From IMG/VR virus record IMGVR_UViG_3300030012_001783, positions 1 to 60,383 of that record: DNA of 60,383 nt. One strand, given 5' to 3'. The notes below the pieces were generated by a model. It was not told the DNA's origin and made no database searches. It saw only the letters and a list, made by a program, of their open reading frames with translations. Made by a program: the position numbers and the translations under genes. This DNA is from a virus. Below, piece by piece: positions 1-60,383 of this stretch; positions within the stretch are counted from its first letter, which is position 1; every line of letters starts with the position of its first letter.

Positions 1-98
1 CGTAATATTCAGCATCGTCTTTAAGTTTGTCTATTATGTCTTTCATCTTACATTGCTTTTTCAATCTCTTTCTTAACAGTAGCCTTCATCTTGTATTT
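1..98. repeat. Terminal direct repeat (left copy), circular junction
   Basis: The first 98 bases recur exactly at 60284-60381; base 99 differs (c here, a at 60382). This implies a circular molecule, or one with redundant ends, with a unit length of 60,283 bp. The repeat falls inside the exonuclease/annealing-protein junction, with no special structure, so it is more likely an assembly overlap than a physical terminal repeat. Confidence 0.9.
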
Positions 99-635
99 CG
101 TTTCAAGATTCTTAACTATCTGATTGAGACCTAATTGCTTGTTAGCACCAATGTATTTCATAACCTTAGCCCAATTCTCATCGCCTATATCAAGGCTAAT
201 CTTCGTTGTGGTTTTTGTCTTAGGTGTAGGCTTCTTTGTAACCATCTGTGGTACATCCTCACCCGTCCATAGCGATAGACCTAACCCGTGCATTGCAATA
301 GCCTTAGCAGTAGACCTTTGGATAGCAGTATTAACATCCATAGACGTAACCTTTTCTAATGGTATAGAATTGTTTCTGTAGTCCATTACCGGTAGGTAAT
401 CAATATGCTCAATATCATCTATGATAATACCAACCTTTACATATGCCGTACTACCATCTGAGAAGTAATTCAATTCCGTTTGAACGGACTCGTATACAAC
501 TCTTTGAGCTTTTGGATGGATTGTCTTAAGCATATGCCAAGCATTAGCCCAAGATAAATAATCGAAGTTTCCTTTGCGTTCAACTTTCTCTTTCACAGAG
601 ATGGACGCTAACGTAGTGTAATTGTTTTTACTCAT
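48..635 (-). CDS. Single-strand annealing protein, DUF1071 family
   Basis: 195 aa. It should anneal complementary single strands during phage recombination, partnered with the exonuclease encoded just downstream across the circular junction (60329-59595). Family signs are the FDYLSWANAWHML segment near residue 24, LPVMDYRNNSIPLE in the middle, and the strongly conserved VNTAIQRSTAKAIAMHGLGL stretch followed by WTGEDVP. These are typical of DUF1071 (Sak3-like) annealing proteins. The C-terminal third is Lys/Thr-rich and probably a flexible tail. The start overlaps the end of the upstream gene by 8 bp, so the two are co-transcribed. A degenerate copy of the dispersed palindrome lies in the gene at 474-489 and encodes SVQTEL. 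The family call is confident; the biochemistry is inferred from the family. Confidence 0.88.
   Translation of the reverse strand: MSKNNYTTLASISVKEKVERKGNFDYLSWANAWHMLKTIHPKAQRVVYESVQTELNYFSDGSTAYVKVGIIIDDIEHIDYLPVMDYRNNSIPLEKVTSMDVNTAIQRSTAKAIAMHGLGLSLWTGEDVPQMVTKKPTPKTKTTTKISLDIGDENWAKVMKYIGANKQLGLNQIVKNLETKYKMKATVKKEIEKAM
474..489. repeat. Degenerate copy of the GTCCGTT-AACGGAC palindrome inside a gene
   Basis: The sequence ttccgtttgaacggac matches the dispersed palindrome except for its first base. On the coding strand it reads SVQTEL, nearly the same peptide as the coding copy at 45675. Confidence 0.7.
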
Positions 636-1035
636 TGTGTAATAAATTTAATTTAGATGTGATTTTAGTGTAACGATTCATTATGTTTAACCTCCTTGAT
701 TGTAAGGAGTCTAATTGTTTTTTGTTTTGCTTATCATTAATAACATCTTTTATAGATGCCTCAATGTTAATAAGTTTTCTACTATAGTTAGACAAAGATA
801 CTCTATAAACCCCAAACCTCCAACTTTTTTCTAAGAAATAATCGTACTCATCTACATCTATTTCCTGATAAAAATCTCCACCCTTTTGAGTGTTGAATAT
901 CTCCACGACTCCGGTCTCTCTATCTCTTACTATCTTTACTCCAAAGACTAAACGTGCCTCAACATATTTGGTATCCAATGTTGCACAGAACGTATCCTCT
1001 TTAGCTTCATTAAACACATCGTTTAAAGTACGCAT
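628..1035 (-). CDS. Hypothetical protein, recombination operon
   Basis: 135 aa, not recognised. The N-terminal two thirds look like a mixed alpha/beta fold with the segment VDEYDYFLEKSWRFGVYRVSL. The C-terminal 50 residues are charged, Lys/Arg/Asn-rich and probably helical (IEASIKDVINDKQNKKQLD). It overlaps the genes on both sides (13 bp with the DnaA-C-like gene upstream, 8 bp with the annealing protein downstream), so it belongs to the same translated block. Position suggests a role in recombination or replication, but no motif supports a specific function. Confidence 0.7.
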   Translation of the reverse strand: MRTLNDVFNEAKEDTFCATLDTKYVEARLVFGVKIVRDRETGVVEIFNTQKGGDFYQEIDVDEYDYFLEKSWRFGVYRVSLSNYSRKLINIEASIKDVINDKQNKKQLDSLQSRRLNIMNRYTKITSKLNLLHNE

Positions 1036-1322
1036 AGGTTTAGGTTTTTAATTATTTTAGTATAGTCTTTATCTGATTGCACTTTATCTTCAACACACTT
1101 TATTCCATGAATGATTGATGAATGAGATATATCGTATCCATTTTCTTTCATAAATGTTGATATGTATTTTAATCTCATTGGTCTTGTAGCACATAAGTAG
1201 TATAGCAGATGTCTTGCATCTACAATTTCTCTTTTCTTAGATTTCTTGAACATATCTTCTCTGTCCATTCTAAACAACTCAGCGATTTCAACGCTGTACT
1301 TTTCAAAAACTTCTCTTTTCAT
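1023..1322 (-). CDS. DnaA domain IV-like DNA-binding protein
   Basis: 99 aa. The segment from about residue 28 to 85 follows the DnaA C-terminal (domain IV) helix-turn-helix pattern: KKREIVDARHLLYYL matches the basic helix (kR..ivlaRqlamYL), and ISHSSIIHGIKCVEDKV matches the DnaA signature (DHsTVihaikki). There is no AAA+ ATPase domain, so this is a stand-alone DNA-binding module and not an initiator ATPase. Its place in the recombination/replication operon fits origin recognition or transcription control. A second protein of this type is at 54192-54707. The domain call is firm; the binding site and role are inferred. Confidence 0.8.
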   Translation of the reverse strand: MKREVFEKYSVEIAELFRMDREDMFKKSKKREIVDARHLLYYLCATRPMRLKYISTFMKENGYDISHSSIIHGIKCVEDKVQSDKDYTKIIKNLNLCVL

Positions 1323-1327
1323 TTTTC

Positions 1328-1672
1328 TTAAATTAAATTTTTAATATGATTAAATAATTTATCCTCTACTTCTCGGATGTCTTGGCTTTTATTTCCATCC
1401 CAATAAAAATCTCGCTCGTTTATAAACTCTATACAAAAGCCACCTAAGTATCTGCATACGGAACGAGTACCCTCTTGTAAATTTTTATCCGGATACCTAT
1501 CTCGTAAATGTCCGGCAGTCATAATTCTACCGGTGTTTATAAATGTTTTCTTATCGAGGTTTTCTAAATTGTCTAATATCTTTTGACAATCTTGTATGTA
1601 ATGTCTGTCAGAATGTTTTGCAACTTTCTCAGCATTAATATCTTTAATCATCAAGTCTGTTATCTTCTTCAT
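1328..1672 (-). CDS. Hypothetical protein, recombination operon
   Basis: 114 aa, not recognised. It has a charged N-terminal helix, then RTAGHLRDRYPDKN, then a small Cys-containing segment (SVCRYLGGFCIEF) that may form a strand pair, and a charged helical C-terminus. The start lies inside the 3' end of the small membrane-protein gene (overlap 29 bp). The stop is 5 bp before the DnaA-C-like gene. It is translated as part of the operon read from the promoter at 2055-2086. No function is proposed. Confidence 0.7.
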   Translation of the reverse strand: MKKITDLMIKDINAEKVAKHSDRHYIQDCQKILDNLENLDKKTFINTGRIMTAGHLRDRYPDKNLQEGTRSVCRYLGGFCIEFINERDFYWDGNKSQDIREVEDKLFNHIKNLI

Positions 1673-1787
1673 CTTCTAAAGGTATTGTAGTGTTAGGATT
1701 GTGTGGATTATACTTTACCATTTGGTAAGCAACGTATAGTGCTATGATACACAAAGGTAAAAGCACTGCTATTATAGTTATATTCAT
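1644..1787 (-). CDS. Small single-pass membrane protein
   Basis: 47 aa. Residues 2-22 (NITIIAVLLPLCIIALYVAY) form one hydrophobic transmembrane segment; the rest is a short acidic tail ending EDEEDNRLDD. Its ATG overlaps the stop of the upstream DUF3846 gene (TAATG), a tight translational coupling that supports the start, and its 3' end overlaps the next gene by 29 bp. Short membrane proteins are common in phage early operons, but nothing shows the target. Confidence 0.72.
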   Translation of the reverse strand: MNITIIAVLLPLCIIALYVAYQMVKYNPHNPNTTIPLEDEEDNRLDD

Positions 1788-2026
1788 TAGTCTATTTCGT
1801 TTTGATTCATTAATAATATGTCTCCAACTAAATGTCTCTGTGATAATTGGGACGCTCTCGGATTGTAAGGTAACTTTAAGTTTAAACCATCTTCGTTTAC
1901 CACGAGCATCTTGCCTTTTGGTAGATGAACAAGTTCGATGTAGCCACCAACTGCTTTTTGCATTCCTGATAATGTGATGTCTTTGTACTCTGATTCAGAG
2001 CCGTCTGATTTTAGTAGTGTTGCCAT
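1787..2026 (-). CDS. DUF3846-like protein, first gene of the recombination operon
   Basis: 79 aa. The central KAVGGYIELVHLP..KMLVVNEDGLNLKLPYNPRAS..... and the terminal VGDILLMN follow the DUF3846 pattern (vGGyIE, lvvNEdG, LpxNxxAs, GdvllmN), a small domain common in phages and plasmids with no known activity. It is the first gene after the promoter at 2055-2086, with a leader of about 25 nt. The stop overlaps the next start. Confidence 0.72.
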   Translation of the reverse strand: MATLLKSDGSESEYKDITLSGMQKAVGGYIELVHLPKGKMLVVNEDGLNLKLPYNPRASQLSQRHLVGDILLMNQNEID

Positions 2027-2054
2027 TGTGTTTTATTTTAGTTAATTAATAGTA

Positions 2055-2086
2055 CAAATATAGTTTATTTTTAGTTTACAACCAAA
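2055..2086 (-). promoter_or_regulatory. Bacteroidota-type promoter for the recombination operon
   Basis: Read on the minus strand: TTTG (2086-2083), 20 nt, TATATTTG (2062-2055). This matches the -33 TTTG / -7 TAnnTTTG pattern of the Bacteroidota primary sigma factor. It lies about 30 nt before the first start of the operon. Confidence 0.85.
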
Positions 2087-2097
2087 TTATTAGGCAT

Positions 2098-2131
2098 AAA
2101 AAAAAGGCAGTCCGTTTGAACGGACTACCTT
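2098..2131 (-). terminator. Rho-independent terminator built on the dispersed palindrome
   Basis: On the minus strand AAGGTAGTCCGTT, a 2-nt loop and AACGGACTGCCTT form a 13-bp stem (one G·U pair), followed at once by a run of T (2105-2098). It ends transcription from the amidotransferase unit just before the promoter of the recombination operon. The core GTCCGTT..AACGGAC (2110-2125) is the palindrome found 12 times in the genome. Confidence 0.85.
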
Positions 2132-2134
2132 ATT

Positions 2135-2328
2135 ATAAGAGTAGGTGCAAATGTGCGTTAAGTAATTAAATCATTTTAAAAACTTACTTAACCCCAATCC
2201 TACAATGTCTTTGATTACTTTTTAGGGCTATGATTGGGTTAAATTTTAAACCCCGACTCCCACCTAAATTAACCGGTAGCAAGTAACCCCTCAATCCCCA
2301 AGACATCGGAGATTTCAAATAGGGAGTC
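2135..2328 (-). ncRNA. Structured 3' untranslated region, candidate non-coding RNA
   Basis: No convincing gene lies here, but complementary arms are dense. GACTCCC (2255-2261) pairs with GGGAGTC (2322-2328). GTTAAGTAA (2157-2165) pairs with TTACTTAAC (2184-2192). TAACCCCAATC (2189-2199) pairs with GATTGGGTTA (2232-2241) apart from one bulge. The last two pairings share bases 2189-2192, so they compete, as in a switch. It follows the amidotransferase stop and precedes the terminator at 2098. Strand is inferred from the upstream gene. Confidence 0.4.
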
Positions 2329-3428
2329 TAAAAGATGTTGAATCTTTTCACTTCGTTTTTAGTGTACCAATCCCCACAACCACTGCAATGGTATTGGTCT
2401 ATTGTTTCATCGTGTTGCAACTCTTGGAAGCAAAACCCACACTCGTGTGTTTCTTCTTGCTCGTCTGCAACTTCATCGTCCCGGAAAGTATCTAAAGGTA
2501 CGTCCCACATATTATACTGAGTACACGTTGGCTCTATCTTCGTGTAAGTATTTGATGAGGGTAAGCCATACTTAAGACGATAGTTTTGTTCATAACTCTC
2601 GTGCATCTCAGTATGCTCCGTAACTTTTTGAGGATTGAAATACAACCAACAAGTAAGCTCTTTACCACTCTTTAGTTTTATAGGTATCTCTTTTCTTCTA
2701 TACCACTTCGGATGACCTTCAAGTCGGTCAATGGACTTGAATGAAGCATTGCTTACCTTGAACACATCAACCTCAACATTGTGACCTACACCTTTCTTAT
2801 CCACCATGTAAGGCAGACCTTTGATAACTAAAGGGTACTTGTCCTTAGTAACTCCACTACCTACATACTTTGCATTACGTAGGTAGGTGTTGTAGTTAGA
2901 GTATCCTTTCTTTAGTGTACCATACACTGCTACAAGATTCTCTTGAAGCACGTTGGCTTTAGAATACCAAATGCCGTCCTTGTATGTGTAAAGATGTTTG
3001 TTGAATATTTGGAACGAACGATTCCGAGTATTGACTGCAACAAACCGGCATTCATACTTAGACAACTCTTTCTTCCAAGTTTGTCGTGGCATCTGACCTA
3101 ATGCAATAGCTAATACTTTTGAGTCACACATCTGAGCATTACCCATACCATGTATTGTACCATTCATCATTAGCCATTCATCTTTGTTTTTACCACACTG
3201 AAATGGGTGTGTATTGTCCTTGTTGATAGCACCTACAGTAGCATATCTAAAGTGAGCAATGAATGGTCGCTCTGTTAATAAGACATTGTAGTCTTTTGAT
3301 TTGTGGTAGGTTACCTCGAAAGTATCCAACCACACGATACCCAATCCGTGAGGATTGATTCTTGCTGATGTCTTTGCAATCTCTCTTGACATCATCTTTT
3401 GCTTTTGCTTAATAATAATTACGCACAT
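2328..3428 (-). CDS. Class II glutamine amidotransferase / gamma-glutamylcyclotransferase fusion with zinc ribbon
   Basis: 366 aa with three parts. Residues 1 to about 165 are a class II (Ntn) glutamine amidotransferase: Cys2 directly after Met, NPHGLGIVW, HFRYATVGAINKDNTHPF, MMNGTIHGM and DSKVLAIAL, the usual landmarks for glutamine hydrolysis. Residues about 168-290 are a gamma-glutamylcyclotransferase/AIG2-like domain: VYGTLKKGYSNY glycine loop and IDRLEGHPKWYRR with the expected catalytic Glu. The last 40 residues carry CxxC...CxxC (CGFC, CSGC), a zinc ribbon. A longer reading frame could start at 3509, but that start lies inside the promoter; the 3428 start puts the nucleophile at position 2, as the family requires. 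With the amidoligase at 6294-7256 it suggests a gamma-glutamyl/amide chemistry system. Substrate unknown. Confidence 0.85.
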   Translation of the reverse strand: MCVIIIKQKQKMMSREIAKTSARINPHGLGIVWLDTFEVTYHKSKDYNVLLTERPFIAHFRYATVGAINKDNTHPFQCGKNKDEWLMMNGTIHGMGNAQMCDSKVLAIALGQMPRQTWKKELSKYECRFVAVNTRNRSFQIFNKHLYTYKDGIWYSKANVLQENLVAVYGTLKKGYSNYNTYLRNAKYVGSGVTKDKYPLVIKGLPYMVDKKGVGHNVEVDVFKVSNASFKSIDRLEGHPKWYRRKEIPIKLKSGKELTCWLYFNPQKVTEHTEMHESYEQNYRLKYGLPSSNTYTKIEPTCTQYNMWDVPLDTFRDDEVADEQEETHECGFCFQELQHDETIDQYHCSGCGDWYTKNEVKRFNIF

Positions 3429-3449
3429 AAGTTTTTTTGTTTGCGAGGA

Positions 3450-3465
3450 GTCCGTCTGAACGGAC
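3450..3465 (-). repeat. Palindrome hairpin in the amidotransferase 5' leader
   Basis: GTCCGTCTGAACGGAC on the plus strand. In the minus-strand transcript it lies between the promoter (3496-3527) and the start codon at 3428, extended by GAG/CTC pairs into a longer leader hairpin. It has no T run after it, so it is not a terminator. Confidence 0.75.
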
Positions 3466-3495
3466 TGACCTCTGATTAATTGTATTTGATTTGTA

Positions 3496-3527
3496 CAAAT
3501 ATACAACAAAATTTAGACACTACCAAA
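3496..3527 (-). promoter_or_regulatory. Bacteroidota-type promoter for the amidotransferase fusion gene
   Basis: On the minus strand TTTG (3527-3524), 20 nt, TATATTTG (3503-3496). It is identical in layout to the promoter at 2055-2086 and gives a leader of about 65 nt containing the palindrome hairpin. Confidence 0.85.
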
Positions 3528-3544
3528 TTTTATTGTACTTTTTT

Positions 3545-3994
3545 TTAGACGTGACCTCCAAAACTTTCTCCGTTGATATCGTATCTTGTCTCTCTATCTG
3601 CTGAATCGCAATTCATATGAGGAACATCGTCAACACCGGTTCCCCATTCAAGCTCAGCAGTATTAAACTGATTGTCCAACTCTTGTTCCCACTTATCCTC
3701 ATTTTTCAATAACCACTCAGAAGTTTGGTCTAATGGTAAGTCTTTAGGCAACTCTATGGTTACCTTACCAACCTTATGGTATACTCTACGCTCTGTAATA
3801 GTTACGCTACGCATACCAAGATACTTAACCTCGGTATCTAACAAGGCTCTGTTCAACTCTGCCATATCTTTAACTTGCAGATGCTCCGGTCTATTCTTGT
3901 TGTACTCTTTGATTAAGAACGCTTGGTGTTCTTTGCTTCTCATGTTTGAGGGCTGACTTTTTTCCCAACCCCACTCAATTGTTTTATTTTCCAT
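3545..3994 (-). CDS. Hypothetical protein, last gene of the hammerhead-bearing operon
   Basis: 149 aa, not recognised. It is polar, rich in Glu, Lys, Asn and Trp, with no signal or membrane segment. Residues about 60-85 (VKYLGMRSVTITERRVYHKVGKVTI) look like beta strands; the C-terminal 45 residues are acidic. It lies 11 bp after the 127-aa gene and is the last gene before the amidotransferase promoter. A trpR-like or nuclease motif was looked for and not seen. Confidence 0.65.
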   Translation of the reverse strand: MENKTIEWGWEKSQPSNMRSKEHQAFLIKEYNKNRPEHLQVKDMAELNRALLDTEVKYLGMRSVTITERRVYHKVGKVTIELPKDLPLDQTSEWLLKNEDKWEQELDNQFNTAELEWGTGVDDVPHMNCDSADRETRYDINGESFGGHV

Positions 3995-4005
3995 TGGTTT
4001 TAAAA

Positions 4006-4389
4006 TTAAGTTAATTCTACTTTTACATAAACATTGAATACTTCGTGATACTCTCCGGTATCAGAATGGATTGCACCATCTTCACCTACGCACACGATAC
4101 ACGCTCCATCATCTTCGTGGTTTTCAACCACTCTTGTGACTGCCTGAACGTCTTTGTATTCAGGATACCACTTAAGCCAATTACCCTCGTATATTACAAG
4201 TTTATTTGTTTTTTCAACCAACTTATCATCCTCATACTGAGAGTAAGTTTGCTCGTGGTCATACTTTTTAAATGATGGACTTGTTTCAAACTGAGGCTTG
4301 GTAAGTAAGTTATTACTATTCATTGCCTTGTCCATTTCAGCTTCAGCTTTTTTTGGTACTGCTACGTACACTTCACTATAATATCCCAT
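4006..4389 (-). CDS. Hypothetical protein downstream of hammerhead 1
   Basis: 127 aa, acidic, not recognised. It begins MGYYSEVYVAVPKK, an opening I associate with small phage proteins of unknown function, and contains a Trp/Tyr-rich centre (YEGNWLKWYPEYKDVQAV) and a beta-rich end. The predicted hammerhead cleavage site at 4412/4411 would leave a 22-nt leader before this start codon. Its message may therefore start with a 5'-hydroxyl produced by the ribozyme. Confidence 0.68.
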   Translation of the reverse strand: MGYYSEVYVAVPKKAEAEMDKAMNSNNLLTKPQFETSPSFKKYDHEQTYSQYEDDKLVEKTNKLVIYEGNWLKWYPEYKDVQAVTRVVENHEDDGACIVCVGEDGAIHSDTGEYHEVFNVYVKVELT

Positions 4390-4405
4390 AATATTTAATT
4401 TAATT

Positions 4406-4469
4406 GGTTAAGACATCAGTCCGTTGTAACGGACTAATGTTTCGGACACTCAGTCCTCATCAGTTAACC
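4406..4469 (-). ncRNA. Hammerhead ribozyme 1 (type I)
   Basis: Minus-strand RNA, 5' to 3': stem I GGUUAA; core CUGAUGA; stem II GGAC-UGAGU-GUCC; core GAAA; stem III CAUUAGUCCGUU / AACGGACUGAUG with a 2-nt loop; cleavage triplet GUC; stem I partner UUAACC. All invariant core positions of the hammerhead are present and every stem pairs, with only one G·U. Cleavage is expected between 4412 and 4411. The UAA stop of the upstream gene (4466-4464) lies in stem I and the next ATG is at 4389. Stem III contains the dispersed palindrome. Confidence 0.93.
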
Positions 4470-4766
4470 TATCTCGTTTTGCTCTTTGACAAACTCTACA
4501 ACTGCATTGTATGTATCTTCCAATGTCCATATGTTTTCGTACTGCTCTGTAAGGTGCGAGTACGTCTCATCAAATGGTGTATTAAGATATTCATCGCCTA
4601 TCTTTTGGACTACCGGCATAAGCCAATCCCAAGATGTATCATACTTTAATTCACTTACTTCAAATGTACCATGACTAAACTTATACAAGGTAGCATCTGT
4701 TACCTCGTTAAAGGGATGAGTACACCCCATAAATTGTGCTATTAGTTTGTTGCTATCTCCATTCAT
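4464..4766 (-). CDS. Small phage protein, paralog of the next-upstream gene
   Basis: 100 aa. It shares an ordered set of motifs with the 89-aa protein at 4753-5022: NKLIAQFMG at the start, YDTSWDWLMPVVQKI in the middle, and TYNAVVEFVKEQN at the end. They are tandem paralogs. Short proteins with this layout are common in Bacteroidota phages with no known function. The start overlaps the paralog's end by 14 bp. The stop codon UAA forms part of stem I of hammerhead 1. Confidence 0.78.
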   Translation of the reverse strand: MNGDSNKLIAQFMGCTHPFNEVTDATLYKFSHGTFEVSELKYDTSWDWLMPVVQKIGDEYLNTPFDETYSHLTEQYENIWTLEDTYNAVVEFVKEQNEIG

Positions 4767-5022
4767 GTTGACTATCTTTAATAAATTCTATTACTGCTTT
4801 ATATGTTCTTGATATATCTTGATAACATAACGCATCAAGTATTCGACTAACATTTGTGTTAGTTAAACCTCTACTTACCTCTGTTTGACCTATCAAACAT
4901 TTCTTAATGACCGGCATAAGTAAGTCCCAAGAGGAGTCGTAGTCTTTGTATACATTACGATACAATAACGCCTTTGGCGTGTCGCCCATAAACTCTGCTA
5001 TGATTTTATTGTTTGCTTTCAT
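4753..5022 (-). CDS. Small phage protein, paralog of the next-downstream gene
   Basis: 89 aa. Motifs NKIIAEFMGDT, YDSSWDLLMPVIKKC and TYKAVIEFIKDSQ match the downstream 100-aa protein in order and spacing, so a local duplication produced the pair. Its 5' end overlaps the 53-aa gene by 17 bp. Function unknown; it is soluble, small and without metal or nucleotide motifs. Confidence 0.78.
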   Translation of the reverse strand: MKANNKIIAEFMGDTPKALLYRNVYKDYDSSWDLLMPVIKKCLIGQTEVSRGLTNTNVSRILDALCYQDISRTYKAVIEFIKDSQHEWR

Positions 5023-5167
5023 TGGTTTTCTTTTTTGCTTTTACTTTTTTTGATACGCTCATCTGATGCTCGTCATCCAACTGACGCTCACGCTGAGCAT
5101 TCGTGATTGCTATCCCTTGCATGAGTCCCTCTTGCATCGAGATAAATAACTCTTTCATTTTTCCCAT
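5006..5167 (-). CDS. Small basic protein, 53 aa
   Basis: A 53-aa gene with start at 5167, 32 nt after the -7 element of a well-formed promoter (5199-5230). The protein begins MGKMKELFISMQEGLMQGI, has a charged middle (NAQRERQLDDEHQ) and ends in a Lys-rich tail (SKKVKAKKKTNESKQ). It overlaps the next gene by 17 bp. A helical N-terminus with a basic tail may bind nucleic acid, but no family is recognised. Confidence 0.68.
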   Translation of the reverse strand: MGKMKELFISMQEGLMQGIAITNAQRERQLDDEHQMSVSKKVKAKKKTNESKQ

Positions 5168-5198
5168 AATTATTTGTTTTAATTGAACTAAATTTAGA

Positions 5199-5230
5199 CA
5201 AAGATAAGAATAATATTTTAATCTACCAAA
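5199..5230 (-). promoter_or_regulatory. Internal Bacteroidota-type promoter
   Basis: On the minus strand TTTG (5230-5227), 20 nt, TATCTTTG (5206-5199). The -33 element overlaps the end of the 65-aa gene. It would drive the 53-aa gene, the paralog pair, hammerhead 1 and the two genes after it. Confidence 0.8.
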
Positions 5231-5415
5231 TCCTTATACTTCTTTAACTTCATGTGTAAGTGAACAACTACGTCTGCGATGTCAAGAACGATATGTCTGC
5301 CCTCTACCCTTACCTGATAAAAGTGTGCGTCATCTTGAACTTCTTCCAACTTCTTTATGTAAGTCTCTGTAGCGTTTACTAATTTCTTTAGGTACTCTTG
5401 TTGTATTGTTTCCAT
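5218..5415 (-). CDS. Hypothetical small protein downstream of hammerhead 2
   Basis: 65 aa, mainly helical and charged (METIQQEYLKKLVNATETYI), not recognised. The start is 20 nt after the expected hammerhead 2 cleavage site. The stop region carries the -33 element of the internal promoter at 5199-5230. Confidence 0.65.
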   Translation of the reverse strand: METIQQEYLKKLVNATETYIKKLEEVQDDAHFYQVRVEGRHIVLDIADVVVHLHMKLKKYKDLVD

Positions 5416-5429
5416 AACTATTTATTTTT

Positions 5430-5493
5430 GATTAAGACATCAGTCCGTCTGAACGGACTAATGTTTCGAGTAATAAACTCTCATCAGTTAATC
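5430..5493 (-). ncRNA. Hammerhead ribozyme 2 (type I)
   Basis: Minus-strand RNA: stem I GAUUAA; CUGAUGA; stem II GAGU-UUAUU-ACUC; GAAA; stem III CAUUAGUCCGU / ACGGACUGAUG with a 4-nt loop; GUC triplet; stem I partner UUAAUC. Compared with hammerhead 1, both strands of stem I change together (GG/CC to GA/UC), and stem II changes completely but still pairs. This covariation is strong evidence for selection on structure. Cleavage is expected between 5436 and 5435. The upstream stop codon is at 5496-5494, next to stem I. Confidence 0.93.
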
Positions 5494-5895
5494 TTACCAC
5501 TTCTTCTTTATCTTGTACTTGTACCTTACTTTCTTGTGCCTCGTCTTTATATTAAAATAGATAAATAGTTCTAATTCACGTGAGATGTTAGTCCACGCAA
5601 GATTAGTGCAAATTCTATTGCCATCTGCATATAAGTCCTTAACAATCTTATATCTGCATACCCATCTCCACCAACAATCACCATCAGTATCTATTCCAAA
5701 GACAAAACCAAGAAACCTTGCTTCCTCATATCCCTCGCCCTCGCGATAGTATGCTTTATATAGAACTCCATCTGCTCCACTATAGTGATGTCCACAATAA
5801 GGTGCAGTCTCGCCCTCGTAATACTCTAACTTCTTACGTTTGTAGTCTATGTATTCACAAGCATTTATTATCAATCTAATTAATCTCTTTTTCAT
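5494..5895 (-). CDS. Hypothetical Tyr/Trp-rich protein
   Basis: 133 aa, not recognised. It is strongly basic at both ends (MKKRLIRL..., ending KKVRYKYKIKKKW) and aromatic in the middle (CGHHYSGADGVLYKAYYREGEGYEEARFLG and DGDCWWRWVCRYKIV), with several Cys and His that could bind metal. The start is overlapped by the end of the 51-aa gene (20 bp). The stop directly abuts stem I of hammerhead 2. Confidence 0.65.
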   Translation of the reverse strand: MKKRLIRLIINACEYIDYKRKKLEYYEGETAPYCGHHYSGADGVLYKAYYREGEGYEEARFLGFVFGIDTDGDCWWRWVCRYKIVKDLYADGNRICTNLAWTNISRELELFIYFNIKTRHKKVRYKYKIKKKW

Positions 5896-6031
5896 CTGTC
5901 TGTGTTATTAGGTTATACAATTCCATTGGTTTTATTTGAGTCCACTTGCCAAGTCCATTGAGCCTGTAGAAATTTCCACAGGCATCAATCCTTACCAACT
6001 TACCCTCGATTACTATTGCTTTTGCTTCCAT
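5876..6031 (-). CDS. Small protein, 51 aa
   Basis: A 51-aa frame from ATG at 6031 to TAG at 5876. Sequence features: MEAKAIVIEGKLVRIDACG, then NFYRLNGLGKWTQIKPMELYNL, a small beta-rich fold with a GKW turn. It starts 6 bp after the stop of the membrane protein and overlaps the following gene by 20 bp, as expected in a compact operon. No family recognised. Confidence 0.65.
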   Translation of the reverse strand: MEAKAIVIEGKLVRIDACGNFYRLNGLGKWTQIKPMELYNLITQTDEKEIN

Positions 6032-6036
6032 AGTTT

Positions 6037-6186
6037 CTATTTGTTTAAGTGTAAATTAATTGCGTAAATACTGCTGAATATTAATACTATCCATACAAGA
6101 CTTCCACTCAATGCGAAAGCGTAAATCGTACCTATCGTACTTGCTAATAGCAACACAAAGATTGCCCAATAATTAAACTTTTTCAT
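6037..6186 (-). CDS. Small membrane protein with two predicted transmembrane helices
   Basis: 49 aa. Residues about 7-24 (WAIFVLLLASTIGTIYAF) and 28-45 (GSLVWIVLIFSSIYAIN) are hydrophobic, joined by a short turn, so the protein is a helical hairpin in the membrane. The N-terminus is KKF and the C-terminus ends in Lys. It lies directly after the type III hammerhead in an early operon, so an inner-membrane role early in infection is more likely than lysis. Confidence 0.7.
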   Translation of the reverse strand: MKKFNYWAIFVLLLASTIGTIYAFALSGSLVWIVLIFSSIYAINLHLNK

Positions 6187-6205
6187 AATAATTTGGTTTT
6201 AAGTT

Positions 6206-6256
6206 TCCGTTTCGACCTTTTGGTCTCATCAGCACAAGCACTCACTTGTGGACGGA
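6206..6256 (-). ncRNA. Hammerhead ribozyme 3 (type III)
   Basis: Minus-strand RNA: stem III UCCG; cleavage site GUC; stem I CACAAG-UGAGUG-CUUGUG (closed loop); core CUGAUGA; stem II GACC-AAAA-GGUC; core GAAA; stem III partner CGGA. The order is permuted relative to the other three copies, so the open stem is stem III (type III). The open stem is short: four pairs plus the A15.1-U16.1 pair. Cleavage is expected between 6251 and 6250. It lies between the amidoligase stop (6294) and the start of the 49-aa membrane protein (6186). Confidence 0.87.
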
Positions 6257-6260
6257 GAGA

Positions 6261-6288
6261 GGGCATCCGTCCGTTTGAACGGACACCC
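6261..6288 (-). repeat. Palindrome hairpin between the amidoligase gene and the type III hammerhead
   Basis: The minus-strand RNA pairs GGGUGUCCG with CGGAUGCCC (two G·U pairs) around a loop containing the rest of the palindrome (core 6269-6284). The upper stem resembles stem III of the hammerhead at 7274-7341. It has no T run after it. Confidence 0.7.
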
Positions 6289-6293
6289 ATAAA

Positions 6294-7256
6294 TCATCTC
6301 TCAGTAGCTCTGCGTAGGCTCGTAGTGTAGTGTGATGTAAGCCTATTGTATTGGTCAACCCACTGCACAACCTCAGCGTTAATCTTACCACTCATCAGCA
6401 TCTTTCTGAATGACTTTGATAGAGTAACAATCTCATCAACCTTAGCTTCATTGCCATCGTACATATACAAGAGTATAGACTTAATCTTCTTGATGAATCC
6501 TGCGTACGTGCCGTTTGGCTTGTTGATAGCGTAATTCATCAACTCATACATAAGCCTATAGCGAAGATTAATGCTTCTAACTGACTCCACTCGGTTAGGT
6601 AGACGAAACTCAATTCTATCGTCCATAATCTTACACACGTGATACTTACTGCTTGACGTATGTCCAACCCAATCCCGGGAATACTCACTTGTATTCATCA
6701 TCAAGTTTCCATAGCAATATGAATTGCGTAACCTGAATCGCCATAGAGCGTAGATAATACCTGAATATGGTCTTAGCTTATCAGCCAAGTCTTGTCCACT
6801 CATACCTACACAAGAAAGAGTAATGTGACCACCACATCTTTGGTTTGACGGAGAGTATCTATCCTCAATAATCTTACTCGCTTCAGAGAACATACCAAGC
6901 ACTTTGTTACGCCAAACTGACTTGTCCACTAATGGTAGTAAGTTAGTCACTGCTTCAACTCCACAAGAAGAATCGTACTCGAAATGACTGAACAAAGGAT
7001 ATTCTTTGACTGCTCCACGATGAAAGCTATTCTTCTCAATCTCAAAGCCTATCGCAAACTTTGACTCAAACTCGCCCTCATCATTGGTAAAGGTAGTCAA
7101 GTCACGTGTAGCTCTAGGTAAATGAGTCAAGTCACGCTCAAACTCAGTCTTGTTTAGCTTTCTGAATGGTAGACCGATTCTACTCGCTTCGTGGTAGCGT
7201 AGCATTCGACCTCTGTTCGAATTGCCCTCAGCTACATAATTAATTCCTTGTATCAT
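6294..7256 (-). CDS. Amidoligase-like enzyme (carboxylate-amine ligase family)
   Basis: 320 aa. Landmarks of the putative amidoligase family (glutamine-synthetase-like fold): FAIGFEIEKN near residue 65, FEYDSSCGVEAVTNLLPL (substrate/metal loop and ElvS-like strand), RCGGHITLSCVGMSG (the cGlHvHv position) and RIEFRLPNRV (phosphate-site Arg). Such enzymes form amide bonds with ATP. The frame is open upstream to 7310, but that start would lie inside the ribozyme stem III. I chose the ATG at 7256, 23 nt after the expected cleavage site. The amidotransferase/cyclotransferase fusion at 2328-3428 is a plausible partner. Substrate unknown. Confidence 0.78.
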   Translation of the reverse strand: MIQGINYVAEGNSNRGRMLRYHEASRIGLPFRKLNKTEFERDLTHLPRATRDLTTFTNDEGEFESKFAIGFEIEKNSFHRGAVKEYPLFSHFEYDSSCGVEAVTNLLPLVDKSVWRNKVLGMFSEASKIIEDRYSPSNQRCGGHITLSCVGMSGQDLADKLRPYSGIIYALWRFRLRNSYCYGNLMMNTSEYSRDWVGHTSSSKYHVCKIMDDRIEFRLPNRVESVRSINLRYRLMYELMNYAINKPNGTYAGFIKKIKSILLYMYDGNEAKVDEIVTLSKSFRKMLMSGKINAEVVQWVDQYNRLTSHYTTSLRRATER

Positions 7257-7273
7257 AACTATTTGATTAATTT

Positions 7274-7341
7274 GGTTAAGACTCAAGTCCGTCCGTTTGA
7301 ACGGACTCAAGTTTCGTCTATTGAAGACTCATCAGTTAACC
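7274..7341 (-). ncRNA. Hammerhead ribozyme 4 (type I)
   Basis: Minus-strand RNA: stem I GGUUAA; CUGAUGA; stem II GUCU-UCAAU-AGAC; GAAA; stem III CUUGAGUCCG / CGGACUUGAG (two G·U pairs) with a 10-nt loop; GUC; stem I partner UUAACC. Core positions are all intact. Stem III has a different base (CUUGAG versus CAUUAG) with matching changes on the other strand. Cleavage is expected between 7280 and 7279. The UAG stop of the upstream 204-aa gene (7343-7341) overlaps stem I and the amidoligase ATG follows 23 nt after the site. Confidence 0.92.
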
Positions 7342-7955
7342 TATGAATTTAGTGATGTTCTCATCTCATTGAACGATGCAGTAACCATTGGAGGAATTTT
7401 ATCCTCATCGCCACTGATATGAATTTGTCCGTCAGCAGTCAAACGCATAGAAACACCTTTGCCGTCATCGAATATATCACCTTTGATAGCGAATGTCATC
7501 AGAGTAGTAGATGTAGATTCAACCTCAGCATCATCGCCATCAGTCTCAATTGCTTTGGCATATTTGAGTAGATTCTTGATGCTTCTCGGAGCAGTCTTAT
7601 CATCTTGGCTTTCTAGCTTCGTACACTCACGTTTGTACTTGGTGATAACTTCACTAGACTCCTCTCGTAGCTTACCAACCTTAACCATGTCGTAAAAGAA
7701 TGATTTGTTGTAACCGAATATTTGCTTGTGAAATTCTTCGGTAGTCATCACTATGCCAACATAGTCCATCTGTTGCTTACATTCGTCTGATTTGAAATAC
7801 TCGAAAGTTTTGTAAATCTTGTGAGCTAACTTGATTTGCTTGTCAAACGTCTTCTTCTCTGAGTCTTGTAACTCAGTTACTAGCGTCAATGCACCATTGA
7901 ACTCACTACAATTGTTTCCTAACAATTCTTCGAAAATTGGATTAATTTGTCTCAT
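7341..7955 (-). CDS. Hypothetical protein, first gene of the early accessory operon
   Basis: 204 aa, not recognised. The N-terminal 140 residues are helical and charged (KIYKTFEYFKSDECKQQMDYVGIVMTTEE..., KLREESSEVITKYKRECTKLE). The C-terminal part has alternating strands (TLMTFAIKGDIFDDGKGVSMRLTADGQIHISGDEDK). It is the first gene after the leftward early promoter at 8018-8048, a position often used by host-takeover or regulatory proteins. That is inference from position only. Its stop codon forms part of hammerhead 4. Confidence 0.7.
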   Translation of the reverse strand: MRQINPIFEELLGNNCSEFNGALTLVTELQDSEKKTFDKQIKLAHKIYKTFEYFKSDECKQQMDYVGIVMTTEEFHKQIFGYNKSFFYDMVKVGKLREESSEVITKYKRECTKLESQDDKTAPRSIKNLLKYAKAIETDGDDAEVESTSTTLMTFAIKGDIFDDGKGVSMRLTADGQIHISGDEDKIPPMVTASFNEMRTSLNS

Positions 7956-8017
7956 AATTACTTGATTTTTAGTTATTTAAGTTAAATTACCGGAGTACGT
8001 TTCTCGGACTCACATTA

Positions 8018-8048
8018 CAAATATAGTTTAATTCTCGTACAATACAAT
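8018..8048 (-). promoter_or_regulatory. Leftward early promoter, Bacteroidota type
   Basis: On the minus strand ATTG (8048-8045), 19 nt, TATATTTG (8025-8018). The -33 element is one base off TTTG. It reads into the 204-aa gene and the hammerhead-containing operon with a leader of about 60 nt. Confidence 0.75.
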
Positions 8049-8087
8049 AACTAAACGCATTTATTTTCATTTTTTTTACATCTCTTG

Positions 8088-8490
8088 TCTAATCTCAGTA
8101 TATACTTGGGCTTTGGACGGAACAAATCCCCAAGAAAAGTTTAGTGTGGTTTGGATTGGGTAGAGGCATTCTGCTTTCTCTCTGCATCTCGAATCTCTGA
8201 GAGCCTTTGTCAGCAAAGGTATGCAGTCCGTTTGGACGGACGAATTTGGCGAATGAGTACGAACGCACAACAGCGATGCACCTACGACAAACCTACGGCA
8301 GTACTGCGATAGAGACGGACGCAAACCTACGGACGGATAGCCTCAGCAAAACGGCAAAAAATCGAGACGGACAGACGAAAATGACACCCCCACCCCTCAG
8401 CAAAAAATCGGTTTCTGCCGGGCACACACAGGCGTGCGGGCGGGGGGAACCTCCAACCCCTATATATCTAATTTTTTTTATACCTTTACC
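8088..8490. other. GC-rich intergenic region with iteron-like repeats, candidate replication origin
   Basis: This stretch between divergent promoters is much richer in G+C than the rest of the genome. It holds short repeats: AAACCTACGG twice (8289-8335 area), GAGACGGAC twice, CCTCAGCAAAA twice, several ACGGACG boxes and one copy of the dispersed palindrome (8226-8241). Two frames are open across it, but their composition is unlike the phage's genes, so I do not call them coding. Iterons beside an AT-rich stretch (8720-8910) at the divergence point, in a phage with two DnaA-domain-IV proteins, suggest an origin. This is inference. Confidence 0.4.
8226..8241. repeat. Palindrome copy in the candidate origin
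   Basis: GTCCGTTTGGACGGAC, with 6-bp arms GTCCGT/ACGGAC and a changed centre (TTGG). It is flanked by related ACGGACG boxes. Confidence 0.75.
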
Positions 8491-8492
8491 CT

Positions 8493-8645
8493 GTGTATGA
8501 AATAGAAATACAAAATAGAATCAAGATAGGTTTTTGTTTAGGCTTTGCTTATTTTAGTTCTGATGAGCAGTATGATTACTCTGAGTTTATTTTATACTTA
8601 GGACTTATTAGTGTGCATTATAAAAATTACGTTGACGATATTTAA
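8493..8645 (+). CDS. Small conserved-type phage protein, 50 aa, GTG start
   Basis: A 50-aa frame whose sequence (EIQNRIKIGFCLGFAYFSSDEQYDYSEFILYLGLISVHYKNY) resembles short proteins I recognise from other Bacteroidota phages: a beta hairpin with an acidic turn and an aromatic, hydrophobic second half. No ATG is available in frame; GTG at 8493 gives the full conserved start. It forms its own unit, closed by the terminator at 8697-8721. A weak -7-like TACCTTTA lies immediately upstream. Function unknown. Confidence 0.6.
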   Translation: MYEIEIQNRIKIGFCLGFAYFSSDEQYDYSEFILYLGLISVHYKNYVDDI

Positions 8646-8696
8646 GGTTCATTGTGTTTGATGAGAGGTGAATGGGTAGTGACGTTCACTTCAAAG

Positions 8697-8721
8697 AAGA
8701 GGGTTAATCCCTCTTTTTTTG
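8697..8721 (+). terminator. Rho-independent terminator after the 50-aa gene
   Basis: AAGAGGG, loop TTAAT, CCCTCTT, then a T run. It isolates the small gene from the groEL unit. Confidence 0.85.
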
Positions 8722-8810
8722 TTTTATATGTTTATTATTGACATATACTATGTTGTTTTAATGTTGTTTTTTTTACTCTAACTAATTGATTATCAGTACT
8801 AATGTTAATA

Positions 8811-8908
8811 ATGTTGATTTTATTTCTATTTTATAGTAAATAAAAAAATATATAAAGGGATAATATATATATATATAGTAGGGGAGGAAAAAAGCGTCAT
8901 TCTAACAT
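8811..8908. repeat. AT-rich dispersed repeat, copy A
   Basis: Collinear with 59107-59204: ATGTT(g/a)ATTTTATT near the start, AATAAAAAAA and ATATATATA in the middle, and CGTCATTcTAACAT at the end, with 84 nt between the ATGTT and CGTCATT blocks in both copies. This copy ends beside the -33 element of the groEL promoter. It may be a DNA-unwinding or regulatory element. Confidence 0.65.
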
Positions 8909-8938
8909 TTTGGAATAAAATAAAATATACTATCTTTG
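8909..8938 (+). promoter_or_regulatory. Rightward promoter for the groEL-phoH-groES unit
   Basis: TTTG (8909-8912), 18 nt, TATCTTTG (8931-8938), followed 22 nt later by the groEL ATG. Matches the Bacteroidota -33/-7 pattern with slightly short spacing. Confidence 0.75.
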
Positions 8939-8960
8939 CGTAAATCAAATTTAATATACA

Positions 8961-10550
8961 ATGAATCCAAAAGAATTACACTTTGCTGATGAGGGTAGAG
9001 AAAAACTTTTCAGCGGACTAGAAAAAATTACTAACGCAGTAAAGAGCACTCTCGGTCCTAGAGGTAACACAGTGCTAATTGAATCAGAAAATCATACTCA
9101 TGGAATCACCGTTACTAAAGATGGTGTTACAGTTGCTAAGTCTATTAGCTTGCTTGACTCTGTGGAAAATCTTGCAGTGCGTATTGTAAAGGAAGCTTCG
9201 GAAAAGACAGCGACTAATGCCGGTGATGGTACTACTACTGCAATCGTATTATCGCAAGCTTTATCTCTTGCGGGTAATGAGATGATAAAGTCGGGCATGA
9301 ATAAAACTTTAGTTCTTAGAGAGCTAGTTGAAGCGACAAAGGTTGTAGTGGAAAATCTTAAAAAGATGAGTAAGCCTGTTGATGATAATAAGCTTGAGGA
9401 TGTTGCTACCATTTCTGCTAACAATGATTCTTATATAGGTAATATAATATCTAAAGTATATAATTCAGTAGGTACAGATGGAATTGTTACGGTTGAAAAT
9501 TCTCAGTCTTCTGAAACATATTTTGAGGTTACTAACGGTATTAAGGTTGACCGTGGTTACTCTAGTAACTTGTTTATCAATAATCACAAAAAGGATGAGT
9601 GTATTTATGAAGATGTAAATATTCTTGTTAGTGATGCTGAGATAACAAATGTATTACAGATTGAAAATATTTTAAAACCAATTATTAATAAGGGTGAAAA
9701 GTTATTGATTATAGCTAACGCATCTTCTAATGTATTAAACACTCTTGCTGCTAATGTTATGAAGAACGGTTTGAAGATATGTGTTATATCACCACCGAGT
9801 TTTGGTTACAAGCAACATGAGTTGATGAATGATATTGCATTATCTGTTGGTGCTACATATTTTTCTGAAAAGACAGGTGACGACCTTAGCCTTATACTGC
9901 CTAAAGATTTAGGTAAGGCTAAAAAAATTATAGTAGGTAAAGATTCATCTATTATTATTAAAGATGAAGATGTAGTATCTAAAGATGATATTGATAAGCG
10001 AGTATCTGAGCTTCGTGATGCACATGACATAACTGATAAAAAAGCTGACCGTGAGTTTATACTATCACGTATAGCTTCTTTGACAGGAGGTGTAGGTGTT
10101 ATATATGCAGGAGGTAAAACTGACCTAGAGCAAAAAGAACTGTATGACCGTATTGATGATGCTGTATGTGCTGTTCGTTCTGCTACTGTTGAGGGTATAC
10201 TTCCGGGAGGAGGAGTAGCTCTTGAAAATATATCACGTAAATTAGTTCTAAAAGATAATTGGTCTGATGAGAAGAAGTGTGCGTATGAGATACTTAAAGT
10301 GTCTTTACTATCACCTATTGTAACAATACTTGAAAATGCAGGACTAAATTATAATTCAATATACTCTGATGATTTTTCAAAGGGTTGGGGTTATGATGTA
10401 AAAAATGATAAATATGGTAATATGATGAAGATGGGTATTATTGACCCAATGAAAGTTACTAAGAACGCTCTTCAAAATGCTGTGTCAGTTGCTGTCACAC
10501 TGCTTAGCACTAATGCTATTATTACCATGATGAGAAGTAATGGAAAATAA
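8961..10550 (+). CDS. groEL: Chaperonin GroEL (phage-encoded)
   Basis: 529 aa, slightly shorter than bacterial GroEL (about 545). The equatorial ATP site is present: VKSTLGPRGNTVLIE, ITKDGVTVAKSI-type loop and NAGDGTTTAIVL with the catalytic Asp. The apical part includes LLIIANASSNVLNTLAANVMKNGL, and the C-terminal equatorial part has GGVGVIYAGG, EGILPGGGVAL and VTKNALQNAVSVA. It lacks the C-terminal Gly-Gly-Met tail. A phage GroEL most likely folds capsid or tail proteins. It is the first gene of a unit with phoH (11-bp overlap) and groES, from the promoter at 8909-8938. Phage GroELs are known but uncommon; whether it works as one or two rings cannot be seen. Confidence 0.96.
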   Translation: MNPKELHFADEGREKLFSGLEKITNAVKSTLGPRGNTVLIESENHTHGITVTKDGVTVAKSISLLDSVENLAVRIVKEASEKTATNAGDGTTTAIVLSQALSLAGNEMIKSGMNKTLVLRELVEATKVVVENLKKMSKPVDDNKLEDVATISANNDSYIGNIISKVYNSVGTDGIVTVENSQSSETYFEVTNGIKVDRGYSSNLFINNHKKDECIYEDVNILVSDAEITNVLQIENILKPIINKGEKLLIIANASSNVLNTLAANVMKNGLKICVISPPSFGYKQHELMNDIALSVGATYFSEKTGDDLSLILPKDLGKAKKIIVGKDSSIIIKDEDVVSKDDIDKRVSELRDAHDITDKKADREFILSRIASLTGGVGVIYAGGKTDLEQKELYDRIDDAVCAVRSATVEGILPGGGVALENISRKLVLKDNWSDEKKCAYEILKVSLLSPIVTILENAGLNYNSIYSDDFSKGWGYDVKNDKYGNMMKMGIIDPMKVTKNALQNAVSVAVTLLSTNAIITMMRSNGK

Positions 10551-11196
10551 ATCTAAGAAGCCACCAAAGGGTAGCGTTAAGTTTAACATATCCTTGTCTG
10601 AGGAGCAAAAAAGAGCTAAGGAGCAAATGATAAAACATCCTTATAGCTTTGTTGTAGGTAAGGCAGGGTCAGGTAAAACATTGCTTGCTGTTCAGGTGGC
10701 TTTAGATATGTTCTTTAAAAGACAGTATAACAAGATAATTATTACAAGACCAACTGTTGCGACTGAAGACAATGGGTTTTTACCCGGTACTGAAAAAGAA
10801 AAGCTAGAACCTTGGCTTGTACCTATCATGTCTAATATGCGTAAGGTCTATAACAAGCCTGATAAGATAGCCAAGATGGTGGAGCAAGAGGAAATTGAGC
10901 TAGTCTCTCTTGCCCACTTTCGAGGCAGAACATTTGACGGTGCTGTAGTTATAGTAGATGAGTTTCAAAACTTAACTAAGGCACAATTAAGAATGGCTTT
11001 AGGTAGGTTGGGTAAAGACTCTATAATGATATTCTGTGGAGACAATCAGCAGATTGATTTATCTACGGAGCTTAACTCAGCAATTGACGATGTTCATAAA
11101 ATAAAAGGTAGCGACTATGTGTTTAAAGTTATACTAGAAGACAATCATAGAAACAAAGCTATAGACGATGTATTAAAACTTTTAACAGGATACTAA
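10540..11196 (+). CDS. phoH: PhoH-like ATPase
   Basis: 218 aa, the usual size of phage PhoH proteins. Walker A GKAGSGKT (residues 40-47), ITRPTVATEDNGFLPGTEKEKL (the conserved PhoH loop), Walker B VVIVDEFQN, and sensor-like IMIFCGDNQQIDL. PhoH proteins are P-loop ATPases related to SF1 helicases and may act on RNA. Their role in phages is not settled, although they are very common in aquatic phages. The start overlaps groEL and groES begins 1 bp after the stop, so the three are one unit. Confidence 0.92.
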   Translation: MENKSKKPPKGSVKFNISLSEEQKRAKEQMIKHPYSFVVGKAGSGKTLLAVQVALDMFFKRQYNKIIITRPTVATEDNGFLPGTEKEKLEPWLVPIMSNMRKVYNKPDKIAKMVEQEEIELVSLAHFRGRTFDGAVVIVDEFQNLTKAQLRMALGRLGKDSIMIFCGDNQQIDLSTELNSAIDDVHKIKGSDYVFKVILEDNHRNKAIDDVLKLLTGY

Positions 11197-11454
11197 ATGA
11201 AACCAATAGGAAAATATATTGTAATCAATGAAATTAAAGAAGAGGTAAAAACACAATCAGGTATTTTACTTTCAGGAGATGACGTTGATAAGATAAGATA
11301 CAAAAAAGGTACTGTTGTTAAACCCGGTACTGAGGTAACAAAAATAAATGAAGGTGATGTAATATATTACGACACAAGAGCAGGTTACTCTATGTTTATA
11401 GAAGACGTGCAGTATACGATTATTCGTGAGAACGATGTCGTTGTTGTCTTATAG
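11197..11454 (+). CDS. groES: Co-chaperonin GroES
   Basis: 85 aa. A GroES beta-barrel: KPIGKYIVINEIKEEVKTQSGILLSGDD (mobile loop region), YKKGTVVKPGTEV....EGDVIYYD, and the C-terminal YTIIRENDVVVVL matching y.ivrE.DIlav. It caps the phage GroEL ring. It directly follows phoH. The last 35 bp overlap the end of the convergent wHTH-like gene. Confidence 0.9.
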   Translation: MKPIGKYIVINEIKEEVKTQSGILLSGDDVDKIRYKKGTVVKPGTEVTKINEGDVIYYDTRAGYSMFIEDVQYTIIRENDVVVVL

Positions 11455-11854
11455 AAGCGTTCATTTCTTTTATAAAATTTCGGTACACCTTATCGGTGTA
11501 CTTGACATTCTTAGCGAACATAGGGTTTGCTGATAGGCTAGTGGGGATTTCTTCCCCACTTAGTTTTTTATATATAGAGGTGCACACCCTTTTAGCTTTA
11601 TAGGACAACACATATATTGCACGTGTAGGACCACATCTTTTTCTAAAGACTTCTATCCATCCATCTCTTAGTAGTTTATCAAACCTATTTTCATTCCAAC
11701 TAAGCAGCTCGTTAAACTCTTCAAACTTTGCTTTGTCAAAATATCCTTCTGACTTTAAAAACAATATTACATCTAGTTCAGCTTGTGATAAACCATATTT
11801 AGCTTTGATAAAATATCGGATGACTCTCCAATATTTAAGATAGTCGTTATTCAT
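11420..11854 (-). CDS. Winged-helix-like DNA-binding protein, putative regulator
   Basis: 144 aa. The helical N-terminus (YGLSQAELDVILFLKSEGYF, FEEFNELLSWNENRFDKLLRDGWIEVFRK followed by RAIYVLSYKAKRVC) follows the order of a MarR-like winged-helix domain: three helices, a recognition helix and a beta wing. It is the only leftward gene within the rightward block. Its start is about 20 nt from a -7-like element that faces the rightward promoter at 11896, so it may control its own region. Not matched to a specific family. Confidence 0.6.
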   Translation of the reverse strand: MNNDYLKYWRVIRYFIKAKYGLSQAELDVILFLKSEGYFDKAKFEEFNELLSWNENRFDKLLRDGWIEVFRKRCGPTRAIYVLSYKAKRVCTSIYKKLSGEEIPTSLSANPMFAKNVKYTDKVYRNFIKEMNASIRQQRHRSHE

Positions 11855-11873
11855 TTGATTAGATTTATGATTA

Positions 11874-11903
11874 CAAAGTTATAATTTTTTTTAGTTATCT
11901 TTG
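11874..11903. promoter_or_regulatory. Back-to-back -7 elements between the regulator and the structural genes
   Basis: TATCTTTG on the plus strand (11896-11903) reads into the 53-aa gene. TAACTTTG on the minus strand (11881-11874) reads into the regulator gene. Neither has a good TTTG at -33, so both may be weak or need an activator. The two would compete for polymerase. Confidence 0.55.
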
Positions 11904-11917
11904 TAAAAATTTATAAT

Positions 11918-12079
11918 ATGAAATCAAAAGGACTCGGAGACACGATAGAAAAATTTACTAAAGCAACAGGTATTAAAAAAGTTGTTGACAAAGTGTCTAA
12001 AGCTACAGGTAAAGATTGTGGTTGCGGTCAAAGAAAAGATACACTAAACAGAATTTTTCCATATAAACAAAATAAATAA
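11918..12079 (+). CDS. Small Cys-containing phage protein, 53 aa
   Basis: 53 aa, starting MKSKGLGDTIEKFTKATGIK and containing KDCGCGQRKDTLNRIFPY. The CGCG(x)RK...LN..FPY ending is a pattern I recognise in short proteins from Bacteroidota phage structural modules, function unknown; the Cys pair may bind metal. It is preceded by TATCTTTG at 11896 and its stop overlaps the next start (TAATG). Confidence 0.72.
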   Translation: MKSKGLGDTIEKFTKATGIKKVVDKVSKATGKDCGCGQRKDTLNRIFPYKQNK

Positions 12080-12558
12080 TGGCTACTCAAAAATTACAAG
12101 CAAGCAGATTACTTAAGGTTATACCAAGCAACACTGTAGATATACCTAACCCGGCTGCTGTTGCTCAGTCAGGAACAACAACTGCAGGAACTACAAATAA
12201 GTTAACTGATTCAAGTGGTGACTTTGTAAATAAAGGTGTAAAGGTTGGTGATATTATATACGCTGATGGAGCAGCACCAAGAGCTGTAAAAGTTACTGCA
12301 GTAGATAGTGCTACCGTTCTTAGTGTAACTACAACTGTACCTAGTTCATATACATATGTTATATACTCAACAGTTGATAATCCTCCAATGGGTTGTGCAT
12401 TGTATTGTGGTGGAACAGGAGATATATCAGTTACTACTATAAGTGGTGATACTGTTGTTTTAAGTGGTGTGCCTACAGGTTTATTTGTTCCTATAAATGA
12501 TATAAAAAGAATAAATTCAACTGACACTACTGCTACTAACCTAGTAGCTCTTTGGTAA
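12079..12558 (+). CDS. Probable virion accessory protein with GD-IY beta domain
   Basis: 159 aa, beta-rich, Thr/Val-rich. The central segment (NKGVKVGDIIYADG...VKVTAVDSATVLSVTTTVPSSYTYVIYS) closely resembles the middle of the protein at 33017-33610 (GVLPGDLIYK...VQTVDSETEITFVVPSSTVTFAV..YY), so the two share a small beta domain. The second half has GDISVTTISGDTVVLSGVPTGLFVPINDIKRINS. By size and neighbours it is probably a capsid decoration or fibre-base protein; no activity is implied. Confidence 0.65.
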   Translation: MATQKLQASRLLKVIPSNTVDIPNPAAVAQSGTTTAGTTNKLTDSSGDFVNKGVKVGDIIYADGAAPRAVKVTAVDSATVLSVTTTVPSSYTYVIYSTVDNPPMGCALYCGGTGDISVTTISGDTVVLSGVPTGLFVPINDIKRINSTDTTATNLVALW

Positions 12559-12561
12559 GTT

Positions 12562-15500
12562 ATGTTAAATATTATAGGTAATATAATATTAAGTGCAACA
12601 TCTGCAGTAGCAACTGTTGTGTCTCAAGTTGTACTTGAAAATCTAAGATTTTGGCTTCCTTTTGAAAGAACTGAAAAACAAGATAAAGAGCTAGTTACTA
12701 ATGGCGATTTTTCTAGTGAAGGCAATTGGGTTTATAATGGGTCTCAAGGTTATAGTATATCTAACGGAACTCTTAGTTATGATGGTTCAGGAGCTCAATA
12801 TAGAAGAGGATTACAAAACTTAAAAACAAAAGTTGGTGCTCAGTATGAGTTAACTATTACAATAGATAGTATAAGCAACAGTACTTTAAACTTTGGATTT
12901 GGAAGTAAAAATGTTGGTAGTTTTTCGGGAACTATTCAACAAAGTTTTTCTTCTGTTGGTACTCATAAAAGAATTATGACCGCTACTTCTGATGAGCACT
13001 CTGTAGTTATTCAAAATAATAATGCTACTCAAACTTTTTCAGTTAGTAATGTGTCAGTAAAAGAAATAACTCAGGTTGTACCTGATGCTTCAAGAGGTTT
13101 GACTGAAAATGTTGGCTCTGAATTAAATGATGGAACGTGGAATGCTAATGGTGGTTGGAGTGTATCAAATGGTGTAGCTACTAATGACGGTACAGGAAGT
13201 ACTCTTACAAATGACATCCTTACTATAGGTAAGGTTTATAGAATGACTGTAAAGTTTTCAAGCTATACCTCAGGTGATTTTAGTATGTTTCTTGGCGTAA
13301 ACTCAGAATCTTTTAATTTTAATGGAACAGATGAATTTACTTTTACTGCTCAATGTACAGGTGATACTGATGCAAGAATAAAATCTAAGAATACAGGTGT
13401 TGGTTCTATTAATATTAGTGACATTTCAATAAAAGAATTAACGTACAGTGATATAGGTCCAATAAAAAATCCTGCAACTTCTTTTACAGGTAAAGCACTT
13501 GATTTTGATGGTGTAAACGACCAACTCTATAATACATCAAGTTTTCCAATAGATATTGCTTCAGGAAGTTGGACTGTAGCTGCTTGGTTTAACACTAATG
13601 ATGTAACTCAAGAACAATCTATATTTAATAATGGAATAGATAGTGATAATAGGTTTGGAATATCTATAAAAGGAACTAAGCTTGTAGTCAATAAATATGA
13701 TAGTGTAAATGGTTATGTTAATGTAAGACCTATTAAAAGTGGTGTGTCTACTCTTACAAAACAAACTTGGCAAAGAATTGTAGCTGTTATTGTTGACGGT
13801 AATATGACTGTATATTTAGATGGTGAACCCGGTCAAGAGTCAACAACTATAGCTCCATACAGATTTAATGTTGGTTTTGCAATAGGAGCTACAGGAAGTA
13901 CTAATGCAGCTAACGCAAAACATTTTGATGGTAAGATTGCAGATGTACAAGTTTATAATGCAGCTTGGACTGCTGAAGATGCCTTATATGATTATCAAAA
14001 TCCTAATCATCTTGTTTTAGATAATCCTAATACTAATATATTACCAAATAATTTACGAGGATATTTTCCATTAAATGAAGGTAGCGGGAGTCTTGCTATT
14101 AACAGTGGTTATAATGAAGAATTATCAATAGTAGATGAAAATCTTACAAATACTTTTGAAAATCATCAAAATAGATTTGGTTTAACTATTGTTCCAAATT
14201 TAATCGCTGTATTTCCTGATACTCAAAATAATCAATTTAGAATAGCAAAGAAAAAATCTACTGCACCATCACTAGATGTAGGAGAAAAATATTTAATTTC
14301 ATTTAGATATACTGTTAATGGAGGTGGCTCAATAGAATTTAAAACTGATAATACTGAAATTTCACTTACCCCTGCATCAGATACTACAAATCAAACAATT
14401 AATGAAATTATCATAGAATCAGGTTCAGGAAATTATAATTTTACTTTTGGTCCAACAACTTCAGCTGTAATAGGAAATATTGAAATTCAAAATGTTGTTG
14501 ATAGAGATACCGAAATTAGTGGTGCGGTATATAATAATGCTCAGTCTATGATACCTCAATTAGGTATGATGGACTATACTTATAATGCTGAAAATTTAAT
14601 TCTTCATAATGAAAACTTTAATGCAACAGGTTGGAGTAAAAATGGGTCACTTGTTGAAGAATATATAAAAGATTTACCTCCGGGAGTGAGTAGTGCTTGG
14701 AAAGTAACTGCAACAAATTTTTCTACAAATCATTTGGTTAGAACTCAAAATAATAATTTAAATGTTGATGCAAATGGTAAAGCTAAAGGTATTTGGGCTA
14801 AAACAGTTAGTGGTTCAGGTAAAGTAGCTTTAAATACTTATTTTGGTTATTGGGGAGGTGCAGGTTCAACTACTCTTCCTACTGTTACAAATGAGTGGCA
14901 ATTTTTTCAAATACCTACAACGAGTTCTAATACTCATTATTATGCAGTAGACTTTAGACATCCTGATAATTCATTAACTGAAGTAATTATTGCGGGTGCT
15001 CACATGACTAGTACTGATGCTAACACAAATATATTAAAACCTTATATAAGAGCTACTAGTTCTCACCCTTCAGGTGCAAGTATTATACAAGACCCAAAAT
15101 ATAAAGGTAAGGATAGTTTTGATAATTCTATAAGACTTAGAGAGCATTCATTTAATTTAGACGGAACAGGTTATGCTCATGTAGCTGAGTCTACTAGTTT
15201 AAATATAGGAAGTGGTCCTTTCACATTAGAAGCTTGGGTTAAAGCTGAGTTTATAAATACAGGTAGTAGTGTTAATGTTATATGGGTTCTTGATGGTAGT
15301 GAAAGTGTTACTGCAGGAGGTAATGTTGGATTAGTAACATTTGACTCAAATAAAATAGGTGCTTATGTTTCAGGTGTAGTAGTAGATTCACTTACAACAT
15401 TTGTTAAAGGACAATGGTATCATGTTGCTCTTGTAAGAACTCCAAGTGGTATTTCAAGTTTATACATTAATGGAGATTTAGCAGCTATACCAAGCTCAGC

Positions 15501-15708
15501 TTCTGCTGTAAATTTAAATACAGCTCAACCTAAAATAGGTATTGATAACACTTCAACAAGACATTATAAACAGTTAATAGATGATGTTCGTCTTTATAAT
15601 AGACTTTTAACTGCAGATGAAATAGAACAAAATTATCTAGCAGGTTTAGATACACATACAATTGGTTCATCATTTAGTGATGACTTCTCATCAGATTATG
15701 GAAATTAA
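12562..15708 (+). CDS. Tail fibre / adhesin with two LamG-like lectin domains
   Basis: 1048 aa. A short hydrophobic N-terminus is followed by two carbohydrate-binding-like beta modules (ELVTNGDFSSEGNW, residues about 45-290, and a similar SELNDGTWNANGGW module). Next comes a LamG/concanavalin-like domain at about 315-480 (LDFDGVNDQLYN, GSWTVAAWFN, WQRIVAVIVDGNMTVYLDG, KIADVQVYNAAWT), another beta module, and a second LamG domain near residues 860-1030 (FTLEAWVKAEF, GQWYHVALVRTPSGISSLYING, IDDVRLYNRLLTADEI). LamG domains bind sugars or proteins, so this is a likely receptor-binding protein for cell-surface polysaccharide. It lies between small virion-type genes. Confidence 0.78.
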   Translation: MLNIIGNIILSATSAVATVVSQVVLENLRFWLPFERTEKQDKELVTNGDFSSEGNWVYNGSQGYSISNGTLSYDGSGAQYRRGLQNLKTKVGAQYELTITIDSISNSTLNFGFGSKNVGSFSGTIQQSFSSVGTHKRIMTATSDEHSVVIQNNNATQTFSVSNVSVKEITQVVPDASRGLTENVGSELNDGTWNANGGWSVSNGVATNDGTGSTLTNDILTIGKVYRMTVKFSSYTSGDFSMFLGVNSESFNFNGTDEFTFTAQCTGDTDARIKSKNTGVGSINISDISIKELTYSDIGPIKNPATSFTGKALDFDGVNDQLYNTSSFPIDIASGSWTVAAWFNTNDVTQEQSIFNNGIDSDNRFGISIKGTKLVVNKYDSVNGYVNVRPIKSGVSTLTKQTWQRIVAVIVDGNMTVYLDGEPGQESTTIAPYRFNVGFAIGATGSTNAANAKHFDGKIADVQVYNAAWTAEDALYDYQNPNHLVLDNPNTNILPNNLRGYFPLNEGSGSLAINSGYNEELSIVDENLTNTFENHQNRFGLTIVPNLIAVFPDTQNNQFRIAKKKSTAPSLDVGEKYLISFRYTVNGGGSIEFKTDNTEISLTPASDTTNQTINEIIIESGSGNYNFTFGPTTSAVIGNIEIQNVVDRDTEISGAVYNNAQSMIPQLGMMDYTYNAENLILHNENFNATGWSKNGSLVEEYIKDLPPGVSSAWKVTATNFSTNHLVRTQNNNLNVDANGKAKGIWAKTVSGSGKVALNTYFGYWGGAGSTTLPTVTNEWQFFQIPTTSSNTHYYAVDFRHPDNSLTEVIIAGAHMTSTDANTNILKPYIRATSSHPSGASIIQDPKYKGKDSFDNSIRLREHSFNLDGTGYAHVAESTSLNIGSGPFTLEAWVKAEFINTGSSVNVIWVLDGSESVTAGGNVGLVTFDSNKIGAYVSGVVVDSLTTFVKGQWYHVALVRTPSGISSLYINGDLAAIPSSASAVNLNTAQPKIGIDNTSTRHYKQLIDDVRLYNRLLTADEIEQNYLAGLDTHTIGSSFSDDFSSDYGN

Positions 15709-15719
15709 AAATAGATAAA

Positions 15720-16073
15720 ATGGCAAAAGGAGATTACACAAATTCGTCAACAAGAAACGCATACAAAACTAAAGTAAGACAACAAACTCTTACTAAGGTT
15801 GTAGTAGACTCAACTGAAAAAAGAACAAGAGCAGAACTTCTTGATATGGTAGAAGAGCTTTTTGAAACTACAGGAGAAAAGTCTATTACTGCTGAAACAC
15901 TAAGAGCTTTTTGTCACATACTTTTAAAGTCTGTTCAAAATACATCAGATGATGATGTTGTTGCAGATAGCCTAAGTTCAACTGCATCAGGCTTGTCTTT
16001 ACCATTATCAGACCCTACAGTATCAGGTCAATTATGGAATGATAGAGGTTATATAAAAGTTTCAAGAGGATAG
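15720..16073 (+). CDS. Hypothetical protein after the LamG fibre
   Basis: 117 aa, not recognised. Basic N-terminus (MAKGDYTNSSTRNAYKTKVRQQ), a helical middle (RAELLDMVEELFETTGEKSITAETLRAFCHILLKSV) and a short end GQLWNDRGYIKVSRG. The phrase 'LWNDRGYIKVS' resembles sequences at the C-terminus of fibre-associated or trimer-forming phage proteins, so it may be a fibre accessory. Stop to next start is 2 bp. Confidence 0.65.
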   Translation: MAKGDYTNSSTRNAYKTKVRQQTLTKVVVDSTEKRTRAELLDMVEELFETTGEKSITAETLRAFCHILLKSVQNTSDDDVVADSLSSTASGLSLPLSDPTVSGQLWNDRGYIKVSRG

Positions 16074-16075
16074 TT

Positions 16076-16435
16076 ATGAGAGGAAACGTATATATCAGTT
16101 TAAATGAGTCGACTTATGAAGGCTCAATTCCAACAGAGTTAGTAAATAAATATGGAATCCCTGTGTTTGATGATGAAGGTGTTGAAACAGGTAAAACTAC
16201 ACCTACATTTAGAGAATTAGGTGAAATTAATAAATCTCTTTTTGGAGCTGTAGTAACAGTTACTGTTGATAGTGTAAATTATTATGTTATGGAGTTAGAA
16301 GCAAGTTGGACATCTTCAGAGGTCTCTGCTTTAATAGCGTTAGGTTCGGGTCTTAGTAGTCCTAATAATACCTTAATGACAAATAAAGAAGCAATTGCTT
16401 TTATTAACGCAAACATACCTGAAGAAGAATTATAG
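16076..16435 (+). CDS. Hypothetical virion-region protein
   Basis: 119 aa, not recognised. Beta-rich first half (MRGNVYISLNESTYEGSIP, VTVTVDSVNYYVMELEASWTSSEVSALIALG) and a helical end (NKEAIAFINANIPEEEL). It follows the previous gene with 2 bp and probably functions with the fibre genes. No specific role supported. Confidence 0.62.
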   Translation: MRGNVYISLNESTYEGSIPTELVNKYGIPVFDDEGVETGKTTPTFRELGEINKSLFGAVVTVTVDSVNYYVMELEASWTSSEVSALIALGSGLSSPNNTLMTNKEAIAFINANIPEEEL

Positions 16436-16436
16436 T

Positions 16437-16505
16437 ATGTGGGTAACAACTGCAACATTTCCTCCTTGTAAAATAATCTATAAAGTAGTTAAGGATGATA
16501 AGTAA
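16437..16505 (+). CDS. Possible 22-aa peptide
   Basis: ATG 1 bp after the previous stop, reading MWVTTATFPPCKIIYKVV and ending at 16505, with its last codons overlapping the next gene's start. Its tight fit between two genes supports translation; the length gives little evidence. May simply couple ribosomes to the next gene. Confidence 0.3.
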   Translation: MWVTTATFPPCKIIYKVVKDDK

Positions 16506-16809
16506 AAAACAAAAGAGTGCTGCACTAAAACGTGCAGGAGTAAGTGGCTTAAACAAGCCAAAAAGAACTCCTAGCCATAAAACAAAGTCACACGTTGTTG
16601 TAACAAACTGTAAAGGTAAGTTAAAAACTATACGTTTTGGTCAGCAAGGTAAAAAAGTAGGTACAGTTTCAGGAACAGCAGGTGCACCTAGAAAAGGTGA
16701 AAGTGCTAGAATGAAAGCTAAAAGAAAATCATTTAAAGCAAGGCACGCAAAAAACATTAAAAAAGGAAGATGTTCAGCAGCCTATTGGGCTGATAAAGTT
16801 AAATGGTAA
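16495..16809 (+). CDS. Small highly basic conserved phage protein
   Basis: 104 aa, about a third Lys/Arg. Segments KLKTIRFGQQGKKVGTVSG, RKSFKARHAKNIKKGRCSAAYWADKVKW are typical of a short family seen in many aquatic phages, often encoded near structural or packaging genes. The charge suggests DNA or RNA binding, possibly a packaged DNA-condensing protein. The family is recognised by pattern only; function is not known. Confidence 0.72.
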   Translation: MISKKQKSAALKRAGVSGLNKPKRTPSHKTKSHVVVTNCKGKLKTIRFGQQGKKVGTVSGTAGAPRKGESARMKAKRKSFKARHAKNIKKGRCSAAYWADKVKW

Positions 16810-16810
16810 A

Positions 16811-18979
16811 ATGAAAAAAGTACTATTATTTATATGCCTGCTGATAGCAGGTATTTCTTATTCTCAAGATACTATTATAGATTGTTTTGGAACACCTTCA
16901 CCGCAAGATTGGATAGGTGATGGGTTTTGTGATAACGGTTCTTATACATGGAATGGAACTCCTATAGATTTTAATTGTGAAGAGTTTGGTTATGACGCAG
17001 GAGACTGTGAAATTCCAATAGACGAATCTGCAGTGCTTGGTTGTACAGATATAGAATCACCAAATTTTAATCCTTGGGCTACCTTAGATGATGGTAGTTG
17101 TGTTGTTTCTGAATGTTCTTCAGGGTTTTCATTAATTAAAATAGAACTTACTTTAGACCAATTCCCTAGTGAAACAGGTCTTATTGTAACTGATATATCT
17201 AATGGTGAATATATAGAAAACATTCCTGCAGGAACATTTAATTATAATCAATCAAATCAAACTATTGTATATGATATTTGTGTACCTGAAACGGGTGTTG
17301 AAATTATTCTTAGCGACACATATGGTGATGGACTTGCAGGCTCTTTGTATAATGGTGGTTCTGATGGAGACCTTATCATATATGGTGACTACCCTTGTGG
17401 TAATGGTCCTGATGTATTTTTTGACTTAGACACAGCTAATTTTGGAAATGCTGTTTATTCAGGACCTTTATGGATACCTGCTTGTGGCGTTGAAGCTATA
17501 CCGGGTTGTTTAGATGCAGATTATATTGAGTTTAACCCTAGTGCTAATATAGATGATGGTAGCTGTGAAACATTACACACTTTAGGTTGTATAAATCCTA
17601 ATGCTTTTAATTACAACCCACAAGCTACTCTTAATGAAATAGTACCTCAGTGTGAATATACTTTAGTATTAGAAGATGATGGTGGTGATGGTTGGGGTAG
17701 TTCCTATATAGGTATCTCTCAAGGTAATGATATAATAGGTGAGTTTAGTGTTGAGCCCGGATTATATCAAAAAGAATTTACTCTTCAATTACACACAGAC
17801 CAACCAATAAAAGTATTTTACTTTCAAGTAGTAGGACCTCAACAGCCTATTCAAGAAGCTAGTTTTCAAACTATGCACAATTCATTTAGACTTATAAACT
17901 CAAATGATGATGTAACGCTACAGGGTGGTGTGTTTCCATTTTCTTTTAATGGACAAGGAGCACTTCAACCATATGGTCCACCTTTTTGGACTATATATGA
18001 AGCAATGCCTTTTTGTGGTGATTATTGTATACCTACGGTTTATGGTTGTTTAGATGAACAATCTCTTAATTACGATTCTTTAGCAAATACAGATGATGCT
18101 AGTTGTATTGAAATAGTAGAAGGTTGCACTTCACCCTTCGCATTTAATTATGACTCACTTGCTAATGTAGATAACGGTAGTTGTGTAGCAGTAGTTGTTG
18201 GCTGTATGGATGAAATAGCATGGAACTATAACTTTGCTGCTAATACAGAAGATGGGTCTTGTTTATATTTTGGATGTATGGATACTTTAGCTGATAACTA
18301 TGACCCTATAGCAAATGTAGATAACGGTTCTTGTTTTATTACGGTGTTAGGGTGTACAGACCCTGAAGCTTTTAATTATAATGAAGAAGCTAATACAGAA
18401 GATTTTAGTTGTATACCATTTATATATGGTTGTATGGATAGCACAGCATTTAATTATAACCCATTAGCTAATTCAGAAGATGAGTGCGAATTAATTATTG
18501 AAGGCTGTATGGATGCAAGTGCATATAATTATGATGTTTTTGCTAATACAGAATCTGAATGTTTGTATGATGCAGGTTGTGTAGGAGAGCCGGGTGACCC
18601 TTATTGGTTAAATGATACTTGTTATGCTTGGGTTATTATGGTAGACCCTTATTGTTGTAATACAAATTGGGATGACAAATGTCAACAGTTATATTGGAGT
18701 TGTTCAGATGATAGTCCTTTAGATACAAGAGATTTACTTAGAGGACATAATATAGTTATGTACCCTAATCCTATGAGTGACGTGTTAAATATACTAACAA
18801 ATGGTCCTGTAGATATAGAAGTATATGATGTGTCAGGTAAGCTTATAATACAAGTTAAAGAAAATCATACTACAAAAGGTTTAAATCAATTAGATGTAAG
18901 CTTGTTGCCTGCAGGTGTATATAATTTTAGTGTAACATATGATGGTAATACAAGTACTACAAAAGTATTAAAGAGATGA
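16811..18979 (+). CDS. Secreted repeat protein with type IX secretion C-terminal sorting domain
   Basis: 722 aa. A cleavable signal peptide (MKKVLLFICLLIAGISYSQ, residues 1-19) is followed by a Lin12/Notch-like Cys motif (residues about 24-60: WIGDGFCDNGSY...NCEEFGYDAGDC). Then come ten copies of a 20-25 residue motif of the form GC(M/T/L)D..A.NYNP.AN.DDGSC. The last 75 residues (MYPNPMSDVLNI..., IEVYDVSGKLI, LLPAGVYNFSV..., ending STTKVLKR) are a classic type A T9SS sorting domain. The T9SS is confined to Bacteroidota, so the infected cell would export or display this protein. Its place in the virion/lysis region raises a role in attachment, cell-surface change or release. It overlaps the next gene by 4 bp. 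Confidence 0.88.
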   Translation: MKKVLLFICLLIAGISYSQDTIIDCFGTPSPQDWIGDGFCDNGSYTWNGTPIDFNCEEFGYDAGDCEIPIDESAVLGCTDIESPNFNPWATLDDGSCVVSECSSGFSLIKIELTLDQFPSETGLIVTDISNGEYIENIPAGTFNYNQSNQTIVYDICVPETGVEIILSDTYGDGLAGSLYNGGSDGDLIIYGDYPCGNGPDVFFDLDTANFGNAVYSGPLWIPACGVEAIPGCLDADYIEFNPSANIDDGSCETLHTLGCINPNAFNYNPQATLNEIVPQCEYTLVLEDDGGDGWGSSYIGISQGNDIIGEFSVEPGLYQKEFTLQLHTDQPIKVFYFQVVGPQQPIQEASFQTMHNSFRLINSNDDVTLQGGVFPFSFNGQGALQPYGPPFWTIYEAMPFCGDYCIPTVYGCLDEQSLNYDSLANTDDASCIEIVEGCTSPFAFNYDSLANVDNGSCVAVVVGCMDEIAWNYNFAANTEDGSCLYFGCMDTLADNYDPIANVDNGSCFITVLGCTDPEAFNYNEEANTEDFSCIPFIYGCMDSTAFNYNPLANSEDECELIIEGCMDASAYNYDVFANTESECLYDAGCVGEPGDPYWLNDTCYAWVIMVDPYCCNTNWDDKCQQLYWSCSDDSPLDTRDLLRGHNIVMYPNPMSDVLNILTNGPVDIEVYDVSGKLIIQVKENHTTKGLNQLDVSLLPAGVYNFSVTYDGNTSTTKVLKR

Positions 18980-20010
18980 GAAGAATACTATTAATATTAT
19001 TATTTATCCCTTTTTTAACAAGTGCTCAGGGATTACACAAAATATTTAAATACTCTACTATTTATGCCGCAGTTAATGGTGGTACGTCATTAGGTGATAA
19101 TCAAATATGGTCTGTAACTACAGGTTCTTTGCAAGAGCAAACAATAGAAACGCCTTTTGATTATACTTTTTCTGTAGGTATAAGAAAAATAAAAAGATTT
19201 GGTTATGAAAATAGAGCTCTTACTTTTTATAATGGTACAGAAAATTCTTATTCTGATGCCGCAACCATTGGTAGAGTGGATGGTTTTGAATATTTATTTG
19301 AAGCTGATTTTGTAAGAAGATTAGGTATAAACTATACTAATCAACATCATTTTGTTAGATACGTTGCTGACAAGTGGGTTAGTAAAATAGAATATTTAGA
19401 AGATGGTTTTGCTGATATAAAATACTTTGAAGCGTCTGAAAGATTTAGATTAAAAGTAAGGGATGGCAAGCTTTCGTTTAACGGGGGTTTAGTGCAAAGA
19501 CTTGCCGAACCTTACGGATTTGACCCTCTTGAAGATTGGGTACTTGATAATGGAACTTTACACTATACATACCTTGCACTTCAAGAAGGATACAACATAA
19601 CCCTAGGGGGAGAATATTTTTCACCTGACGGAGAGCTTGTAGCTAACAGTCAAGAAGTATGGGAAGAGGTTGTTATACCTCAAGTTATAAATAATTATGT
19701 AGAAAAACAAAGAAACTCTTTATCAAATATTGTTGAGTATTCTTTTGTTTTAGGTTTAGACTATTATCATTTTACAAAAGACTTTTGGTTTCACACTTGG
19801 GGAAACATTATGCCATACCACGTAGATACTGATAATTTATACTCATATCATAAATATAATAATGGTCAATGGATTGACTATTCTGTAGGTTTAATTTATG
19901 GTTATAAGTTTAATAAAAGTTTAGGTATATTTGTAGAAGGAAGATACAATAAGTATTGGAATAGAAAATGGCACAACTTTAGTGTTGGACTTAATTATGT
20001 AATATTTTAA
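18976..20010 (+). CDS. Putative outer-membrane beta-barrel protein
   Basis: 344 aa. Signal peptide MRRILLILLFIPFLTSAQG (cleavage near residue 18). The mature part has many alternating hydrophobic/polar strands rich in Tyr, Phe and Trp and ends in an aromatic residue (SVGLNYVIF). A C-terminal Phe strand is the usual signal for outer-membrane insertion. It starts inside the T9SS gene's last codons, so the two are translated together. A phage-encoded porin-like protein might block receptors against superinfection or anchor the T9SS product. Fold is inferred; no family identified. Confidence 0.68.
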   Translation: MRRILLILLFIPFLTSAQGLHKIFKYSTIYAAVNGGTSLGDNQIWSVTTGSLQEQTIETPFDYTFSVGIRKIKRFGYENRALTFYNGTENSYSDAATIGRVDGFEYLFEADFVRRLGINYTNQHHFVRYVADKWVSKIEYLEDGFADIKYFEASERFRLKVRDGKLSFNGGLVQRLAEPYGFDPLEDWVLDNGTLHYTYLALQEGYNITLGGEYFSPDGELVANSQEVWEEVVIPQVINNYVEKQRNSLSNIVEYSFVLGLDYYHFTKDFWFHTWGNIMPYHVDTDNLYSYHKYNNGQWIDYSVGLIYGYKFNKSLGIFVEGRYNKYWNRKWHNFSVGLNYVIF

Positions 20011-20012
20011 AA

Positions 20013-20297
20013 ATGGCAAAAGAATTAAGCGAAGAAACGTCTTTTAATATAAGTTTAAAAACATTAGCAGGTATTGCTGCACTTATATTTACATTAGTAG
20101 GTATGTGGTTTACACTTCAAAACGATATAGCAGATGCTAAAGAGTTGCCATTACCTCCTGACCCTGAGATTACTCGTATGGAGTATGACATGAAAGACCA
20201 ACTTATACGTCAAACTATTATGACTACTCAAGAAGATGTAAAGGAAATTAAAGACCATATGTTAAGAATGGAGAGTAAGATTGATAACTTAAAATAG
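20013..20297 (+). CDS. Single-pass membrane protein with coiled coil
   Basis: 94 aa. Transmembrane segment at about residues 17-35 (LAGIAALIFTLVGMWFTLQ). A Pro-rich spacer (LPLPPDPEITR) is followed by a coiled coil at about 58-94 (MKDQLIRQTIMTTQEDVKEIKDHMLRMESKI). This layout is common for spanin-like or holin-associated proteins. It lies 3 bp after the barrel gene and close to the lysis genes, so a lysis accessory role is likely but unproven. Confidence 0.65.
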   Translation: MAKELSEETSFNISLKTLAGIAALIFTLVGMWFTLQNDIADAKELPLPPDPEITRMEYDMKDQLIRQTIMTTQEDVKEIKDHMLRMESKIDNLK

Positions 20298-20301
20298 TAA
20301 T

Positions 20302-20637
20302 ATGAGAATATTATTAATACTTTTTTTAACACCTTTTTTAAGCTATTCACAAGACTTTCCTGATGGAATGGTTGCTGTTGAGTTTAATGCAAGTTTTAAT
20401 AAATCTAATGAAGTAGCTTGGCTGTCTAAACTTACAGACTGTGAAACACAGAGAGTAGATATAGCTGCAGATTCAAGGTGGTCTAAAGAATATAAAATAG
20501 TAGTTGTGCCTACTATTGTTATATTTAACAACAATGAAGAGGTAAAAAGATTTCAAGCAAATATAATGATGACTATGGAAGCTACTAAGAGTGAAGTTCA
20601 AAACTCTATAGATGAAATAGTTATGGAAGCATTTTAA
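20302..20637 (+). CDS. Secreted thioredoxin-fold-like protein without a CXXC site
   Basis: 111 aa. Signal peptide MRILLILFLTPFLSYSQ. The mature part reads as a thioredoxin fold: AVEFNASFNKSNEVAWLSKL, then CETQRVDIAAD, then YKIVVVPTIVIFNNNEEVKRFQ, where the Val-Pro is the expected cis-proline strand followed by the beta hairpin. The redox CXXC is missing (a single Cys remains), so it is probably not an oxidoreductase and may bind a partner. It is the third exported protein in this block. Confidence 0.6.
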   Translation: MRILLILFLTPFLSYSQDFPDGMVAVEFNASFNKSNEVAWLSKLTDCETQRVDIAADSRWSKEYKIVVVPTIVIFNNNEEVKRFQANIMMTMEATKSEVQNSIDEIVMEAF

Positions 20638-20647
20638 ATAAATAAAA

Positions 20648-21097
20648 ATGAAGTTAAGTAAAAACTTTACTCGTGCTGAAATAGAGCACAGTAATACAGC
20701 AAAAAGATTAGATATTAGCAATGAAATGTCTGATGAACACTTGGAAAATATGCAAAGGGTTATTGATAATCTCATACAACCTATGCGGGACGCTATTGGT
20801 CCTATTCGTGTTACTAGTGGTTATCGCAGCCCAAAACTTAATAAGGCTATTGGGGGAAGTAGTCGCTCGCAACATTGCAAAGGTGAGGCTTTGGACCTTC
20901 AATTTTGGAAGGAAGGAAAAATGAATAACAAAGTTATTTATGATTGGGTTATAGATTCAGGTATAGAATTTGACCAAATGATAAATGAATTTGATTACGC
21001 TTGGATTCATATATCATTAAAGTCAAAAGAAAATAGAAAAGAAATTCTTGAAGCGTATAAAAACGAAAAAGGAAAAACAAAATATAAATATGTTTAA
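20648..21097 (+). CDS. M15-family peptidase, probable endolysin
   Basis: 149 aa. Peptidase M15 (D-alanyl-D-alanine carboxypeptidase/L-Ala-D-Glu endopeptidase type): IRVTSGYRSPKLNKAIGGSSRSQHCKGEALDL with zinc ligands His76 and Asp83, and WIHISL with His121. It cuts peptide cross-links in peptidoglycan at the end of infection. The N-terminal 50 residues (FTRAEIEHSNTAKRLDISNEM) are the usual helical part of phage M15 enzymes. The end overlaps the holin start by 8 bp, giving an endolysin/holin cassette. It has no signal peptide, so it needs the holin. Confidence 0.87.
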   Translation: MKLSKNFTRAEIEHSNTAKRLDISNEMSDEHLENMQRVIDNLIQPMRDAIGPIRVTSGYRSPKLNKAIGGSSRSQHCKGEALDLQFWKEGKMNNKVIYDWVIDSGIEFDQMINEFDYAWIHISLKSKENRKEILEAYKNEKGKTKYKYV

Positions 21098-21479
21098 AAA
21101 TATAATAAGTAAATTAGTTGGTCAAGCTTCAACTATTATAGATGAGGTTGTAACAACTGATGAAGAAAGATTAGCTCTTAAAAATAAATTAGAGCAACTA
21201 GGAAAAGAACACGAGCAAGAAATTTTTAGATTAGAGGTAGAGGATAGAAAAAGTGCTAGAACAATGTTTAGTGATGATAGTATTATACAAAAACTATTGG
21301 CTATAATATTTACTTGTGCTTATTTTTTTATTTCTTACTTTATGTTTAAGTATTTTGTAATGAATACTTTGGAGTTGTCAGACTATGAGATAGGTTTTAT
21401 ATCTACAGTGTTTGGTGCTATGTCAAGTAAGGTTAATACTATTATTGACTTTTTCTTTGGAGGTTCGTCTAAAAAATAA
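21090..21479 (+). CDS. Holin-like membrane protein
   Basis: 129 aa from the ATG at 21090 (an upstream ATG at 21048 lies deep in the endolysin gene and is less likely). A charged amphipathic N-terminus (EERLALKNKLEQLGKEHEQEIFRLEVEDRKSARTMF) precedes two clear hydrophobic segments (IIQKLLAIIFTCAYFFISYFMF and EIGFISTVFGAMSSKVNTIIDFFFG) and the end GGSSKK. This matches the 3TM-type phage holin layout, where a small Gly/Ser-Lys tail follows the last helix. Adjacent to the M15 endolysin. Confidence 0.78.
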   Translation: MFKNIISKLVGQASTIIDEVVTTDEERLALKNKLEQLGKEHEQEIFRLEVEDRKSARTMFSDDSIIQKLLAIIFTCAYFFISYFMFKYFVMNTLELSDYEIGFISTVFGAMSSKVNTIIDFFFGGSSKK

Positions 21480-21484
21480 TTTAT

Positions 21485-21492
21485 TATCTTTG
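21485..21492 (+). promoter_or_regulatory. Promoter -7 element before the repeat-fibre gene
   Basis: TATCTTTG 22 nt before the ATG at 21514, directly after the holin stop. No good TTTG lies at -33, so activity depends on other contacts. Confidence 0.5.
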
Positions 21493-21513
21493 CAATAACA
21501 AAAAAAGAAACTT

Positions 21514-22527
21514 ATGCCTAAGATTAGTTCATATAGAACAGCCACTCCTGCCCTTACAGATAAACTTATAGGTTCAGATGCTAATAGTACTCCAACTAAC
21601 GCAACTAAAAATTTTACAGTAGAAAGCGTTACTGAAATTACTAAAAATACAATACTACCTGAAACAACAACAGAAACACCGGTACTTACAGATAAAGTAT
21701 TTGGAAGTAATGATTCAGGTAATCCACGTACAGCAAATAGAAATTTTACACTTGAAGGTGTTAGGGATACAATAATACCTCAAACAACAGCAGGGTTAGC
21801 TACATTATCAGATAGATTATTTGCTGCTAATCCATCAGAAGCTAATCCAAGAATTGCAGACCGAACTTTTACTATTGATAGCGTTAAAAATGCAATATTA
21901 CCTGTAACAGGACTTCAAGCTCCTGCATTTACAGATAAAATATTTGCAACTGATGTAGCTAGTCCACGAGTTCCAAATCAACATTTTACTTTACAAGGTG
22001 TTAAAGATTTAATAGCACCATGCAGTCTTATTCTTAATTCAGCAAGTACTGTTGACCAAGAATTAAGTGCGGCTAATACAAAAACATTGGTTGCATTTGG
22101 TTCTGCAGTAGACACTAATTTTGTTCAATTAAACGTAACAGGTGATGTTATTATTAAATTGGCAGGAAGTTATTCAGTTAGAGTAGCTATAAATTGCGGG
22201 TGTAACGGTATTACATCTCAAATAAACCGTCACATAGATTATTATTTTTCAGTAGATAAAGATGGAACTCAAGCTTTTCAAACTGCTCAAAATACTGTAT
22301 ATTTTGATAGGGGTGATACTGACCCTGCACAAACATTAATAGCAGAATATCCATTTTATAATATTGCTGCAAATACTACTCTTCAGTTTTATTGGTCGGG
22401 TAGTTATTATAGTCCTGCTGTTAATCCGGGTATATTTAAAACAGCTTTAGTTAACAGACCTACAGGAACTACAGGTATGTTAGGTGTTCCTTCAGCACAT
22501 ATACAAATAACTAGACTAAGTGCATAA
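21514..22527 (+). CDS. Tail appendage protein with four N-terminal repeats
   Basis: 337 aa. Residues about 10-170 hold four copies of a 40-45 aa unit: LTDK(L/V)(I/F)GS..., a short spacer, (N)FT(V/L)E(S/G)V, then (I)LP/IIP. The C-terminal half (residues 180-335) is a beta-rich jelly-roll-like domain with VKLAGSYSVRVAINCGCNG and YFSVDKDGTQAFQTAQNTVYFDRGD, similar in style to TNF/C1q-like head domains of phage fibres. It probably projects from the virion. Unit boundaries are visible by eye; the head-domain assignment is inferred. Confidence 0.68.
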   Translation: MPKISSYRTATPALTDKLIGSDANSTPTNATKNFTVESVTEITKNTILPETTTETPVLTDKVFGSNDSGNPRTANRNFTLEGVRDTIIPQTTAGLATLSDRLFAANPSEANPRIADRTFTIDSVKNAILPVTGLQAPAFTDKIFATDVASPRVPNQHFTLQGVKDLIAPCSLILNSASTVDQELSAANTKTLVAFGSAVDTNFVQLNVTGDVIIKLAGSYSVRVAINCGCNGITSQINRHIDYYFSVDKDGTQAFQTAQNTVYFDRGDTDPAQTLIAEYPFYNIAANTTLQFYWSGSYYSPAVNPGIFKTALVNRPTGTTGMLGVPSAHIQITRLSA

Positions 22528-22530
22528 TTA

Positions 22531-22752
22531 GTGGATATTAGAAAAATATCAATAGGTGCTGATTACAAAGGAAGTGCTATGCACTATATTGTAGGTCAAA
22601 GTATTTTAAATGGAAACTATAAAATTCATTTAATACGGCAAGAGCATGATTCTTCTGTAAGAATATGGATTATAAAAAATGATGAGATTGTTCTTTGGAA
22701 AGAGTTCAATCATAACATACCAATTTCAATAGAATATAATATAAATTTTTAA
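22531..22752 (+). CDS. Small conserved-type phage protein (GTG start)
   Basis: 73 aa. MHYIVGQSILNGNYKIHLIRQEHDSSVRIWIIKNDEIVLWKEFNHNIPISIEYNINF has the layout of a short Bacteroidota phage family: VGQ..L.G...I, a beta core, then WKEF...PI.IEYNINF. It starts with GTG 3 bp after the previous stop. An internal ATG (at the AMHYIVG Met) is a possible alternative start. Function unknown. Confidence 0.65.
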   Translation: MDIRKISIGADYKGSAMHYIVGQSILNGNYKIHLIRQEHDSSVRIWIIKNDEIVLWKEFNHNIPISIEYNINF

Positions 22753-22753
22753 A

Positions 22754-22882
22754 ATGAGTAAAGACCAAAAGGAAGCTCTTAAAGAACTTAAAAGAGCTGA
22801 TGAGGCAAGAGACAACACCTTTGACTCTTGGATTGTAGACTTAGAAGAAGAAGAAGAAAATTCTGAAGATTCTGAGTCGTAA
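22754..22882 (+). CDS. Small acidic protein, 42 aa
   Basis: 42 aa, one charged helix (SKDQKEALKELKRADEARDNTF) and an acidic tail (DLEEEEENSEDSES). The start is 1 bp after the previous stop and the stop overlaps the next ATG (TAATG), which supports translation. May be an assembly cofactor; no family. Confidence 0.62.
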   Translation: MSKDQKEALKELKRADEARDNTFDSWIVDLEEEEENSEDSES

Positions 22883-23448
22883 TGAAATCTCCATATAGTT
22901 TTATAGTAGAACCTTTACAAGGTAAAAGGTATACAAACACAAAGTCAATAGGTGGTATTGAGTTTGTTGTAAGTACTTCTGAAGAAGACCATAAGTTTTC
23001 TAACAGAGAAGCTGTTGTAGTAGAAACTCCAATAAATTATTCAGGACCTATTAGTAAAGGAGATATTCTTTTAGTTCATCACAATGTTTTTAAATTTTAT
23101 AATGATATGAAAGGAAGAAGACAAAGTGGTAAAAGTTACTTTAAGGATAATTTATTTTTTATAGATGAAGGTCAATTTTTTTTATACAAAAAAGATAATG
23201 ATTGGATTACTTTTGATAAGTATTGTTTTGTAAAACCTATTGAAAAAAAAGAAAGCTTTCTTTCTAAAAGTGGTAGGTATGAGCCTTTAACGGGAGAAAT
23301 AGTTTATCCTAATGATTATTTAAAATCTCAAGGAATAAAGTCAGGTGATACAGTAATATTTCAACCTGATAGTGAATACGAGTTTTATGTAGATGGTCAA
23401 GTTTTATATAGAATGTATGACAGTAATATAACAATTAAAATGTCATGA
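22882..23448 (+). CDS. Putative tandem GroES-like beta-barrel protein
   Basis: 188 aa. Two segments look like co-chaperonin barrels: residues about 5-110 (GIEFVVS...SNREAVVVETPINYSGPISKGDILLVHHNVFKFY) and about 130-188 (LTGEIVYPNDYLKSQGIKSGDTVIFQPDSEYEFYVDGQVLYRMYDSNITIKM). Both have a GTV/GDxVlF-like strand pair and a terminal hydrophobic strand. It is not the usual GroES, which is at 11197-11454, but a helper for the phage chaperonin is possible. It sits before the terminase. The call is based on pattern and is moderate. Confidence 0.45.
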   Translation: MKSPYSFIVEPLQGKRYTNTKSIGGIEFVVSTSEEDHKFSNREAVVVETPINYSGPISKGDILLVHHNVFKFYNDMKGRRQSGKSYFKDNLFFIDEGQFFLYKKDNDWITFDKYCFVKPIEKKESFLSKSGRYEPLTGEIVYPNDYLKSQGIKSGDTVIFQPDSEYEFYVDGQVLYRMYDSNITIKMS

Positions 23449-23729
23449 GTTCATCTAAAGAATTAAGAGAAGAAATAATAAAAGCAGGTCGTAGAGCTGT
23501 ATCTCAACTTATAAAAGTTGCTAAGGAAGAAATAATAAAACCTGACCCTGAAGATGAATTAGCGGCAGATAGATTAAAAAATGCTGCAGCAACAAAAAAG
23601 CTTGCAATATTTGATGCTTTTGAAATATTAAAGCGTATTGATTTAGAAGAAGAAAATCTTTTAATAGAATCAAAGGGTCGAAATAAAACAGACACTAAAC
23701 AAGGATTTGCAGAACGAAGGTCAAAATAA
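23445..23729 (+). CDS. Hypothetical protein before terminase, possible small terminase subunit
   Basis: 94 aa, almost wholly helical and highly charged (REEIIKAGRRAVSQLIKVAKEEII..., AADRLKNAAATKKLAIFDAFEILKRIDLEEENLLIE). It overlaps the large terminase gene by 23 bp and the previous gene by 4 bp. Small terminases are helical, multimeric and encoded just here, so this is the best candidate, but no DNA-binding motif is visible. Confidence 0.55.
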   Translation: MSSSKELREEIIKAGRRAVSQLIKVAKEEIIKPDPEDELAADRLKNAAATKKLAIFDAFEILKRIDLEEENLLIESKGRNKTDTKQGFAERRSK

Positions 23730-25950
23730 ACTTTATAGAGTAATACCTGAATATATACCGAATCGACCTCTTACTAAAAAAAATAATAATAAGAGTTGGA
23801 TGTATGGATATAATCAGGAGTATGACTTTGTTAACATATCTAAAACCGGTCAAGTAGGTGAAATTGTAGAAATATCAGGTTTAAAGATAGGGCTACCATT
23901 AAAACCCAAAAATGTTCATAAACGTAGTGATATAAAAAAAGAGCAGTATTGGGAAAGAAAAATTTATCCAAAAGAACTTAGTAAAATAAATTCAATATTT
24001 CAATGGAATGAGATGCCGTCTTCGTTTAAAGATAGATGGGTTGATTATGTTGAAAATGAATTTGATAGAAGAGAAGATGGTTATTGGTTTATGAACTGTG
24101 GCGACCCTGTTTATATAACCGGCTCTCATTATATGTATCTTCAATGGACTTCAATTGACGTTGGTTATCCCGACTACCGTGAAGCTAATAGAATCTTTTT
24201 TATTTTTTGGGAAGCTTGTAAAGCTGATAAAAGGTCTTTTGGAATGACCTACTTAAAGATAAGACGTTCAGGTTTTTCTTTTATGGGTTCATCAGAAGCG
24301 GTAAATACAGGTACATTAGCACGTGACTCAAGAGTAGGTATACTATCTAAAACAGGTAGTGATGCTAAGAAAATGTTTACAGATAAAGTAGTACCTATAA
24401 ATAGTAGACTACCTTTCTTTTTTAAACCTATTATGGATGGTATGGATAAACCTAAAACTGAATTAGCTTTTAGGATTCCTGCATCCAAGATTACAAAAAA
24501 GAATATGTATGAAAATGATTCGGAAGAGCTTGAAGGTCTTGATACTACAATAGATTGGAAAAACACAGATGACAACTCTTATGATGGTGAAAAACTTTTA
24601 TTATTAGTTCACGATGAAAGTGGTAAGTGGATAAAGCCTAACAATATATTAAACAATTGGAGGGTTACTAAAACTTGTTTAAGATTAGGTAGTAAGATTA
24701 TAGGTAAATGTATGATGGGGTCTACCTCTAACGCATTAAGTAAGGGTGGTAGTAATTTTAAAAAGCTATACGAAGATTCAAATGTTTTAGAAAGAAACTC
24801 TAATGGTCAGACTAAAAGTGGTATGTATGCCTTGTTTATTCCTATGGAATGGAATATGGAAGGATTTATTGATAGGTATGGGTTACCTGTATTTAAAAAG
24901 CCATCTAAACCTTTATTAGGTGTTGATAATGAAATGATTTATAATGGTGCTGTTGACTATTGGGAAGCTGAGGTAGAGTCGTTAAAAAACGATGCTGATG
25001 CTTTGAATGAATTTTATAGACAATTTCCTAGAACAGAGTCTCACGCATTTAGAGATGAAAGTAAACAAGCATTATTTAACTTAACAAAAATATACCAACA
25101 AATAGATTACAATGACTCTTTAATATTGGAGCGTCATGTTACAAGAGGTTCTTTTCATTGGAAGAATGGACAAAAAGATACTGAAGTTGTTTTTAGCCCT
25201 GATAAGAGAGGTAGGTTTTTAATTAGTTGGATGCCAAATAAAAATTTACAAAACAAGTTTATTTCTAAAAGAGGTATGAAGTACCCGGCAAATGAACATA
25301 TAGGTTCTTTTGGTTGTGACTCTTATGATATATCAGGTACTGTAGGAGGTAAAGGTTCTAATGGTGCTCTTCACGGTCTCACAAAATTTAATATGGATGA
25401 AGCTCCTAGTAATGAGTTTTTCTTAGAATATATAGCAAGACCTCAGACGGCAGAAATATTTTTTGAAGATGTTCTTATGGCTTGCGTGTTTTATGGAATG
25501 CCTCTTCTTTGTGAGAACAATAAACCTAGATTACTTTATCATTTTAAAAATAGAGGTTATAGGGGTTACTCTATGAATAGACCTGACAAGGTGTATAACA
25601 AGCTCTCTAAGACAGAAAAAGAGTTAGGCGGTATACCTAACTCATCTGAAGATGTAAAACAAGCACACGCTGCAGCTATAGAGTCTTACATAGAAAAATA
25701 TGTAGGCATTGATTTAAGTGGTACATATAGAGATTCTGATGATATGGGTAGTATGCCATTTATGAGAACGCTAGAAGATTGGGCAAAATTTGATATTACA
25801 AATAGAACAAAGTTTGATGCTTCTATTAGTTCAGGTTTAGCTATTATGGCTAATCAGAAGCAGTTATATCAACCCGAACAAAAACAGTCAAAAATAAGTG
25901 TTACCTTTGCAAGATACAACAACAAAGGTTCAATAAGTGAATTAATATAA
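23707..25950 (+). CDS. terL: Terminase large subunit (DNA packaging ATPase/nuclease)
   Basis: 747 aa, long for the family. Middle region: IRRSGFSFMGSSEAVNTG takes the place of the Walker A/adenine region, LLLLVHDESGKW near residues 298-308 is Walker B with the catalytic Glu, and KCMMGSTSNALSKGG is the coupling motif. The C-terminal part carries the RNase H-like nuclease (SFGCDSYDISG with the first Asp; later IESYIEKYVGIDLSG). It pumps DNA into the head through the portal encoded next. The Walker A is unusual (no canonical GKT), as in other divergent Bacteroidota phage terminases. The neighbourhood makes the call firm. Confidence 0.85.
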   Translation: MQNEGQNKLYRVIPEYIPNRPLTKKNNNKSWMYGYNQEYDFVNISKTGQVGEIVEISGLKIGLPLKPKNVHKRSDIKKEQYWERKIYPKELSKINSIFQWNEMPSSFKDRWVDYVENEFDRREDGYWFMNCGDPVYITGSHYMYLQWTSIDVGYPDYREANRIFFIFWEACKADKRSFGMTYLKIRRSGFSFMGSSEAVNTGTLARDSRVGILSKTGSDAKKMFTDKVVPINSRLPFFFKPIMDGMDKPKTELAFRIPASKITKKNMYENDSEELEGLDTTIDWKNTDDNSYDGEKLLLLVHDESGKWIKPNNILNNWRVTKTCLRLGSKIIGKCMMGSTSNALSKGGSNFKKLYEDSNVLERNSNGQTKSGMYALFIPMEWNMEGFIDRYGLPVFKKPSKPLLGVDNEMIYNGAVDYWEAEVESLKNDADALNEFYRQFPRTESHAFRDESKQALFNLTKIYQQIDYNDSLILERHVTRGSFHWKNGQKDTEVVFSPDKRGRFLISWMPNKNLQNKFISKRGMKYPANEHIGSFGCDSYDISGTVGGKGSNGALHGLTKFNMDEAPSNEFFLEYIARPQTAEIFFEDVLMACVFYGMPLLCENNKPRLLYHFKNRGYRGYSMNRPDKVYNKLSKTEKELGGIPNSSEDVKQAHAAAIESYIEKYVGIDLSGTYRDSDDMGSMPFMRTLEDWAKFDITNRTKFDASISSGLAIMANQKQLYQPEQKQSKISVTFARYNNKGSISELI

Positions 25951-25953
25951 TAA

Positions 25954-28389
25954 ATGAAAGAGGTAAATGTTAACATATCACCTTCAGGATTTCCAAGTCA
26001 ATTTGTTTCTGATTCTGAAAAAGCTACAAAAGAGTTTGGGCTTCAGATAGGTCAGGCTATTCAATACGAGTGGTTTAAAAGAGATGGTGGTTCTTGTAGG
26101 TATTACGACCAATTTAGAGATTTTCATAGGTTACGATTATATGCTCGTGGAGAGCAATCAATTGGCAAGTATAAGAATGAGCTTGCAGTAGATGGTGACC
26201 TTTCTTATTTAAACCTTGATTGGACTCCTGTTCCTATTTTACCAAAGTTTGTTGATATTGTTGTTAATGGTATGCAGGACCGAATGTTTAAGGTTAGTGC
26301 ATATGCTGAAGACGCTATGTCTCAATCAAAAAGAAGTAAGTATCAAGATATGATACAAGGTCAAATGGTAGCTAAGGATGTTCTTACCACTATAAAAGAA
26401 AACTCGGGTGTAAATCCATTTACTATGGACCCTGATGATTTACCTGAAAATGATGAAGAACTTTCATTATACATGAACCTTAATTATAAACCTGCTATAG
26501 AAATAGCTGAAGAAGAAGCTATTAACACTCTTTTAGCAGATAATAAATATTCAGACCTTAGAAAAAGATTTGACTATGACCTAACAGTTTTAGGTTTAGC
26601 TATTGCAAAGCATGAATTTTTACCGGGAGCAGGAGTTAAAGTTGATTATGTTGACCCTGCAAATGTTGTATATAGCTATACTGAAGACCCTCATTTTAAA
26701 GATTGTTTTTATTGGGGTGAGGTAAAAACACTTCCTATTATAGAATTAAAAAAAATAGACCCAACATTAACTAATGAAGATTTAGAAAAAATATCTAAAT
26801 ACTCTCAAAGTTGGTACAATTATTATAATACAGCTCAGTTTCAACAGAACGATATCTTTTATAAAGATACAGCTACTATTATGTACTTTAATTATAAAAC
26901 AACTAAGAAAATGGTTTATAAGAAAAAAGTATATGATAATGGTAATTCTAAGATGATAGAAAAAGATGACCAATTTAATCCTCCTGCGGAGATGATGGAA
27001 GAGGGCAACTTTGAAAAGATGGAAAAAACTATTGATGTATGGTATGAGGGTGTAATGGTTATGGGTACTAACATAATGCTTAAGTGGGAAATGTCTGAAA
27101 ATATGGTAAGACCTAAATCAGCAAGTCAACACGCTATACCTAATTATGTTGCAGTAGCACCTAGAATGTATAAAGGTAATATTGAGTCTTTAGTAAGGCG
27201 TATGATTCCTTTTGCTGACTTAATACAAATAACTCATTTAAAATTACAACAAGTTATTGCTAGAACAGTTCCTGATGGTGTTTATATAGATGCTGACGGA
27301 TTAAATGAAGTCGATTTAGGTACGGGTGGTTCTTACAATCCTGAAGACGCACTACGTTTGTATTTTCAAACAGGTAGTGTAATTGGTAGAAGTTATAATC
27401 AAGATGGCGAATATAATCAAGGTAAAGTTCCTATTCAACAACTAACATCAAACTCAGGTGCAAGTAAAGCAAATATGCTTATTAATAATTATAATCATTA
27501 CTTAGGTATGATTAGAGCTGTTACCGGATTAAATGAAGCTAGAGATGGGTCAACTCCTGACCCTAATTCTTTAGTAGGTATTCAGAAGTTAGCAGCACTT
27601 AATTCAAATACTGCTACAAGACACATTCTTGATGGTAGCTTATACATATATAGAAGTATTGCTGAAGCTTTGACTTACAGAGTTTCTGATATTTTAGAGT
27701 ATGCTGATTTTAAAGATGAGTTTATAAATCAAATAGGTAAATACAATGTATCTATATTAAAAGATATAAAAGATTTATACTTATATGACTTTGGTATATT
27801 TATAGAAGTTTCTCCTGATGAAGAAGAAAGAGCTCAGCTAGAACAGAATATACAAATGGCATTATCTAAACAGGATATTAATTTAGAGGATGCTATTGAT
27901 ATAAGAGAACTTAGAAATATTAAACTTGCTAATCAATTACTTAAGGTTAAGAGAATTAAAAAGCAAGAAAGAGATGAAAAGATGGCTATGCAAAAGCAAT
28001 CTATAACAGCTCAGCAACAATTAAAGTCTCAAGAATTGGCAGCAAAAACAGCCATGCAAAAAGTTCAAGCTGAGTCGCAAGCTAAGATGCAGCTTAAACA
28101 AGCAGAGATTGCTTTTGAGATTGAGAAAATGAAAAACGAGGCTATGCTTAAAACTCAACTTATGGATAAAGAGTTTCAGCTTAATATGCAACTAAGAGGT
28201 GTTGATGAAAAATCATTAAGTCAAAGAGAAAACCAAAGAGAGAAAGCTAAAAGTCAAAGAATTAGTCAACAAAATACTCAGCAAAGTCAATTAATAAACC
28301 AAAGAAAAAACAATCTACCTCCTAAGAATTTTGAGTCAAATGAAGATTCTTTAGATGGATTTGATTTTTCAGAATTTAACCCAAGATAA
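25954..28389 (+). CDS. Portal protein
   Basis: 811 aa. It begins a few bases after the terminase stop. The first 600 residues have the portal character: long helices with Trp/Tyr-rich loops (WTPVPILPKFVDIVVNGMQDRMFKVSAYA, LAIAKHEFLPGAGVKVDYVDPANVVYSYTEDPHFKD, RMIPFADLIQITHLKLQQVIARTVPDGVYIDADGL). The last 200 residues are a Gln/Lys-rich coiled coil (KQERDEKMAMQKQSITAQQQLKSQELAAKTAMQ) ending in an acidic tail. The dodecameric portal would sit at one vertex. Large size with a coiled-coil barrel suits podoviruses. Confidence 0.82.
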   Translation: MKEVNVNISPSGFPSQFVSDSEKATKEFGLQIGQAIQYEWFKRDGGSCRYYDQFRDFHRLRLYARGEQSIGKYKNELAVDGDLSYLNLDWTPVPILPKFVDIVVNGMQDRMFKVSAYAEDAMSQSKRSKYQDMIQGQMVAKDVLTTIKENSGVNPFTMDPDDLPENDEELSLYMNLNYKPAIEIAEEEAINTLLADNKYSDLRKRFDYDLTVLGLAIAKHEFLPGAGVKVDYVDPANVVYSYTEDPHFKDCFYWGEVKTLPIIELKKIDPTLTNEDLEKISKYSQSWYNYYNTAQFQQNDIFYKDTATIMYFNYKTTKKMVYKKKVYDNGNSKMIEKDDQFNPPAEMMEEGNFEKMEKTIDVWYEGVMVMGTNIMLKWEMSENMVRPKSASQHAIPNYVAVAPRMYKGNIESLVRRMIPFADLIQITHLKLQQVIARTVPDGVYIDADGLNEVDLGTGGSYNPEDALRLYFQTGSVIGRSYNQDGEYNQGKVPIQQLTSNSGASKANMLINNYNHYLGMIRAVTGLNEARDGSTPDPNSLVGIQKLAALNSNTATRHILDGSLYIYRSIAEALTYRVSDILEYADFKDEFINQIGKYNVSILKDIKDLYLYDFGIFIEVSPDEEERAQLEQNIQMALSKQDINLEDAIDIRELRNIKLANQLLKVKRIKKQERDEKMAMQKQSITAQQQLKSQELAAKTAMQKVQAESQAKMQLKQAEIAFEIEKMKNEAMLKTQLMDKEFQLNMQLRGVDEKSLSQRENQREKAKSQRISQQNTQQSQLINQRKNNLPPKNFESNEDSLDGFDFSEFNPR

Positions 28390-28544
28390 TGGCAAAAAAA
28401 GGAAGAACAAAAGGAAATAAGATATGCCCTGCAGGAATAGCTTGGGCTAAAAGAACATTCGATAAATATCCTTCAGCATATGCAAATATGGCTGCAAGTA
28501 AATATTGTAAAGACCCTAACTACGCTAAAAAATCTAAAAAATAA
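28389..28544 (+). CDS. Small conserved phage protein, 51 aa
   Basis: 51 aa. GNKICPAGIAWAKRTFDKYPSAYANMAASKYCKDPNYAKK matches a short family frequently found in aquatic phages, with two or three Cys and a basic tail. The start overlaps the portal stop (TAATG). Function unknown; packaging-region location and charge suggest DNA contact. Confidence 0.78.
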   Translation: MAKKGRTKGNKICPAGIAWAKRTFDKYPSAYANMAASKYCKDPNYAKKSKK

Positions 28545-28660
28545 TGAGTAAACTTACTAATAGACAAAAGAAAATCGCTAAGCTTACTAAGCCTTACGAT
28601 AAAATTACCAAGTCAGATTTCGTTAAACTAAGAAAAAAGAAAAAAAATGCCTACAGTTAA
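28544..28660 (+). CDS. Small basic protein, 38 aa
   Basis: 38 aa, MSKLTNRQKKIAKLTKPYDKI then KSDFVKLRKKKKNAYS. It starts with ATG overlapping the preceding stop and its end overlaps the next start by 14 bp. Strongly basic. I recognise the T.RQ.KIA..A.P.dkIt..DF..LR pattern from phage small proteins, function unknown. Confidence 0.68.
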   Translation: MSKLTNRQKKIAKLTKPYDKITKSDFVKLRKKKKNAYS

Positions 28661-28808
28661 GTACAAATGCCCGGTAACTAATAAGATGAAAACAAAAAAA
28701 TTTCCTTACAGTGCAACAGGTAAAGCTCAAGCTAACTCTTTTGCAAACCAAATGAGTGGAAGTTTAAAAAATAATCCGGGTTACGGAAAAGAAAAAAAAT
28801 CTTATTAA
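28647..28808 (+). CDS. Small basic protein, 53 aa
   Basis: 53 aa. It starts MPTVKYKCPVTNKMKTKKFPYSATGKAQANSFAN with a Lys-rich middle and the tail NPGYGKEKKSY. 'CPVTNKMK.KKFPYTATGKA.A' is typical of a short phage family seen next to the two genes above. It overlaps the previous gene and is followed by the next ATG after 1 bp. Confidence 0.7.
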   Translation: MPTVKYKCPVTNKMKTKKFPYSATGKAQANSFANQMSGSLKNNPGYGKEKKSY

Positions 28809-28809
28809 T

Positions 28810-28995
28810 ATGAAAGGAGTACCTCACTTTAAAAAAGATGGAACAATCTATAAAGGGTTGACTCATAAAGATGGTAAAGGCAAACTTATGTCAGGTAAAA
28901 ATCACACAAAAAACAGTGTGTATGTTTATCATATAAATGAATTGCCTAAAAAGTCTTTAAAGAAAGCATATAAACAAGCAGGTCTTTTAAAATAA
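28810..28995 (+). CDS. Small basic protein, 61 aa
   Basis: 61 aa: GVPHFKKDGTIYKGLTHKDGKGKLMSGKNHTKNSVYVYHINELPKKSLKKAYKQAG. Lys-rich, with a GxLMSGxxHT.NSVYVYH motif shared with small proteins in other phages and some cyanophages, function unknown. Fourth of five short basic genes in a row. Confidence 0.7.
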   Translation: MKGVPHFKKDGTIYKGLTHKDGKGKLMSGKNHTKNSVYVYHINELPKKSLKKAYKQAGLLK

Positions 28996-28997
28996 TT

Positions 28998-29252
28998 ATG
29001 GGTGAATTAAAAAAATGGAGAGAAGAAAAATGGGTTCGTATTGGAACTGATGGCTCTATAAAAGGAGCTTGTGGTACTAGTAAAAATAAAAAGAATCCTG
29101 ACAGATGTCTACCACTAGCAAAAGCTAGAAGTATGTCAAAAGCTGAAAGAGCTGCGACTGCTAAGAAAAAGAAAAGAAGTGGAGGTAAAAAGCAGTTTGT
29201 ACCTAACACTAAGGCGGGTAAGGTTACTAAAAAATACACGTCTAAAAGATAA
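28998..29252 (+). CDS. Conserved basic phage protein, 84 aa
   Basis: 84 aa: LKKWREEKWVRIGTDGSIKGACGTSKNKKNPDRCLPLAKARSMSKAERAATAKKKK followed by a Lys-rich tail. W..E.WV.I...G.I.G.CG..K....P.RCLP..KA..MS..ERA...KKK is a well-known phage and plasmid small-protein pattern of unknown function. The basic repeats suggest DNA binding within the head. Ends just before the scaffold-gene promoter element. Confidence 0.78.
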   Translation: MGELKKWREEKWVRIGTDGSIKGACGTSKNKKNPDRCLPLAKARSMSKAERAATAKKKKRSGGKKQFVPNTKAGKVTKKYTSKR

Positions 29253-29264
29253 ATAAATTTTGTT

Positions 29265-29272
29265 TAACTTTG
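29265..29272 (+). promoter_or_regulatory. Promoter -7 element before the capsid genes
   Basis: TAACTTTG 20 nt before the ATG at 29292. No clear -33 TTTG at the right spacing. Confidence 0.5.
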
Positions 29273-29291
29273 CATAATTAAATTAAATCAA

Positions 29292-30392
29292 ATGGAAATT
29301 AAAGTTAGAGACCTCGGACAAGTTGAAGAAAAATCAGTTCAACAGGTTGAAGAGGAGCTTTTAAAAAAGCACGAAGAAAGTTTAAATAATGACTCACCTA
29401 ATGAAGAATCTTCAAATGAAGAAGCTAATGTTGTTGAGTCAGAGGTTCAAGAAGAACCTCAAGAAATAGAGCTCACAGAAGAGCAAGTTCTTTCACATAT
29501 TAGGAATAGATATAATAAGGAGATTACATCTATAGATGATTTATTTGCTGAGAGAGAAACTCAAGATGAATTACCTGAGGATGTAGCTGCTTATTTTAAG
29601 TACAAAAAAGAAACAGGAAGAGGTATCGAAGATTATGTTAAGTTACAACGTAATTTTGATGACATGAATCCTGATGCTTTGCTAAAAGAATATCTAAAAG
29701 CTACTGAAGAAGGTTTGGATGATGAGGATATTGATATGCTTATGGATGATTATTCTTTTGATAGCGATATTGACGAAGAGTCAGAAGTTAGAAAAAAGAA
29801 GTTAGCAAAGAAAAAAATGATTGCAAAAGCTAAAAGTTATTTCAATCAGCAAAAAGATATGTATAAGCAACCTCTTGAGTCAAGAGATAGCGGTATGTCG
29901 GATGTTGAGAAAAAAGAGTTTGAAGCGTACAAGCAATATATAAATGATGCTGCTACACAGCAAGAGGAAACTAAAAGAAAGTCTGAATGGTTTACCAAAA
30001 AGACGGATGAAGTTTTTAACAAAGAGTTCAAAGGTTTTGAGTTCAGTATTGGAGAAAACAAAATTACTTTTAATCCCGGTAGTGCAGAGGACATTAAGAA
30101 AGCTCAGCTTTCACCTATGAATTTTGTAAATAAATACTTAGATGAAAACGGCTTGATGAATGACGCTGCAGGATACCATAGAGCTCTAGCGGTTGCAATG
30201 AATCCTGAAAAGTTTGCTCAGTTTTTTTATGAGCAAGGTCGGTCAAGTGCAACAGAAGATGTTATGAGAAAGACTAAAAATATTAATATGACTACTCGTA
30301 ATGCTCCTGCATCGACTCCTAAATCAGGAACAACATATAGGTCTTTAAATACCGACTCAGGTCGTGGTTTAAAGATTAGAAGTAGAAAATAA
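29292..30392 (+). CDS. Probable capsid scaffolding protein
   Basis: 366 aa, very acidic N-terminus (EEELLKKHEESLNNDSPNEESSNEEAN), long coiled-coil segments (VRKKKLAKKKMIAKAKSYFNQQKDMYKQ) and a short basic C-terminus (GRGLKIRSRK), the usual charge layout of scaffolds, whose basic tail binds the capsid. It lies directly before the major capsid gene. No sequence family is claimed; the role is inferred from layout and place. Confidence 0.72.
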   Translation: MEIKVRDLGQVEEKSVQQVEEELLKKHEESLNNDSPNEESSNEEANVVESEVQEEPQEIELTEEQVLSHIRNRYNKEITSIDDLFAERETQDELPEDVAAYFKYKKETGRGIEDYVKLQRNFDDMNPDALLKEYLKATEEGLDDEDIDMLMDDYSFDSDIDEESEVRKKKLAKKKMIAKAKSYFNQQKDMYKQPLESRDSGMSDVEKKEFEAYKQYINDAATQQEETKRKSEWFTKKTDEVFNKEFKGFEFSIGENKITFNPGSAEDIKKAQLSPMNFVNKYLDENGLMNDAAGYHRALAVAMNPEKFAQFFYEQGRSSATEDVMRKTKNINMTTRNAPASTPKSGTTYRSLNTDSGRGLKIRSRK

Positions 30393-30417
30393 TTTTTAAT
30401 ATTTAAAAAGACAAATT

Positions 30418-31815
30418 ATGTCAGTTCAAGCAACTCCGGGGTTTGATTTAACTCCAAGTGCAACGCAACAAGCGTTAGCAAGTAATTATATTACTAACTT
30501 TGACTTTTTAAGTCAATATTTGCCTGACACCTATGAGAAAGAATTTGAGCGTTACGGAAATCGTTCAGTTTCTTCTTTCTTGCGTATGGTAGGTGCAGAG
30601 ATGCCTTCTAACTCAGACCTTATTAAGTGGGCTGAGCAAGGTCGTTTACATACAAAATACGTTAACTGTGCTTCAGATGGAGCAGCAGGTGATGATGTAG
30701 CTACTATTACTATTTCAGATGCTGCTGTAGCAGCAAATGGTGAGCAAGCTATACGTGTAGGTCAAACTGTTTACATCTATGACAACGCAGGTGCAGGTGG
30801 TAACAAAGCTATTGTAACTGCTGTTGCTTCAGGTGCTAAAACATTTGATGTTGCTTACTATGAAGCAGCCGGTCAAGTAGGTGCTGCAGGTTTAACTCGA
30901 AGTGTATTTGTTTACGGTTCTGAGTTTGGAAAAGGTACTGCGGGTATGGCAGGTTCTTTAGAAGCTGAAGACAACATTTTTGAGTGTAAGCCAATTATCA
31001 TTAAAGATAAGTACGCAGTATCAGGTTCTGATATGGCTCAAATTGGTTGGGTTGAAGTAACTACTGAGAATGGTGCAACAGGTTACCTATGGTACTTAAA
31101 GTCAGAGCACGAAACTCGTTTACGTTTTGACGACTACCTAGAGACAGCTATGTTAGAAGCAGTTCCTATGGCTAACACAACTAATGCTGCCTTAGCTGAT
31201 GGTACAGACGGTATATTCCATGTTGTTTCAAATAGAGGTAACTTATGGTCAGGTGCTAACCCTTCTACATTAACAAACTTTGACACTATTGTTCAGCGTT
31301 TAGATAAGCAAGGAGCTATCGAAGAGAATGTTCTTTTCGTTGACCGTCAGTTCTCTTTTGACATTGACGATATGTTAGCTGCTCAAAACTCTTATGGTAC
31401 TGATGGTACATCTTACGGTCTATTTGACAATGACCGAGATATGGCACTTAACTTAGGATTCTCAGGATTCCGTAGAGGTTATGACTTCTACAAGTCTGAT
31501 TGGAAATACCTAAATGACCCTACAATGAGAGGTAACATGAGTACACAGACAGGTTCAGGGCGTATCAATGGATTATTAGTACCTGCAGGTTCTACTACTG
31601 TGTATGACCAAGTGTTAGGTAAAAACGCTAAGCGTCCATTCTTACACGTACGTTACCGAGCTTCAGAAACTGAAGACAGACGTTACAAAACGTGGATGAT
31701 AGGTTCTGCCGGTGGTGCTATGAACTCTGACTTAGATGCTATGGAGGTTCACTTCCTATCTGAGAGAGCTTGTTGTACTATGGGTGCAAACAACTTCTTC
31801 TTATTCGAGCAATAA
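30418..31815 (+). CDS. Major capsid protein
   Basis: 465 aa. It begins MSVQATPGFDLTPSATQQALASN, has a long beta-rich middle (GEQAIRVGQTVYIYDN, TKTFDVAYYEA-type strands), and ends ERACCTMGANNFFLFEQ. Place after the scaffold and before connectors gives the role. Codon use is different from the neighbours: arginine is mostly CGT (for example around 31108-31125), whereas flanking genes use AGA. This is the pattern of a very highly expressed gene. A strong terminator follows immediately. HK97-like fold is likely but not visible from sequence alone. Confidence 0.82.
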   Translation: MSVQATPGFDLTPSATQQALASNYITNFDFLSQYLPDTYEKEFERYGNRSVSSFLRMVGAEMPSNSDLIKWAEQGRLHTKYVNCASDGAAGDDVATITISDAAVAANGEQAIRVGQTVYIYDNAGAGGNKAIVTAVASGAKTFDVAYYEAAGQVGAAGLTRSVFVYGSEFGKGTAGMAGSLEAEDNIFECKPIIIKDKYAVSGSDMAQIGWVEVTTENGATGYLWYLKSEHETRLRFDDYLETAMLEAVPMANTTNAALADGTDGIFHVVSNRGNLWSGANPSTLTNFDTIVQRLDKQGAIEENVLFVDRQFSFDIDDMLAAQNSYGTDGTSYGLFDNDRDMALNLGFSGFRRGYDFYKSDWKYLNDPTMRGNMSTQTGSGRINGLLVPAGSTTVYDQVLGKNAKRPFLHVRYRASETEDRRYKTWMIGSAGGAMNSDLDAMEVHFLSERACCTMGANNFFLFEQ

Positions 31816-31826
31816 GATGATAAATA

Positions 31827-31865
31827 AAAGAGGGTCCGTTTGAACGGACTCTCTTTACTTTTTTT
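31827..31865 (+). terminator. Terminator after the major capsid gene, built on the dispersed palindrome
   Basis: AAAGAGGGTCCGTT, loop TG, AACGGACTCTCTTT forms a 14-bp stem (one G·U), followed by ACTTTTTTT. The palindrome core is 31834-31849. It probably also raises capsid mRNA stability. Confidence 0.9.
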
Positions 31866-31888
31866 AAATTAAATTAAATTTTACTCAA

Positions 31889-32638
31889 ATGAAAAAAAAT
31901 ACACTTGTAGATGTAACCTACAAACTCAAAAGAAAAGCTACTCCGCTATCTCTTATAATACAGTCTAAAAGTACTAAAAGGCAACCTTTGCTTTGGTTTG
32001 ATAATGATACAGGTCAGAACAGAGAGCTAAGGTATGCAAGAAATCAAAACTCACCATTCGTTGACGAGCAGGACGGTAATGTAATATTAGAGCCTGTAGA
32101 ATTTATAGACGGATTTTTACACGTAAGAAAAGAAAATCAAGCTTTACAAAAGTTTTTAGAATGTCACCCTGCACTTAATAAAATATATGTTAGGGTAGAT
32201 AAAGCTAAAGATGCTGCTGATATTGTTGAAGACCTAAATTTAGAGGTAGATGCTTTAATAATGGCTAGAGAACTAGATATAGAGCAAATTGAAGCTATAA
32301 CAAAAGTAGCTTTTGGTAAAGACCCAAGCACTATAACATCTTCAGAATTGAGAAGAGATATATTAATATTTGCAAAGGATGACCCTAAAGGTTTTATGGC
32401 ATTAGCTAAAGATGCTTCATTGAGTATGGACGCTAAGGTTAAAACATTTATTGATAATAGTATTCTTACATTTAGAAAGAATAAAAGTGAGGTGTACTTT
32501 AATACACCAACTAATAAAAAACGAATGTTAGTAATACCATTTGGTGATGACCCTGTTCACTCAATAAGCTCATATCTTCAAAGTGATGAGGGGTTAGAAA
32601 CTTTATCATATTTAGATAAAATACTTGAAACCAAGTAA
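31889..32638 (+). CDS. Hypothetical structural-region protein
   Basis: 249 aa, not recognised. The N-terminal part is beta-rich and basic (VDVTYKLKRKATPLSLIIQSKSTKRQPLLWFDN) with FVDEQDGNVILEPVEFIDGFLHVRKENQ; the C-terminal half is helical. It lies between the capsid terminator and another terminator at 32644-32670, so it is a separate unit or is reached by read-through. It may be a head-completion or vertex protein; position only. Confidence 0.65.
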   Translation: MKKNTLVDVTYKLKRKATPLSLIIQSKSTKRQPLLWFDNDTGQNRELRYARNQNSPFVDEQDGNVILEPVEFIDGFLHVRKENQALQKFLECHPALNKIYVRVDKAKDAADIVEDLNLEVDALIMARELDIEQIEAITKVAFGKDPSTITSSELRRDILIFAKDDPKGFMALAKDASLSMDAKVKTFIDNSILTFRKNKSEVYFNTPTNKKRMLVIPFGDDPVHSISSYLQSDEGLETLSYLDKILETK

Positions 32639-32643
32639 GAAAT

Positions 32644-32670
32644 GGAAGCAGAAATGCTTCCTTTTTTTTT
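32644..32670 (+). terminator. Rho-independent terminator
   Basis: GGAAGC, 6-nt loop, GCTTCC, then nine T. A promoter -7 element follows 3 nt later. Confidence 0.9.
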
Positions 32671-32672
32671 AT

Positions 32673-32680
32673 TATCTTTG
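32673..32680 (+). promoter_or_regulatory. Promoter -7 element before the 98-aa gene
   Basis: TATCTTTG, 30 nt before the ATG at 32710 and directly after a terminator, so a new unit begins here. Confidence 0.6.
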
Positions 32681-32709
32681 TGCCTATATTTAATTATTAA
32701 AATATTGTT

Positions 32710-33006
32710 ATGCCAAAATTTTTAAAATTAGCACCTACTATAGCTAATGTTCGTCATGAGATAATTAATATAAATAATATTTCTTATACTCAGATAGATG
32801 CTATGACTAGTGCAGGTGTAGTAACTCTTGCATTAGGTAATGGAGATGCTACAAGCGGGGATAGTCCTACCTTATTAACAATAGCAGGAGGTATTGATGA
32901 AGCACAAAAAGTAGTAGATGCTATATGGAATGCAAAAATATCTCCGGTTAAAAGCTATATGTTTACTGTGCCTAATCAACCTAATATAACAGCAGTTTCA
33001 CCTTAA
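32710..33006 (+). CDS. Small structural-region protein
   Basis: 98 aa, beta strands with Thr/Ala/Gly (HEIININNISYTQIDAM, GVVTLALGNGDATSGD) and one helix (GGIDEAQKVVDAIWNAK). Short, soluble and next to another beta protein of the virion. It may be a decoration or a head fibre subunit. The gene has its own -7 element. Confidence 0.62.
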   Translation: MPKFLKLAPTIANVRHEIININNISYTQIDAMTSAGVVTLALGNGDATSGDSPTLLTIAGGIDEAQKVVDAIWNAKISPVKSYMFTVPNQPNITAVSP

Positions 33007-33016
33007 TATATAAAAC

Positions 33017-33610
33017 ATGGGACTTGTAAAAGTAAAACTTCCAAAAAATGTTTCAGCATTTAAAAATATTGCTTCAGGAACTAAACCTAATTTAGTAACA
33101 ACTCAAAGCACTACAAAACTAATTAATTCAGCAGCAACATTTGCAACTGAAGGCGTGTTGCCGGGAGATTTAATATATAAATTTGATGGTAGTGGTGCTT
33201 GTAAAATAGTGTATGTTCAAACTGTAGACAGTGAAACAGAAATAACTTTTGTAGTACCTTCAAGCACAGTTACTTTTGCTGTAGATGACGAGTATTATAT
33301 TTTAAGACTTTCAGAAACAGTAGATTTTTATTTAGACCCTAGTAAAATAGTTTATATGGATTATTCTAATTCAAGTGCAACAGGTTCTTATCTTAGATTT
33401 AAAATGAATTTAATGGCTACTGATGAAAATGAGCTTAGAATAAATTATTTTAGAGGTGAAGCATCTCCATCAGCTACATCGACTCAAAGTCAAGATATGG
33501 TAGACGGAATGATTGATGCTATTGAAAAAGCTATAAATAGTTCATATACTTCAGTAATAGAGTTTAATCCTATTTCTGATGTAAGAATGCTTTTCTCTAG
33601 CACGGTTTAA
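33017..33610 (+). CDS. Structural-region protein sharing a GD-IY beta domain with the 12079-12558 product
   Basis: 197 aa. Residues about 20-95 (NLVTTQSTTKLINSAATFATEGVLPGDLIYKFDGSGACKIVYVQTVDSETEITFVVPSS) have the same order of short motifs as the 159-aa protein near 12300: G(V)xxGDxIY, a V..VDS.T turn, VPSS..., then a Y-rich strand. The rest is beta-rich with a helical segment (MVDGMIDAIEKAINSS). Likely a virion protein; terminator follows. Confidence 0.66.
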   Translation: MGLVKVKLPKNVSAFKNIASGTKPNLVTTQSTTKLINSAATFATEGVLPGDLIYKFDGSGACKIVYVQTVDSETEITFVVPSSTVTFAVDDEYYILRLSETVDFYLDPSKIVYMDYSNSSATGSYLRFKMNLMATDENELRINYFRGEASPSATSTQSQDMVDGMIDAIEKAINSSYTSVIEFNPISDVRMLFSSTV

Positions 33611-33630
33611 AATATTTTAAATAATACATT

Positions 33631-33661
33631 AAAGAGCTCTTTTATAGGGCTCTTTTTTTTT
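33631..33661 (+). terminator. Rho-independent terminator
   Basis: AAAGAGC, 11-nt loop, GCTCTTT, then T run. TATATTTG follows after 3 nt. Confidence 0.88.
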
Positions 33662-33664
33662 GCG

Positions 33665-33672
33665 TATATTTG
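33665..33672 (+). promoter_or_regulatory. Promoter -7 element for the connector/tail unit
   Basis: TATATTTG, 16 nt before the ATG at 33688 and directly downstream of a terminator. Confidence 0.6.
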
Positions 33673-33687
33673 TAAAAATATTTAAAA

Positions 33688-34440
33688 ATGATAGATTCAG
33701 TAAGAAGCACGGTTCTTGCCGCTTTAAATAAAAACAACTACGGATATCTTTCACCGTCTGATTTTAACTTGTACGCTAAACAAGCTCAACTAGAAATATT
33801 TGAAAACTTGTTTTATCAATATAACACTCAGATAAATTTAGAAAATGTAAGAAGGTCCGGGACAGATTATGCTAATATTACTAAAGGTATACGTGAAGTA
33901 ATAGATTTGTTTTTAGTTAATATAGCTTTAACTCAAGTTAGTGCTAATCAAAACTTTTATTATATGCCTTCAGCAGCGACAACAGGTTCTGATTTTTATT
34001 ATATAAATAGTATAAGTTGTTATTCAAATAATGTATTTTTAAATGAAGCTGAAAAAGTTGATAGTGGGAAGTTAGATATTTTAAACTCATCTTCAATTAC
34101 AAAACCTAGCGAGTCTTTTCCAATATATGTTGTTACAGGAAACCAATTAGGCGTTTATCCTAGCACAATTAATGGTGCTACAGACGTTCTTTGTAGATAT
34201 GTAAGATACCCTAAAGACCCTATTTGGACTTATAACAGTACTTTAGTAGGTCAGGCTCCTATATTTAACGCATCAGCGGCTGATTACCAAGACTTTGAAT
34301 TACCAAAAGATTACTTTAATGATTTAGTTAATAATATATTAAAGTATGCAGGATTAGAAATTAGAGAACCTATGGTTATGTCTTTTGCAAATAATGAAGA
34401 AATGAAAGATAATCCACAAAAAATAACTAGTAAAAGATAA
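33688..34440 (+). CDS. Probable head-tail connector protein
   Basis: 250 aa. N-terminal RSTVLAALNKNNYGYLSPSDFNLYAKQAQLEIFENLFYQYNTQINLENVRRSGTDYANI resembles connector/adaptor proteins encoded after the capsid in Bacteroidota podoviruses. A Tyr-rich beta middle follows (YPSTINGATDVLCRYVRYPKDPIWTYN) and a helical C-terminus (YFNDLVNNILKYAGLEIREPMVM). Its stop overlaps the next start by 1 bp. Adaptor role inferred. Confidence 0.66.
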   Translation: MIDSVRSTVLAALNKNNYGYLSPSDFNLYAKQAQLEIFENLFYQYNTQINLENVRRSGTDYANITKGIREVIDLFLVNIALTQVSANQNFYYMPSAATTGSDFYYINSISCYSNNVFLNEAEKVDSGKLDILNSSSITKPSESFPIYVVTGNQLGVYPSTINGATDVLCRYVRYPKDPIWTYNSTLVGQAPIFNASAADYQDFELPKDYFNDLVNNILKYAGLEIREPMVMSFANNEEMKDNPQKITSKR

Positions 34441-35363
34441 TGGCATATTTAACTGAATATCAATATTACGAAAATGAAGGTAATAGTCCTAAAGATAAAA
34501 ATTGGGGTTCTTACCAATACGTTAGCTTAAAAGATATTGTAAATAATTTTATGCTTATGTATCAAGGAAACCACTCATTAGTAAATAATGAAGAAAGGTT
34601 TAAAATATTATTTCATGCTAAAAGAGGTATCCAAGAATTAAACTATGATGCTTTTAAGGAAATAAAAGCTTTAGAGCTTCAAGTTAATGATACTTGCAGA
34701 TTTATTTTACCGGCTGATTATGTTAATTGGGTTAGAGTTTCTTTAAACAAAAATGGTTTATTGCAGCCATTAACTGAAAATATTAACCTAACTTCAGCAA
34801 AAGGTTATTTACAAGACAATAATTATGATATACTTTTTGATGAAAACGGGAACGCTTTAAGTCCTGAATATTCACAATTAGATATTGACAGAATTACAGG
34901 AAGTAAAAAAAGTATATACTTAAATGACAAAAGTCCTTTTGACAATAAAGAAGGATATTGTTGTGATGGAAAATGGTATTTTGATTATACCGTAGGAGCT
35001 CGTTACGGATTAAATACAGAGACTGCCAACTGCAACCCTACATTTAAAATAGATAAACGCTCAGGGGTTATTAATTTTGATTCTACAATGGCAGGTGAAC
35101 TTGTAGTTTTAGAGTATGTTTCTGATGGTATGGAAAGTGGAGATGACTCATTAGTTTCTGTAAATAAACTATTTGAAGATTACATATATGCTTATGTTGA
35201 ATACGCTTTATTAAATAGTAAACTTGGTGTTCAAGAATATGTTGTTAGAAGAGCACAAAGAAAAAAATCTGCGTTGTTAAGAAATGCAAAAATTAGAATG
35301 AGTAATATTCATCCGGGTAGATTGCTTATGAATCTACGTGGTCAATCTAAGTGGATAAAGTAA
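34440..35363 (+). CDS. Conserved virion protein, likely neck/tail-tube component
   Basis: 307 aa. The block ILFHAKRGIQELNYDAFKEIKALELQVNDTCRFILPADYVNWVRVSL is a strong landmark I recognise from virion proteins of Bacteroidota podoviruses (HAKR.iQE.nyD...I......L.LP.DYVn...). The C-terminus is basic and helical (VVRRAQRKKSALLRNAKIRMSNIH). It lies between the connector and the very large tail protein. Confidence 0.7.
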   Translation: MAYLTEYQYYENEGNSPKDKNWGSYQYVSLKDIVNNFMLMYQGNHSLVNNEERFKILFHAKRGIQELNYDAFKEIKALELQVNDTCRFILPADYVNWVRVSLNKNGLLQPLTENINLTSAKGYLQDNNYDILFDENGNALSPEYSQLDIDRITGSKKSIYLNDKSPFDNKEGYCCDGKWYFDYTVGARYGLNTETANCNPTFKIDKRSGVINFDSTMAGELVVLEYVSDGMESGDDSLVSVNKLFEDYIYAYVEYALLNSKLGVQEYVVRRAQRKKSALLRNAKIRMSNIHPGRLLMNLRGQSKWIK

Positions 35364-35364
35364 T

Positions 35365-38300
35365 ATGGCGAAAAGTAAAAGGCATTTTATAAAAGGGAGA
35401 ATGAATAAGTCTCTCGATGAAAGACTTATACCTAACGGTGAATATGTAGATGCAATGAATGTTCGTCTTGGTTCTACCGAAGAATCTGAAGTTGGTTCTG
35501 TTGAATCAACAAAAGGTAATGAGGTTTTAACAACAATAAACTTAGGTGTTTTTGGTGGAACTGAATATGATTTAAGTGACGATGCAAAATGTATAGGAGC
35601 TTTTGAAGATGGTGCTAATGAAACTATATATTGGTTTATACACGATAATAACCAACCTTCTGTATCCACAGGTAAAGCTGATTTAATTGTTTCATATAAT
35701 GTAGGGACTCTGAGTACTGAGTATCATATAGTTAGTTTTAAGAATGAGAATGACCCTACTAACACAACATTAAATTTTAATCCTCAATATTTAATTACTG
35801 AGGTTAATATGGTTGGTAATTTATTATTTTTTACAGACAACTACAATCCTCCAAGAAAAATAAATGTAAATAAAAACTATCCATACCCAACTAGCCTTAG
35901 TGCTAATGATGGTTTTCCATCTCAGGATATAGAAGTAATAGTTAAGCCACCTCATCAAGCACCTGTAGTAACAGGTATTAAAACTAGTGAATCAAATCCT
36001 TATTTAGAAGAAAGATTTATTTGTTTTGGTTATAGGTATCAATATGATGATAACGAGTATTCTGCTACATCTGTATTTAGTAATCCTGTATTTAGCCCAA
36101 ATACTTTTAATTTATCTGTTGAAACTAATTTAAATGAGGGTATGACAAATACATTTACAACTGTAAATGTTGAGTTTAATTCAGGAGAAAGTAGAGTTAA
36201 AAATATAGAAATATTAGTAAAAGAGTCAAACTCATCTCAAATAAGAGTTGTTGAAAAAATAAATAAAACTAAATTTAATTACTTAGATAGTACAGTTTAC
36301 AACTACACATTTACTGATAACAAAATATTTACAGTTTTATCATCAGGTGAAATATTAAGATTATATGATAATGTTCCATTAAAAGCTAAAACTCAAACAT
36401 TAATGGGTAATCGATTAATGTATGGTAACTATGTTGATGGATATGATTTAACTAGAAATGGAGATGGAATTAATATTGATTATTTTACAGAGCTTGAAGA
36501 AAGAACTATTTCAACAACATTATTAAATCCTGAAACACCTATAGATAAAACATATTCTTTATTTGGAAGTGTAACATCAAAAGGTACTTTTAAAATAGAC
36601 TTACAAGATATAAATAATGATTTAGTTAGTGGCTCTACATTAAGCATTTCTTTTAATGTAAGCCATAAAAATTTTAATGGAAACCCTAGTCCTAAGCCTA
36701 CGCAGACAAATGAAAATATTGCTATGGGATTTAGTTTTACCTTAAGTAGAGATTATGATTCTATACAGGAGTTTATAGAAAGTAATCAGTTTCAATCAGA
36801 AATAGGTTTATCTAGTGAAATACAAACTGTCGCTGACAATTTTTGTAGTGGTACTAGTTTTACTGATAATTTTAATTGTTTATTAAAAAATGACCTATCT
36901 GATATTAACGGTGTTCCATACTATAAATATAAAAGTGGTATTACAGGTACAGACCAACCTATAACAGTTACAGTTGAAAACAATACAACTATTGTAATTA
37001 CTGTTTTAGCTATGTCTTATACTTCAGATGAATCAAGCCCAAGTGCGTCAAATACTATTTATGAGTATTATGATATAACTGCAGCAGAAGCTGCATTTCA
37101 AAAAATAGCTGTTCCTGAAAGTTTACATAGTAATAGAGGCTATCAGGTTGGTATTGTGTATATGGATGAGTTTAATAGAGCTACAACAGCTTTAACAAGT
37201 CAAGATAATACCGTTAAAGTACCAAGTGAAAATAGTGTTAGTCAGAATAAAATAAAGGTTACTATACCAACTACTCAGTTAGCACCTAGCTTTGCTACAA
37301 GATATAAGTTTGTAATTAAGCCTGATGGTGAAAAGTATGAGACAATATATTCTAGGTTCTATTATACAGATACTTCTGATGGTCACACTTATTTTCTTTT
37401 AGAAGGTGAAAATATTCAAAAGGTTGAGGAAGGTGATGTTTTAATAGTTAAAAAAGATTCTTTAGATGCTTTAAATAGATTAGTTAAAGCTACTGTTTTA
37501 GAAAAAAAATCTCAAAGTGAAAACTTTTTAACAGGTGTAGAATCTCCTGCAGGTGTTTATATGAAAATGCTTGCTAATAACTTTTCAACTGCAAAAACTA
37601 ATGGAACTGATATATTACCGGGTCAACAATCAGCAGAAGAAAACTCAGGTGGTCAAAGGGTTTCTATTAAGTACAAAGGATTTTCTACAGAAGATGGCTC
37701 AGGTAACTTTATACAACAAGATATTCCTGCAGGTACAAGGATAAATATTAATTTTGATTTTTATAGAAATCAACAAGGTGGAGGTAACTCTTGTGAATAC
37801 AGAAGTTACAAATTAGTAAGAGAATTTACATCACCTGTTGACTATCCTGATATAATTGCTTGGTGGAATGGTCAAAACATAGGTGATATTATTGATTCGG
37901 GAGAAAGAACACCTTCAAGTGTTAATAATCAGTATATATCAGGAAACCTTACAAGTTCATCTCAAATAAATGACTTTATAGATGGAGCTTCTTTCACTAC
38001 TAACAGATACCAATGGGCTAGAGACGCAACAACTGATGAGATTAAATTTATTATGACAGGAATGCAATCTTGTCCGGGTAGTGGGGGTGATGCAAAAATT
38101 AAAGCTACTTTTGAAATTTTTAGAAGTGGTAGTGTTATAGCATTTGAAACTGAGCCTTCAGAGTCTTTACCTGATGTATGGTATGAGGGTCAAGATACAT
38201 ACCCTATTGACACATCTACGGGATACCATTTTGATGGAGGTAATTTTGCTGATGCTCAAGACCAAGACCAATCATCTTCTCAACCTGCAATACTTCATTT

Positions 38301-40008
38301 AAGGTTTGCAAACTGCTTTACTTTTGGTAATGGTGTTGAAAGTTTTACCATAAGAGATTCTATAAAAGGAAAGTCTATGGAGCTTGGAAATAGAGTAACA
38401 ACTATTTCTGAACAAGACTATAAGGAAGTGCATAGAGATAGTGATATTACTTACAGTGGTATATACAATGATGAGACTAACTTAAATAGACTTAATGAGT
38501 TTAATTTAGGATTAGCAAACTTTAAGTCATTAGAAGATTCTTTTGGTGCTTTAAATAAAATATACGCAAGAGAAACTGATGTGTTAGCACTTCAAGAAGA
38601 TAAAATATCTTATGTGCTCTCAGGTAAGAATTTATTATCTGACGCAGCAGGTGGTGATGTTTTAACATCTGTGCCTGAGGTTTTAGGTAAGCAAGTAGCT
38701 AGAATTGAAGAGTTTGGTATAAGCCATAATACTGAAAGTTTTGTAGCTTATGGTTATGATAAGTTTTTTGCTGATGCTAAGAGAGGTGCTTTGATACAGC
38801 TAAAAGGAGCTTCAGGCTCTTCTGAGCAGCTAATTGTTATATCTGATGCAGGCATGAGAAGTTGGTTTAGAGATTTATTTAAAGATAATTTTAACACTCA
38901 AAAGTTAGGTGCTTACGACCCGTACATGAATGAGTATGTATTATCTAATAATAATATTGAGCTTCCTACTACAGAGGAATGTATACCTTGCGGTCAAAGA
39001 CAATCATTTCTTTTAAAGTCTAATGGAGTATCTAGTTTTTGCGTTGAGACTCAGTCAGGTATAGGTGATGTAAGTATACAACACGAAGTTCCTGTTGCTA
39101 CACCTGTAAATATAGAAGTTAATTATGATGGGTCAACCGTTATAAATCAATCAATTAGTGGTCTTGGTGATGTTACTTTTAATAAAAATAAAAGAAATGT
39201 AAATAAATATACGGTGACTGTTACAGCTAGTAGTACTGCTGATTTTAACTTAACAACTAAGTGTGTTGTTGGTAGCCCTTTAAGTGTTGTTGACATTGTT
39301 TTAACTAGCCCTCAAGATACTTTTAGTAGTATACACCATAATTGGAGATATAGTGATGGAACAGTTTACACGAGCTCTCCTGAGATTCCTGTTTCATTTG
39401 GATACTCATCAGATTATTTAAAAAGGTCTTATTATCAAGTATTTAATGGCTTTCAAGGTGAAGGTAGTATACCTCTAAAGGGTCAGGATTTAATTATGAG
39501 AGCTATAAAATATAGTACTGATTCATATAATATAACCTCAGGGGATAAATTTTTAATGCTTGCTAGTAATACTTTATATGGTAACACAATTACTCAAATA
39601 AATGCTTTATTAACAGCTATAAAAGCAGGTGGAGCTTCAAATAGGTTTACACCTTCAGTATCGGGTAATACAACGATTGCAAACTTTACCGTACCAACGG
39701 GTAGTTATGACTATTTATATTTAGTTTGGGACTTTAGAGCGAACCCATCTCAACTTTTATGTAGTGATACTGTGCTTCAAGATGTTTGTTGTGAATGTGC
39801 TTGTACTCAGACAAATGTTAAATACAGAATACTAAATAGTGGAACTGAGACAGTATCAATTTCTTATACGGACACAAATGGTGCTAATCAAACCACATCA
39901 TTAAGTTCAGGCAAGAATACTATAGATATTTGCTCTCAAACGACTCCTTCAATAACACCTGCAACGAGCGGTATTCAAATACAAATTATTGAATGTGATT
40001 GTACTTAA
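35365..40008 (+). CDS. Very large structural tail protein (stabilisation/tail-hub type)
   Basis: 1547 aa. The opening KGRMNKSLDERLIPNGEYVDAMNVRLGSTEESEVGSVESTKGN is a signature of the large tail/stabilisation protein of Bacteroidota podoviruses. It then continues as repeated beta domains (residues 100-1300) with fibronectin-like segments, and ends with a Cys-rich part (LCSDTVLQDVCCECACTQTN). It has no tape-measure or transmembrane signs. Role: part of the short tail tube and its stabilising ring. The gene follows within 2 bp of the preceding gene. Confidence 0.72.
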   Translation: MAKSKRHFIKGRMNKSLDERLIPNGEYVDAMNVRLGSTEESEVGSVESTKGNEVLTTINLGVFGGTEYDLSDDAKCIGAFEDGANETIYWFIHDNNQPSVSTGKADLIVSYNVGTLSTEYHIVSFKNENDPTNTTLNFNPQYLITEVNMVGNLLFFTDNYNPPRKINVNKNYPYPTSLSANDGFPSQDIEVIVKPPHQAPVVTGIKTSESNPYLEERFICFGYRYQYDDNEYSATSVFSNPVFSPNTFNLSVETNLNEGMTNTFTTVNVEFNSGESRVKNIEILVKESNSSQIRVVEKINKTKFNYLDSTVYNYTFTDNKIFTVLSSGEILRLYDNVPLKAKTQTLMGNRLMYGNYVDGYDLTRNGDGINIDYFTELEERTISTTLLNPETPIDKTYSLFGSVTSKGTFKIDLQDINNDLVSGSTLSISFNVSHKNFNGNPSPKPTQTNENIAMGFSFTLSRDYDSIQEFIESNQFQSEIGLSSEIQTVADNFCSGTSFTDNFNCLLKNDLSDINGVPYYKYKSGITGTDQPITVTVENNTTIVITVLAMSYTSDESSPSASNTIYEYYDITAAEAAFQKIAVPESLHSNRGYQVGIVYMDEFNRATTALTSQDNTVKVPSENSVSQNKIKVTIPTTQLAPSFATRYKFVIKPDGEKYETIYSRFYYTDTSDGHTYFLLEGENIQKVEEGDVLIVKKDSLDALNRLVKATVLEKKSQSENFLTGVESPAGVYMKMLANNFSTAKTNGTDILPGQQSAEENSGGQRVSIKYKGFSTEDGSGNFIQQDIPAGTRININFDFYRNQQGGGNSCEYRSYKLVREFTSPVDYPDIIAWWNGQNIGDIIDSGERTPSSVNNQYISGNLTSSSQINDFIDGASFTTNRYQWARDATTDEIKFIMTGMQSCPGSGGDAKIKATFEIFRSGSVIAFETEPSESLPDVWYEGQDTYPIDTSTGYHFDGGNFADAQDQDQSSSQPAILHLRFANCFTFGNGVESFTIRDSIKGKSMELGNRVTTISEQDYKEVHRDSDITYSGIYNDETNLNRLNEFNLGLANFKSLEDSFGALNKIYARETDVLALQEDKISYVLSGKNLLSDAAGGDVLTSVPEVLGKQVARIEEFGISHNTESFVAYGYDKFFADAKRGALIQLKGASGSSEQLIVISDAGMRSWFRDLFKDNFNTQKLGAYDPYMNEYVLSNNNIELPTTEECIPCGQRQSFLLKSNGVSSFCVETQSGIGDVSIQHEVPVATPVNIEVNYDGSTVINQSISGLGDVTFNKNKRNVNKYTVTVTASSTADFNLTTKCVVGSPLSVVDIVLTSPQDTFSSIHHNWRYSDGTVYTSSPEIPVSFGYSSDYLKRSYYQVFNGFQGEGSIPLKGQDLIMRAIKYSTDSYNITSGDKFLMLASNTLYGNTITQINALLTAIKAGGASNRFTPSVSGNTTIANFTVPTGSYDYLYLVWDFRANPSQLLCSDTVLQDVCCECACTQTNVKYRILNSGTETVSISYTDTNGANQTTSLSSGKNTIDICSQTTPSITPATSGIQIQIIECDCT

Positions 40009-40017
40009 TAATAAATT

Positions 40018-41037
40018 ATGGGAACTTTTAATACATTTTATATAAACGCATCAAATTTATCAAGTGCCTCAGCAGTTTACACTGATGAAGAGATGACTAC
40101 ATTAGCTCCATCCGGTTACTATAGTGATGGTGTTGTTATCAGAGAGCAGTTATCTGCTCCTAATTCACAAGGACAAATATTGGTGGGTGATGTTTCTAAT
40201 AATTGCGAATCTTGCACAACTAGTTGTTCTGACGAAGTTCTTTTTTCTCCTCCTTCTGATTTTACAGGACCTGCTACGCTTAGAGGCTCTGTTTCTTTTG
40301 GTAGCGATACAGGTGCTATAAAGGTTGAGATAAGAGGTGTAAGTACTAAACCTATTGGTGTAGATTTACAATTTGATGGTGTTAAATACAATGGTTTTGC
40401 AAGTAGTTCTGCACTTGCTAGTGTTAACCTTTATCAAGCACCGCTCCCTACTGTTACATCTTATTTTTGGACTAATGGTAGTGGTGGCACATCAAATTGT
40501 TCTAATTGGAACAGCACATTAATTAATGTTCCAAAACTACACTTTAATAGTGTATCAGGATTATGGGAGGAAGTGGGTAACGCAGGTGGTCTACTTATTA
40601 CTAATAAATTAGCTACAGGTTTTTCTTCATATGGTGCGGGTAAACTTATAAGATATATACCTAAAAATACCGTTGCAAATAATCTTTTAGATGTTGAGTT
40701 TGTTCTACCTTGTGGCTCGTCATCCCTTGAGGTTGGACCTGTATTAGCAGTAAGTTGCCCTCAGTCATTAACTTTAATTGTTACAAGTGCGAGTGAAAGC
40801 TCTCATTCTAATGCTTGCTCAAGTGCGATGGGTATATCAAGATATATAGGACCTGTAGTGTCTCAGACAAGTGGAGTTTTAGCTGTGGGTGATTTTATAT
40901 TTAATAATTCCGTTGCTAGTATAACTACGGCTGATGGTTATTATAGAGCTGTAGGCACATCTTTACAAGGCATATCAACGCAATATGGGAGTTTTAGAGT
41001 TCAAGGAGGATTAGTAACAGAAATACAATCTTGTTAA
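40018..41037 (+). CDS. Tail appendage-like protein
   Basis: 339 aa, Ser/Thr/Gly-rich and beta-rich. It begins MGTFNTFYINASNLSSASAVYTDEEM, has two Cys clusters (NNCESCTTSCSD; later SNCSNWN) and ends VTEIQSC. The style matches the C-terminal part of the preceding protein, so it could attach to it. No catalytic motif. Ends 1 bp before the next start. Confidence 0.63.
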   Translation: MGTFNTFYINASNLSSASAVYTDEEMTTLAPSGYYSDGVVIREQLSAPNSQGQILVGDVSNNCESCTTSCSDEVLFSPPSDFTGPATLRGSVSFGSDTGAIKVEIRGVSTKPIGVDLQFDGVKYNGFASSSALASVNLYQAPLPTVTSYFWTNGSGGTSNCSNWNSTLINVPKLHFNSVSGLWEEVGNAGGLLITNKLATGFSSYGAGKLIRYIPKNTVANNLLDVEFVLPCGSSSLEVGPVLAVSCPQSLTLIVTSASESSHSNACSSAMGISRYIGPVVSQTSGVLAVGDFIFNNSVASITTADGYYRAVGTSLQGISTQYGSFRVQGGLVTEIQSC

Positions 41038-41038
41038 A

Positions 41039-41851
41039 ATGGCAAATTACACATTAACATATAGCGAAAGCTCTAAGGGTTTTCCATCTTTTTATAGTTT
41101 TTACCCTGACTTTATGATAGGAATGAATAACTATTTATATAGTTTCAATAAAGGTCAGATATATAGACATAATACTAATGTTGCTCGTAATACATTTTAT
41201 GGAGTTGTTACAGGGTCAACAATGACTACTGTTATAAACCAAGAACCTTTAGATAATAAGGTGTTTAAAACTATAAGTTTAGAGTCTACTCACGCTTGGG
41301 CTGTTGACTTAAATACTGATATAGACTCTCAGAGCAGTACCGTTAATAGTGGGTCTTTTGAAAATAAAGAAGGTCAATACTTCACCTATCTACGCAATGA
41401 CGGTGTAGATTCTTCAGGGGGCTCTCTTTCAGCGGCTGATTATAAATCAAGAAGTGTTAGAGGTATAGGTGAATGCACGAGTGTTTCAGGTCCCGCTGAC
41501 GCTACATCAATAGTTTTTAATATTAATATAGATATTAGTAGCTCTGTAAATATAAATGACTACATATACTTTGCGTCATCAGGTGATACATTCGCTGACT
41601 ACGGAGGTAGGATAACATCTATCACAACAGACCAAGTAGCAGAGACAACAACTGTAGTTATAGATACTACGGTTGGTTTGGGTAATGCACCGGTTGCTAA
41701 TGACTTTATATTTGCAGCTAAAAATTCAGCAGCAGAGTCTACAGGGGTGTCAGGTCATTATGCTGAGATAACTCTATCATTACCTTCGACAGTAACCACT
41801 GCAAGTGAGTTATTTTCTATAGAGTCTGACGTAATTAAAAGTTATCCTTAA
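41039..41851 (+). CDS. Structural-region protein, beta-rich
   Basis: 270 aa. Aromatic N-terminal (SKGFPSFYSFYPDFMIGMNNYLYSFNKGQIYRHNT) looks like the SFYsF.P.fM..l......F..G..y.H element of phage proteins that follow the tail genes. The C-terminal half is beta-rich with an internal GD..F..yG..I..i...V.. motif like that in the 33017-33610 protein. A promoter -7 element follows the stop. Confidence 0.66.
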   Translation: MANYTLTYSESSKGFPSFYSFYPDFMIGMNNYLYSFNKGQIYRHNTNVARNTFYGVVTGSTMTTVINQEPLDNKVFKTISLESTHAWAVDLNTDIDSQSSTVNSGSFENKEGQYFTYLRNDGVDSSGGSLSAADYKSRSVRGIGECTSVSGPADATSIVFNINIDISSSVNINDYIYFASSGDTFADYGGRITSITTDQVAETTTVVIDTTVGLGNAPVANDFIFAAKNSAAESTGVSGHYAEITLSLPSTVTTASELFSIESDVIKSYP

Positions 41852-41857
41852 ATTTAG

Positions 41858-41865
41858 TATCTTTG
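41858..41865 (+). promoter_or_regulatory. Promoter -7 element before the acetyltransferase-like gene
   Basis: TATCTTTG 8 nt upstream of the ATG at 41873; very close, so the message would have a short leader. Confidence 0.45.
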
Positions 41866-41872
41866 CTGATAA

Positions 41873-42283
41873 ATGAAATTCAATATAATACCATTAAAAT
41901 ACGAGGACTACGACAACATACTTGTCGGGTGGTGGAAAGATTGGGGATGGGAAGCACCGATGCGTGAGTTCTTACCTCAAGATGGTGAAGGTGGTATTAT
42001 AGTTTATGATGGTGACACACCTGTTTGTGCAGGTTTTTTATATAACACAAACTCTAAAGTAGCGTGGGTAGATTGGATTATCTCTAATAAACAATATAGA
42101 GTAAAACCAAACAGAAAAGAAGCTATAGAGTTACTCATAGATAGCCTAACAAATATGGCTAAGGGTATGGGTAAAGGTTTTACATATGCTCTGATAAAGC
42201 ACGATGGTCTTATAAAAACTTATGAGTCGTTAGGTTATACTCAGGGTGATTCGTATAATAAAGAAATGATAAAGGTATTATAA
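41873..42283 (+). CDS. GNAT-type acetyltransferase-like protein
   Basis: 136 aa. Strand order resembles a GNAT fold: IIVYDGDTPVCAGFLYNTNSKVAWVDWIISNKQYR, then a helix and LTNMAKGMGKGFTYALIKHDGLIKTYESLGYTQGDSYNKEMIKVL, the last part matching the usual C-terminal y.slGF strand. The acetyl-CoA loop (Q/R-x-x-G-x-G) is weak, so catalytic activity is uncertain. It is common in phages next to tail genes. Stop to next start is 1 bp. Confidence 0.65.
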   Translation: MKFNIIPLKYEDYDNILVGWWKDWGWEAPMREFLPQDGEGGIIVYDGDTPVCAGFLYNTNSKVAWVDWIISNKQYRVKPNRKEAIELLIDSLTNMAKGMGKGFTYALIKHDGLIKTYESLGYTQGDSYNKEMIKVL

Positions 42284-42284
42284 T

Positions 42285-43094
42285 ATGGCAATAGCAACAG
42301 GTACTGCAATAGCTTTAGGTATTAGTGCTGCAGGTACAGCAGCAAGCTTTGTTCAAGCGTCAAAACAAAACAAGTTAGCAAAAGATGCTCAAGCTGCTGC
42401 AGATAAAGCATTTGCAGATGCAGCAAAAGAGCTTGATAAAAATTATGCAGAAGAACTTAGTATAGCTAAGCAACCTTACGAGATACAAAGAGAAAGACTT
42501 GCTCAGGTAGCCGCTCAAGGTATGGAGGTTGGTGCTGAATCTGATAGATTAGCATCTGCTACAGCAGGTAGAGTTCTTGCACAAAGTCTAAAAGCTGAAC
42601 AAGATATTACGGCTAAACAAATAGCTGACCAACAAGCATTAGAGGCAGCGGTTGCTACAGAGAATCGAAATTTGTCTAATGCTAGAAGAGAACTTAACTT
42701 AGCACAGGCTGAGGGAGCAGGTATAGCTGCTGCCCAAGCACAGAACTTATCTAATCAGGCTGTCACTCAAGGTCTTCAAGGATTAGCTAATATGGGTATG
42801 GCAGCGTTTCAAGCATCAGAGCTTTATCCACAAGGAAATACCACAGTTGGTGACACCGAGCTTGCTGTAGAGCCTGTTACATTAAATCCTGTTTCTTCGC
42901 CTACTAGTCTTTCGGTTCCAACTTCATTTCCTCAGCAACCAATTGTGCCTCAGTCAATGCAATTACCTGTACAAGGAAACTTTCAGTCTCCTTTTCAGTC
43001 TCAGAATATGTTCTTGCCTCCGAATCAAACACCACAGTATTTTCAAATGCAAGATGCTTTAATGTATAACGGGCTATATGGTCCTAATAAATAA
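42285..43094 (+). CDS. Probable internal virion protein (ejection protein A-like)
   Basis: 269 aa. Alanine/glycine-rich hydrophobic N-terminus (GTAIALGISAAGTAASFVQASKQNKLAKDAQAAADKAF), long helical middle, Gln/Pro-rich C-terminus (SFPQQPIVPQSMQLPVQGNFQSPFQSQ). Together with the two larger genes that follow, it has the size order of the three-part T7-like ejection set (small membrane-inserting, medium, very large). That relation is by layout only. Confidence 0.63.
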   Translation: MAIATGTAIALGISAAGTAASFVQASKQNKLAKDAQAAADKAFADAAKELDKNYAEELSIAKQPYEIQRERLAQVAAQGMEVGAESDRLASATAGRVLAQSLKAEQDITAKQIADQQALEAAVATENRNLSNARRELNLAQAEGAGIAAAQAQNLSNQAVTQGLQGLANMGMAAFQASELYPQGNTTVGDTELAVEPVTLNPVSSPTSLSVPTSFPQQPIVPQSMQLPVQGNFQSPFQSQNMFLPPNQTPQYFQMQDALMYNGLYGPNK

Positions 43095-43099
43095 AATTA

Positions 43100-45328
43100 A
43101 TGGCTAAGTCATACTATAAGCAAAGTGAAAGACCGGTTGTTCAACCTGTTAATTGGGGTGAAATAAGTAGCAATCTTTCTGAAAAATTATTAGCTGAACA
43201 AAAAAGACGTGAGGATTTAAAGATAAAGCTTGACGAAGAGTCACGTGATTATATACGTACTTTTAATGATGCTCCTCAAGGTCAGCATGATGGTGCTAAC
43301 GAAAGGATGGCAAGGTTTGCTTCTGACGCATCTGCATATATGCTTGATTTAGATAAAAAACTTAAATCAGGTCAACTACCTCTAAGACAATACAATGCTA
43401 TGCGTGCAAATCTTAAGCAGGGTACTCAAGATATGTTTGATGTATCAAAAAGATTTAATGAAACTTATGCAGCTAGTTTAGAAAGAGCTAACTCAGGTTT
43501 AGCATCAGCAGAAGAAATTTATCAAAACCAAAAAATACAAGCCTTTGGTGACCCTGCCAACTCAAGTATATATATAGACCCTCTTACAGGTCAGATGTCA
43601 GTTGCTAAGATGGTTGACGATGGCTCAGGTAATCTTGTTATGTCTACAGATATGAATGACAGAAAGTCAATATTTACTTTGAAAAACACTGTAGAAAGAA
43701 AGATAGATAAGTATGACGTTAATAAGTTTGCTGATGGAATAAGCTCTTCATATAGTAATGAGTATAAGAAGATACTTATGGAAGGGGATGTTAAAGCCAT
43801 AGACGATTTAAAGAAAAACGAGAACTTTATAAAAGCTACCAACGATTTAGTTCAAAGAGAATTAGTTAACACTCATAATGCGGCTAGTATACTAACTGAT
43901 AGAGCTAATGTTGACTATAAGTTTGTTGAACTAGATAGAAACGAGTTGCCTGATAAGCCTGAAGAAGGTGTTATATATTTAGTCCCTGACCCTACTAATC
44001 CTAATAGTGGTGCAACCCAACCATTACTTACTGATAAACAAAAAGAAGAAGCGGCTAATATATTAAGAAGTGCTATTGATTCTAAGATTGGTGTTACTGA
44101 GACAGCAAGAGCAGAGGAGAATGTTAGAGAGGCACAAGACTTAGCTAATATAAAAACACAGCAAGCCATTGATTTCTTTGAAGATACAAAAGGTCTTAAG
44201 AAAGAAAAATTAGAGCTAGATAATGAAGCTGCTGAACAAAGAATAGAGGTTATAGCTCAAAAAACTCCATTAGAGTTAGAGAAACTTGGTTTAGATAATA
44301 AAAAACTAAATCAAATGATTGAGCATTTAGCTAAAAAGAATCCAAGAGAGTTAGCTCAAATGGATATATCTATGGAAAACATGGAGGCTATAATGGGTGA
44401 GCGTGCAGAGAAGCATAAGTCTGATATGGCTAAAGCTAAAACTGCTCAAGAAAAAGCAGAGATAGAACTTAAATATCTTGAGGAAGAGAAACAATTGAAG
44501 AATCAATATACTCAAGCTCAAATTAAAAAGATTAATAAACCTACTCAGTGGGAAGCTACAGAAATTAAGGACAAAAAGGTTGTGTCTAATTATGTGAATA
44601 AGATAGGAGACCTATATGATGGAGATAAAACAAAGATTGACGCTGCCTTAGACTTTATATCTAATGCTAATAGAGATATTATTAGGATTGATAGAAAAGG
44701 TGATTCTGTTGTAGTTGAGATGTATGATGTTGACGGTAAAACTCCTATAGTTAAAACAATACCAACCGATAATAAGAGAAGCTTTGTTGAATCTATGTCT
44801 GCATTAGTTGCTAACGAACTTAATGTGTTAGATATTATGGATGAGATGGGATACGATGATACAGGCTCATTCACTCAGTACGAATCATCTTCTGAAGTTA
44901 AAACTAAAGATGAAGTAGAATCATCATACAAGCTTGAGTTAGCAAATGTAGTTGATACTGCAGTTGATAGAGATTTATTCAGAATAGAAGATGAAGAGAT
45001 TGGCTCTGATGATGAAAACTTTAAAGCTGCTTTATTGAAAATGACCGAAGGTGATGGTGCTTTAAAAGGTTTCAAGGGTATGGTTGTTGAAACAGCAGGT
45101 GAAACAGGTATAGGTTTCAGGAATCAAGTTGTAATATCTTTCCCGGGTGTAGATGAAACAGTTACTATAGATACTAATAACTACTTTGATTCATCTGATA
45201 CAAAGGAAAGAGATAAGCTTAGAAAGTATTTAAAAACTATTGGAGAAGCGAACCTTGATGGTCTTGCTGAGGTATATGGTTTTGATGAAAATGCTTCAAT
45301 GACAAATATAGATTACAGTAAACTATAA
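43100..45328 (+). CDS. Probable internal virion protein (ejection protein B-like)
   Basis: 742 aa, soluble, with extended coiled coils at about residues 345-480 (TARAEENVREAQDLANIKTQQAIDFFEDTKGLKKEKLELDNEAAEQRIEV in shorter pieces). The N-terminus is polar (SYYKQSERPVVQPVNWGEISSN), and the last 250 residues are mixed alpha/beta. Middle size member of the three-gene ejection set, 5 bp from each neighbour. No enzyme motif found. Confidence 0.62.
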   Translation: MAKSYYKQSERPVVQPVNWGEISSNLSEKLLAEQKRREDLKIKLDEESRDYIRTFNDAPQGQHDGANERMARFASDASAYMLDLDKKLKSGQLPLRQYNAMRANLKQGTQDMFDVSKRFNETYAASLERANSGLASAEEIYQNQKIQAFGDPANSSIYIDPLTGQMSVAKMVDDGSGNLVMSTDMNDRKSIFTLKNTVERKIDKYDVNKFADGISSSYSNEYKKILMEGDVKAIDDLKKNENFIKATNDLVQRELVNTHNAASILTDRANVDYKFVELDRNELPDKPEEGVIYLVPDPTNPNSGATQPLLTDKQKEEAANILRSAIDSKIGVTETARAEENVREAQDLANIKTQQAIDFFEDTKGLKKEKLELDNEAAEQRIEVIAQKTPLELEKLGLDNKKLNQMIEHLAKKNPRELAQMDISMENMEAIMGERAEKHKSDMAKAKTAQEKAEIELKYLEEEKQLKNQYTQAQIKKINKPTQWEATEIKDKKVVSNYVNKIGDLYDGDKTKIDAALDFISNANRDIIRIDRKGDSVVVEMYDVDGKTPIVKTIPTDNKRSFVESMSALVANELNVLDIMDEMGYDDTGSFTQYESSSEVKTKDEVESSYKLELANVVDTAVDRDLFRIEDEEIGSDDENFKAALLKMTEGDGALKGFKGMVVETAGETGIGFRNQVVISFPGVDETVTIDTNNYFDSSDTKERDKLRKYLKTIGEANLDGLAEVYGFDENASMTNIDYSKL

Positions 45329-45333
45329 CCACA

Positions 45334-48300
45334 ATGAACGAGGAAGTATTAAAGGACTTGTATGACAGAGCTGTATCACAAGGATACACTAAGTCTATTG
45401 AGGAGTTTCAAGAATTACTAAATAACAATGACGATGTCTTAAATGACAACTACAATCATGTTAAGAGTCAAGGATACCAAAAGTCTATAGAAGATTTCTC
45501 AATACTTGTTGGTGTAAAAAAAAAAGACGAGTCCGATTCTATTTCTCAAGAGGTTGTTACGGAATCTGTTACACAAACAGAGCAGGAAGAAGTTATCTCA
45601 TCGGATGTTTCCGAGACAATAGAAGAGGCAAATCCTAGAGATTTAAAGCCTAAAGAAATTAATATTGTTGATGAGTCCGTTCAAACGGACTTAGGTATGA
45701 AGCCATTAGATTTTTCAGGTGCTGAATTTGAGCAAGGAGAAGAAGATACAGCATTAGAACGTCAGTTTGGTAAGAATTTTTTCACAGACTTTTTTGGAGA
45801 TATGTACCGTGCAGGTGTGCAGGGTCAGGTTCAAGGTGGTAGCCTTGATGAGGCTTTGGCATTGTTTTCAGGAGGTCAAGATGTTTCTGATGAGCAAATC
45901 CAAGAGTTTATACAAGCTCAAGAAGCTTTAGCTAACGTACCTCCATCTGATGAGATGAAGGACTTTCAAAAAATTTATGAGGAGAATGGTGGTGGTGTGC
46001 TTGGTTTTACATTAGGGGTAGCAAATAATATGTCTGTGATACCACAGCTATTTGTATCCTCTGTATCAGCTATGCTAAACCCTGCATCATTAGCTGCGGG
46101 TGCGGCTACCGGTGCAGCAGGTGCAGGTGTAGGTTCTGTTGTTCCGGGGATAGGTACAGGTGCAGGTGCGATAGGTGGTTTTATGGCAGGTGCAGGAGGT
46201 GCACTTGAAACAGGTCTTACATTCGCTGAGTTACTTCAAGAAGAGGTTGATGGTGAGCTTACAAAAGAATCAATACGTGAGGTATTAGAGGATGAGGATG
46301 CTTACAATAGAATAAGAAACAAATCTCTTGCTCGTGGTTTAACTATTGCTGCAATAGAAGGTTTAACCGGTGGTATTGCAGGTAAGGTTACATCAAAGGT
46401 AGTTGGTCTTACAGGTAGAAAGCTTGCAGGTACAGTCGCAGGTATTGGTGTTGAGTCAGTAGGTGGCTCACTTGGTGAAGTTGGAGGTAGGTTAGCCGCA
46501 GGTCAAGAGATGGATGTTGCTGAGATTGGTTTTGAGGGTATCGCAGGTACAGCCACAGCTCCATTATCTGTAGGATATGGTCTATACAAATCACCAAAGT
46601 ATTCAATTAATAAAACTAAGAACGGAGATTTAGCTAAGGTATCAGGTCCTGATATGGCTAAGTTTATTAGAACAGCTACACCTGAGCAGATACTTAAAAC
46701 TGAGGTTACAATAGAAAATGATTCTGAGCTTCAAAAAATTTATGATGATAAATTTAAGGAAGCATCAGTAGAAAATGAGATACAGCAGGCAGACCCATCA
46801 ATGAATGAGCCTACCCGTAAAGCTATTACAAAACTTCAGTTGCAGTTAAACGAGCTTCAAGGTAACGAGTCTCAGGTTGCTAAAGATAAAGCCTCTAAGA
46901 TTCGTGCTGAAATAAAAGAATTACAAGATAACCCTTTAACAGAAGAAACAGATGCCATTCAAGAGTCAAGCACAGAGACGGTGGATGTACAAGAACAAAC
47001 CGGAGTTAGCGAAACAGTGGGAGTCGGAGACACCAAAGTCAGCGAATCTACCACAGAGACTACACAAGAAGAAGTTCAAGAACAAGCTGTCCTTGAGGAT
47101 GTACAATCGGAGATAGAAAGCTTAGAACAACAACAAGTAGAAGAGCTTGAAGCTTTATCGTTTGATGAGGTTACTCAAATGAAGTTGGATGCAGTTAAGA
47201 AAAGAGATAAAGCAAGGTATAAAAGAGAATTAATAAATGCCGCCAAAAAATCTGCTAAAGGTCTAAAAATACTTAATACTTATGACGCAAAAAGAAAACT
47301 AGCAGACCCCAATGCAACTATATCAGAAAGGGTGATGGCTAAAAAATTCTTAGAAGATGGAGGGGCTTACAGTCCTGCTGAATTGTCTCAAATTGAAAAA
47401 ACTATTAATAAGATTAAAAATAAAGAGTTACTTAGTCAATATGATAACCAAGTAGCAGCATATTACAATGCAGAGGTTCAAGAACAAACCACAAAAAATA
47501 AGACCACTCAGGAGAGTGAGATAGAAAGCTTAGAGCAAGCTCTACCACAAGAGGCTAAGGATAATGTTGATGCACAACTTCAGTTAGATACAGATGTAAC
47601 ACCTCAGAAAAAGAAAGATGCTTTAGTTGATGAGGCTGTACAAATGATGGATGATGTTGAGAATCAAAACAAGTTAGAGGAGCAAGCTTTTGACGCTACC
47701 AATCCTGCACCTGAGGTTAAGCCTACTCAAATAGAGGTTAAAGAAAATACAGACCTTGCAGCTAAGGTAAAAAGAATGGGTCTTAAAGAGCTTATAGGTA
47801 AGAAGGTTAATCTTATTATGGCTGACCAATTAAAGGTAGGTGGTGTAGATATTGCGGGTAAAGTTTTAAAACGAATGGGTGGACCATTATTCCCTATGAT
47901 TGATGGTCTATTTGGTAAGATAGGTTGGGCTTCAATAAATGAAACTGCGGCTAGAAAAATAATTAATGGTGCTATAAACTCTGACTTTACGGTGGTTTAT
48001 AATATGAAACCTACTGCTGTAGATTCTAATGTTGCTATACTTGAAACTTTTGTAGAATCTGTAAAAGGTTTAAACGAATCTTCTCAGGTTGAAGTTTTTG
48101 ATTTAATGCAATCAAAGCTTCAAGAATTAAAGTTTGGTAAAGCTACAGAGAAAGTTAACAACATAGCTAAGCAGGCTAAAAATATTAATGAACTTATGAA
48201 TCTTATTGACAGCTTAGACGTTGATACTAAGGCTGATATAATGACTAAGATAGTTCCTTCACGTGATGTAAAAGCAGGTACTCAGTTAGGTGTTATACTT

Positions 48301-51300
48301 CAAGATAACAAGATTACGATAGAGGATATTAGAGATATGAATACAGAGCAGTTTGCAGCCAACTTACCTGCAGGTGCTATGACTACAGTTATTCAGATTA
48401 CAGATAAGAACGGAAACCCTATAACAAAAGAAACTGCTAATGAGGCTATAGTTACAAGAGAGCAACAAAAGCAAGAAGGTTTACCTGAGCATCAGAACTA
48501 TCCTGTTTATATAAGAGGTAAAGCTATTGGTTTGTTAAATGAGACTGTTCCTTTTTGGAATATGTTCAAAACATCTATGTCTTCATTAAACGCAAAGGTA
48601 GCAGGTATAGTTAAGAAAAAAGTACCTGCAACTGATACAAAGCCTGCTTCAGAAAGAAAGATTACATCTAAAGAAGCATTAGCCCAAGAGATGAGGTCTG
48701 CATCTATGACTGCATCTCAATCTAAAAAGTTATCATCACCTCAAACTTCAACTTATACAAAGTTTGTTGGTCTACTAAAAAGGTCTTTTCCTAATGTAGA
48801 GGTTGTGACTAGTCAGAAAGAATTTGATGCTTTACTTAAAAATTTAAATGCTAAAGCGTTAGCAACTAAAGGACAAAGAGTATATGGTGCTGTGATGGGA
48901 GGTAAACTATACCTTAATCCCGGTCTTGAAAACTTTAATACACCTATACATGAGTTTGGTCATATATGGTTGAACGTAGCAAAGGAAGCTAAACCTGCTT
49001 TGTTTAAAAAGGGTATGCAACTTATTAAGGGTACATCATATGAAACCCAAGTAAGACAAAGCCAAGAGTATCAGCGTGTTATAAAGCAGATGCAAAAGGA
49101 GGGAGCTACTCAGGCAGAGATAGATACATATATATTAGAGGAAGCTTTAGCTACAGCTATTGGAGACCAAGGAGAAGCATTTGTAAATGCAGCTCAGAAA
49201 AGAAACTTTAAGAATTGGCTTAACGACCTATATTCTTTTGTTAGAACAATGACAGGTTTATCTCAGTATACACCTGCTCAGATAGAAAACCTAACTCTTA
49301 GCGAGTTCTTGCAAGGAGTTAATGTAGACCTACTATCAGGTAACGAGGTCTTTGCTCAGGCTGAAGCTAAAGGTCTTAGCGATGCCCTACAACTAATGAC
49401 AGACTCTTCAAAGCCTGAGGTAAAATCTTTTGTTGAGAAAGCTCGTGCACTTGGATACTCTGATACAGCTATTCAAGCTGTTTTAAAAAAGAGGGGATAT
49501 GATGCTAATATAATATCAGAAGTTATTGCTGACAAAAAAGCCGCAACTAAAGTTAAGGTTACAGAAGATTTGGTTCCGGGAATTGATAGGCTTAAGAGTG
49601 AGATAGATGGTATAATACAGAAATCAAAAGAGCGTGGTGTAAAGTTCAATAAGATTATAGACAATGTAATTAAGTATGTTAAAGGCTCTCGTGTTTATGA
49701 GACTGCAACTGATAATGTTCGTGAACAGTTAATAAGAGATATACGAAATGAATTTAATCTTAAAGAAAACACATCACCTTCTGTAAGTAAAATTTTAGGA
49801 GCTATAAAAGACGTAAAAAAAATAACGCTACGTGAGACTGAGCTTTTAAAAATTAGAATGCAAGAGGCTGTTAAGGCTGCAAAGGGTGCTAAAGATTTTG
49901 CTAAAAAATTTAAGACTCAAATAGCTAATGATTTATATGCTCTTGTAGATAAAGGGCAGATTACACAAAGACAAGCTGTAGTTATAGCTAAGAGATTAGC
50001 TCAGGTAGATATTAATAATCAAAAATCTATAGACAATTTTACAGAATATGTTGCGAAAGTTTTTAATGATTCTACAGGAAAATATAAAAAGTCCGTTATA
50101 AAAGATATAGTAAAATTTGTAAAAGAAAAATCTAAAAAAGCCATTACAGACAGCAATAAGGCAAGAGGTAAAGGTTTAGATGCACAAGGTCAAGCATTTT
50201 TCCAATCTGCTAATAAGGTTTTATCTGCTATACTTAGTAATGAATTTAATCCTCAACTCATAAAAGAAACATTCTTTCCTGATATTCAAGATATATTATC
50301 TAAGGAAGGAAATTTAACTGTAAAAGAGCAAGCACAGCTAGACGCATATACCGCATTTGAATTATTGAAAGGTGTAGAAGATATGAGTGTGCAGGAGGTT
50401 GAGCAACTATTTCAGGACTTAAAGAATGAACGCTCTGAATCCATATCAAGACTGAAGGATAAGATTGCTAAGGAAAAAGCTGAACTTAAAGAGCTTAGAG
50501 ACGAGGCTGATTCTAATATACAAGAAGGATACTCTGAACTATTTAATGAAGACGGTACTCCTTTAAACGAAGAGCAAAGAAGAGGTAGAAAGGATTCTAT
50601 TCGTAAGGCTATATTTACTAGTAAATTTATGAGCTCTATAATGGAGTACGCTAAAAAATATAATCCATCTGAGCCGGGAAGCTATCTTAATGCAATATCA
50701 AATAACCTAAAAAACTTAGCGACTCTTACCAACTCTTTAGATAAGGTTGGTAAATTCTTTACTGATAAAGTTTATAATCAGCTTAACAGAATGGAATCTA
50801 ATTATGTAAAAGGTTTGCAAAAAACAAGAAAAAAATTAGATGACATTGCTAAATCTATAGATGGTATTGAAAGCTATAATGATATAAAAAAGAAACTAGG
50901 CTCAGGTGTTCACATAATAAAAGGTATAACCACAGGTGAAGGAAAGACTTTGTTTACCGACTCATTTAATGCAGACCAATTAATGCGTGTTTATGCTTTA
51001 AGTAAAAATCCTATTCAAAGAGCTAAGCTTTTAAAACAAGGATTTACAGATGCTAAGATAGAGGAGATTAAAAAAATATTAGGTCCTGAGGTTGTAGAGT
51101 TTACAGATAAGGTTGTTGATTATCTAAGTACAGAATACTTTGAACAAACAAATGATGTTTATAAAGATGTTAATAATGTAAACCTTGGTTTTATAGAAAA
51201 CTATTTTCCAACTCAAACGGTTCAAACTAATGTTGACTCAAAGCTATTAGATGATGGTGACTTTAGTGGAATATTTAACGCTCAGATAGCTCCTGCTTTA

Positions 51301-52812
51301 AAAGAAAGAACAGACCAAACCGGTGATATAAAAATATTATCAGCAGATTTTACATCTGTTATTGATAATCATTTTGAAACTATAGAAAGATACAAAGCTT
51401 ATGCGAAAGGAGTAAAAACTTTGAATGCTTTATTTAACTTTAATTCTGTATCAACATTGCTTGATGAAACGGGAATGAATAAAGTTATTAGAAATGCAGT
51501 AAATTTTGCTGTGAATCCTAACGGTGGTCAGCAGGCTATTCAGCCTACGCTTATTGATAAGTTAATGACTAAGTACACAGGGTTTGCCTTAGCATTTAAA
51601 GCTGTTCAAATAGCAAAACAAGCTACGTCCTTTATAAACGCTTTTGAAGACTACTCATATAGAGGTCCGGGAAAGAAAAAGATTCCGGGATTAGACCTTG
51701 TTATGTTTATGATAGACCACGCAGTTAATATTGCTACTCTACCAATAGCAATTAGAGAGATGTACAACACATCTCCTATGGTTAGAGAGCGTTTGAGACA
51801 AGGTCTTGAGGGTGATGTATATGGTTTAGAATCAGGTTCAGTTACATTTAAGCCGTTGAAAAAACAAAGTGGTTTACTTGGTCAAGCTATAAGGGCTTTT
51901 AAAACAGCCGCAGGTTTCCCTACAGTAGCAGGTGATATACTTGGTGTTATGGGTTATTGGGCAAACTATAAGAGGGATATAGCTAATGGTATGAGTAAAG
52001 AGAAAGCATTAGAGAAGTTTGAAAACTATAATGCTACTCAGCAATCTCGAAGACCTACTGATAAGATTCCTTTACAGATGAATAGTAGTGCTTACACAAG
52101 AGCGTTCACTATGTTTGGTAGTACATTGTTCTTACAGATAAATAAGGTTATGCAGTCTTACACCAATATAATGAGGAGTGCGTCTAAAGGCAAGATTCCT
52201 TCAGTAAAAGATTCTAGGGCGTTAATATTAAACTTAGGAGCCGCTAACGTATTATTCCAACTTACTGCAAACGCATTTAAATATGGTAAAGGTGATGAAG
52301 AAGACAAGGAAGAGGTTGTTAGAATAATGAAGGATGCTATGTCAGGTCTTAATTTAATATATCAAGTACCTTTCTTTGGTGCTGCCGTTGAAAGTATGGT
52401 GAACAAGGCAAGAGGTACTAGAAGACCTGTAGATGTTGCAGTTAATCCTTTGACATCTGTTATTAGTAAAGCTAAGAAGATAGCTAAGGATGACAGACCC
52501 GTTGAGGCTATAGTTAGAACAGCAACAGAATTAACCATAGGTGCTCAAGCTGACCCGTTTATAGGCTTATATAATGGTTTCTCTGAAGGCTTTGATGAAG
52601 AAGTGATGTATGATGTACTTGGTGTGAGTTCATCGTACAGACCATCGGATGATACTGAAAGTAATAAGAAAGCTACTGAGGAGTTAAAGTCTACAAATCC
52701 TAAAACATACGATAGAATAAAAAGAAGTAGAGGTAGTAGAAATCCTAGAAGTAAAGGTAGAGGTTCTTCAGGTAGAGGCTCTTCAGGTAGAAGAGGTAAT
52801 AGAGCTAAATAA
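45334..52812 (+). CDS. Giant internal virion protein with a zinc-metallopeptidase-like motif
   Basis: 2492 aa. Residues 1-50 hold two copies of a short motif (DLYDRAVSQGYTKSIEEF / DNYNHVKSQGYQKSIEDF). A glycine-zipper hydrophobic region at about 245-300 (AAGAATGAAGAGVGSVVPG) could insert in membranes. The motif HEFGH at residues 1206-1210, preceded by GKLYLNPGLENFNTPI, is a gluzincin-type HExxH-like zinc site (HEFGH). The rest is long helices, and the C-terminus is Arg/Ser/Gly-rich. This fits the largest ejection protein, which enters the cell with the DNA and may cut a peptidoglycan peptide or host protein. The dispersed palindrome at 45675 lies inside the gene. Confidence 0.75.
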   Translation: MNEEVLKDLYDRAVSQGYTKSIEEFQELLNNNDDVLNDNYNHVKSQGYQKSIEDFSILVGVKKKDESDSISQEVVTESVTQTEQEEVISSDVSETIEEANPRDLKPKEINIVDESVQTDLGMKPLDFSGAEFEQGEEDTALERQFGKNFFTDFFGDMYRAGVQGQVQGGSLDEALALFSGGQDVSDEQIQEFIQAQEALANVPPSDEMKDFQKIYEENGGGVLGFTLGVANNMSVIPQLFVSSVSAMLNPASLAAGAATGAAGAGVGSVVPGIGTGAGAIGGFMAGAGGALETGLTFAELLQEEVDGELTKESIREVLEDEDAYNRIRNKSLARGLTIAAIEGLTGGIAGKVTSKVVGLTGRKLAGTVAGIGVESVGGSLGEVGGRLAAGQEMDVAEIGFEGIAGTATAPLSVGYGLYKSPKYSINKTKNGDLAKVSGPDMAKFIRTATPEQILKTEVTIENDSELQKIYDDKFKEASVENEIQQADPSMNEPTRKAITKLQLQLNELQGNESQVAKDKASKIRAEIKELQDNPLTEETDAIQESSTETVDVQEQTGVSETVGVGDTKVSESTTETTQEEVQEQAVLEDVQSEIESLEQQQVEELEALSFDEVTQMKLDAVKKRDKARYKRELINAAKKSAKGLKILNTYDAKRKLADPNATISERVMAKKFLEDGGAYSPAELSQIEKTINKIKNKELLSQYDNQVAAYYNAEVQEQTTKNKTTQESEIESLEQALPQEAKDNVDAQLQLDTDVTPQKKKDALVDEAVQMMDDVENQNKLEEQAFDATNPAPEVKPTQIEVKENTDLAAKVKRMGLKELIGKKVNLIMADQLKVGGVDIAGKVLKRMGGPLFPMIDGLFGKIGWASINETAARKIINGAINSDFTVVYNMKPTAVDSNVAILETFVESVKGLNESSQVEVFDLMQSKLQELKFGKATEKVNNIAKQAKNINELMNLIDSLDVDTKADIMTKIVPSRDVKAGTQLGVILQDNKITIEDIRDMNTEQFAANLPAGAMTTVIQITDKNGNPITKETANEAIVTREQQKQEGLPEHQNYPVYIRGKAIGLLNETVPFWNMFKTSMSSLNAKVAGIVKKKVPATDTKPASERKITSKEALAQEMRSASMTASQSKKLSSPQTSTYTKFVGLLKRSFPNVEVVTSQKEFDALLKNLNAKALATKGQRVYGAVMGGKLYLNPGLENFNTPIHEFGHIWLNVAKEAKPALFKKGMQLIKGTSYETQVRQSQEYQRVIKQMQKEGATQAEIDTYILEEALATAIGDQGEAFVNAAQKRNFKNWLNDLYSFVRTMTGLSQYTPAQIENLTLSEFLQGVNVDLLSGNEVFAQAEAKGLSDALQLMTDSSKPEVKSFVEKARALGYSDTAIQAVLKKRGYDANIISEVIADKKAATKVKVTEDLVPGIDRLKSEIDGIIQKSKERGVKFNKIIDNVIKYVKGSRVYETATDNVREQLIRDIRNEFNLKENTSPSVSKILGAIKDVKKITLRETELLKIRMQEAVKAAKGAKDFAKKFKTQIANDLYALVDKGQITQRQAVVIAKRLAQVDINNQKSIDNFTEYVAKVFNDSTGKYKKSVIKDIVKFVKEKSKKAITDSNKARGKGLDAQGQAFFQSANKVLSAILSNEFNPQLIKETFFPDIQDILSKEGNLTVKEQAQLDAYTAFELLKGVEDMSVQEVEQLFQDLKNERSESISRLKDKIAKEKAELKELRDEADSNIQEGYSELFNEDGTPLNEEQRRGRKDSIRKAIFTSKFMSSIMEYAKKYNPSEPGSYLNAISNNLKNLATLTNSLDKVGKFFTDKVYNQLNRMESNYVKGLQKTRKKLDDIAKSIDGIESYNDIKKKLGSGVHIIKGITTGEGKTLFTDSFNADQLMRVYALSKNPIQRAKLLKQGFTDAKIEEIKKILGPEVVEFTDKVVDYLSTEYFEQTNDVYKDVNNVNLGFIENYFPTQTVQTNVDSKLLDDGDFSGIFNAQIAPALKERTDQTGDIKILSADFTSVIDNHFETIERYKAYAKGVKTLNALFNFNSVSTLLDETGMNKVIRNAVNFAVNPNGGQQAIQPTLIDKLMTKYTGFALAFKAVQIAKQATSFINAFEDYSYRGPGKKKIPGLDLVMFMIDHAVNIATLPIAIREMYNTSPMVRERLRQGLEGDVYGLESGSVTFKPLKKQSGLLGQAIRAFKTAAGFPTVAGDILGVMGYWANYKRDIANGMSKEKALEKFENYNATQQSRRPTDKIPLQMNSSAYTRAFTMFGSTLFLQINKVMQSYTNIMRSASKGKIPSVKDSRALILNLGAANVLFQLTANAFKYGKGDEEDKEEVVRIMKDAMSGLNLIYQVPFFGAAVESMVNKARGTRRPVDVAVNPLTSVISKAKKIAKDDRPVEAIVRTATELTIGAQADPFIGLYNGFSEGFDEEVMYDVLGVSSSYRPSDDTESNKKATEELKSTNPKTYDRIKRSRGSRNPRSKGRGSSGRGSSGRRGNRAK
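45675..45690. repeat. Palindrome copy inside the giant virion gene
   Basis: GTCCGTTCAAACGGAC, the reverse orientation of the usual GTCCGTTTGAACGGAC. It encodes part of ESVQTDL in the linker after the N-terminal repeats, a probably flexible region that tolerates insertions. Confidence 0.8.
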
Positions 52813-53024
52813 AAGTATCAAGGGAGTCGCAGACGACCAAATCTTTTAAACTCCCTCGAGTACAAGAACAACCTAGCCCATATTGCTTAAAGCTAGGATT
52901 TAAATATGTAGCACTCACGCAGCACACTCTCGTTATTTTATAATAGGCTCATAGGTTTTGTTCGGAAGTCTTACCTGCAGTAGCTATGATTATAAGAGTT
53001 TAACTGCTCTCGCTCACGCCTATT
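52813..53024 (+). ncRNA. Structured 3' region after the late operon, candidate non-coding RNA
   Basis: No gene here. Hairpins in order: AGGGAGT (52821-52827) with ACTCCCT (52850-52856); CCTAGC (52872-52877) with GCTAGG (52892-52897); AATAGGC (52942-52948) with GCCTATT (53018-53024) enclosing TCATAG (52949-52954) with CTATGA (52984-52989) and an AGAG/CTCT hairpin, so the last part is a three-way junction. The unpaired linkers contain similar CTCACGC strings (near 52914 and 53013). It may end or protect the late transcript. Strand is inferred. Confidence 0.45.
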
Positions 53025-53033
53025 TTATTAGTC

Positions 53034-53064
53034 AAAAAAAGGAGTCCGTTTAAACGGACCCCTC
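53034..53064 (-). terminator. Distal terminator of the leftward replication operon, built on the palindrome
   Basis: On the minus strand AGGG-GTCCGTTTAAACGGAC-TCCT (one G·U pair) then seven T. The core GTCCGTTTAAACGGAC (53044-53059) is a perfect palindrome. Confidence 0.85.
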
Positions 53065-53073
53065 ATAGCAAAC

Positions 53074-53101
53074 AAAAAAACATAACAATCTGAGAGATTG
53101 T
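53074..53101 (-). terminator. Proximal terminator of the leftward replication operon
   Basis: On the minus strand ACAATCT, loop CTC, AGATTGT, then TATGTTTTTTT. Tandem with the palindrome terminator 10 nt further on. A -7-like TATATTTG lies just upstream on the minus strand (53113-53106). Confidence 0.7.
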
Positions 53102-53195
53102 GATTCAAATATACTAAAATATTTTATACAATCCATAGATTATAAAAAAGTTTATAACGAACACAATAATAAATTCTTTTATATTTGGTTCGTCT

Positions 53196-53606
53196 TCAAT
53201 ATCGTACATACTTAAAAGCTTTTTGTTTTTCATAGTATATCATAAGCTCTTCATCATTAACTGAATGTAGCCGTGGCTTTCTACCACCCCACCTTACAGA
53301 GCCTTCCATTTCAGGAACTTTACCATATATTATTCCGTCTTCACAAGCCCATATCATCACCGGATTTAATCTTTTATCACACAACTTCACAACTTTTCTT
53401 GCTGCCACAGGAAGAGGATATGCTTCTTTTATTGGTCTTAATCTACCCTTTACTTCAACATACGCTATAAGCTCTCCTTTAGAATCAAATACACGATAAT
53501 CAATATCATTTGGACCAAGTTTTTTAAAACTACCTCCAAACATATTCACAAACTTTTCTATAGCTTGAGTCTCTCTTTTTAAATCTTCTTGTGATTCAAA
53601 CCTCAT
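53196..53606 (-). CDS. PD-(D/E)XK-type endonuclease-like protein
   Basis: 136 aa. NDIDYRVFDSKGELIAYVEVKGR gives the D...ExK active-site spacing of the restriction-endonuclease fold (Asp, then Glu-Val-Lys). The first helix (TQAIEKFVNMFGGSFKKLG) and the last half (ARKVVKLCDKRLNPVMIWACEDGIIYGKV) fit the rest of the small core. It may cut branched or host DNA. It overlaps the HNH gene by 4 bp and is the last gene of the operon before tandem terminators. Confidence 0.72.
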   Translation of the reverse strand: MRFESQEDLKRETQAIEKFVNMFGGSFKKLGPNDIDYRVFDSKGELIAYVEVKGRLRPIKEAYPLPVAARKVVKLCDKRLNPVMIWACEDGIIYGKVPEMEGSVRWGGRKPRLHSVNDEELMIYYEKQKAFKYVRY

Positions 53607-53995
53607 ATTCGAGTATCGTGATGTTCAGCGTGACATCTCGCACATAGTACGACACACTTTTTTATTTCATTTATTATTCTCTTCATGGCGTAACCCCTTG
53701 ATATAGCATTTGATATTTCAAAACTTTTATCTTTTACGTGATGAAACTGCAGAGCATGAGAGCTGAAGCCTTTATTATTTTCTTTTGAGTAACCACATCT
53801 ACTACATTTAAGTGATTCTTTGTATTCCTGAAACCACTTACGCATTTTAAATTTGTAGTTATACTTTGTTTTATTGTAGCAAACCTTACACCTTTTTCTT
53901 TTATACCTTTTACCTTTTACAATTCCCGCAGTCCAATAATCTTTTAATGGCTTTGGTTTTTTGCACCCGGTACAAACCTGAGTTTCAGACTTCAT
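53603..53995 (-). CDS. HNH endonuclease with zinc ribbon
   Basis: 130 aa. CTGCKKPKPL.....RCKVCYNK forms an N-terminal zinc ribbon. CSRCGYSKEN....LQFHHVKDKSFEISNAI....KKCVVLCARCHAEHHD is the HNH core: CxxC, the FHH pair, and CxxCH..HH. HNH enzymes in phages often nick DNA in packaging or act as homing enzymes. Here it is encoded with other nucleases within a replication operon, so a recombination or packaging role is likely. It overlaps the 63-aa gene upstream by 11 bp. Confidence 0.85.
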   Translation of the reverse strand: MKSETQVCTGCKKPKPLKDYWTAGIVKGKRYKRKRCKVCYNKTKYNYKFKMRKWFQEYKESLKCSRCGYSKENNKGFSSHALQFHHVKDKSFEISNAISRGYAMKRIINEIKKCVVLCARCHAEHHDTRI

Positions 53996-54176
53996 CTTCT
54001 ATTGTTTTAGACACATCTTCTAACTTAGATTTCAATGTTGATATATTCTTTCTTGTTGTAGAATATTCCTTATCAACTAAAGATTCATATATGTCGTTTA
54101 GAGAGTCGTGTAAACCGTCCATCATTTTATTGATGTAATTCAATCTTTGAAAATCATTTGGTTTTTTACAGGACAT
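53985..54176 (-). CDS. Small coiled-coil protein
   Basis: 63 aa. One long helix with heptad-like spacing (NYINKMMDGLHDSLNDIYESLVDK, TLKSKLEDVSKTIEDEV) and a basic N-terminus (MSCKKPNDFQR). It lies between the DnaA-C-like gene and the HNH gene, overlapping the latter. No family found; it could be a small regulator or dimer partner. Confidence 0.62.
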   Translation of the reverse strand: MSCKKPNDFQRLNYINKMMDGLHDSLNDIYESLVDKEYSTTRKNISTLKSKLEDVSKTIEDEV

Positions 54177-54191
54177 TTTTATAGGTGAGTC

Positions 54192-54707
54192 TTATGAGCC
54201 TACTCCATTTAATAATCTATTTAATTTAATTTCAACTTCTTTTAACGTGTTAGGTCTTACCCTTTCGTCTATCATATTATGAAGAGTATTATTCTTTGAA
54301 TGCTTATTTTTAAGCTCATACGAAAGACGTGCGTTGTGCGAATGTAATTCTTTTATACGAGATTTCAAAGCTTCATTCTCTTCTTTAAGCTTTTCTAATG
54401 ATTCCATATACTCTTTTGCTTCCCTACTTCCAAACTCAGCTAACACTTTATTATGTAAATTTATGAATGAAGGAAAGAATTGTTTGTAGTGCGAAAAGTT
54501 TCTGTAAGAGTGGATAATACTAGCGTGATGTCTATTGATTGTATTTCCTATATCCATGTATGGATAATTTAAATCTCTTAAAATCTTGCAGTATGATGCT
54601 CTAGCTAACACATACATCTCAGACTTTTTATTTCTTTTTATATCTAAATCAAATACACTATTTATAATCTTAATCAGTCTTTCTTGTTTTTCTTTTTTTG
54701 TTTCCAT
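54192..54707 (-). CDS. DnaA domain IV-like DNA-binding protein with coiled coil (second copy)
   Basis: 171 aa. Residues about 20-70 (KSEMYVLARASYCKILRDLNYPYMDIGNTINRHHASIIHSYRNF) match the DnaA C-terminal domain: the long basic helix, the HTH, and HHASIIHSY for the DnaA signature (DHSTVIHAY). A leucine/glutamate coiled coil follows (KEYMESLEKLKEENEALKSRIKEL). There is no AAA+ domain. It is the partner in kind of the 99-aa protein at 1023-1322. Coiled coils suggest dimers that recognise paired sites. Confidence 0.8.
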   Translation of the reverse strand: METKKEKQERLIKIINSVFDLDIKRNKKSEMYVLARASYCKILRDLNYPYMDIGNTINRHHASIIHSYRNFSHYKQFFPSFINLHNKVLAEFGSREAKEYMESLEKLKEENEALKSRIKELHSHNARLSYELKNKHSKNNTLHNMIDERVRPNTLKEVEIKLNRLLNGVGS

Positions 54708-55032
54708 TACCTTTATTTAATTTGAATGTAGTTTTATCTATAACACCATCTAAAAAAATATCAACATCTACTACTTTAAATTCTAAGTATATTGCTTTCT
54801 CTTCTTCTTGCTTGAAGTATTCTACCTCGTAATACATAGGCTCTTCTCCTTGTATTACTCCGTAAACCTTTTGAGTAAATCCATTCTTCTCAGGTAGGTC
54901 TTCTTCTTCTTCAAGTAGAGTTTTTAAAACAACCTCTTGAACATCGTCATCATATTCAGAAATCTCTTCTAAAAATTCCATATCAAACTTCAGGGTTTCA
55001 ATCTCCTTTGTAGACTTCTGTTTTGAATCCAT
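54670..55032 (-). CDS. Hypothetical acidic protein
   Basis: 120 aa, very acidic (MEFLEEISEYDDDVQEVVLKTLLEEEEDLPEK), beta-rich middle (YGVIQGEEPMYYEVEYFKQEEEKAIYLEFKVVDVDIFLD) and basic tail (NKKRKTRKTD). It overlaps the DnaA-C-like gene by 38 bp and the VRR-NUC gene by 35 bp. Acidic DNA-mimic-like character but no family; function unknown. Confidence 0.65.
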   Translation of the reverse strand: MDSKQKSTKEIETLKFDMEFLEEISEYDDDVQEVVLKTLLEEEEDLPEKNGFTQKVYGVIQGEEPMYYEVEYFKQEEEKAIYLEFKVVDVDIFLDGVIDKTTFKLNKGNGNKKRKTRKTD

Positions 55033-55240
55033 AACTTTTTAGTTCTTTTAGTCTATACTCTTGTAGCTTAGATAATTTTCCATTAGGTTTTTTTATTTCA
55101 CTAAATAAAATTTCAGCATCAGGCTTGAAGGCTACCAAGTCAGGTATACCATTCTTGTTTGTCTTAACAAGCTTTATAACGTAGTAACCATCAGCCTCTA
55201 ACTGCTTTATTCTTTTGGCTTGTATCTGTTGTTCAGTCAT
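54998..55240 (-). CDS. VRR-NUC domain nuclease
   Basis: 80 aa, the minimal VRR-NUC size. KLVKTNKNGIPDLVAFKPDAEILFSEIKKPNGKLSKLQEYRLKELKSYGFKTEVY has the active-site GIPDLVAF and EIKKP (Asp, then Glu-x-Lys) followed by the QxxxxxxLxxxG helix of this PD-(D/E)XK subfamily. Stand-alone phage VRR-NUC proteins are known to resolve or cut branched DNA; a role in replication intermediates is inferred. It overlaps the neighbours on both sides. Confidence 0.87.
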   Translation of the reverse strand: MTEQQIQAKRIKQLEADGYYVIKLVKTNKNGIPDLVAFKPDAEILFSEIKKPNGKLSKLQEYRLKELKSYGFKTEVYKGD

Positions 55241-55391
55241 TAATGGTTTTGTAAATTAATACTTGTTCCACATCGCAGTCTTGATTAGGACACGTGGAAT
55301 TAGTTACAATTCCATTACCCTCTAATCCGTAATCTTCGTAGTCGTGGTCTCCTCCCCATATTAAATCTTGTGAACATTCAGTACATTTCAT
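55233..55391 (-). CDS. Small Cys-rich protein, possible zinc ribbon, 52 aa
   Basis: A 52-aa frame from ATG at 55391. It reads MKCTECSQDLIWGGDHDYEDYG and ends NSTCPNQDCDVEQVLIYKTIND. Two CxxC-type pairs (CTEC, CPNQDC) form a likely zinc site. It overlaps the VRR-NUC start by 8 bp. Such short zinc-ribbon genes often lie beside replication genes in phages. Confidence 0.72.
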   Translation of the reverse strand: MKCTECSQDLIWGGDHDYEDYGLEGNGIVTNSTCPNQDCDVEQVLIYKTIND

Positions 55392-55410
55392 GAATCTTGT
55401 TTTTATAATA

Positions 55411-56655
55411 TTATAAAGATAGTAAATCTCTTTTGAAGTGTTTTAATGTGTAATCTTTCTTCTTTGTAACAGCCTTGTATATGTCTTTTTCAATTCCACC
55501 TTTAGAGAATATCCAATAAACTTTATTCTTAAGTCTTGACTTAGTAGTCATCCTATCCTTTGATTGCCAATAACTTGTAGCACTAAAATCTATATTATAA
55601 TATACTAAGCAGTCAGCTTGTTTAAGAGATATACCTTCACGCCCTGACACAATCTGAAGAGCTATGTTTTTATTAGTCCGTTCAAACGGACTAAGTTCTG
55701 TAACTAAATCATCACCAAAAACTTTTTTCAAAGCGTTAAGCTCTTCTTTAAACTTATAAAATATTCCAATTTTCTTGCCATAAAAATGTTCTTTTATAAA
55801 CTTAGCTTTTGAGTAATCAAGTACCATAGAATTACCACTCTCAAACTTTACTGTTCCGGAGTATATCTGATGTAGTTTCATCATTAGCTTTACGGGAGTA
55901 TCAGCAAGTATAACCTCTGTATTACCTTGAACCACTAAATCTTTTTTAAGAGTCTTGGCTATATCTAAAGTGTTTGGTTCTAGCTCAACCTCTAAAACAT
56001 TCTCTTTAGTTTCAGTAATAAATCCTGCTTCCTTTTGAGTAAGACTTATAGTGTATGGCTTCATAGCATCTAATATAGATTGCTTCCCATTACTATAATC
56101 TTTTATCATTAGACCATTTATCTTACGTTCTTTTACCTTTACATATCTATCACAGAATCTGTAAAAGTTTTTAAACTGAGCAAATGGATTAGTTGGTATA
56201 GAGAATACTTGATGATACATTTGACTATAAGATTCAGGCGTAGGTGTACCTGACAGCAGTATAACTTTTGGGTTACATTTCCTAACTAAGTCTCTAACAT
56301 CCTTCGCTCTTTTACTTGGCTTAGGAAAAGCACCCATTCCATGAGCCTCATCACATATTATTAAGTCCCATTTTAAGTTAGGTGCTTTATGTATTGACTC
56401 ATAATTGATTGTAAACAAAGAGAATCTTACCGGGCAAAGTAAGTCATAGTCATCACTAATAGATTGTATAGCTTTCTTTTTAGTTAGGAATAGAACATTC
56501 TCTACCCCTAACTTTTCTGCTATACCTAAACTCGTAAGAGTCTTACCTGTTCTTACCTCCATAGCAAGGTAAACAAACTTACTCTTGTTGATTATAGTTG
56601 TAGCCTTGTGAATTATATCTGATTGATAATCTCTCCACTCTATTTTGTTTGCCAT
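55411..56655 (-). CDS. SF2 DNA helicase (DEAD/SNF2-like)
   Basis: 414 aa. Q-like motif WRDYQSDII, Walker A MEVRTGKT (residues about 32-39), LFLTKKK (Ia), Walker B CDEAH, motif III LSGTPTP, then a C-terminal RecA-like domain with IVSGREGISL (V) and SYWQSKDRM (VI). It is an ATP-dependent helicase acting on DNA in phage replication or recombination. A copy of the dispersed palindrome (55676-55691) encodes SPFERT between the helicase domains' conserved motifs. The start is 1 bp from the primase-helicase stop. Confidence 0.9.
   Translation of the reverse strand: MANKIEWRDYQSDIIHKATTIINKSKFVYLAMEVRTGKTLTSLGIAEKLGVENVLFLTKKKAIQSISDDYDLLCPVRFSLFTINYESIHKAPNLKWDLIICDEAHGMGAFPKPSKRAKDVRDLVRKCNPKVILLSGTPTPESYSQMYHQVFSIPTNPFAQFKNFYRFCDRYVKVKERKINGLMIKDYSNGKQSILDAMKPYTISLTQKEAGFITETKENVLEVELEPNTLDIAKTLKKDLVVQGNTEVILADTPVKLMMKLHQIYSGTVKFESGNSMVLDYSKAKFIKEHFYGKKIGIFYKFKEELNALKKVFGDDLVTELSPFERTNKNIALQIVSGREGISLKQADCLVYYNIDFSATSYWQSKDRMTTKSRLKNKVYWIFSKGGIEKDIYKAVTKKKDYTLKHFKRDLLSL
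55676..55691. repeat. Palindrome copy inside the helicase gene
   Basis: GTCCGTTCAAACGGAC on the plus strand; on the coding minus strand it encodes SPFERT (after VTEL) just before motif V, at a likely surface loop. Confidence 0.8.
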
Positions 56656-56656
56656 T

Positions 56657-59044
56657 TTATTGTGTTTTGATTGTTATGTATTTTCCGTTTATATCTCTAC
56701 CAACCTCAGGCTGAACACCGGTCTTATATAAAGCATATGAATTTAACCACTTATAGAATCTTGTTCTTGATATAGTCATCTTTGCTTTTGGTCCATAATC
56801 CGGATACTCTTCGATGAAGTCATAATAAAGTTGTTGACTATTCAATCTTGAATTTGATATTAATTTTTCATTTGACGATGAGCCGTCTATTAGCCCACAC
56901 CATTCGATGAAGTCGTGACAAGTCTCTGCTGATAGTTGTCTAATCTTTAAGTTAACAAATTGACTTTGCTTAAGTCCTTCTGCTAAATATTTTTGAAGAC
57001 ACCCAATCATATAGTTGTCAAAACTACACCAATCTCTATCACTCCAATCACCGAACATTAATTTACCAAACTCATCCAATGGAGTAAAGTTTTTGTTGTA
57101 ATGCTGATGCAGTTCTAACTCCCACTTTCTACGTGCAAATGAATTACCTGCACCCTTTATGGCATAGTTAGTTGTGATTGCAATCTTAGGTGACTTAGAG
57201 AATGGTATCTTGATAGCATCCTTATTCTTCTTCTCAAGAGTAAGACCCTCTGTTACAACGCTAAACAATCTTTCAAAATCAAAATTCTTTTTAACGTCAT
57301 CGAACACAAGTATCTGAGTATCTGCTGATACAAGTTGGTATGCAAACGAACGCTCAAATGTAAAAGACTTTCCGTCAATTGTCACAACCTTCTTCATTTT
57401 AGATAGAGCATTCATAAACAAACCTTTACCCGTACCACCCTCAGGATTATCTGATATAACCTCATCGTTTAGTATTATTGCCGGGCAGTATGATAAATTT
57501 TTGTGAGCGTGAAGCATAAAACCAATTGTGCTTTCCATTGATTTTACTCTCTTATCTTCACCACCACAAATGTTGTTTATGAATGTCTTGTAATCACAAT
57601 CTACAACATCGCATATATCAAAGTTCCTATCTATCACGTGGTCTTTCCAAACATAACCACCCAAGTCTAAGTAATCAATAGTTTTTATTGAGTCCTTTGT
57701 TATGTGTACTGCACAGTTTCTGTAGTATAGATAAGCACTATCCTTTGTATCCTCAATAAAGTATATATCTATTGTTGCTAACAGAGTTAAAAATTCTTCT
57801 CTAAATAACCTTGTATTATCTGCAAAGTAATTATAGATAGTAGAGTCATCGAGTTCAATTAGATGACCCAATATAAAGTCCTTAATCTCTTTCTCTGATG
57901 TATGGTCTATAAGGTTATTAGTTACCTTTACAAACACGTAATTCTTACTACCCTCCGGACAGTATTTATAGAATCCGTTATCCTCTAAGAAATGCTTAAA
58001 TAATATGTGAACGATTTTAATAGCACCTTTATCATTCTTAGTCCAAAATTGTTTAAGAGAGTTCTCCTCTGATACTTTTGTTAGAACAGCCTCTATTGTA
58101 TCGCCATCTAAATTGGACTCTGCTAATTGATGACGAATCTCTTTTTTTGTTACACCTCTCCTTAACTTTGCTTTGATATTATTTACTCTCTCATCATCTT
58201 CATAATACTTCGTTCCAAAGTTCTGAGTATTAGCATAAGCACTATCAATAGTTCTTGTAATCTCACTTACCGGAAAATTTCTTGTAGCATAATTATTTAA
58301 AACATATGACGCTAAACTTTTATTTATACCATAATCATTAAAAGCCATAGCTAAAATAAAAGTATTTTGATTACGCTGACCTTCAGACATTGGGTATTTC
58401 TTTGTCCACCAAGTAACAAGAATGTCTACAATCTTATTCTCATCTGTTATTGGTATGGTTGGAGCGTCTCTGTAAACAGATACCTCTCTGTATTCAATGT
58501 CCTCTATTGTGTCCCATATAGATGAGTTCTCATTGATATAAATTAAAGGGTCGTAAGATTCATAACACACTCTACTTATATTCTTACAAGTCTTATCAAA
58601 GTATTCTGAATTGAAATGATTATCGAGAGAGTTAAAATAGTTTACATGGTTATCAATATCTTGTGGTATCTTAATCAATGCTTTTAAACCATTACCTGAT
58701 GGACTAATAAAAACTGAGTATACAAACTTGTCCTTAGTTAATCTTTCTTTATCTGCTAATAGTTCTTTTTTATTAGGATAACCATCAAAGTCCAAGCATA
58801 TTATTCCACTATGCTCATTGATAGAGTTATCGTTTCTCTTAGAAAATACACCTGAAAAACATATAGCCGGTAGCATTTTCTTCAGTTCATTACGAGAAGA
58901 TTTATCCTTCTCTTGCCGTATGTTCTTTACTAATTCTTTGGAAGAACCTTCCTTGATTCTCTCTAGCACCACACCAACTTCTCTGTGGAATGGAGTCGAG
59001 GTTTCCTTGATATTCTTAAATATCGTGACGTTTTTTGTTGCCAT
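56657..59044 (-). CDS. Primase-helicase (VirE/BT4734-like N-terminus plus D5/SF3-like helicase)
   Basis: 795 aa. N-terminal part (residues about 10-190) resembles the VirE-N/BT4734-like primase region: GIICLDFDGYPNKKELLADKERLTKDKFVYSVFISPSGNGLKALIKIP gives a prim-pol-like LDFD....SPSG.G.K core. Residues about 205-270 (NQNTFILAMAFNDYGINKSLASYVLNNYATRNF) resemble the helix bundle that follows primases. The C-terminal ATPase has Walker A EGGTGKGLFMNAL (about residue 535), Walker B ILVFDDV (about 578), and the SF3-like sensor IAITTNYAIKGAGNSFARRK. It is the replicative primase-helicase, first gene of the leftward operon from the promoter at 59124-59155. Confidence 0.88.
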   Translation of the reverse strand: MATKNVTIFKNIKETSTPFHREVGVVLERIKEGSSKELVKNIRQEKDKSSRNELKKMLPAICFSGVFSKRNDNSINEHSGIICLDFDGYPNKKELLADKERLTKDKFVYSVFISPSGNGLKALIKIPQDIDNHVNYFNSLDNHFNSEYFDKTCKNISRVCYESYDPLIYINENSSIWDTIEDIEYREVSVYRDAPTIPITDENKIVDILVTWWTKKYPMSEGQRNQNTFILAMAFNDYGINKSLASYVLNNYATRNFPVSEITRTIDSAYANTQNFGTKYYEDDERVNNIKAKLRRGVTKKEIRHQLAESNLDGDTIEAVLTKVSEENSLKQFWTKNDKGAIKIVHILFKHFLEDNGFYKYCPEGSKNYVFVKVTNNLIDHTSEKEIKDFILGHLIELDDSTIYNYFADNTRLFREEFLTLLATIDIYFIEDTKDSAYLYYRNCAVHITKDSIKTIDYLDLGGYVWKDHVIDRNFDICDVVDCDYKTFINNICGGEDKRVKSMESTIGFMLHAHKNLSYCPAIILNDEVISDNPEGGTGKGLFMNALSKMKKVVTIDGKSFTFERSFAYQLVSADTQILVFDDVKKNFDFERLFSVVTEGLTLEKKNKDAIKIPFSKSPKIAITTNYAIKGAGNSFARRKWELELHQHYNKNFTPLDEFGKLMFGDWSDRDWCSFDNYMIGCLQKYLAEGLKQSQFVNLKIRQLSAETCHDFIEWCGLIDGSSSNEKLISNSRLNSQQLYYDFIEEYPDYGPKAKMTISRTRFYKWLNSYALYKTGVQPEVGRDINGKYITIKTQ

Positions 59045-59106
59045 TGTGTTGATTTAATGTTATTTAATTTTTCTTAACACCCTCATACTCAGTAGTATTG
59101 ATGAAA

Positions 59107-59204
59107 ATGTTAATTTTATTATTCAAATATAGAGAATAAAAAAAATATATACAAGTAAAATATATATAGAGAGTATAGAGCTATACTTTTCGTCATTTCA
59201 ACAT
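59107..59204. repeat. AT-rich dispersed repeat, copy B
   Basis: Collinear with 8811-8908 on the same strand: ATGTTaATTTTATT, the AATAAAAAAA and ATATATATA runs, and CGTCATTTCAACAT. Block spacing is exactly 84 nt in both. Copy B overlaps the promoter of the primase-helicase operon. Confidence 0.65.
59124..59155 (-). promoter_or_regulatory. Promoter for the replication operon
   Basis: On the minus strand CTTG (59155-59152), 20 nt, TATATTTG (59131-59124). The -33 element is one base off. It reads into the primase-helicase gene with a leader of about 75 nt and lies directly after the ssb terminator. Confidence 0.78.
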
Positions 59205-59232
59205 AAAAAAAAGAGGAGCTTTTACGCTCCCC
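59205..59232 (-). terminator. Terminator of the recombination operon after ssb
   Basis: On the minus strand GGGGAGC, loop GTAAAA, GCTCCTC (one G·U), then eight T. It separates the recombination operon from the replication operon. Confidence 0.9.
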
Positions 59233-59241
59233 TTTGTAGTT

Positions 59242-59505
59242 TTAGAATGGTAAATCTTCTTCTACCGTTTCCGTAACCTTTTCTGTTGTGTTTGACTTTG
59301 GTTTAAAAGTATCAAGCTCAACATAAGGATTACCACTTCTACCTACCAACACGTTTAGGTTTACCCATCCTTTTTCAGATGCGTGTTTTTTAAGGAATGG
59401 AATAGCATCCTCTACTTTAACTGATACTCTACCGACTACAAAGTCAGGTTGGTTTTCTCTCGTTGAGAACGAGAAACCGTCTGCAAAGATTTTCTCTTTT
59501 GCCAT
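59242..59505 (-). CDS. Single-stranded DNA-binding protein (phage type)
   Basis: 87 aa, small. Beta-rich core (FVVGRVSVKVEDAIPFLKKHASEKGWVNLNVLVGRSGNPYVELDTFKP) of an OB-fold type, and an acidic C-terminal tail ending EEDLPF, the hallmark tip by which SSBs recruit partner proteins. It would protect single strands and load the annealing protein. It is encoded after the exonuclease in the same operon. The leader (about 60 nt) can form a pseudoknot, so translation may be self-regulated. Shorter than bacterial SSB (about 170 aa). Confidence 0.82.
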   Translation of the reverse strand: MAKEKIFADGFSFSTRENQPDFVVGRVSVKVEDAIPFLKKHASEKGWVNLNVLVGRSGNPYVELDTFKPKSNTTEKVTETVEEDLPF

Positions 59506-59520
59506 AATAAAAAATATTTA

Positions 59521-59569
59521 TCCCTCTTTATAAAGGCTAATGTAGACTGAGGGAGCGTCTACAAAAGCC
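59521..59569 (-). promoter_or_regulatory. Possible pseudoknot in the ssb leader
   Basis: In the minus-strand RNA, GGCU (59569-59566) pairs with AGCC (59538-59535) and UGUAGAC with GUCUACA (59563-59557 / 59547-59541), giving a hairpin with the loop GCUCCCUCA. Its UCCCUC can pair with GAGGGA downstream (59526-59521), 15-20 nt before the ssb start. Together this is an H-type pseudoknot. By analogy with phage T4 gene 32, it could be an SSB-binding translational operator (inference). Confidence 0.5.
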
Positions 59570-59579
59570 ATCTGTGTGA

Positions 59580-59595
59580 GTCCGTTGAAACGGAC
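59580..59595. repeat. Palindrome copy at the exonuclease stop codon
   Basis: GTCCGTTGAAACGGAC. Its right end includes the last base of the UAG stop of the exonuclease gene. No T run follows on the minus strand, so it is not a terminator; it may separate the exonuclease and ssb messages. Confidence 0.75.
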
Positions 59596-60329
59596 TAATC
59601 AATGTACATATCAATATAGTAGTCATCAATAGTAAGCTCAGCATCTTCAGAAAAGAATTTATTATAAACCTCTATTGCTTTTTCTACTTTGCCTTCACCC
59701 CTTCTGATAAATTCCTCAGTCGGTCTAAAGACTCCAAGCATCTTTGTAGTCTTATCTATAGCGATAAATATTAAGGGCTTACCAAACAACTCTTGGTAAA
59801 TATATGCTTGGCTATCGTAGTTATAAAGATAAGCTGACTTACTAAACTTCTTTATGTCACCGGTAGTTTTTAAATCTATCAAGCAATCAGAAGCTACAAT
59901 ATCTGCTTTACCTTTCCACATCATACCCTTTATTTCTTTTACGCTTGGGACTTCATATTCGTTAGTCTCATCGTAAATCATATCAAACATATCCATATTA
60001 GAATTTATAGCATCAACCCATGACTTTATCTCCACCACCTCTTTATCAAGTAGACAAAAGTCTAACTCGTTGTCAGCAACAAAGTCCTTGTACTTCTTTG
60101 TGTTTCTTGAGGCTACATCTAATGTTACAACATCCTTAGCTTTTTCAGGCTCAAGTATCAACTGATGAAACAATCTACCTTTAGCAAAGTTTTGATTGTC
60201 TTTACGTGTAACCCCAAACTCTTTTGGATTGTTTAATAATGCACTAATATCTGAATTAGAGAGATAGTTTTTACCTATCCCTCCGTAATATTCAGCATCG
60301 TCTTTAAGTTTGTCTATTATGTCTTTCAT
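59595..60329 (-). CDS. PD-(D/E)XK exonuclease (RecE/YqaJ-like), partner of the annealing protein
   Basis: 244 aa from the ATG at 60329 (1 nt after the annealing-protein stop, TAAGATG). A start at 60347 in frame would overlap that gene and is less likely. Motifs: LSNSDISALLNNP, FAKGRLFHQLILEPEK (early helix), MMWKGKADIVASDCLIDLKTTGDIKKF with the Asp and D-LKT catalytic set, and SKSAYLYNYDSQAYIYQ. This is the DUF3799/YqaJ-type exonuclease core, which degrades one strand to leave a single-stranded tail. With the DUF1071 protein it forms a recombination pair like RecE-RecT. Confidence 0.88.
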   Translation of the reverse strand: MKDIIDKLKDDAEYYGGIGKNYLSNSDISALLNNPKEFGVTRKDNQNFAKGRLFHQLILEPEKAKDVVTLDVASRNTKKYKDFVADNELDFCLLDKEVVEIKSWVDAINSNMDMFDMIYDETNEYEVPSVKEIKGMMWKGKADIVASDCLIDLKTTGDIKKFSKSAYLYNYDSQAYIYQELFGKPLIFIAIDKTTKMLGVFRPTEEFIRRGEGKVEKAIEVYNKFFSEDAELTIDDYYIDMYID

Positions 60330-60381
60330 CTTACATTGCTTTTTCAATCTCTTTCTTAACAGTAGCCTTCATCTTGTATTT
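60284..60381. repeat. Terminal direct repeat (right copy)
   Basis: Exact copy of bases 1-98, with the exonuclease N-terminus and the end of the annealing-protein gene inside it. Base 60382 differs from base 99. The genome is continuous across this junction. Confidence 0.9.
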
Positions 60382-60383
60382 AG

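Follow-up and report, generated by a model that had tools for sequence, protein, structure and literature searches.

Hammerhead ribozymes at gene boundaries of an early phage operon as probable built-in mRNA processing sites

Results

Four hammerheads in one early operon

The window, by which we mean the whole 60,383-nt stretch of viral DNA analysed here, carries on its minus strand an operon that runs from 7955 to 3545 and has ten gene junctions, four of which hold a ribozyme. The features in the direction of transcription are:

8018..8025 (-), candidate promoter -7 box TATATTTG, upstream of gene A, proposed from the sequence
7341..7955 (-), gene A, 204 aa; UAG stop at 7343-7341, its last base shared with stem I of hammerhead 1
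7272..7343 (-), type I hammerhead 1; stem I 7341-7336/7279-7274, core 7335-7329, stem II 7328-7325/7319-7316, stem III between 7312 and 7281, cut 7280/7279
7257..7279 (-), 23-nt leader on the downstream gene after the predicted cut at hammerhead 1
6294..7256 (-), gene B, 320 aa; homologue in MW202828 (38% identity)
6261..6288 (-), 12-bp hairpin preceding the type III ribozyme, downstream of the gene B stop, with 10 nt from its 3' end to the cut
6205..6256 (-), type III hammerhead; stem III 6256-6252/6210-6206, loop I UGAGUG, loop II AAAA, cut 6251/6250
6037..6186 (-), 49-aa hydrophobic gene product, first gene of the unit after the type III ribozyme; orthologues in relatives L003 and L004
5876..6031 (-), 51-aa gene, overlapping the 133-aa gene
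5494..5895 (-), 133-aa gene; UAA stop at 5496-5494, directly before stem I of hammerhead 2
5428..5495 (-), type I hammerhead 2; stem I 5493-5488/5435-5430, core 5487-5481, cut 5436/5435; leader of 20 nt to the ATG at 5415
5218..5415 (-), 65-aa gene
4464..5167 (-), three overlapping genes (5006-5167, 4753-5022, 4464-4766), uninterrupted by ribozymes; the last stop, a UAG near 4464, abuts or enters stem I of hammerhead 3 (4469-4464)
4404..4471 (-), type I hammerhead 3; stem I 4469-4464/4411-4406, core 4463-4457, cut 4412/4411; leader of 22 nt to the ATG at 4389
4006..4389 (-), 127-aa gene, first gene past the last ribozyme

The putative -7 box resembles the Bacteroidota-type consensus TAnnTTTG. 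Gene A has no Pfam or PHROG match, and PHROG, Pfam and phage searches with the operon genes found no function for the ribozyme-flanked genes; the 49-aa product looks like a small membrane protein. Some gene junctions in the window have no hammerhead.

A strict descriptor (CUGANGA, stem II, GAA, stem III with A15.1-U16.1, H17, stem I) matched the window exactly four times, with C17 at 7280, 5436 and 4412 in the type I sites and at 6251 in the type III site, and thus recovered the four minus-strand hammerheads, and the cuts listed above, of the original prediction that led to this analysis. Dinucleotide-shuffled windows gave 0.03 matches each and never more than one (100 shuffles). At all four sites the invariant core (CUGANGA ... 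GAA(A) ... NUH with A15.1-U16.1) is present and the hammerhead is the minimum-energy fold. The predicted cut is followed by the ATG after 23, 20 and 22 nt at the type I sites, as anticipated (20-23 nt), and after 64 nt at the type III site; the upstream stop codon adjoins or enters stem I in each type I copy, also as claimed. That four gaps of the operon hold a ribozyme was likewise correct, and the four are among its five gaps of at least 20 nt.

The stems had further been said to differ between copies while remaining paired. Pairing and its selection stand, but the variation is smaller than described: the type I copies have either GGUUAA or GAUUAA as stem I, and all three share one palindrome in the outer part of stem III, while stem II and part of stem III vary and distinct protein-coding genes lie on either side.

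Two families that score below Rfam thresholds

A search with hammerhead covariance models had been proposed, and models built only from the hammerheads of other phages find all four sites. The type I model scored hammerheads 1, 2 and 3 at 56.1 bits (E 9.5e-14), 56.9 bits (E 5.5e-14) and 53.9 bits (E 4.3e-13), respectively, and the type III model scored the type III site at 73.3 bits (E 1.2e-18). By contrast, a scan of the window at Rfam gathering thresholds reported none of the four. In E-value mode the best window scores were 26.9 bits for RF00163 Hammerhead_1 (cut-off 34) and 18 bits for RF00008 Hammerhead_3 (cut-off 48.5), and the best for the RF03152 RAGATH-1 hammerhead was 26.3 (cut-off 56.3); the window copies thus share the catalytic core and three-helix topology (types I and III) with these families, yet every copy lies below the curated cut-offs. 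Nine related loci likewise have no hammerhead above them. Another Rfam family misread as a hammerhead was rejected as an explanation, since the gathering scan was empty and the only matches were weak and of hammerhead type. Because both phage families fall below these thresholds, annotation pipelines that rely on them miss both.

Covariation and conserved periphery

In a sample of 110 type I sites seeded on the core and stem II only, 108 proved to be complete type I hammerheads with a stem I of exactly 6 bp; shuffled flanks passed as such in 68 of 5500 cases. Across these 108 sites all 648 stem I cells are paired, as compared with a mean of 387 after the strands were re-dealt, the sixth pair is G-C in 106, and an A.A mismatch adjoins the stem in 107. 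In alignments whose rows had already passed a minimum-stem filter, 480 of 480 type I cells are paired (185 with changes on both sides), as are 98.3% of type III cells (146 with changes on both sides). These counts and the shuffles rule out a chance origin of the window hammerheads, and they support the conclusion that the four elements are genuine hammerheads with pairing under selection.

The periphery is conserved as well, with the A.A mismatch next to the 6-bp stem I and a UNANU loop II in type I, and with UGWGUR in loop I and AAAA in loop II in type III. Fast co-transcriptional hammerhead cleavage in vivo relies on tertiary contacts, and these motifs would fit loop-loop or loop-bulge contacts between stems I and II.

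A fixed register with gene ends and starts

Hundreds of other phages have the same two designs, set at constant spacings from the ends and starts of genes. In type I, the stop codon of the preceding gene falls within stem I, next to it or within the core; stem III forms a hairpin at the predicted new 3' end, and the ATG follows about 24 nt past the cut (median leader 24 nt, IQR 22-27). An ORF stop is close by in 241 of 265 type I sites, mostly ending between -9 and +3 relative to C3, and in 175 of the 241 it ends at -7, -6, -1 or +3 of the core, a register that arises in part automatically, since CUGAUGA includes a UGA and UAA is frequent in stem I. Only 8 of the 265 sites lie inside a longer same-strand ORF, and 463 of 497 hammerhead sites are on the strand with more coding sequence.

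In type III, about 30 nt separate the stop from the ribozyme, a strong hairpin distinct from the ribozyme ends 5-10 nt ahead of the cut, and the ATG comes about 22 nt past the ribozyme; the stop-hairpin-ribozyme arrangement seen at 6261..6288 recurs in most of 120 type III sites. At these 120 sites the 28 nt before the ribozyme have a mean folding energy of -11.6 kcal/mol, as compared with -4.0 for shuffled and -2.5 for coding sequence, and -8 kcal/mol is reached by 74% of the upstream stretches but by 37% of the best windows in hammerhead-free gaps. Type III sites are also found between genes, as an unbiased sample of 99 of them shows.

Spread among phages

Scans of IMG/VR yielded approximately 600 distinct hammerheads (473 type I and 135 type III), including serial runs of 9, 10 and 11-12 in single phages, the last count being 11 or 12 because one type III descriptor match in that phage (L402), with an atypical loop, is possibly false. 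Of 27 mixed sets, 23 have type III ahead of all type I copies; a rule that type III is always the first ribozyme of the operon was rejected and does not hold in the window. Cultured phages with such elements include Pelagibacter phage HTVC019P and its relatives and Cellulophaga phage phi19:3. Among 248 Bacteroidota genomes the type I model matched only twice, one match being the genome used as centre, indicating that the type I hammerhead is a phage feature, and blastn found no type III relatives among GenBank phages.

A search of related phages for the same gene order had also been proposed. Three close relatives retain the window hammerheads (hammerhead 1 is kept in L002-L004, and one relative has a fifth ribozyme), but the adjoining genes differ between the window, L003 and L004 while the ribozymes persist. 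In MW202828, whose primase is 77% identical and whose gene B homologue is 38% identical, no hammerhead was found in the 25.9 kb examined, and the elements are therefore dispensable in this group.

Discussion

Our analysis favours a model in which, in this Bacteroidota podophage, the four elements divide the early polycistronic transcript by self-cleavage at gene boundaries and act as built-in processing sites, a reading that we consider likely. Very probably, to judge from sequence and position, the hammerheads would turn one long phage mRNA into shorter ones that end in hairpins, and the intergenic, co-directional placement expected for such cutting is borne out in the operon. Hammerheads self-cleave 3' of H17, leaving a 2',3'-cyclic phosphate and a 5'-hydroxyl. 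At each cut the upstream mRNA would thus gain a stop codon followed by a stable hairpin near its new 3' end, provided in type I by stem III and in type III by the additional hairpin shortly ahead of the cut, and would end in a 2',3'-cyclic phosphate, while the downstream mRNA would start with a defined 5'-hydroxyl end and an A-rich leader. Neighbouring genes, or coupled blocks of genes, would become separate mRNAs, each with a stability of its own, and neither terminators nor a host nuclease would be needed; we infer that cutting separates mRNA stability and dosage and that the 3' hairpin is protective. The original wording, single-gene units, is too narrow for the window, where overlapping genes would stay joined in two segments, 6186-5494 and 5415-4464, though other phages come near one ribozyme per gene boundary.

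The stop register also suits a translation-gated switch, in which the terminating ribosome covers the ribozyme and keeps it unfolded so that cutting reports finished or sparse translation, its timing being regulated rather than constitutive. The preferred stop positions in type I, which all three window copies fit, speak for such gating, yet CUGAUGA and UUAA provide stops automatically, phage genomes are compact, and the more distant type III stop is beyond the reach of the same effect; we consider gating possible but doubtful. A direct effect on translation, with cutting freeing a start site masked in uncut RNA, would account for an ATG that is usually near the ribozyme; however, by folding estimates the unpaired fraction near the ATG is about equal before and after cutting at the four sites (0.62 and 0.62, 0.76 and 0.80, 0.44 and 0.48, 0.61 and 0.66), and we regard start unmasking as highly improbable.

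Viroids and retrozymes suggest yet another outcome, in which the 5' end released by one copy base-pairs with the following copy's stem I and is joined there, through the reverse reaction or by a ligase, to give circular or re-joined RNAs. Stem I is identical in 10 of 30 successive same-genome copies versus 2.9% between genomes, and stem III in just 2 of 30 versus 1.1%, but 13 of the 30 successive pairs form at most 4 bp across copies, so that joining cannot be required in general; the leaders in common point instead to duplication of leader units, and Perreault et al. sought such products and found none (PMC3088659). With stem I strands mismatched between many successive copies we reject circularisation as a general role and rate it very unlikely overall. 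There is also little to recommend the idea that the elements are relics of a mobile or selfish ribozyme, or joints of cassette-swap recombination, with no present role in RNA processing: the exchange of adjoining genes around persisting ribozymes and the patchy distribution, with none in the region examined in MW202828, would agree with it, but hundreds of copies keep an invariant core and near-perfect compensatory pairing in all stems, which requires ongoing selection for catalysis.

Self-processing of the early transcript at gene boundaries has precedents. Clustered prophage hammerheads, such as the triple hammerheads around ardA in Agrobacterium tumefaciens, were described by Perreault et al. 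in 2011 and proposed to process transcripts into gene-length mRNAs, with cleavage demonstrated in vitro and, for one set, in E. coli (PMC3088659); the original claim that no serial set had been described is therefore incorrect. In those clusters too, several hammerheads flank single genes or short blocks on one phage transcript (PMC3088659), just as in the window two or more on one strand flank genes of a phage operon. The elements described here differ in that stop, ribozyme, leader and start keep a rigid register, two sub-designs are conserved, type III is preceded by a dedicated 3' hairpin, runs reach 10-12 copies and the carriers are mainly uncultivated phages; no stop-codon or hairpin rule was found in the text of Perreault et al. 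(PMC3088659). The novelty appears to lie in the standardised gene-boundary module and in how far it has spread, and in two families that go unreported at Rfam thresholds.

The early transcript of bacteriophage T7 is cut between genes by RNase III into separate mRNAs with hairpins near their 3' ends, a process that requires a host protein nuclease and leaves 5'-phosphate ends. The hammerheads would similarly split an early polycistronic RNA into hairpin-ended pieces; unlike in T7, the RNA would cut itself and leave 5'-hydroxyl and 2',3'-cyclic phosphate ends. In viroids and retrozymes, hammerheads of the same class, also in several copies per RNA, delimit the monomers of circular non-coding RNAs (PMC4918200, PMC6155905). 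The window copies, by contrast, are distinct from one another and separate different protein-coding genes rather than repeating around a non-coding monomer, and we therefore reject a retrozyme or viroid-like element.

It is tempting to speculate, at about even chances, that the two ribozyme families are interchangeable cassettes serving as a standard gene-boundary device in many phages of Bacteroidota, SAR11 and other hosts, where self-cutting, possibly gated by the terminating ribosome, matures whole early regions in place of terminators or host nucleases. The role of hammerheads in bacteria and their phages is an open question according to a specialist review (PMC6155905). The fixed stop register, the hairpin at nearly every new 3' end and the constant leader point to a single task, mRNA maturation, and make the question concretely testable.

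Hammerheads of the early operon

The window, 60,383 bases long, comprises an entire virus record. The four hammerheads proposed in the original prediction lie between genes of the minus-strand early operon (7955 to 3545), and a strict hammerhead descriptor recovered exactly these four sites in the window, with the same coordinates and cuts and 4/4 on the minus strand. Dinucleotide-shuffled windows gave a mean of 0.03 matches and a maximum of one, and at 4/4 sites the minimum-energy structure (RNAfold) is the hammerhead fold. The sites (C17, the base 5' of the cut; strict descriptor) and the hairpin found by folding are:

C17 at 7280, minus strand, type I hammerhead
C17 at 6251, minus strand, type III hammerhead
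C17 at 5436, minus strand, type I hammerhead
C17 at 4412, minus strand, type I hammerhead
6288-6261, 12-bp hairpin before the type III ribozyme

The sole operon gap of at least 20 nt without a ribozyme is 5168-5217; close to it, additional genes are present in the related contigs L003 and L004, and L004 also carries one more ribozyme.

The outcome of the covariance-model search originally suggested depended on the model. At gathering thresholds, an Rfam 15 scan returned zero matches in the window and none in nine multi-hammerhead loci; with an E-value cut, the window gave 26.9 bits for Hammerhead_1 (cut-off 34), 26.3 for RAGATH-1 (56.3) and 18 for Hammerhead_3 (48.5), so routine annotation would miss these copies. 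Models built from our collected type I and type III sets, excluding the window and its close relatives, found all four, at 54-57 bits for the type I sites and 73.3 bits for the type III site.

The hammerheads are kept in three closely related IMG/VR contigs (L002-L004; gene B, the first gene after hammerhead 1, 95-97% identical), L002 ending after the first two and L004 carrying one additional type I copy with altered yet still paired stems. The intervening genes vary among the window, L003 and L004: a 60-aa gene follows the first ribozyme in L003 and L004 and is absent from the window, and in L004 a further gene, of 103 aa, comes with a ribozyme of its own. The more distant relative MW202828 (primase 77% and gene B 38% identical) has no hammerhead in the 25.9 kb examined. 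The window's terminase is 75% identical to that of MW202828, 46% to those of Flavobacterium elemo phages and 39% to that of Cellulophaga phi13:2; because of this terminase and primase similarity, sequence comparison places the virus among Bacteroidota podophages. Judged from translations, GroEL-like (8961-10550) and GroES-like (11197-11454) chaperonins are apparently phage-encoded beside a PhoH-like ATPase (10540-11196); the annotation of MW202828 includes groEL and GroES genes.

A palindrome, GTCCGTTNNAACGGAC (at most 2 mismatches), occurs in 13 copies in the window versus 0 in shuffles:

474, 2110, 3450, 4419, 5443, 6269, 7291, 8226, 31834, 45675, 53044, 55676, 59580

In the three type I ribozymes it makes up the outer part of stem III; other copies form the hairpin ahead of the type III ribozyme and a terminator-like hairpin at 2131-2104, and some are found within genes. 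The palindrome is common in L002-L004, and the part of MW202828 that was examined lacks it. It may be a palindromic element that spreads, or a hairpin cap that is favoured.

Two hammerhead families in serial runs

Sequences gathered via seed patterns from 400 sources contain at least ~473 distinct type I and at least 135 type III hammerheads, counts that are lower bounds and, the phage contigs being mutually related, do not represent independent events. At least ~147 sources carry two or more on one strand, and the longest runs among the matches listed comprise, within a few kilobases, nine (L126), ten (L390) and 11 or 12 copies (L402); in L402 a ribozyme stands at nearly every gene boundary and the following leader often contains AGGAGG. 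Where both types share a strand, all type I copies come after type III in 23/27 loci, the window being an exception, and several of the type III-first loci have a long non-coding leader upstream.

At least 119 IMG/VR stretches, many multi-copy, match the type I core with a stem I UUAA pattern. In a second scan, which avoided stem I bias by fixing the core and a single common form of stem II/loop II and nothing else, 108/110 evaluable seeds among the matches listed were complete type I hammerheads, compared with 68/5500 for the same seeds with shuffled flanks. Stem I is exactly six base pairs in 108/108, with 648/648 cells paired (mean 387 after re-dealing the 3' strands), a G-C sixth pair in 106/108 and an A.A mismatch beyond it in 107/108; loop II is mainly U-N-A-N-U. 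A third scan, seeded with type III stem II, gave full hammerheads for 110/113 evaluable seeds among the matches listed, 99 of the 110 being type III, with loop I U-G-W-G-U-R. In alignments, 480/480 cells are paired in 32 diverse type I sequences (both sides changed in 185) and 98.3% in 28 type III sequences (146 double changes); these rows were pre-selected by a minimum-stem filter, and the seeded second-scan tests are therefore the independent ones. In L180, L190, L174 and other loci, copies within one genome often have the same stem I and the same leader after it but differ in stems II and III, which suggests leader-unit duplication or selection on stem I.

Register with genes

In 463/497 cases the hammerhead is on the more heavily coding strand. 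By mechanical ORF calls, 241/265 type I sites have a nearby ORF stop, its last base mostly at -7, -6, -1 or +3 from the first core base, that is, directly before stem I, within it (UAA) or in the core (UGA), a register that is partly automatic because the core contains UGA; only 8/265 sites lie within a longer same-strand ORF. At the type I sites the cut-to-ATG distance has a median of 24 nt (IQR 22-27). The leader is A-rich with a Shine-Dalgarno-like stretch in 72/196, so hosts both with and without this signal are probably involved.

At 99 type III sites, a median of 30 nt separates the stop from the ribozyme that follows, and the ATG comes ~22 nt past the ribozyme's end. Most have a strong hairpin in the stop-ribozyme spacer, whose 3' end stops 5-10 nt short of the cut. 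Over 120 type III sites, the 28 nt that precede the ribozyme have a mean of -11.6 kcal/mol, compared with -4.0 for shuffled and -2.5 for coding sequence, and 74% reach -8 kcal/mol versus 37% of the best windows in hammerhead-free gaps. The sequences of these hairpins vary widely between phages.

Discussion

We propose a model whereby type I and type III cuts yield equivalent products. The upstream product would be an mRNA that retains its stop codon and ends, with the 2',3'-cyclic phosphate that hammerhead chemistry predicts, at most ~10 nt from a stable hairpin, which would be stem III in type I and a separate hairpin in type III. The downstream product would begin at a defined 5'-OH and have a leader free of structure; this leader would be short after a type I cut and would carry the ribozyme body after a type III cut. 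The single-gene units originally envisaged need qualification: separate segments are predicted, but those left uncut at 6186-5494 and 5415-4464 contain overlapping genes, and the units are therefore genes or coupled blocks.

Cutting might instead unmask start codons; modelling argues against this, as predicted start-codon accessibility is little altered by cutting, which argues for mRNA separation and end definition. That a terminating ribosome gates type I cutting seems to us rather unlikely. Circular RNAs could in principle arise, because stem I is shared in 10/30 pairs of successive copies, more than chance would give (2.9% between genomes), but 13/30 successive pairs lack a mutual fit; Perreault et al. 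2011 (PMC3088659) found no circular products.

Contrary to the original prediction, serial sets have been described before: the same authors reported prophage hammerheads clustered around single genes or blocks, proposed processing to gene-length mRNAs, and observed that three tandem sets were cleaved in vitro, and one set in E. coli. Their text does not mention stop codons or terminators, and we did not find the hairpin before type III sites there. A 2017 review (PMC6155905) called the role of hammerheads in prokaryotes an open question, and we found no later paper on the stop-ribozyme-leader layout in the open-access literature.

Cultured phages also carry such hammerheads, namely Pelagibacter phages HTVC019P (type III at 976, type I at 3002), HTVC142P, HTVC131P and Jormungand, and Cellulophaga phage phi19:3 (gp051/gp050 gap), making RNA ends directly mappable in infected cells. 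In Jormungand (L227, 3816-6051), a type I hammerhead has two genes annotated as ArdA anti-restriction proteins ~1.4-2.2 kb upstream, reminiscent of the link with ardA in Agrobacterium and Legionella noted by Perreault et al. (PMC3088659). Returning to mRNA separation, we liken the phage hammerheads to the RNase III sites of T7 early RNA, and infer that they probably let neighbouring early genes differ in mRNA stability and dosage, with no need for terminators or for nucleases of the host.
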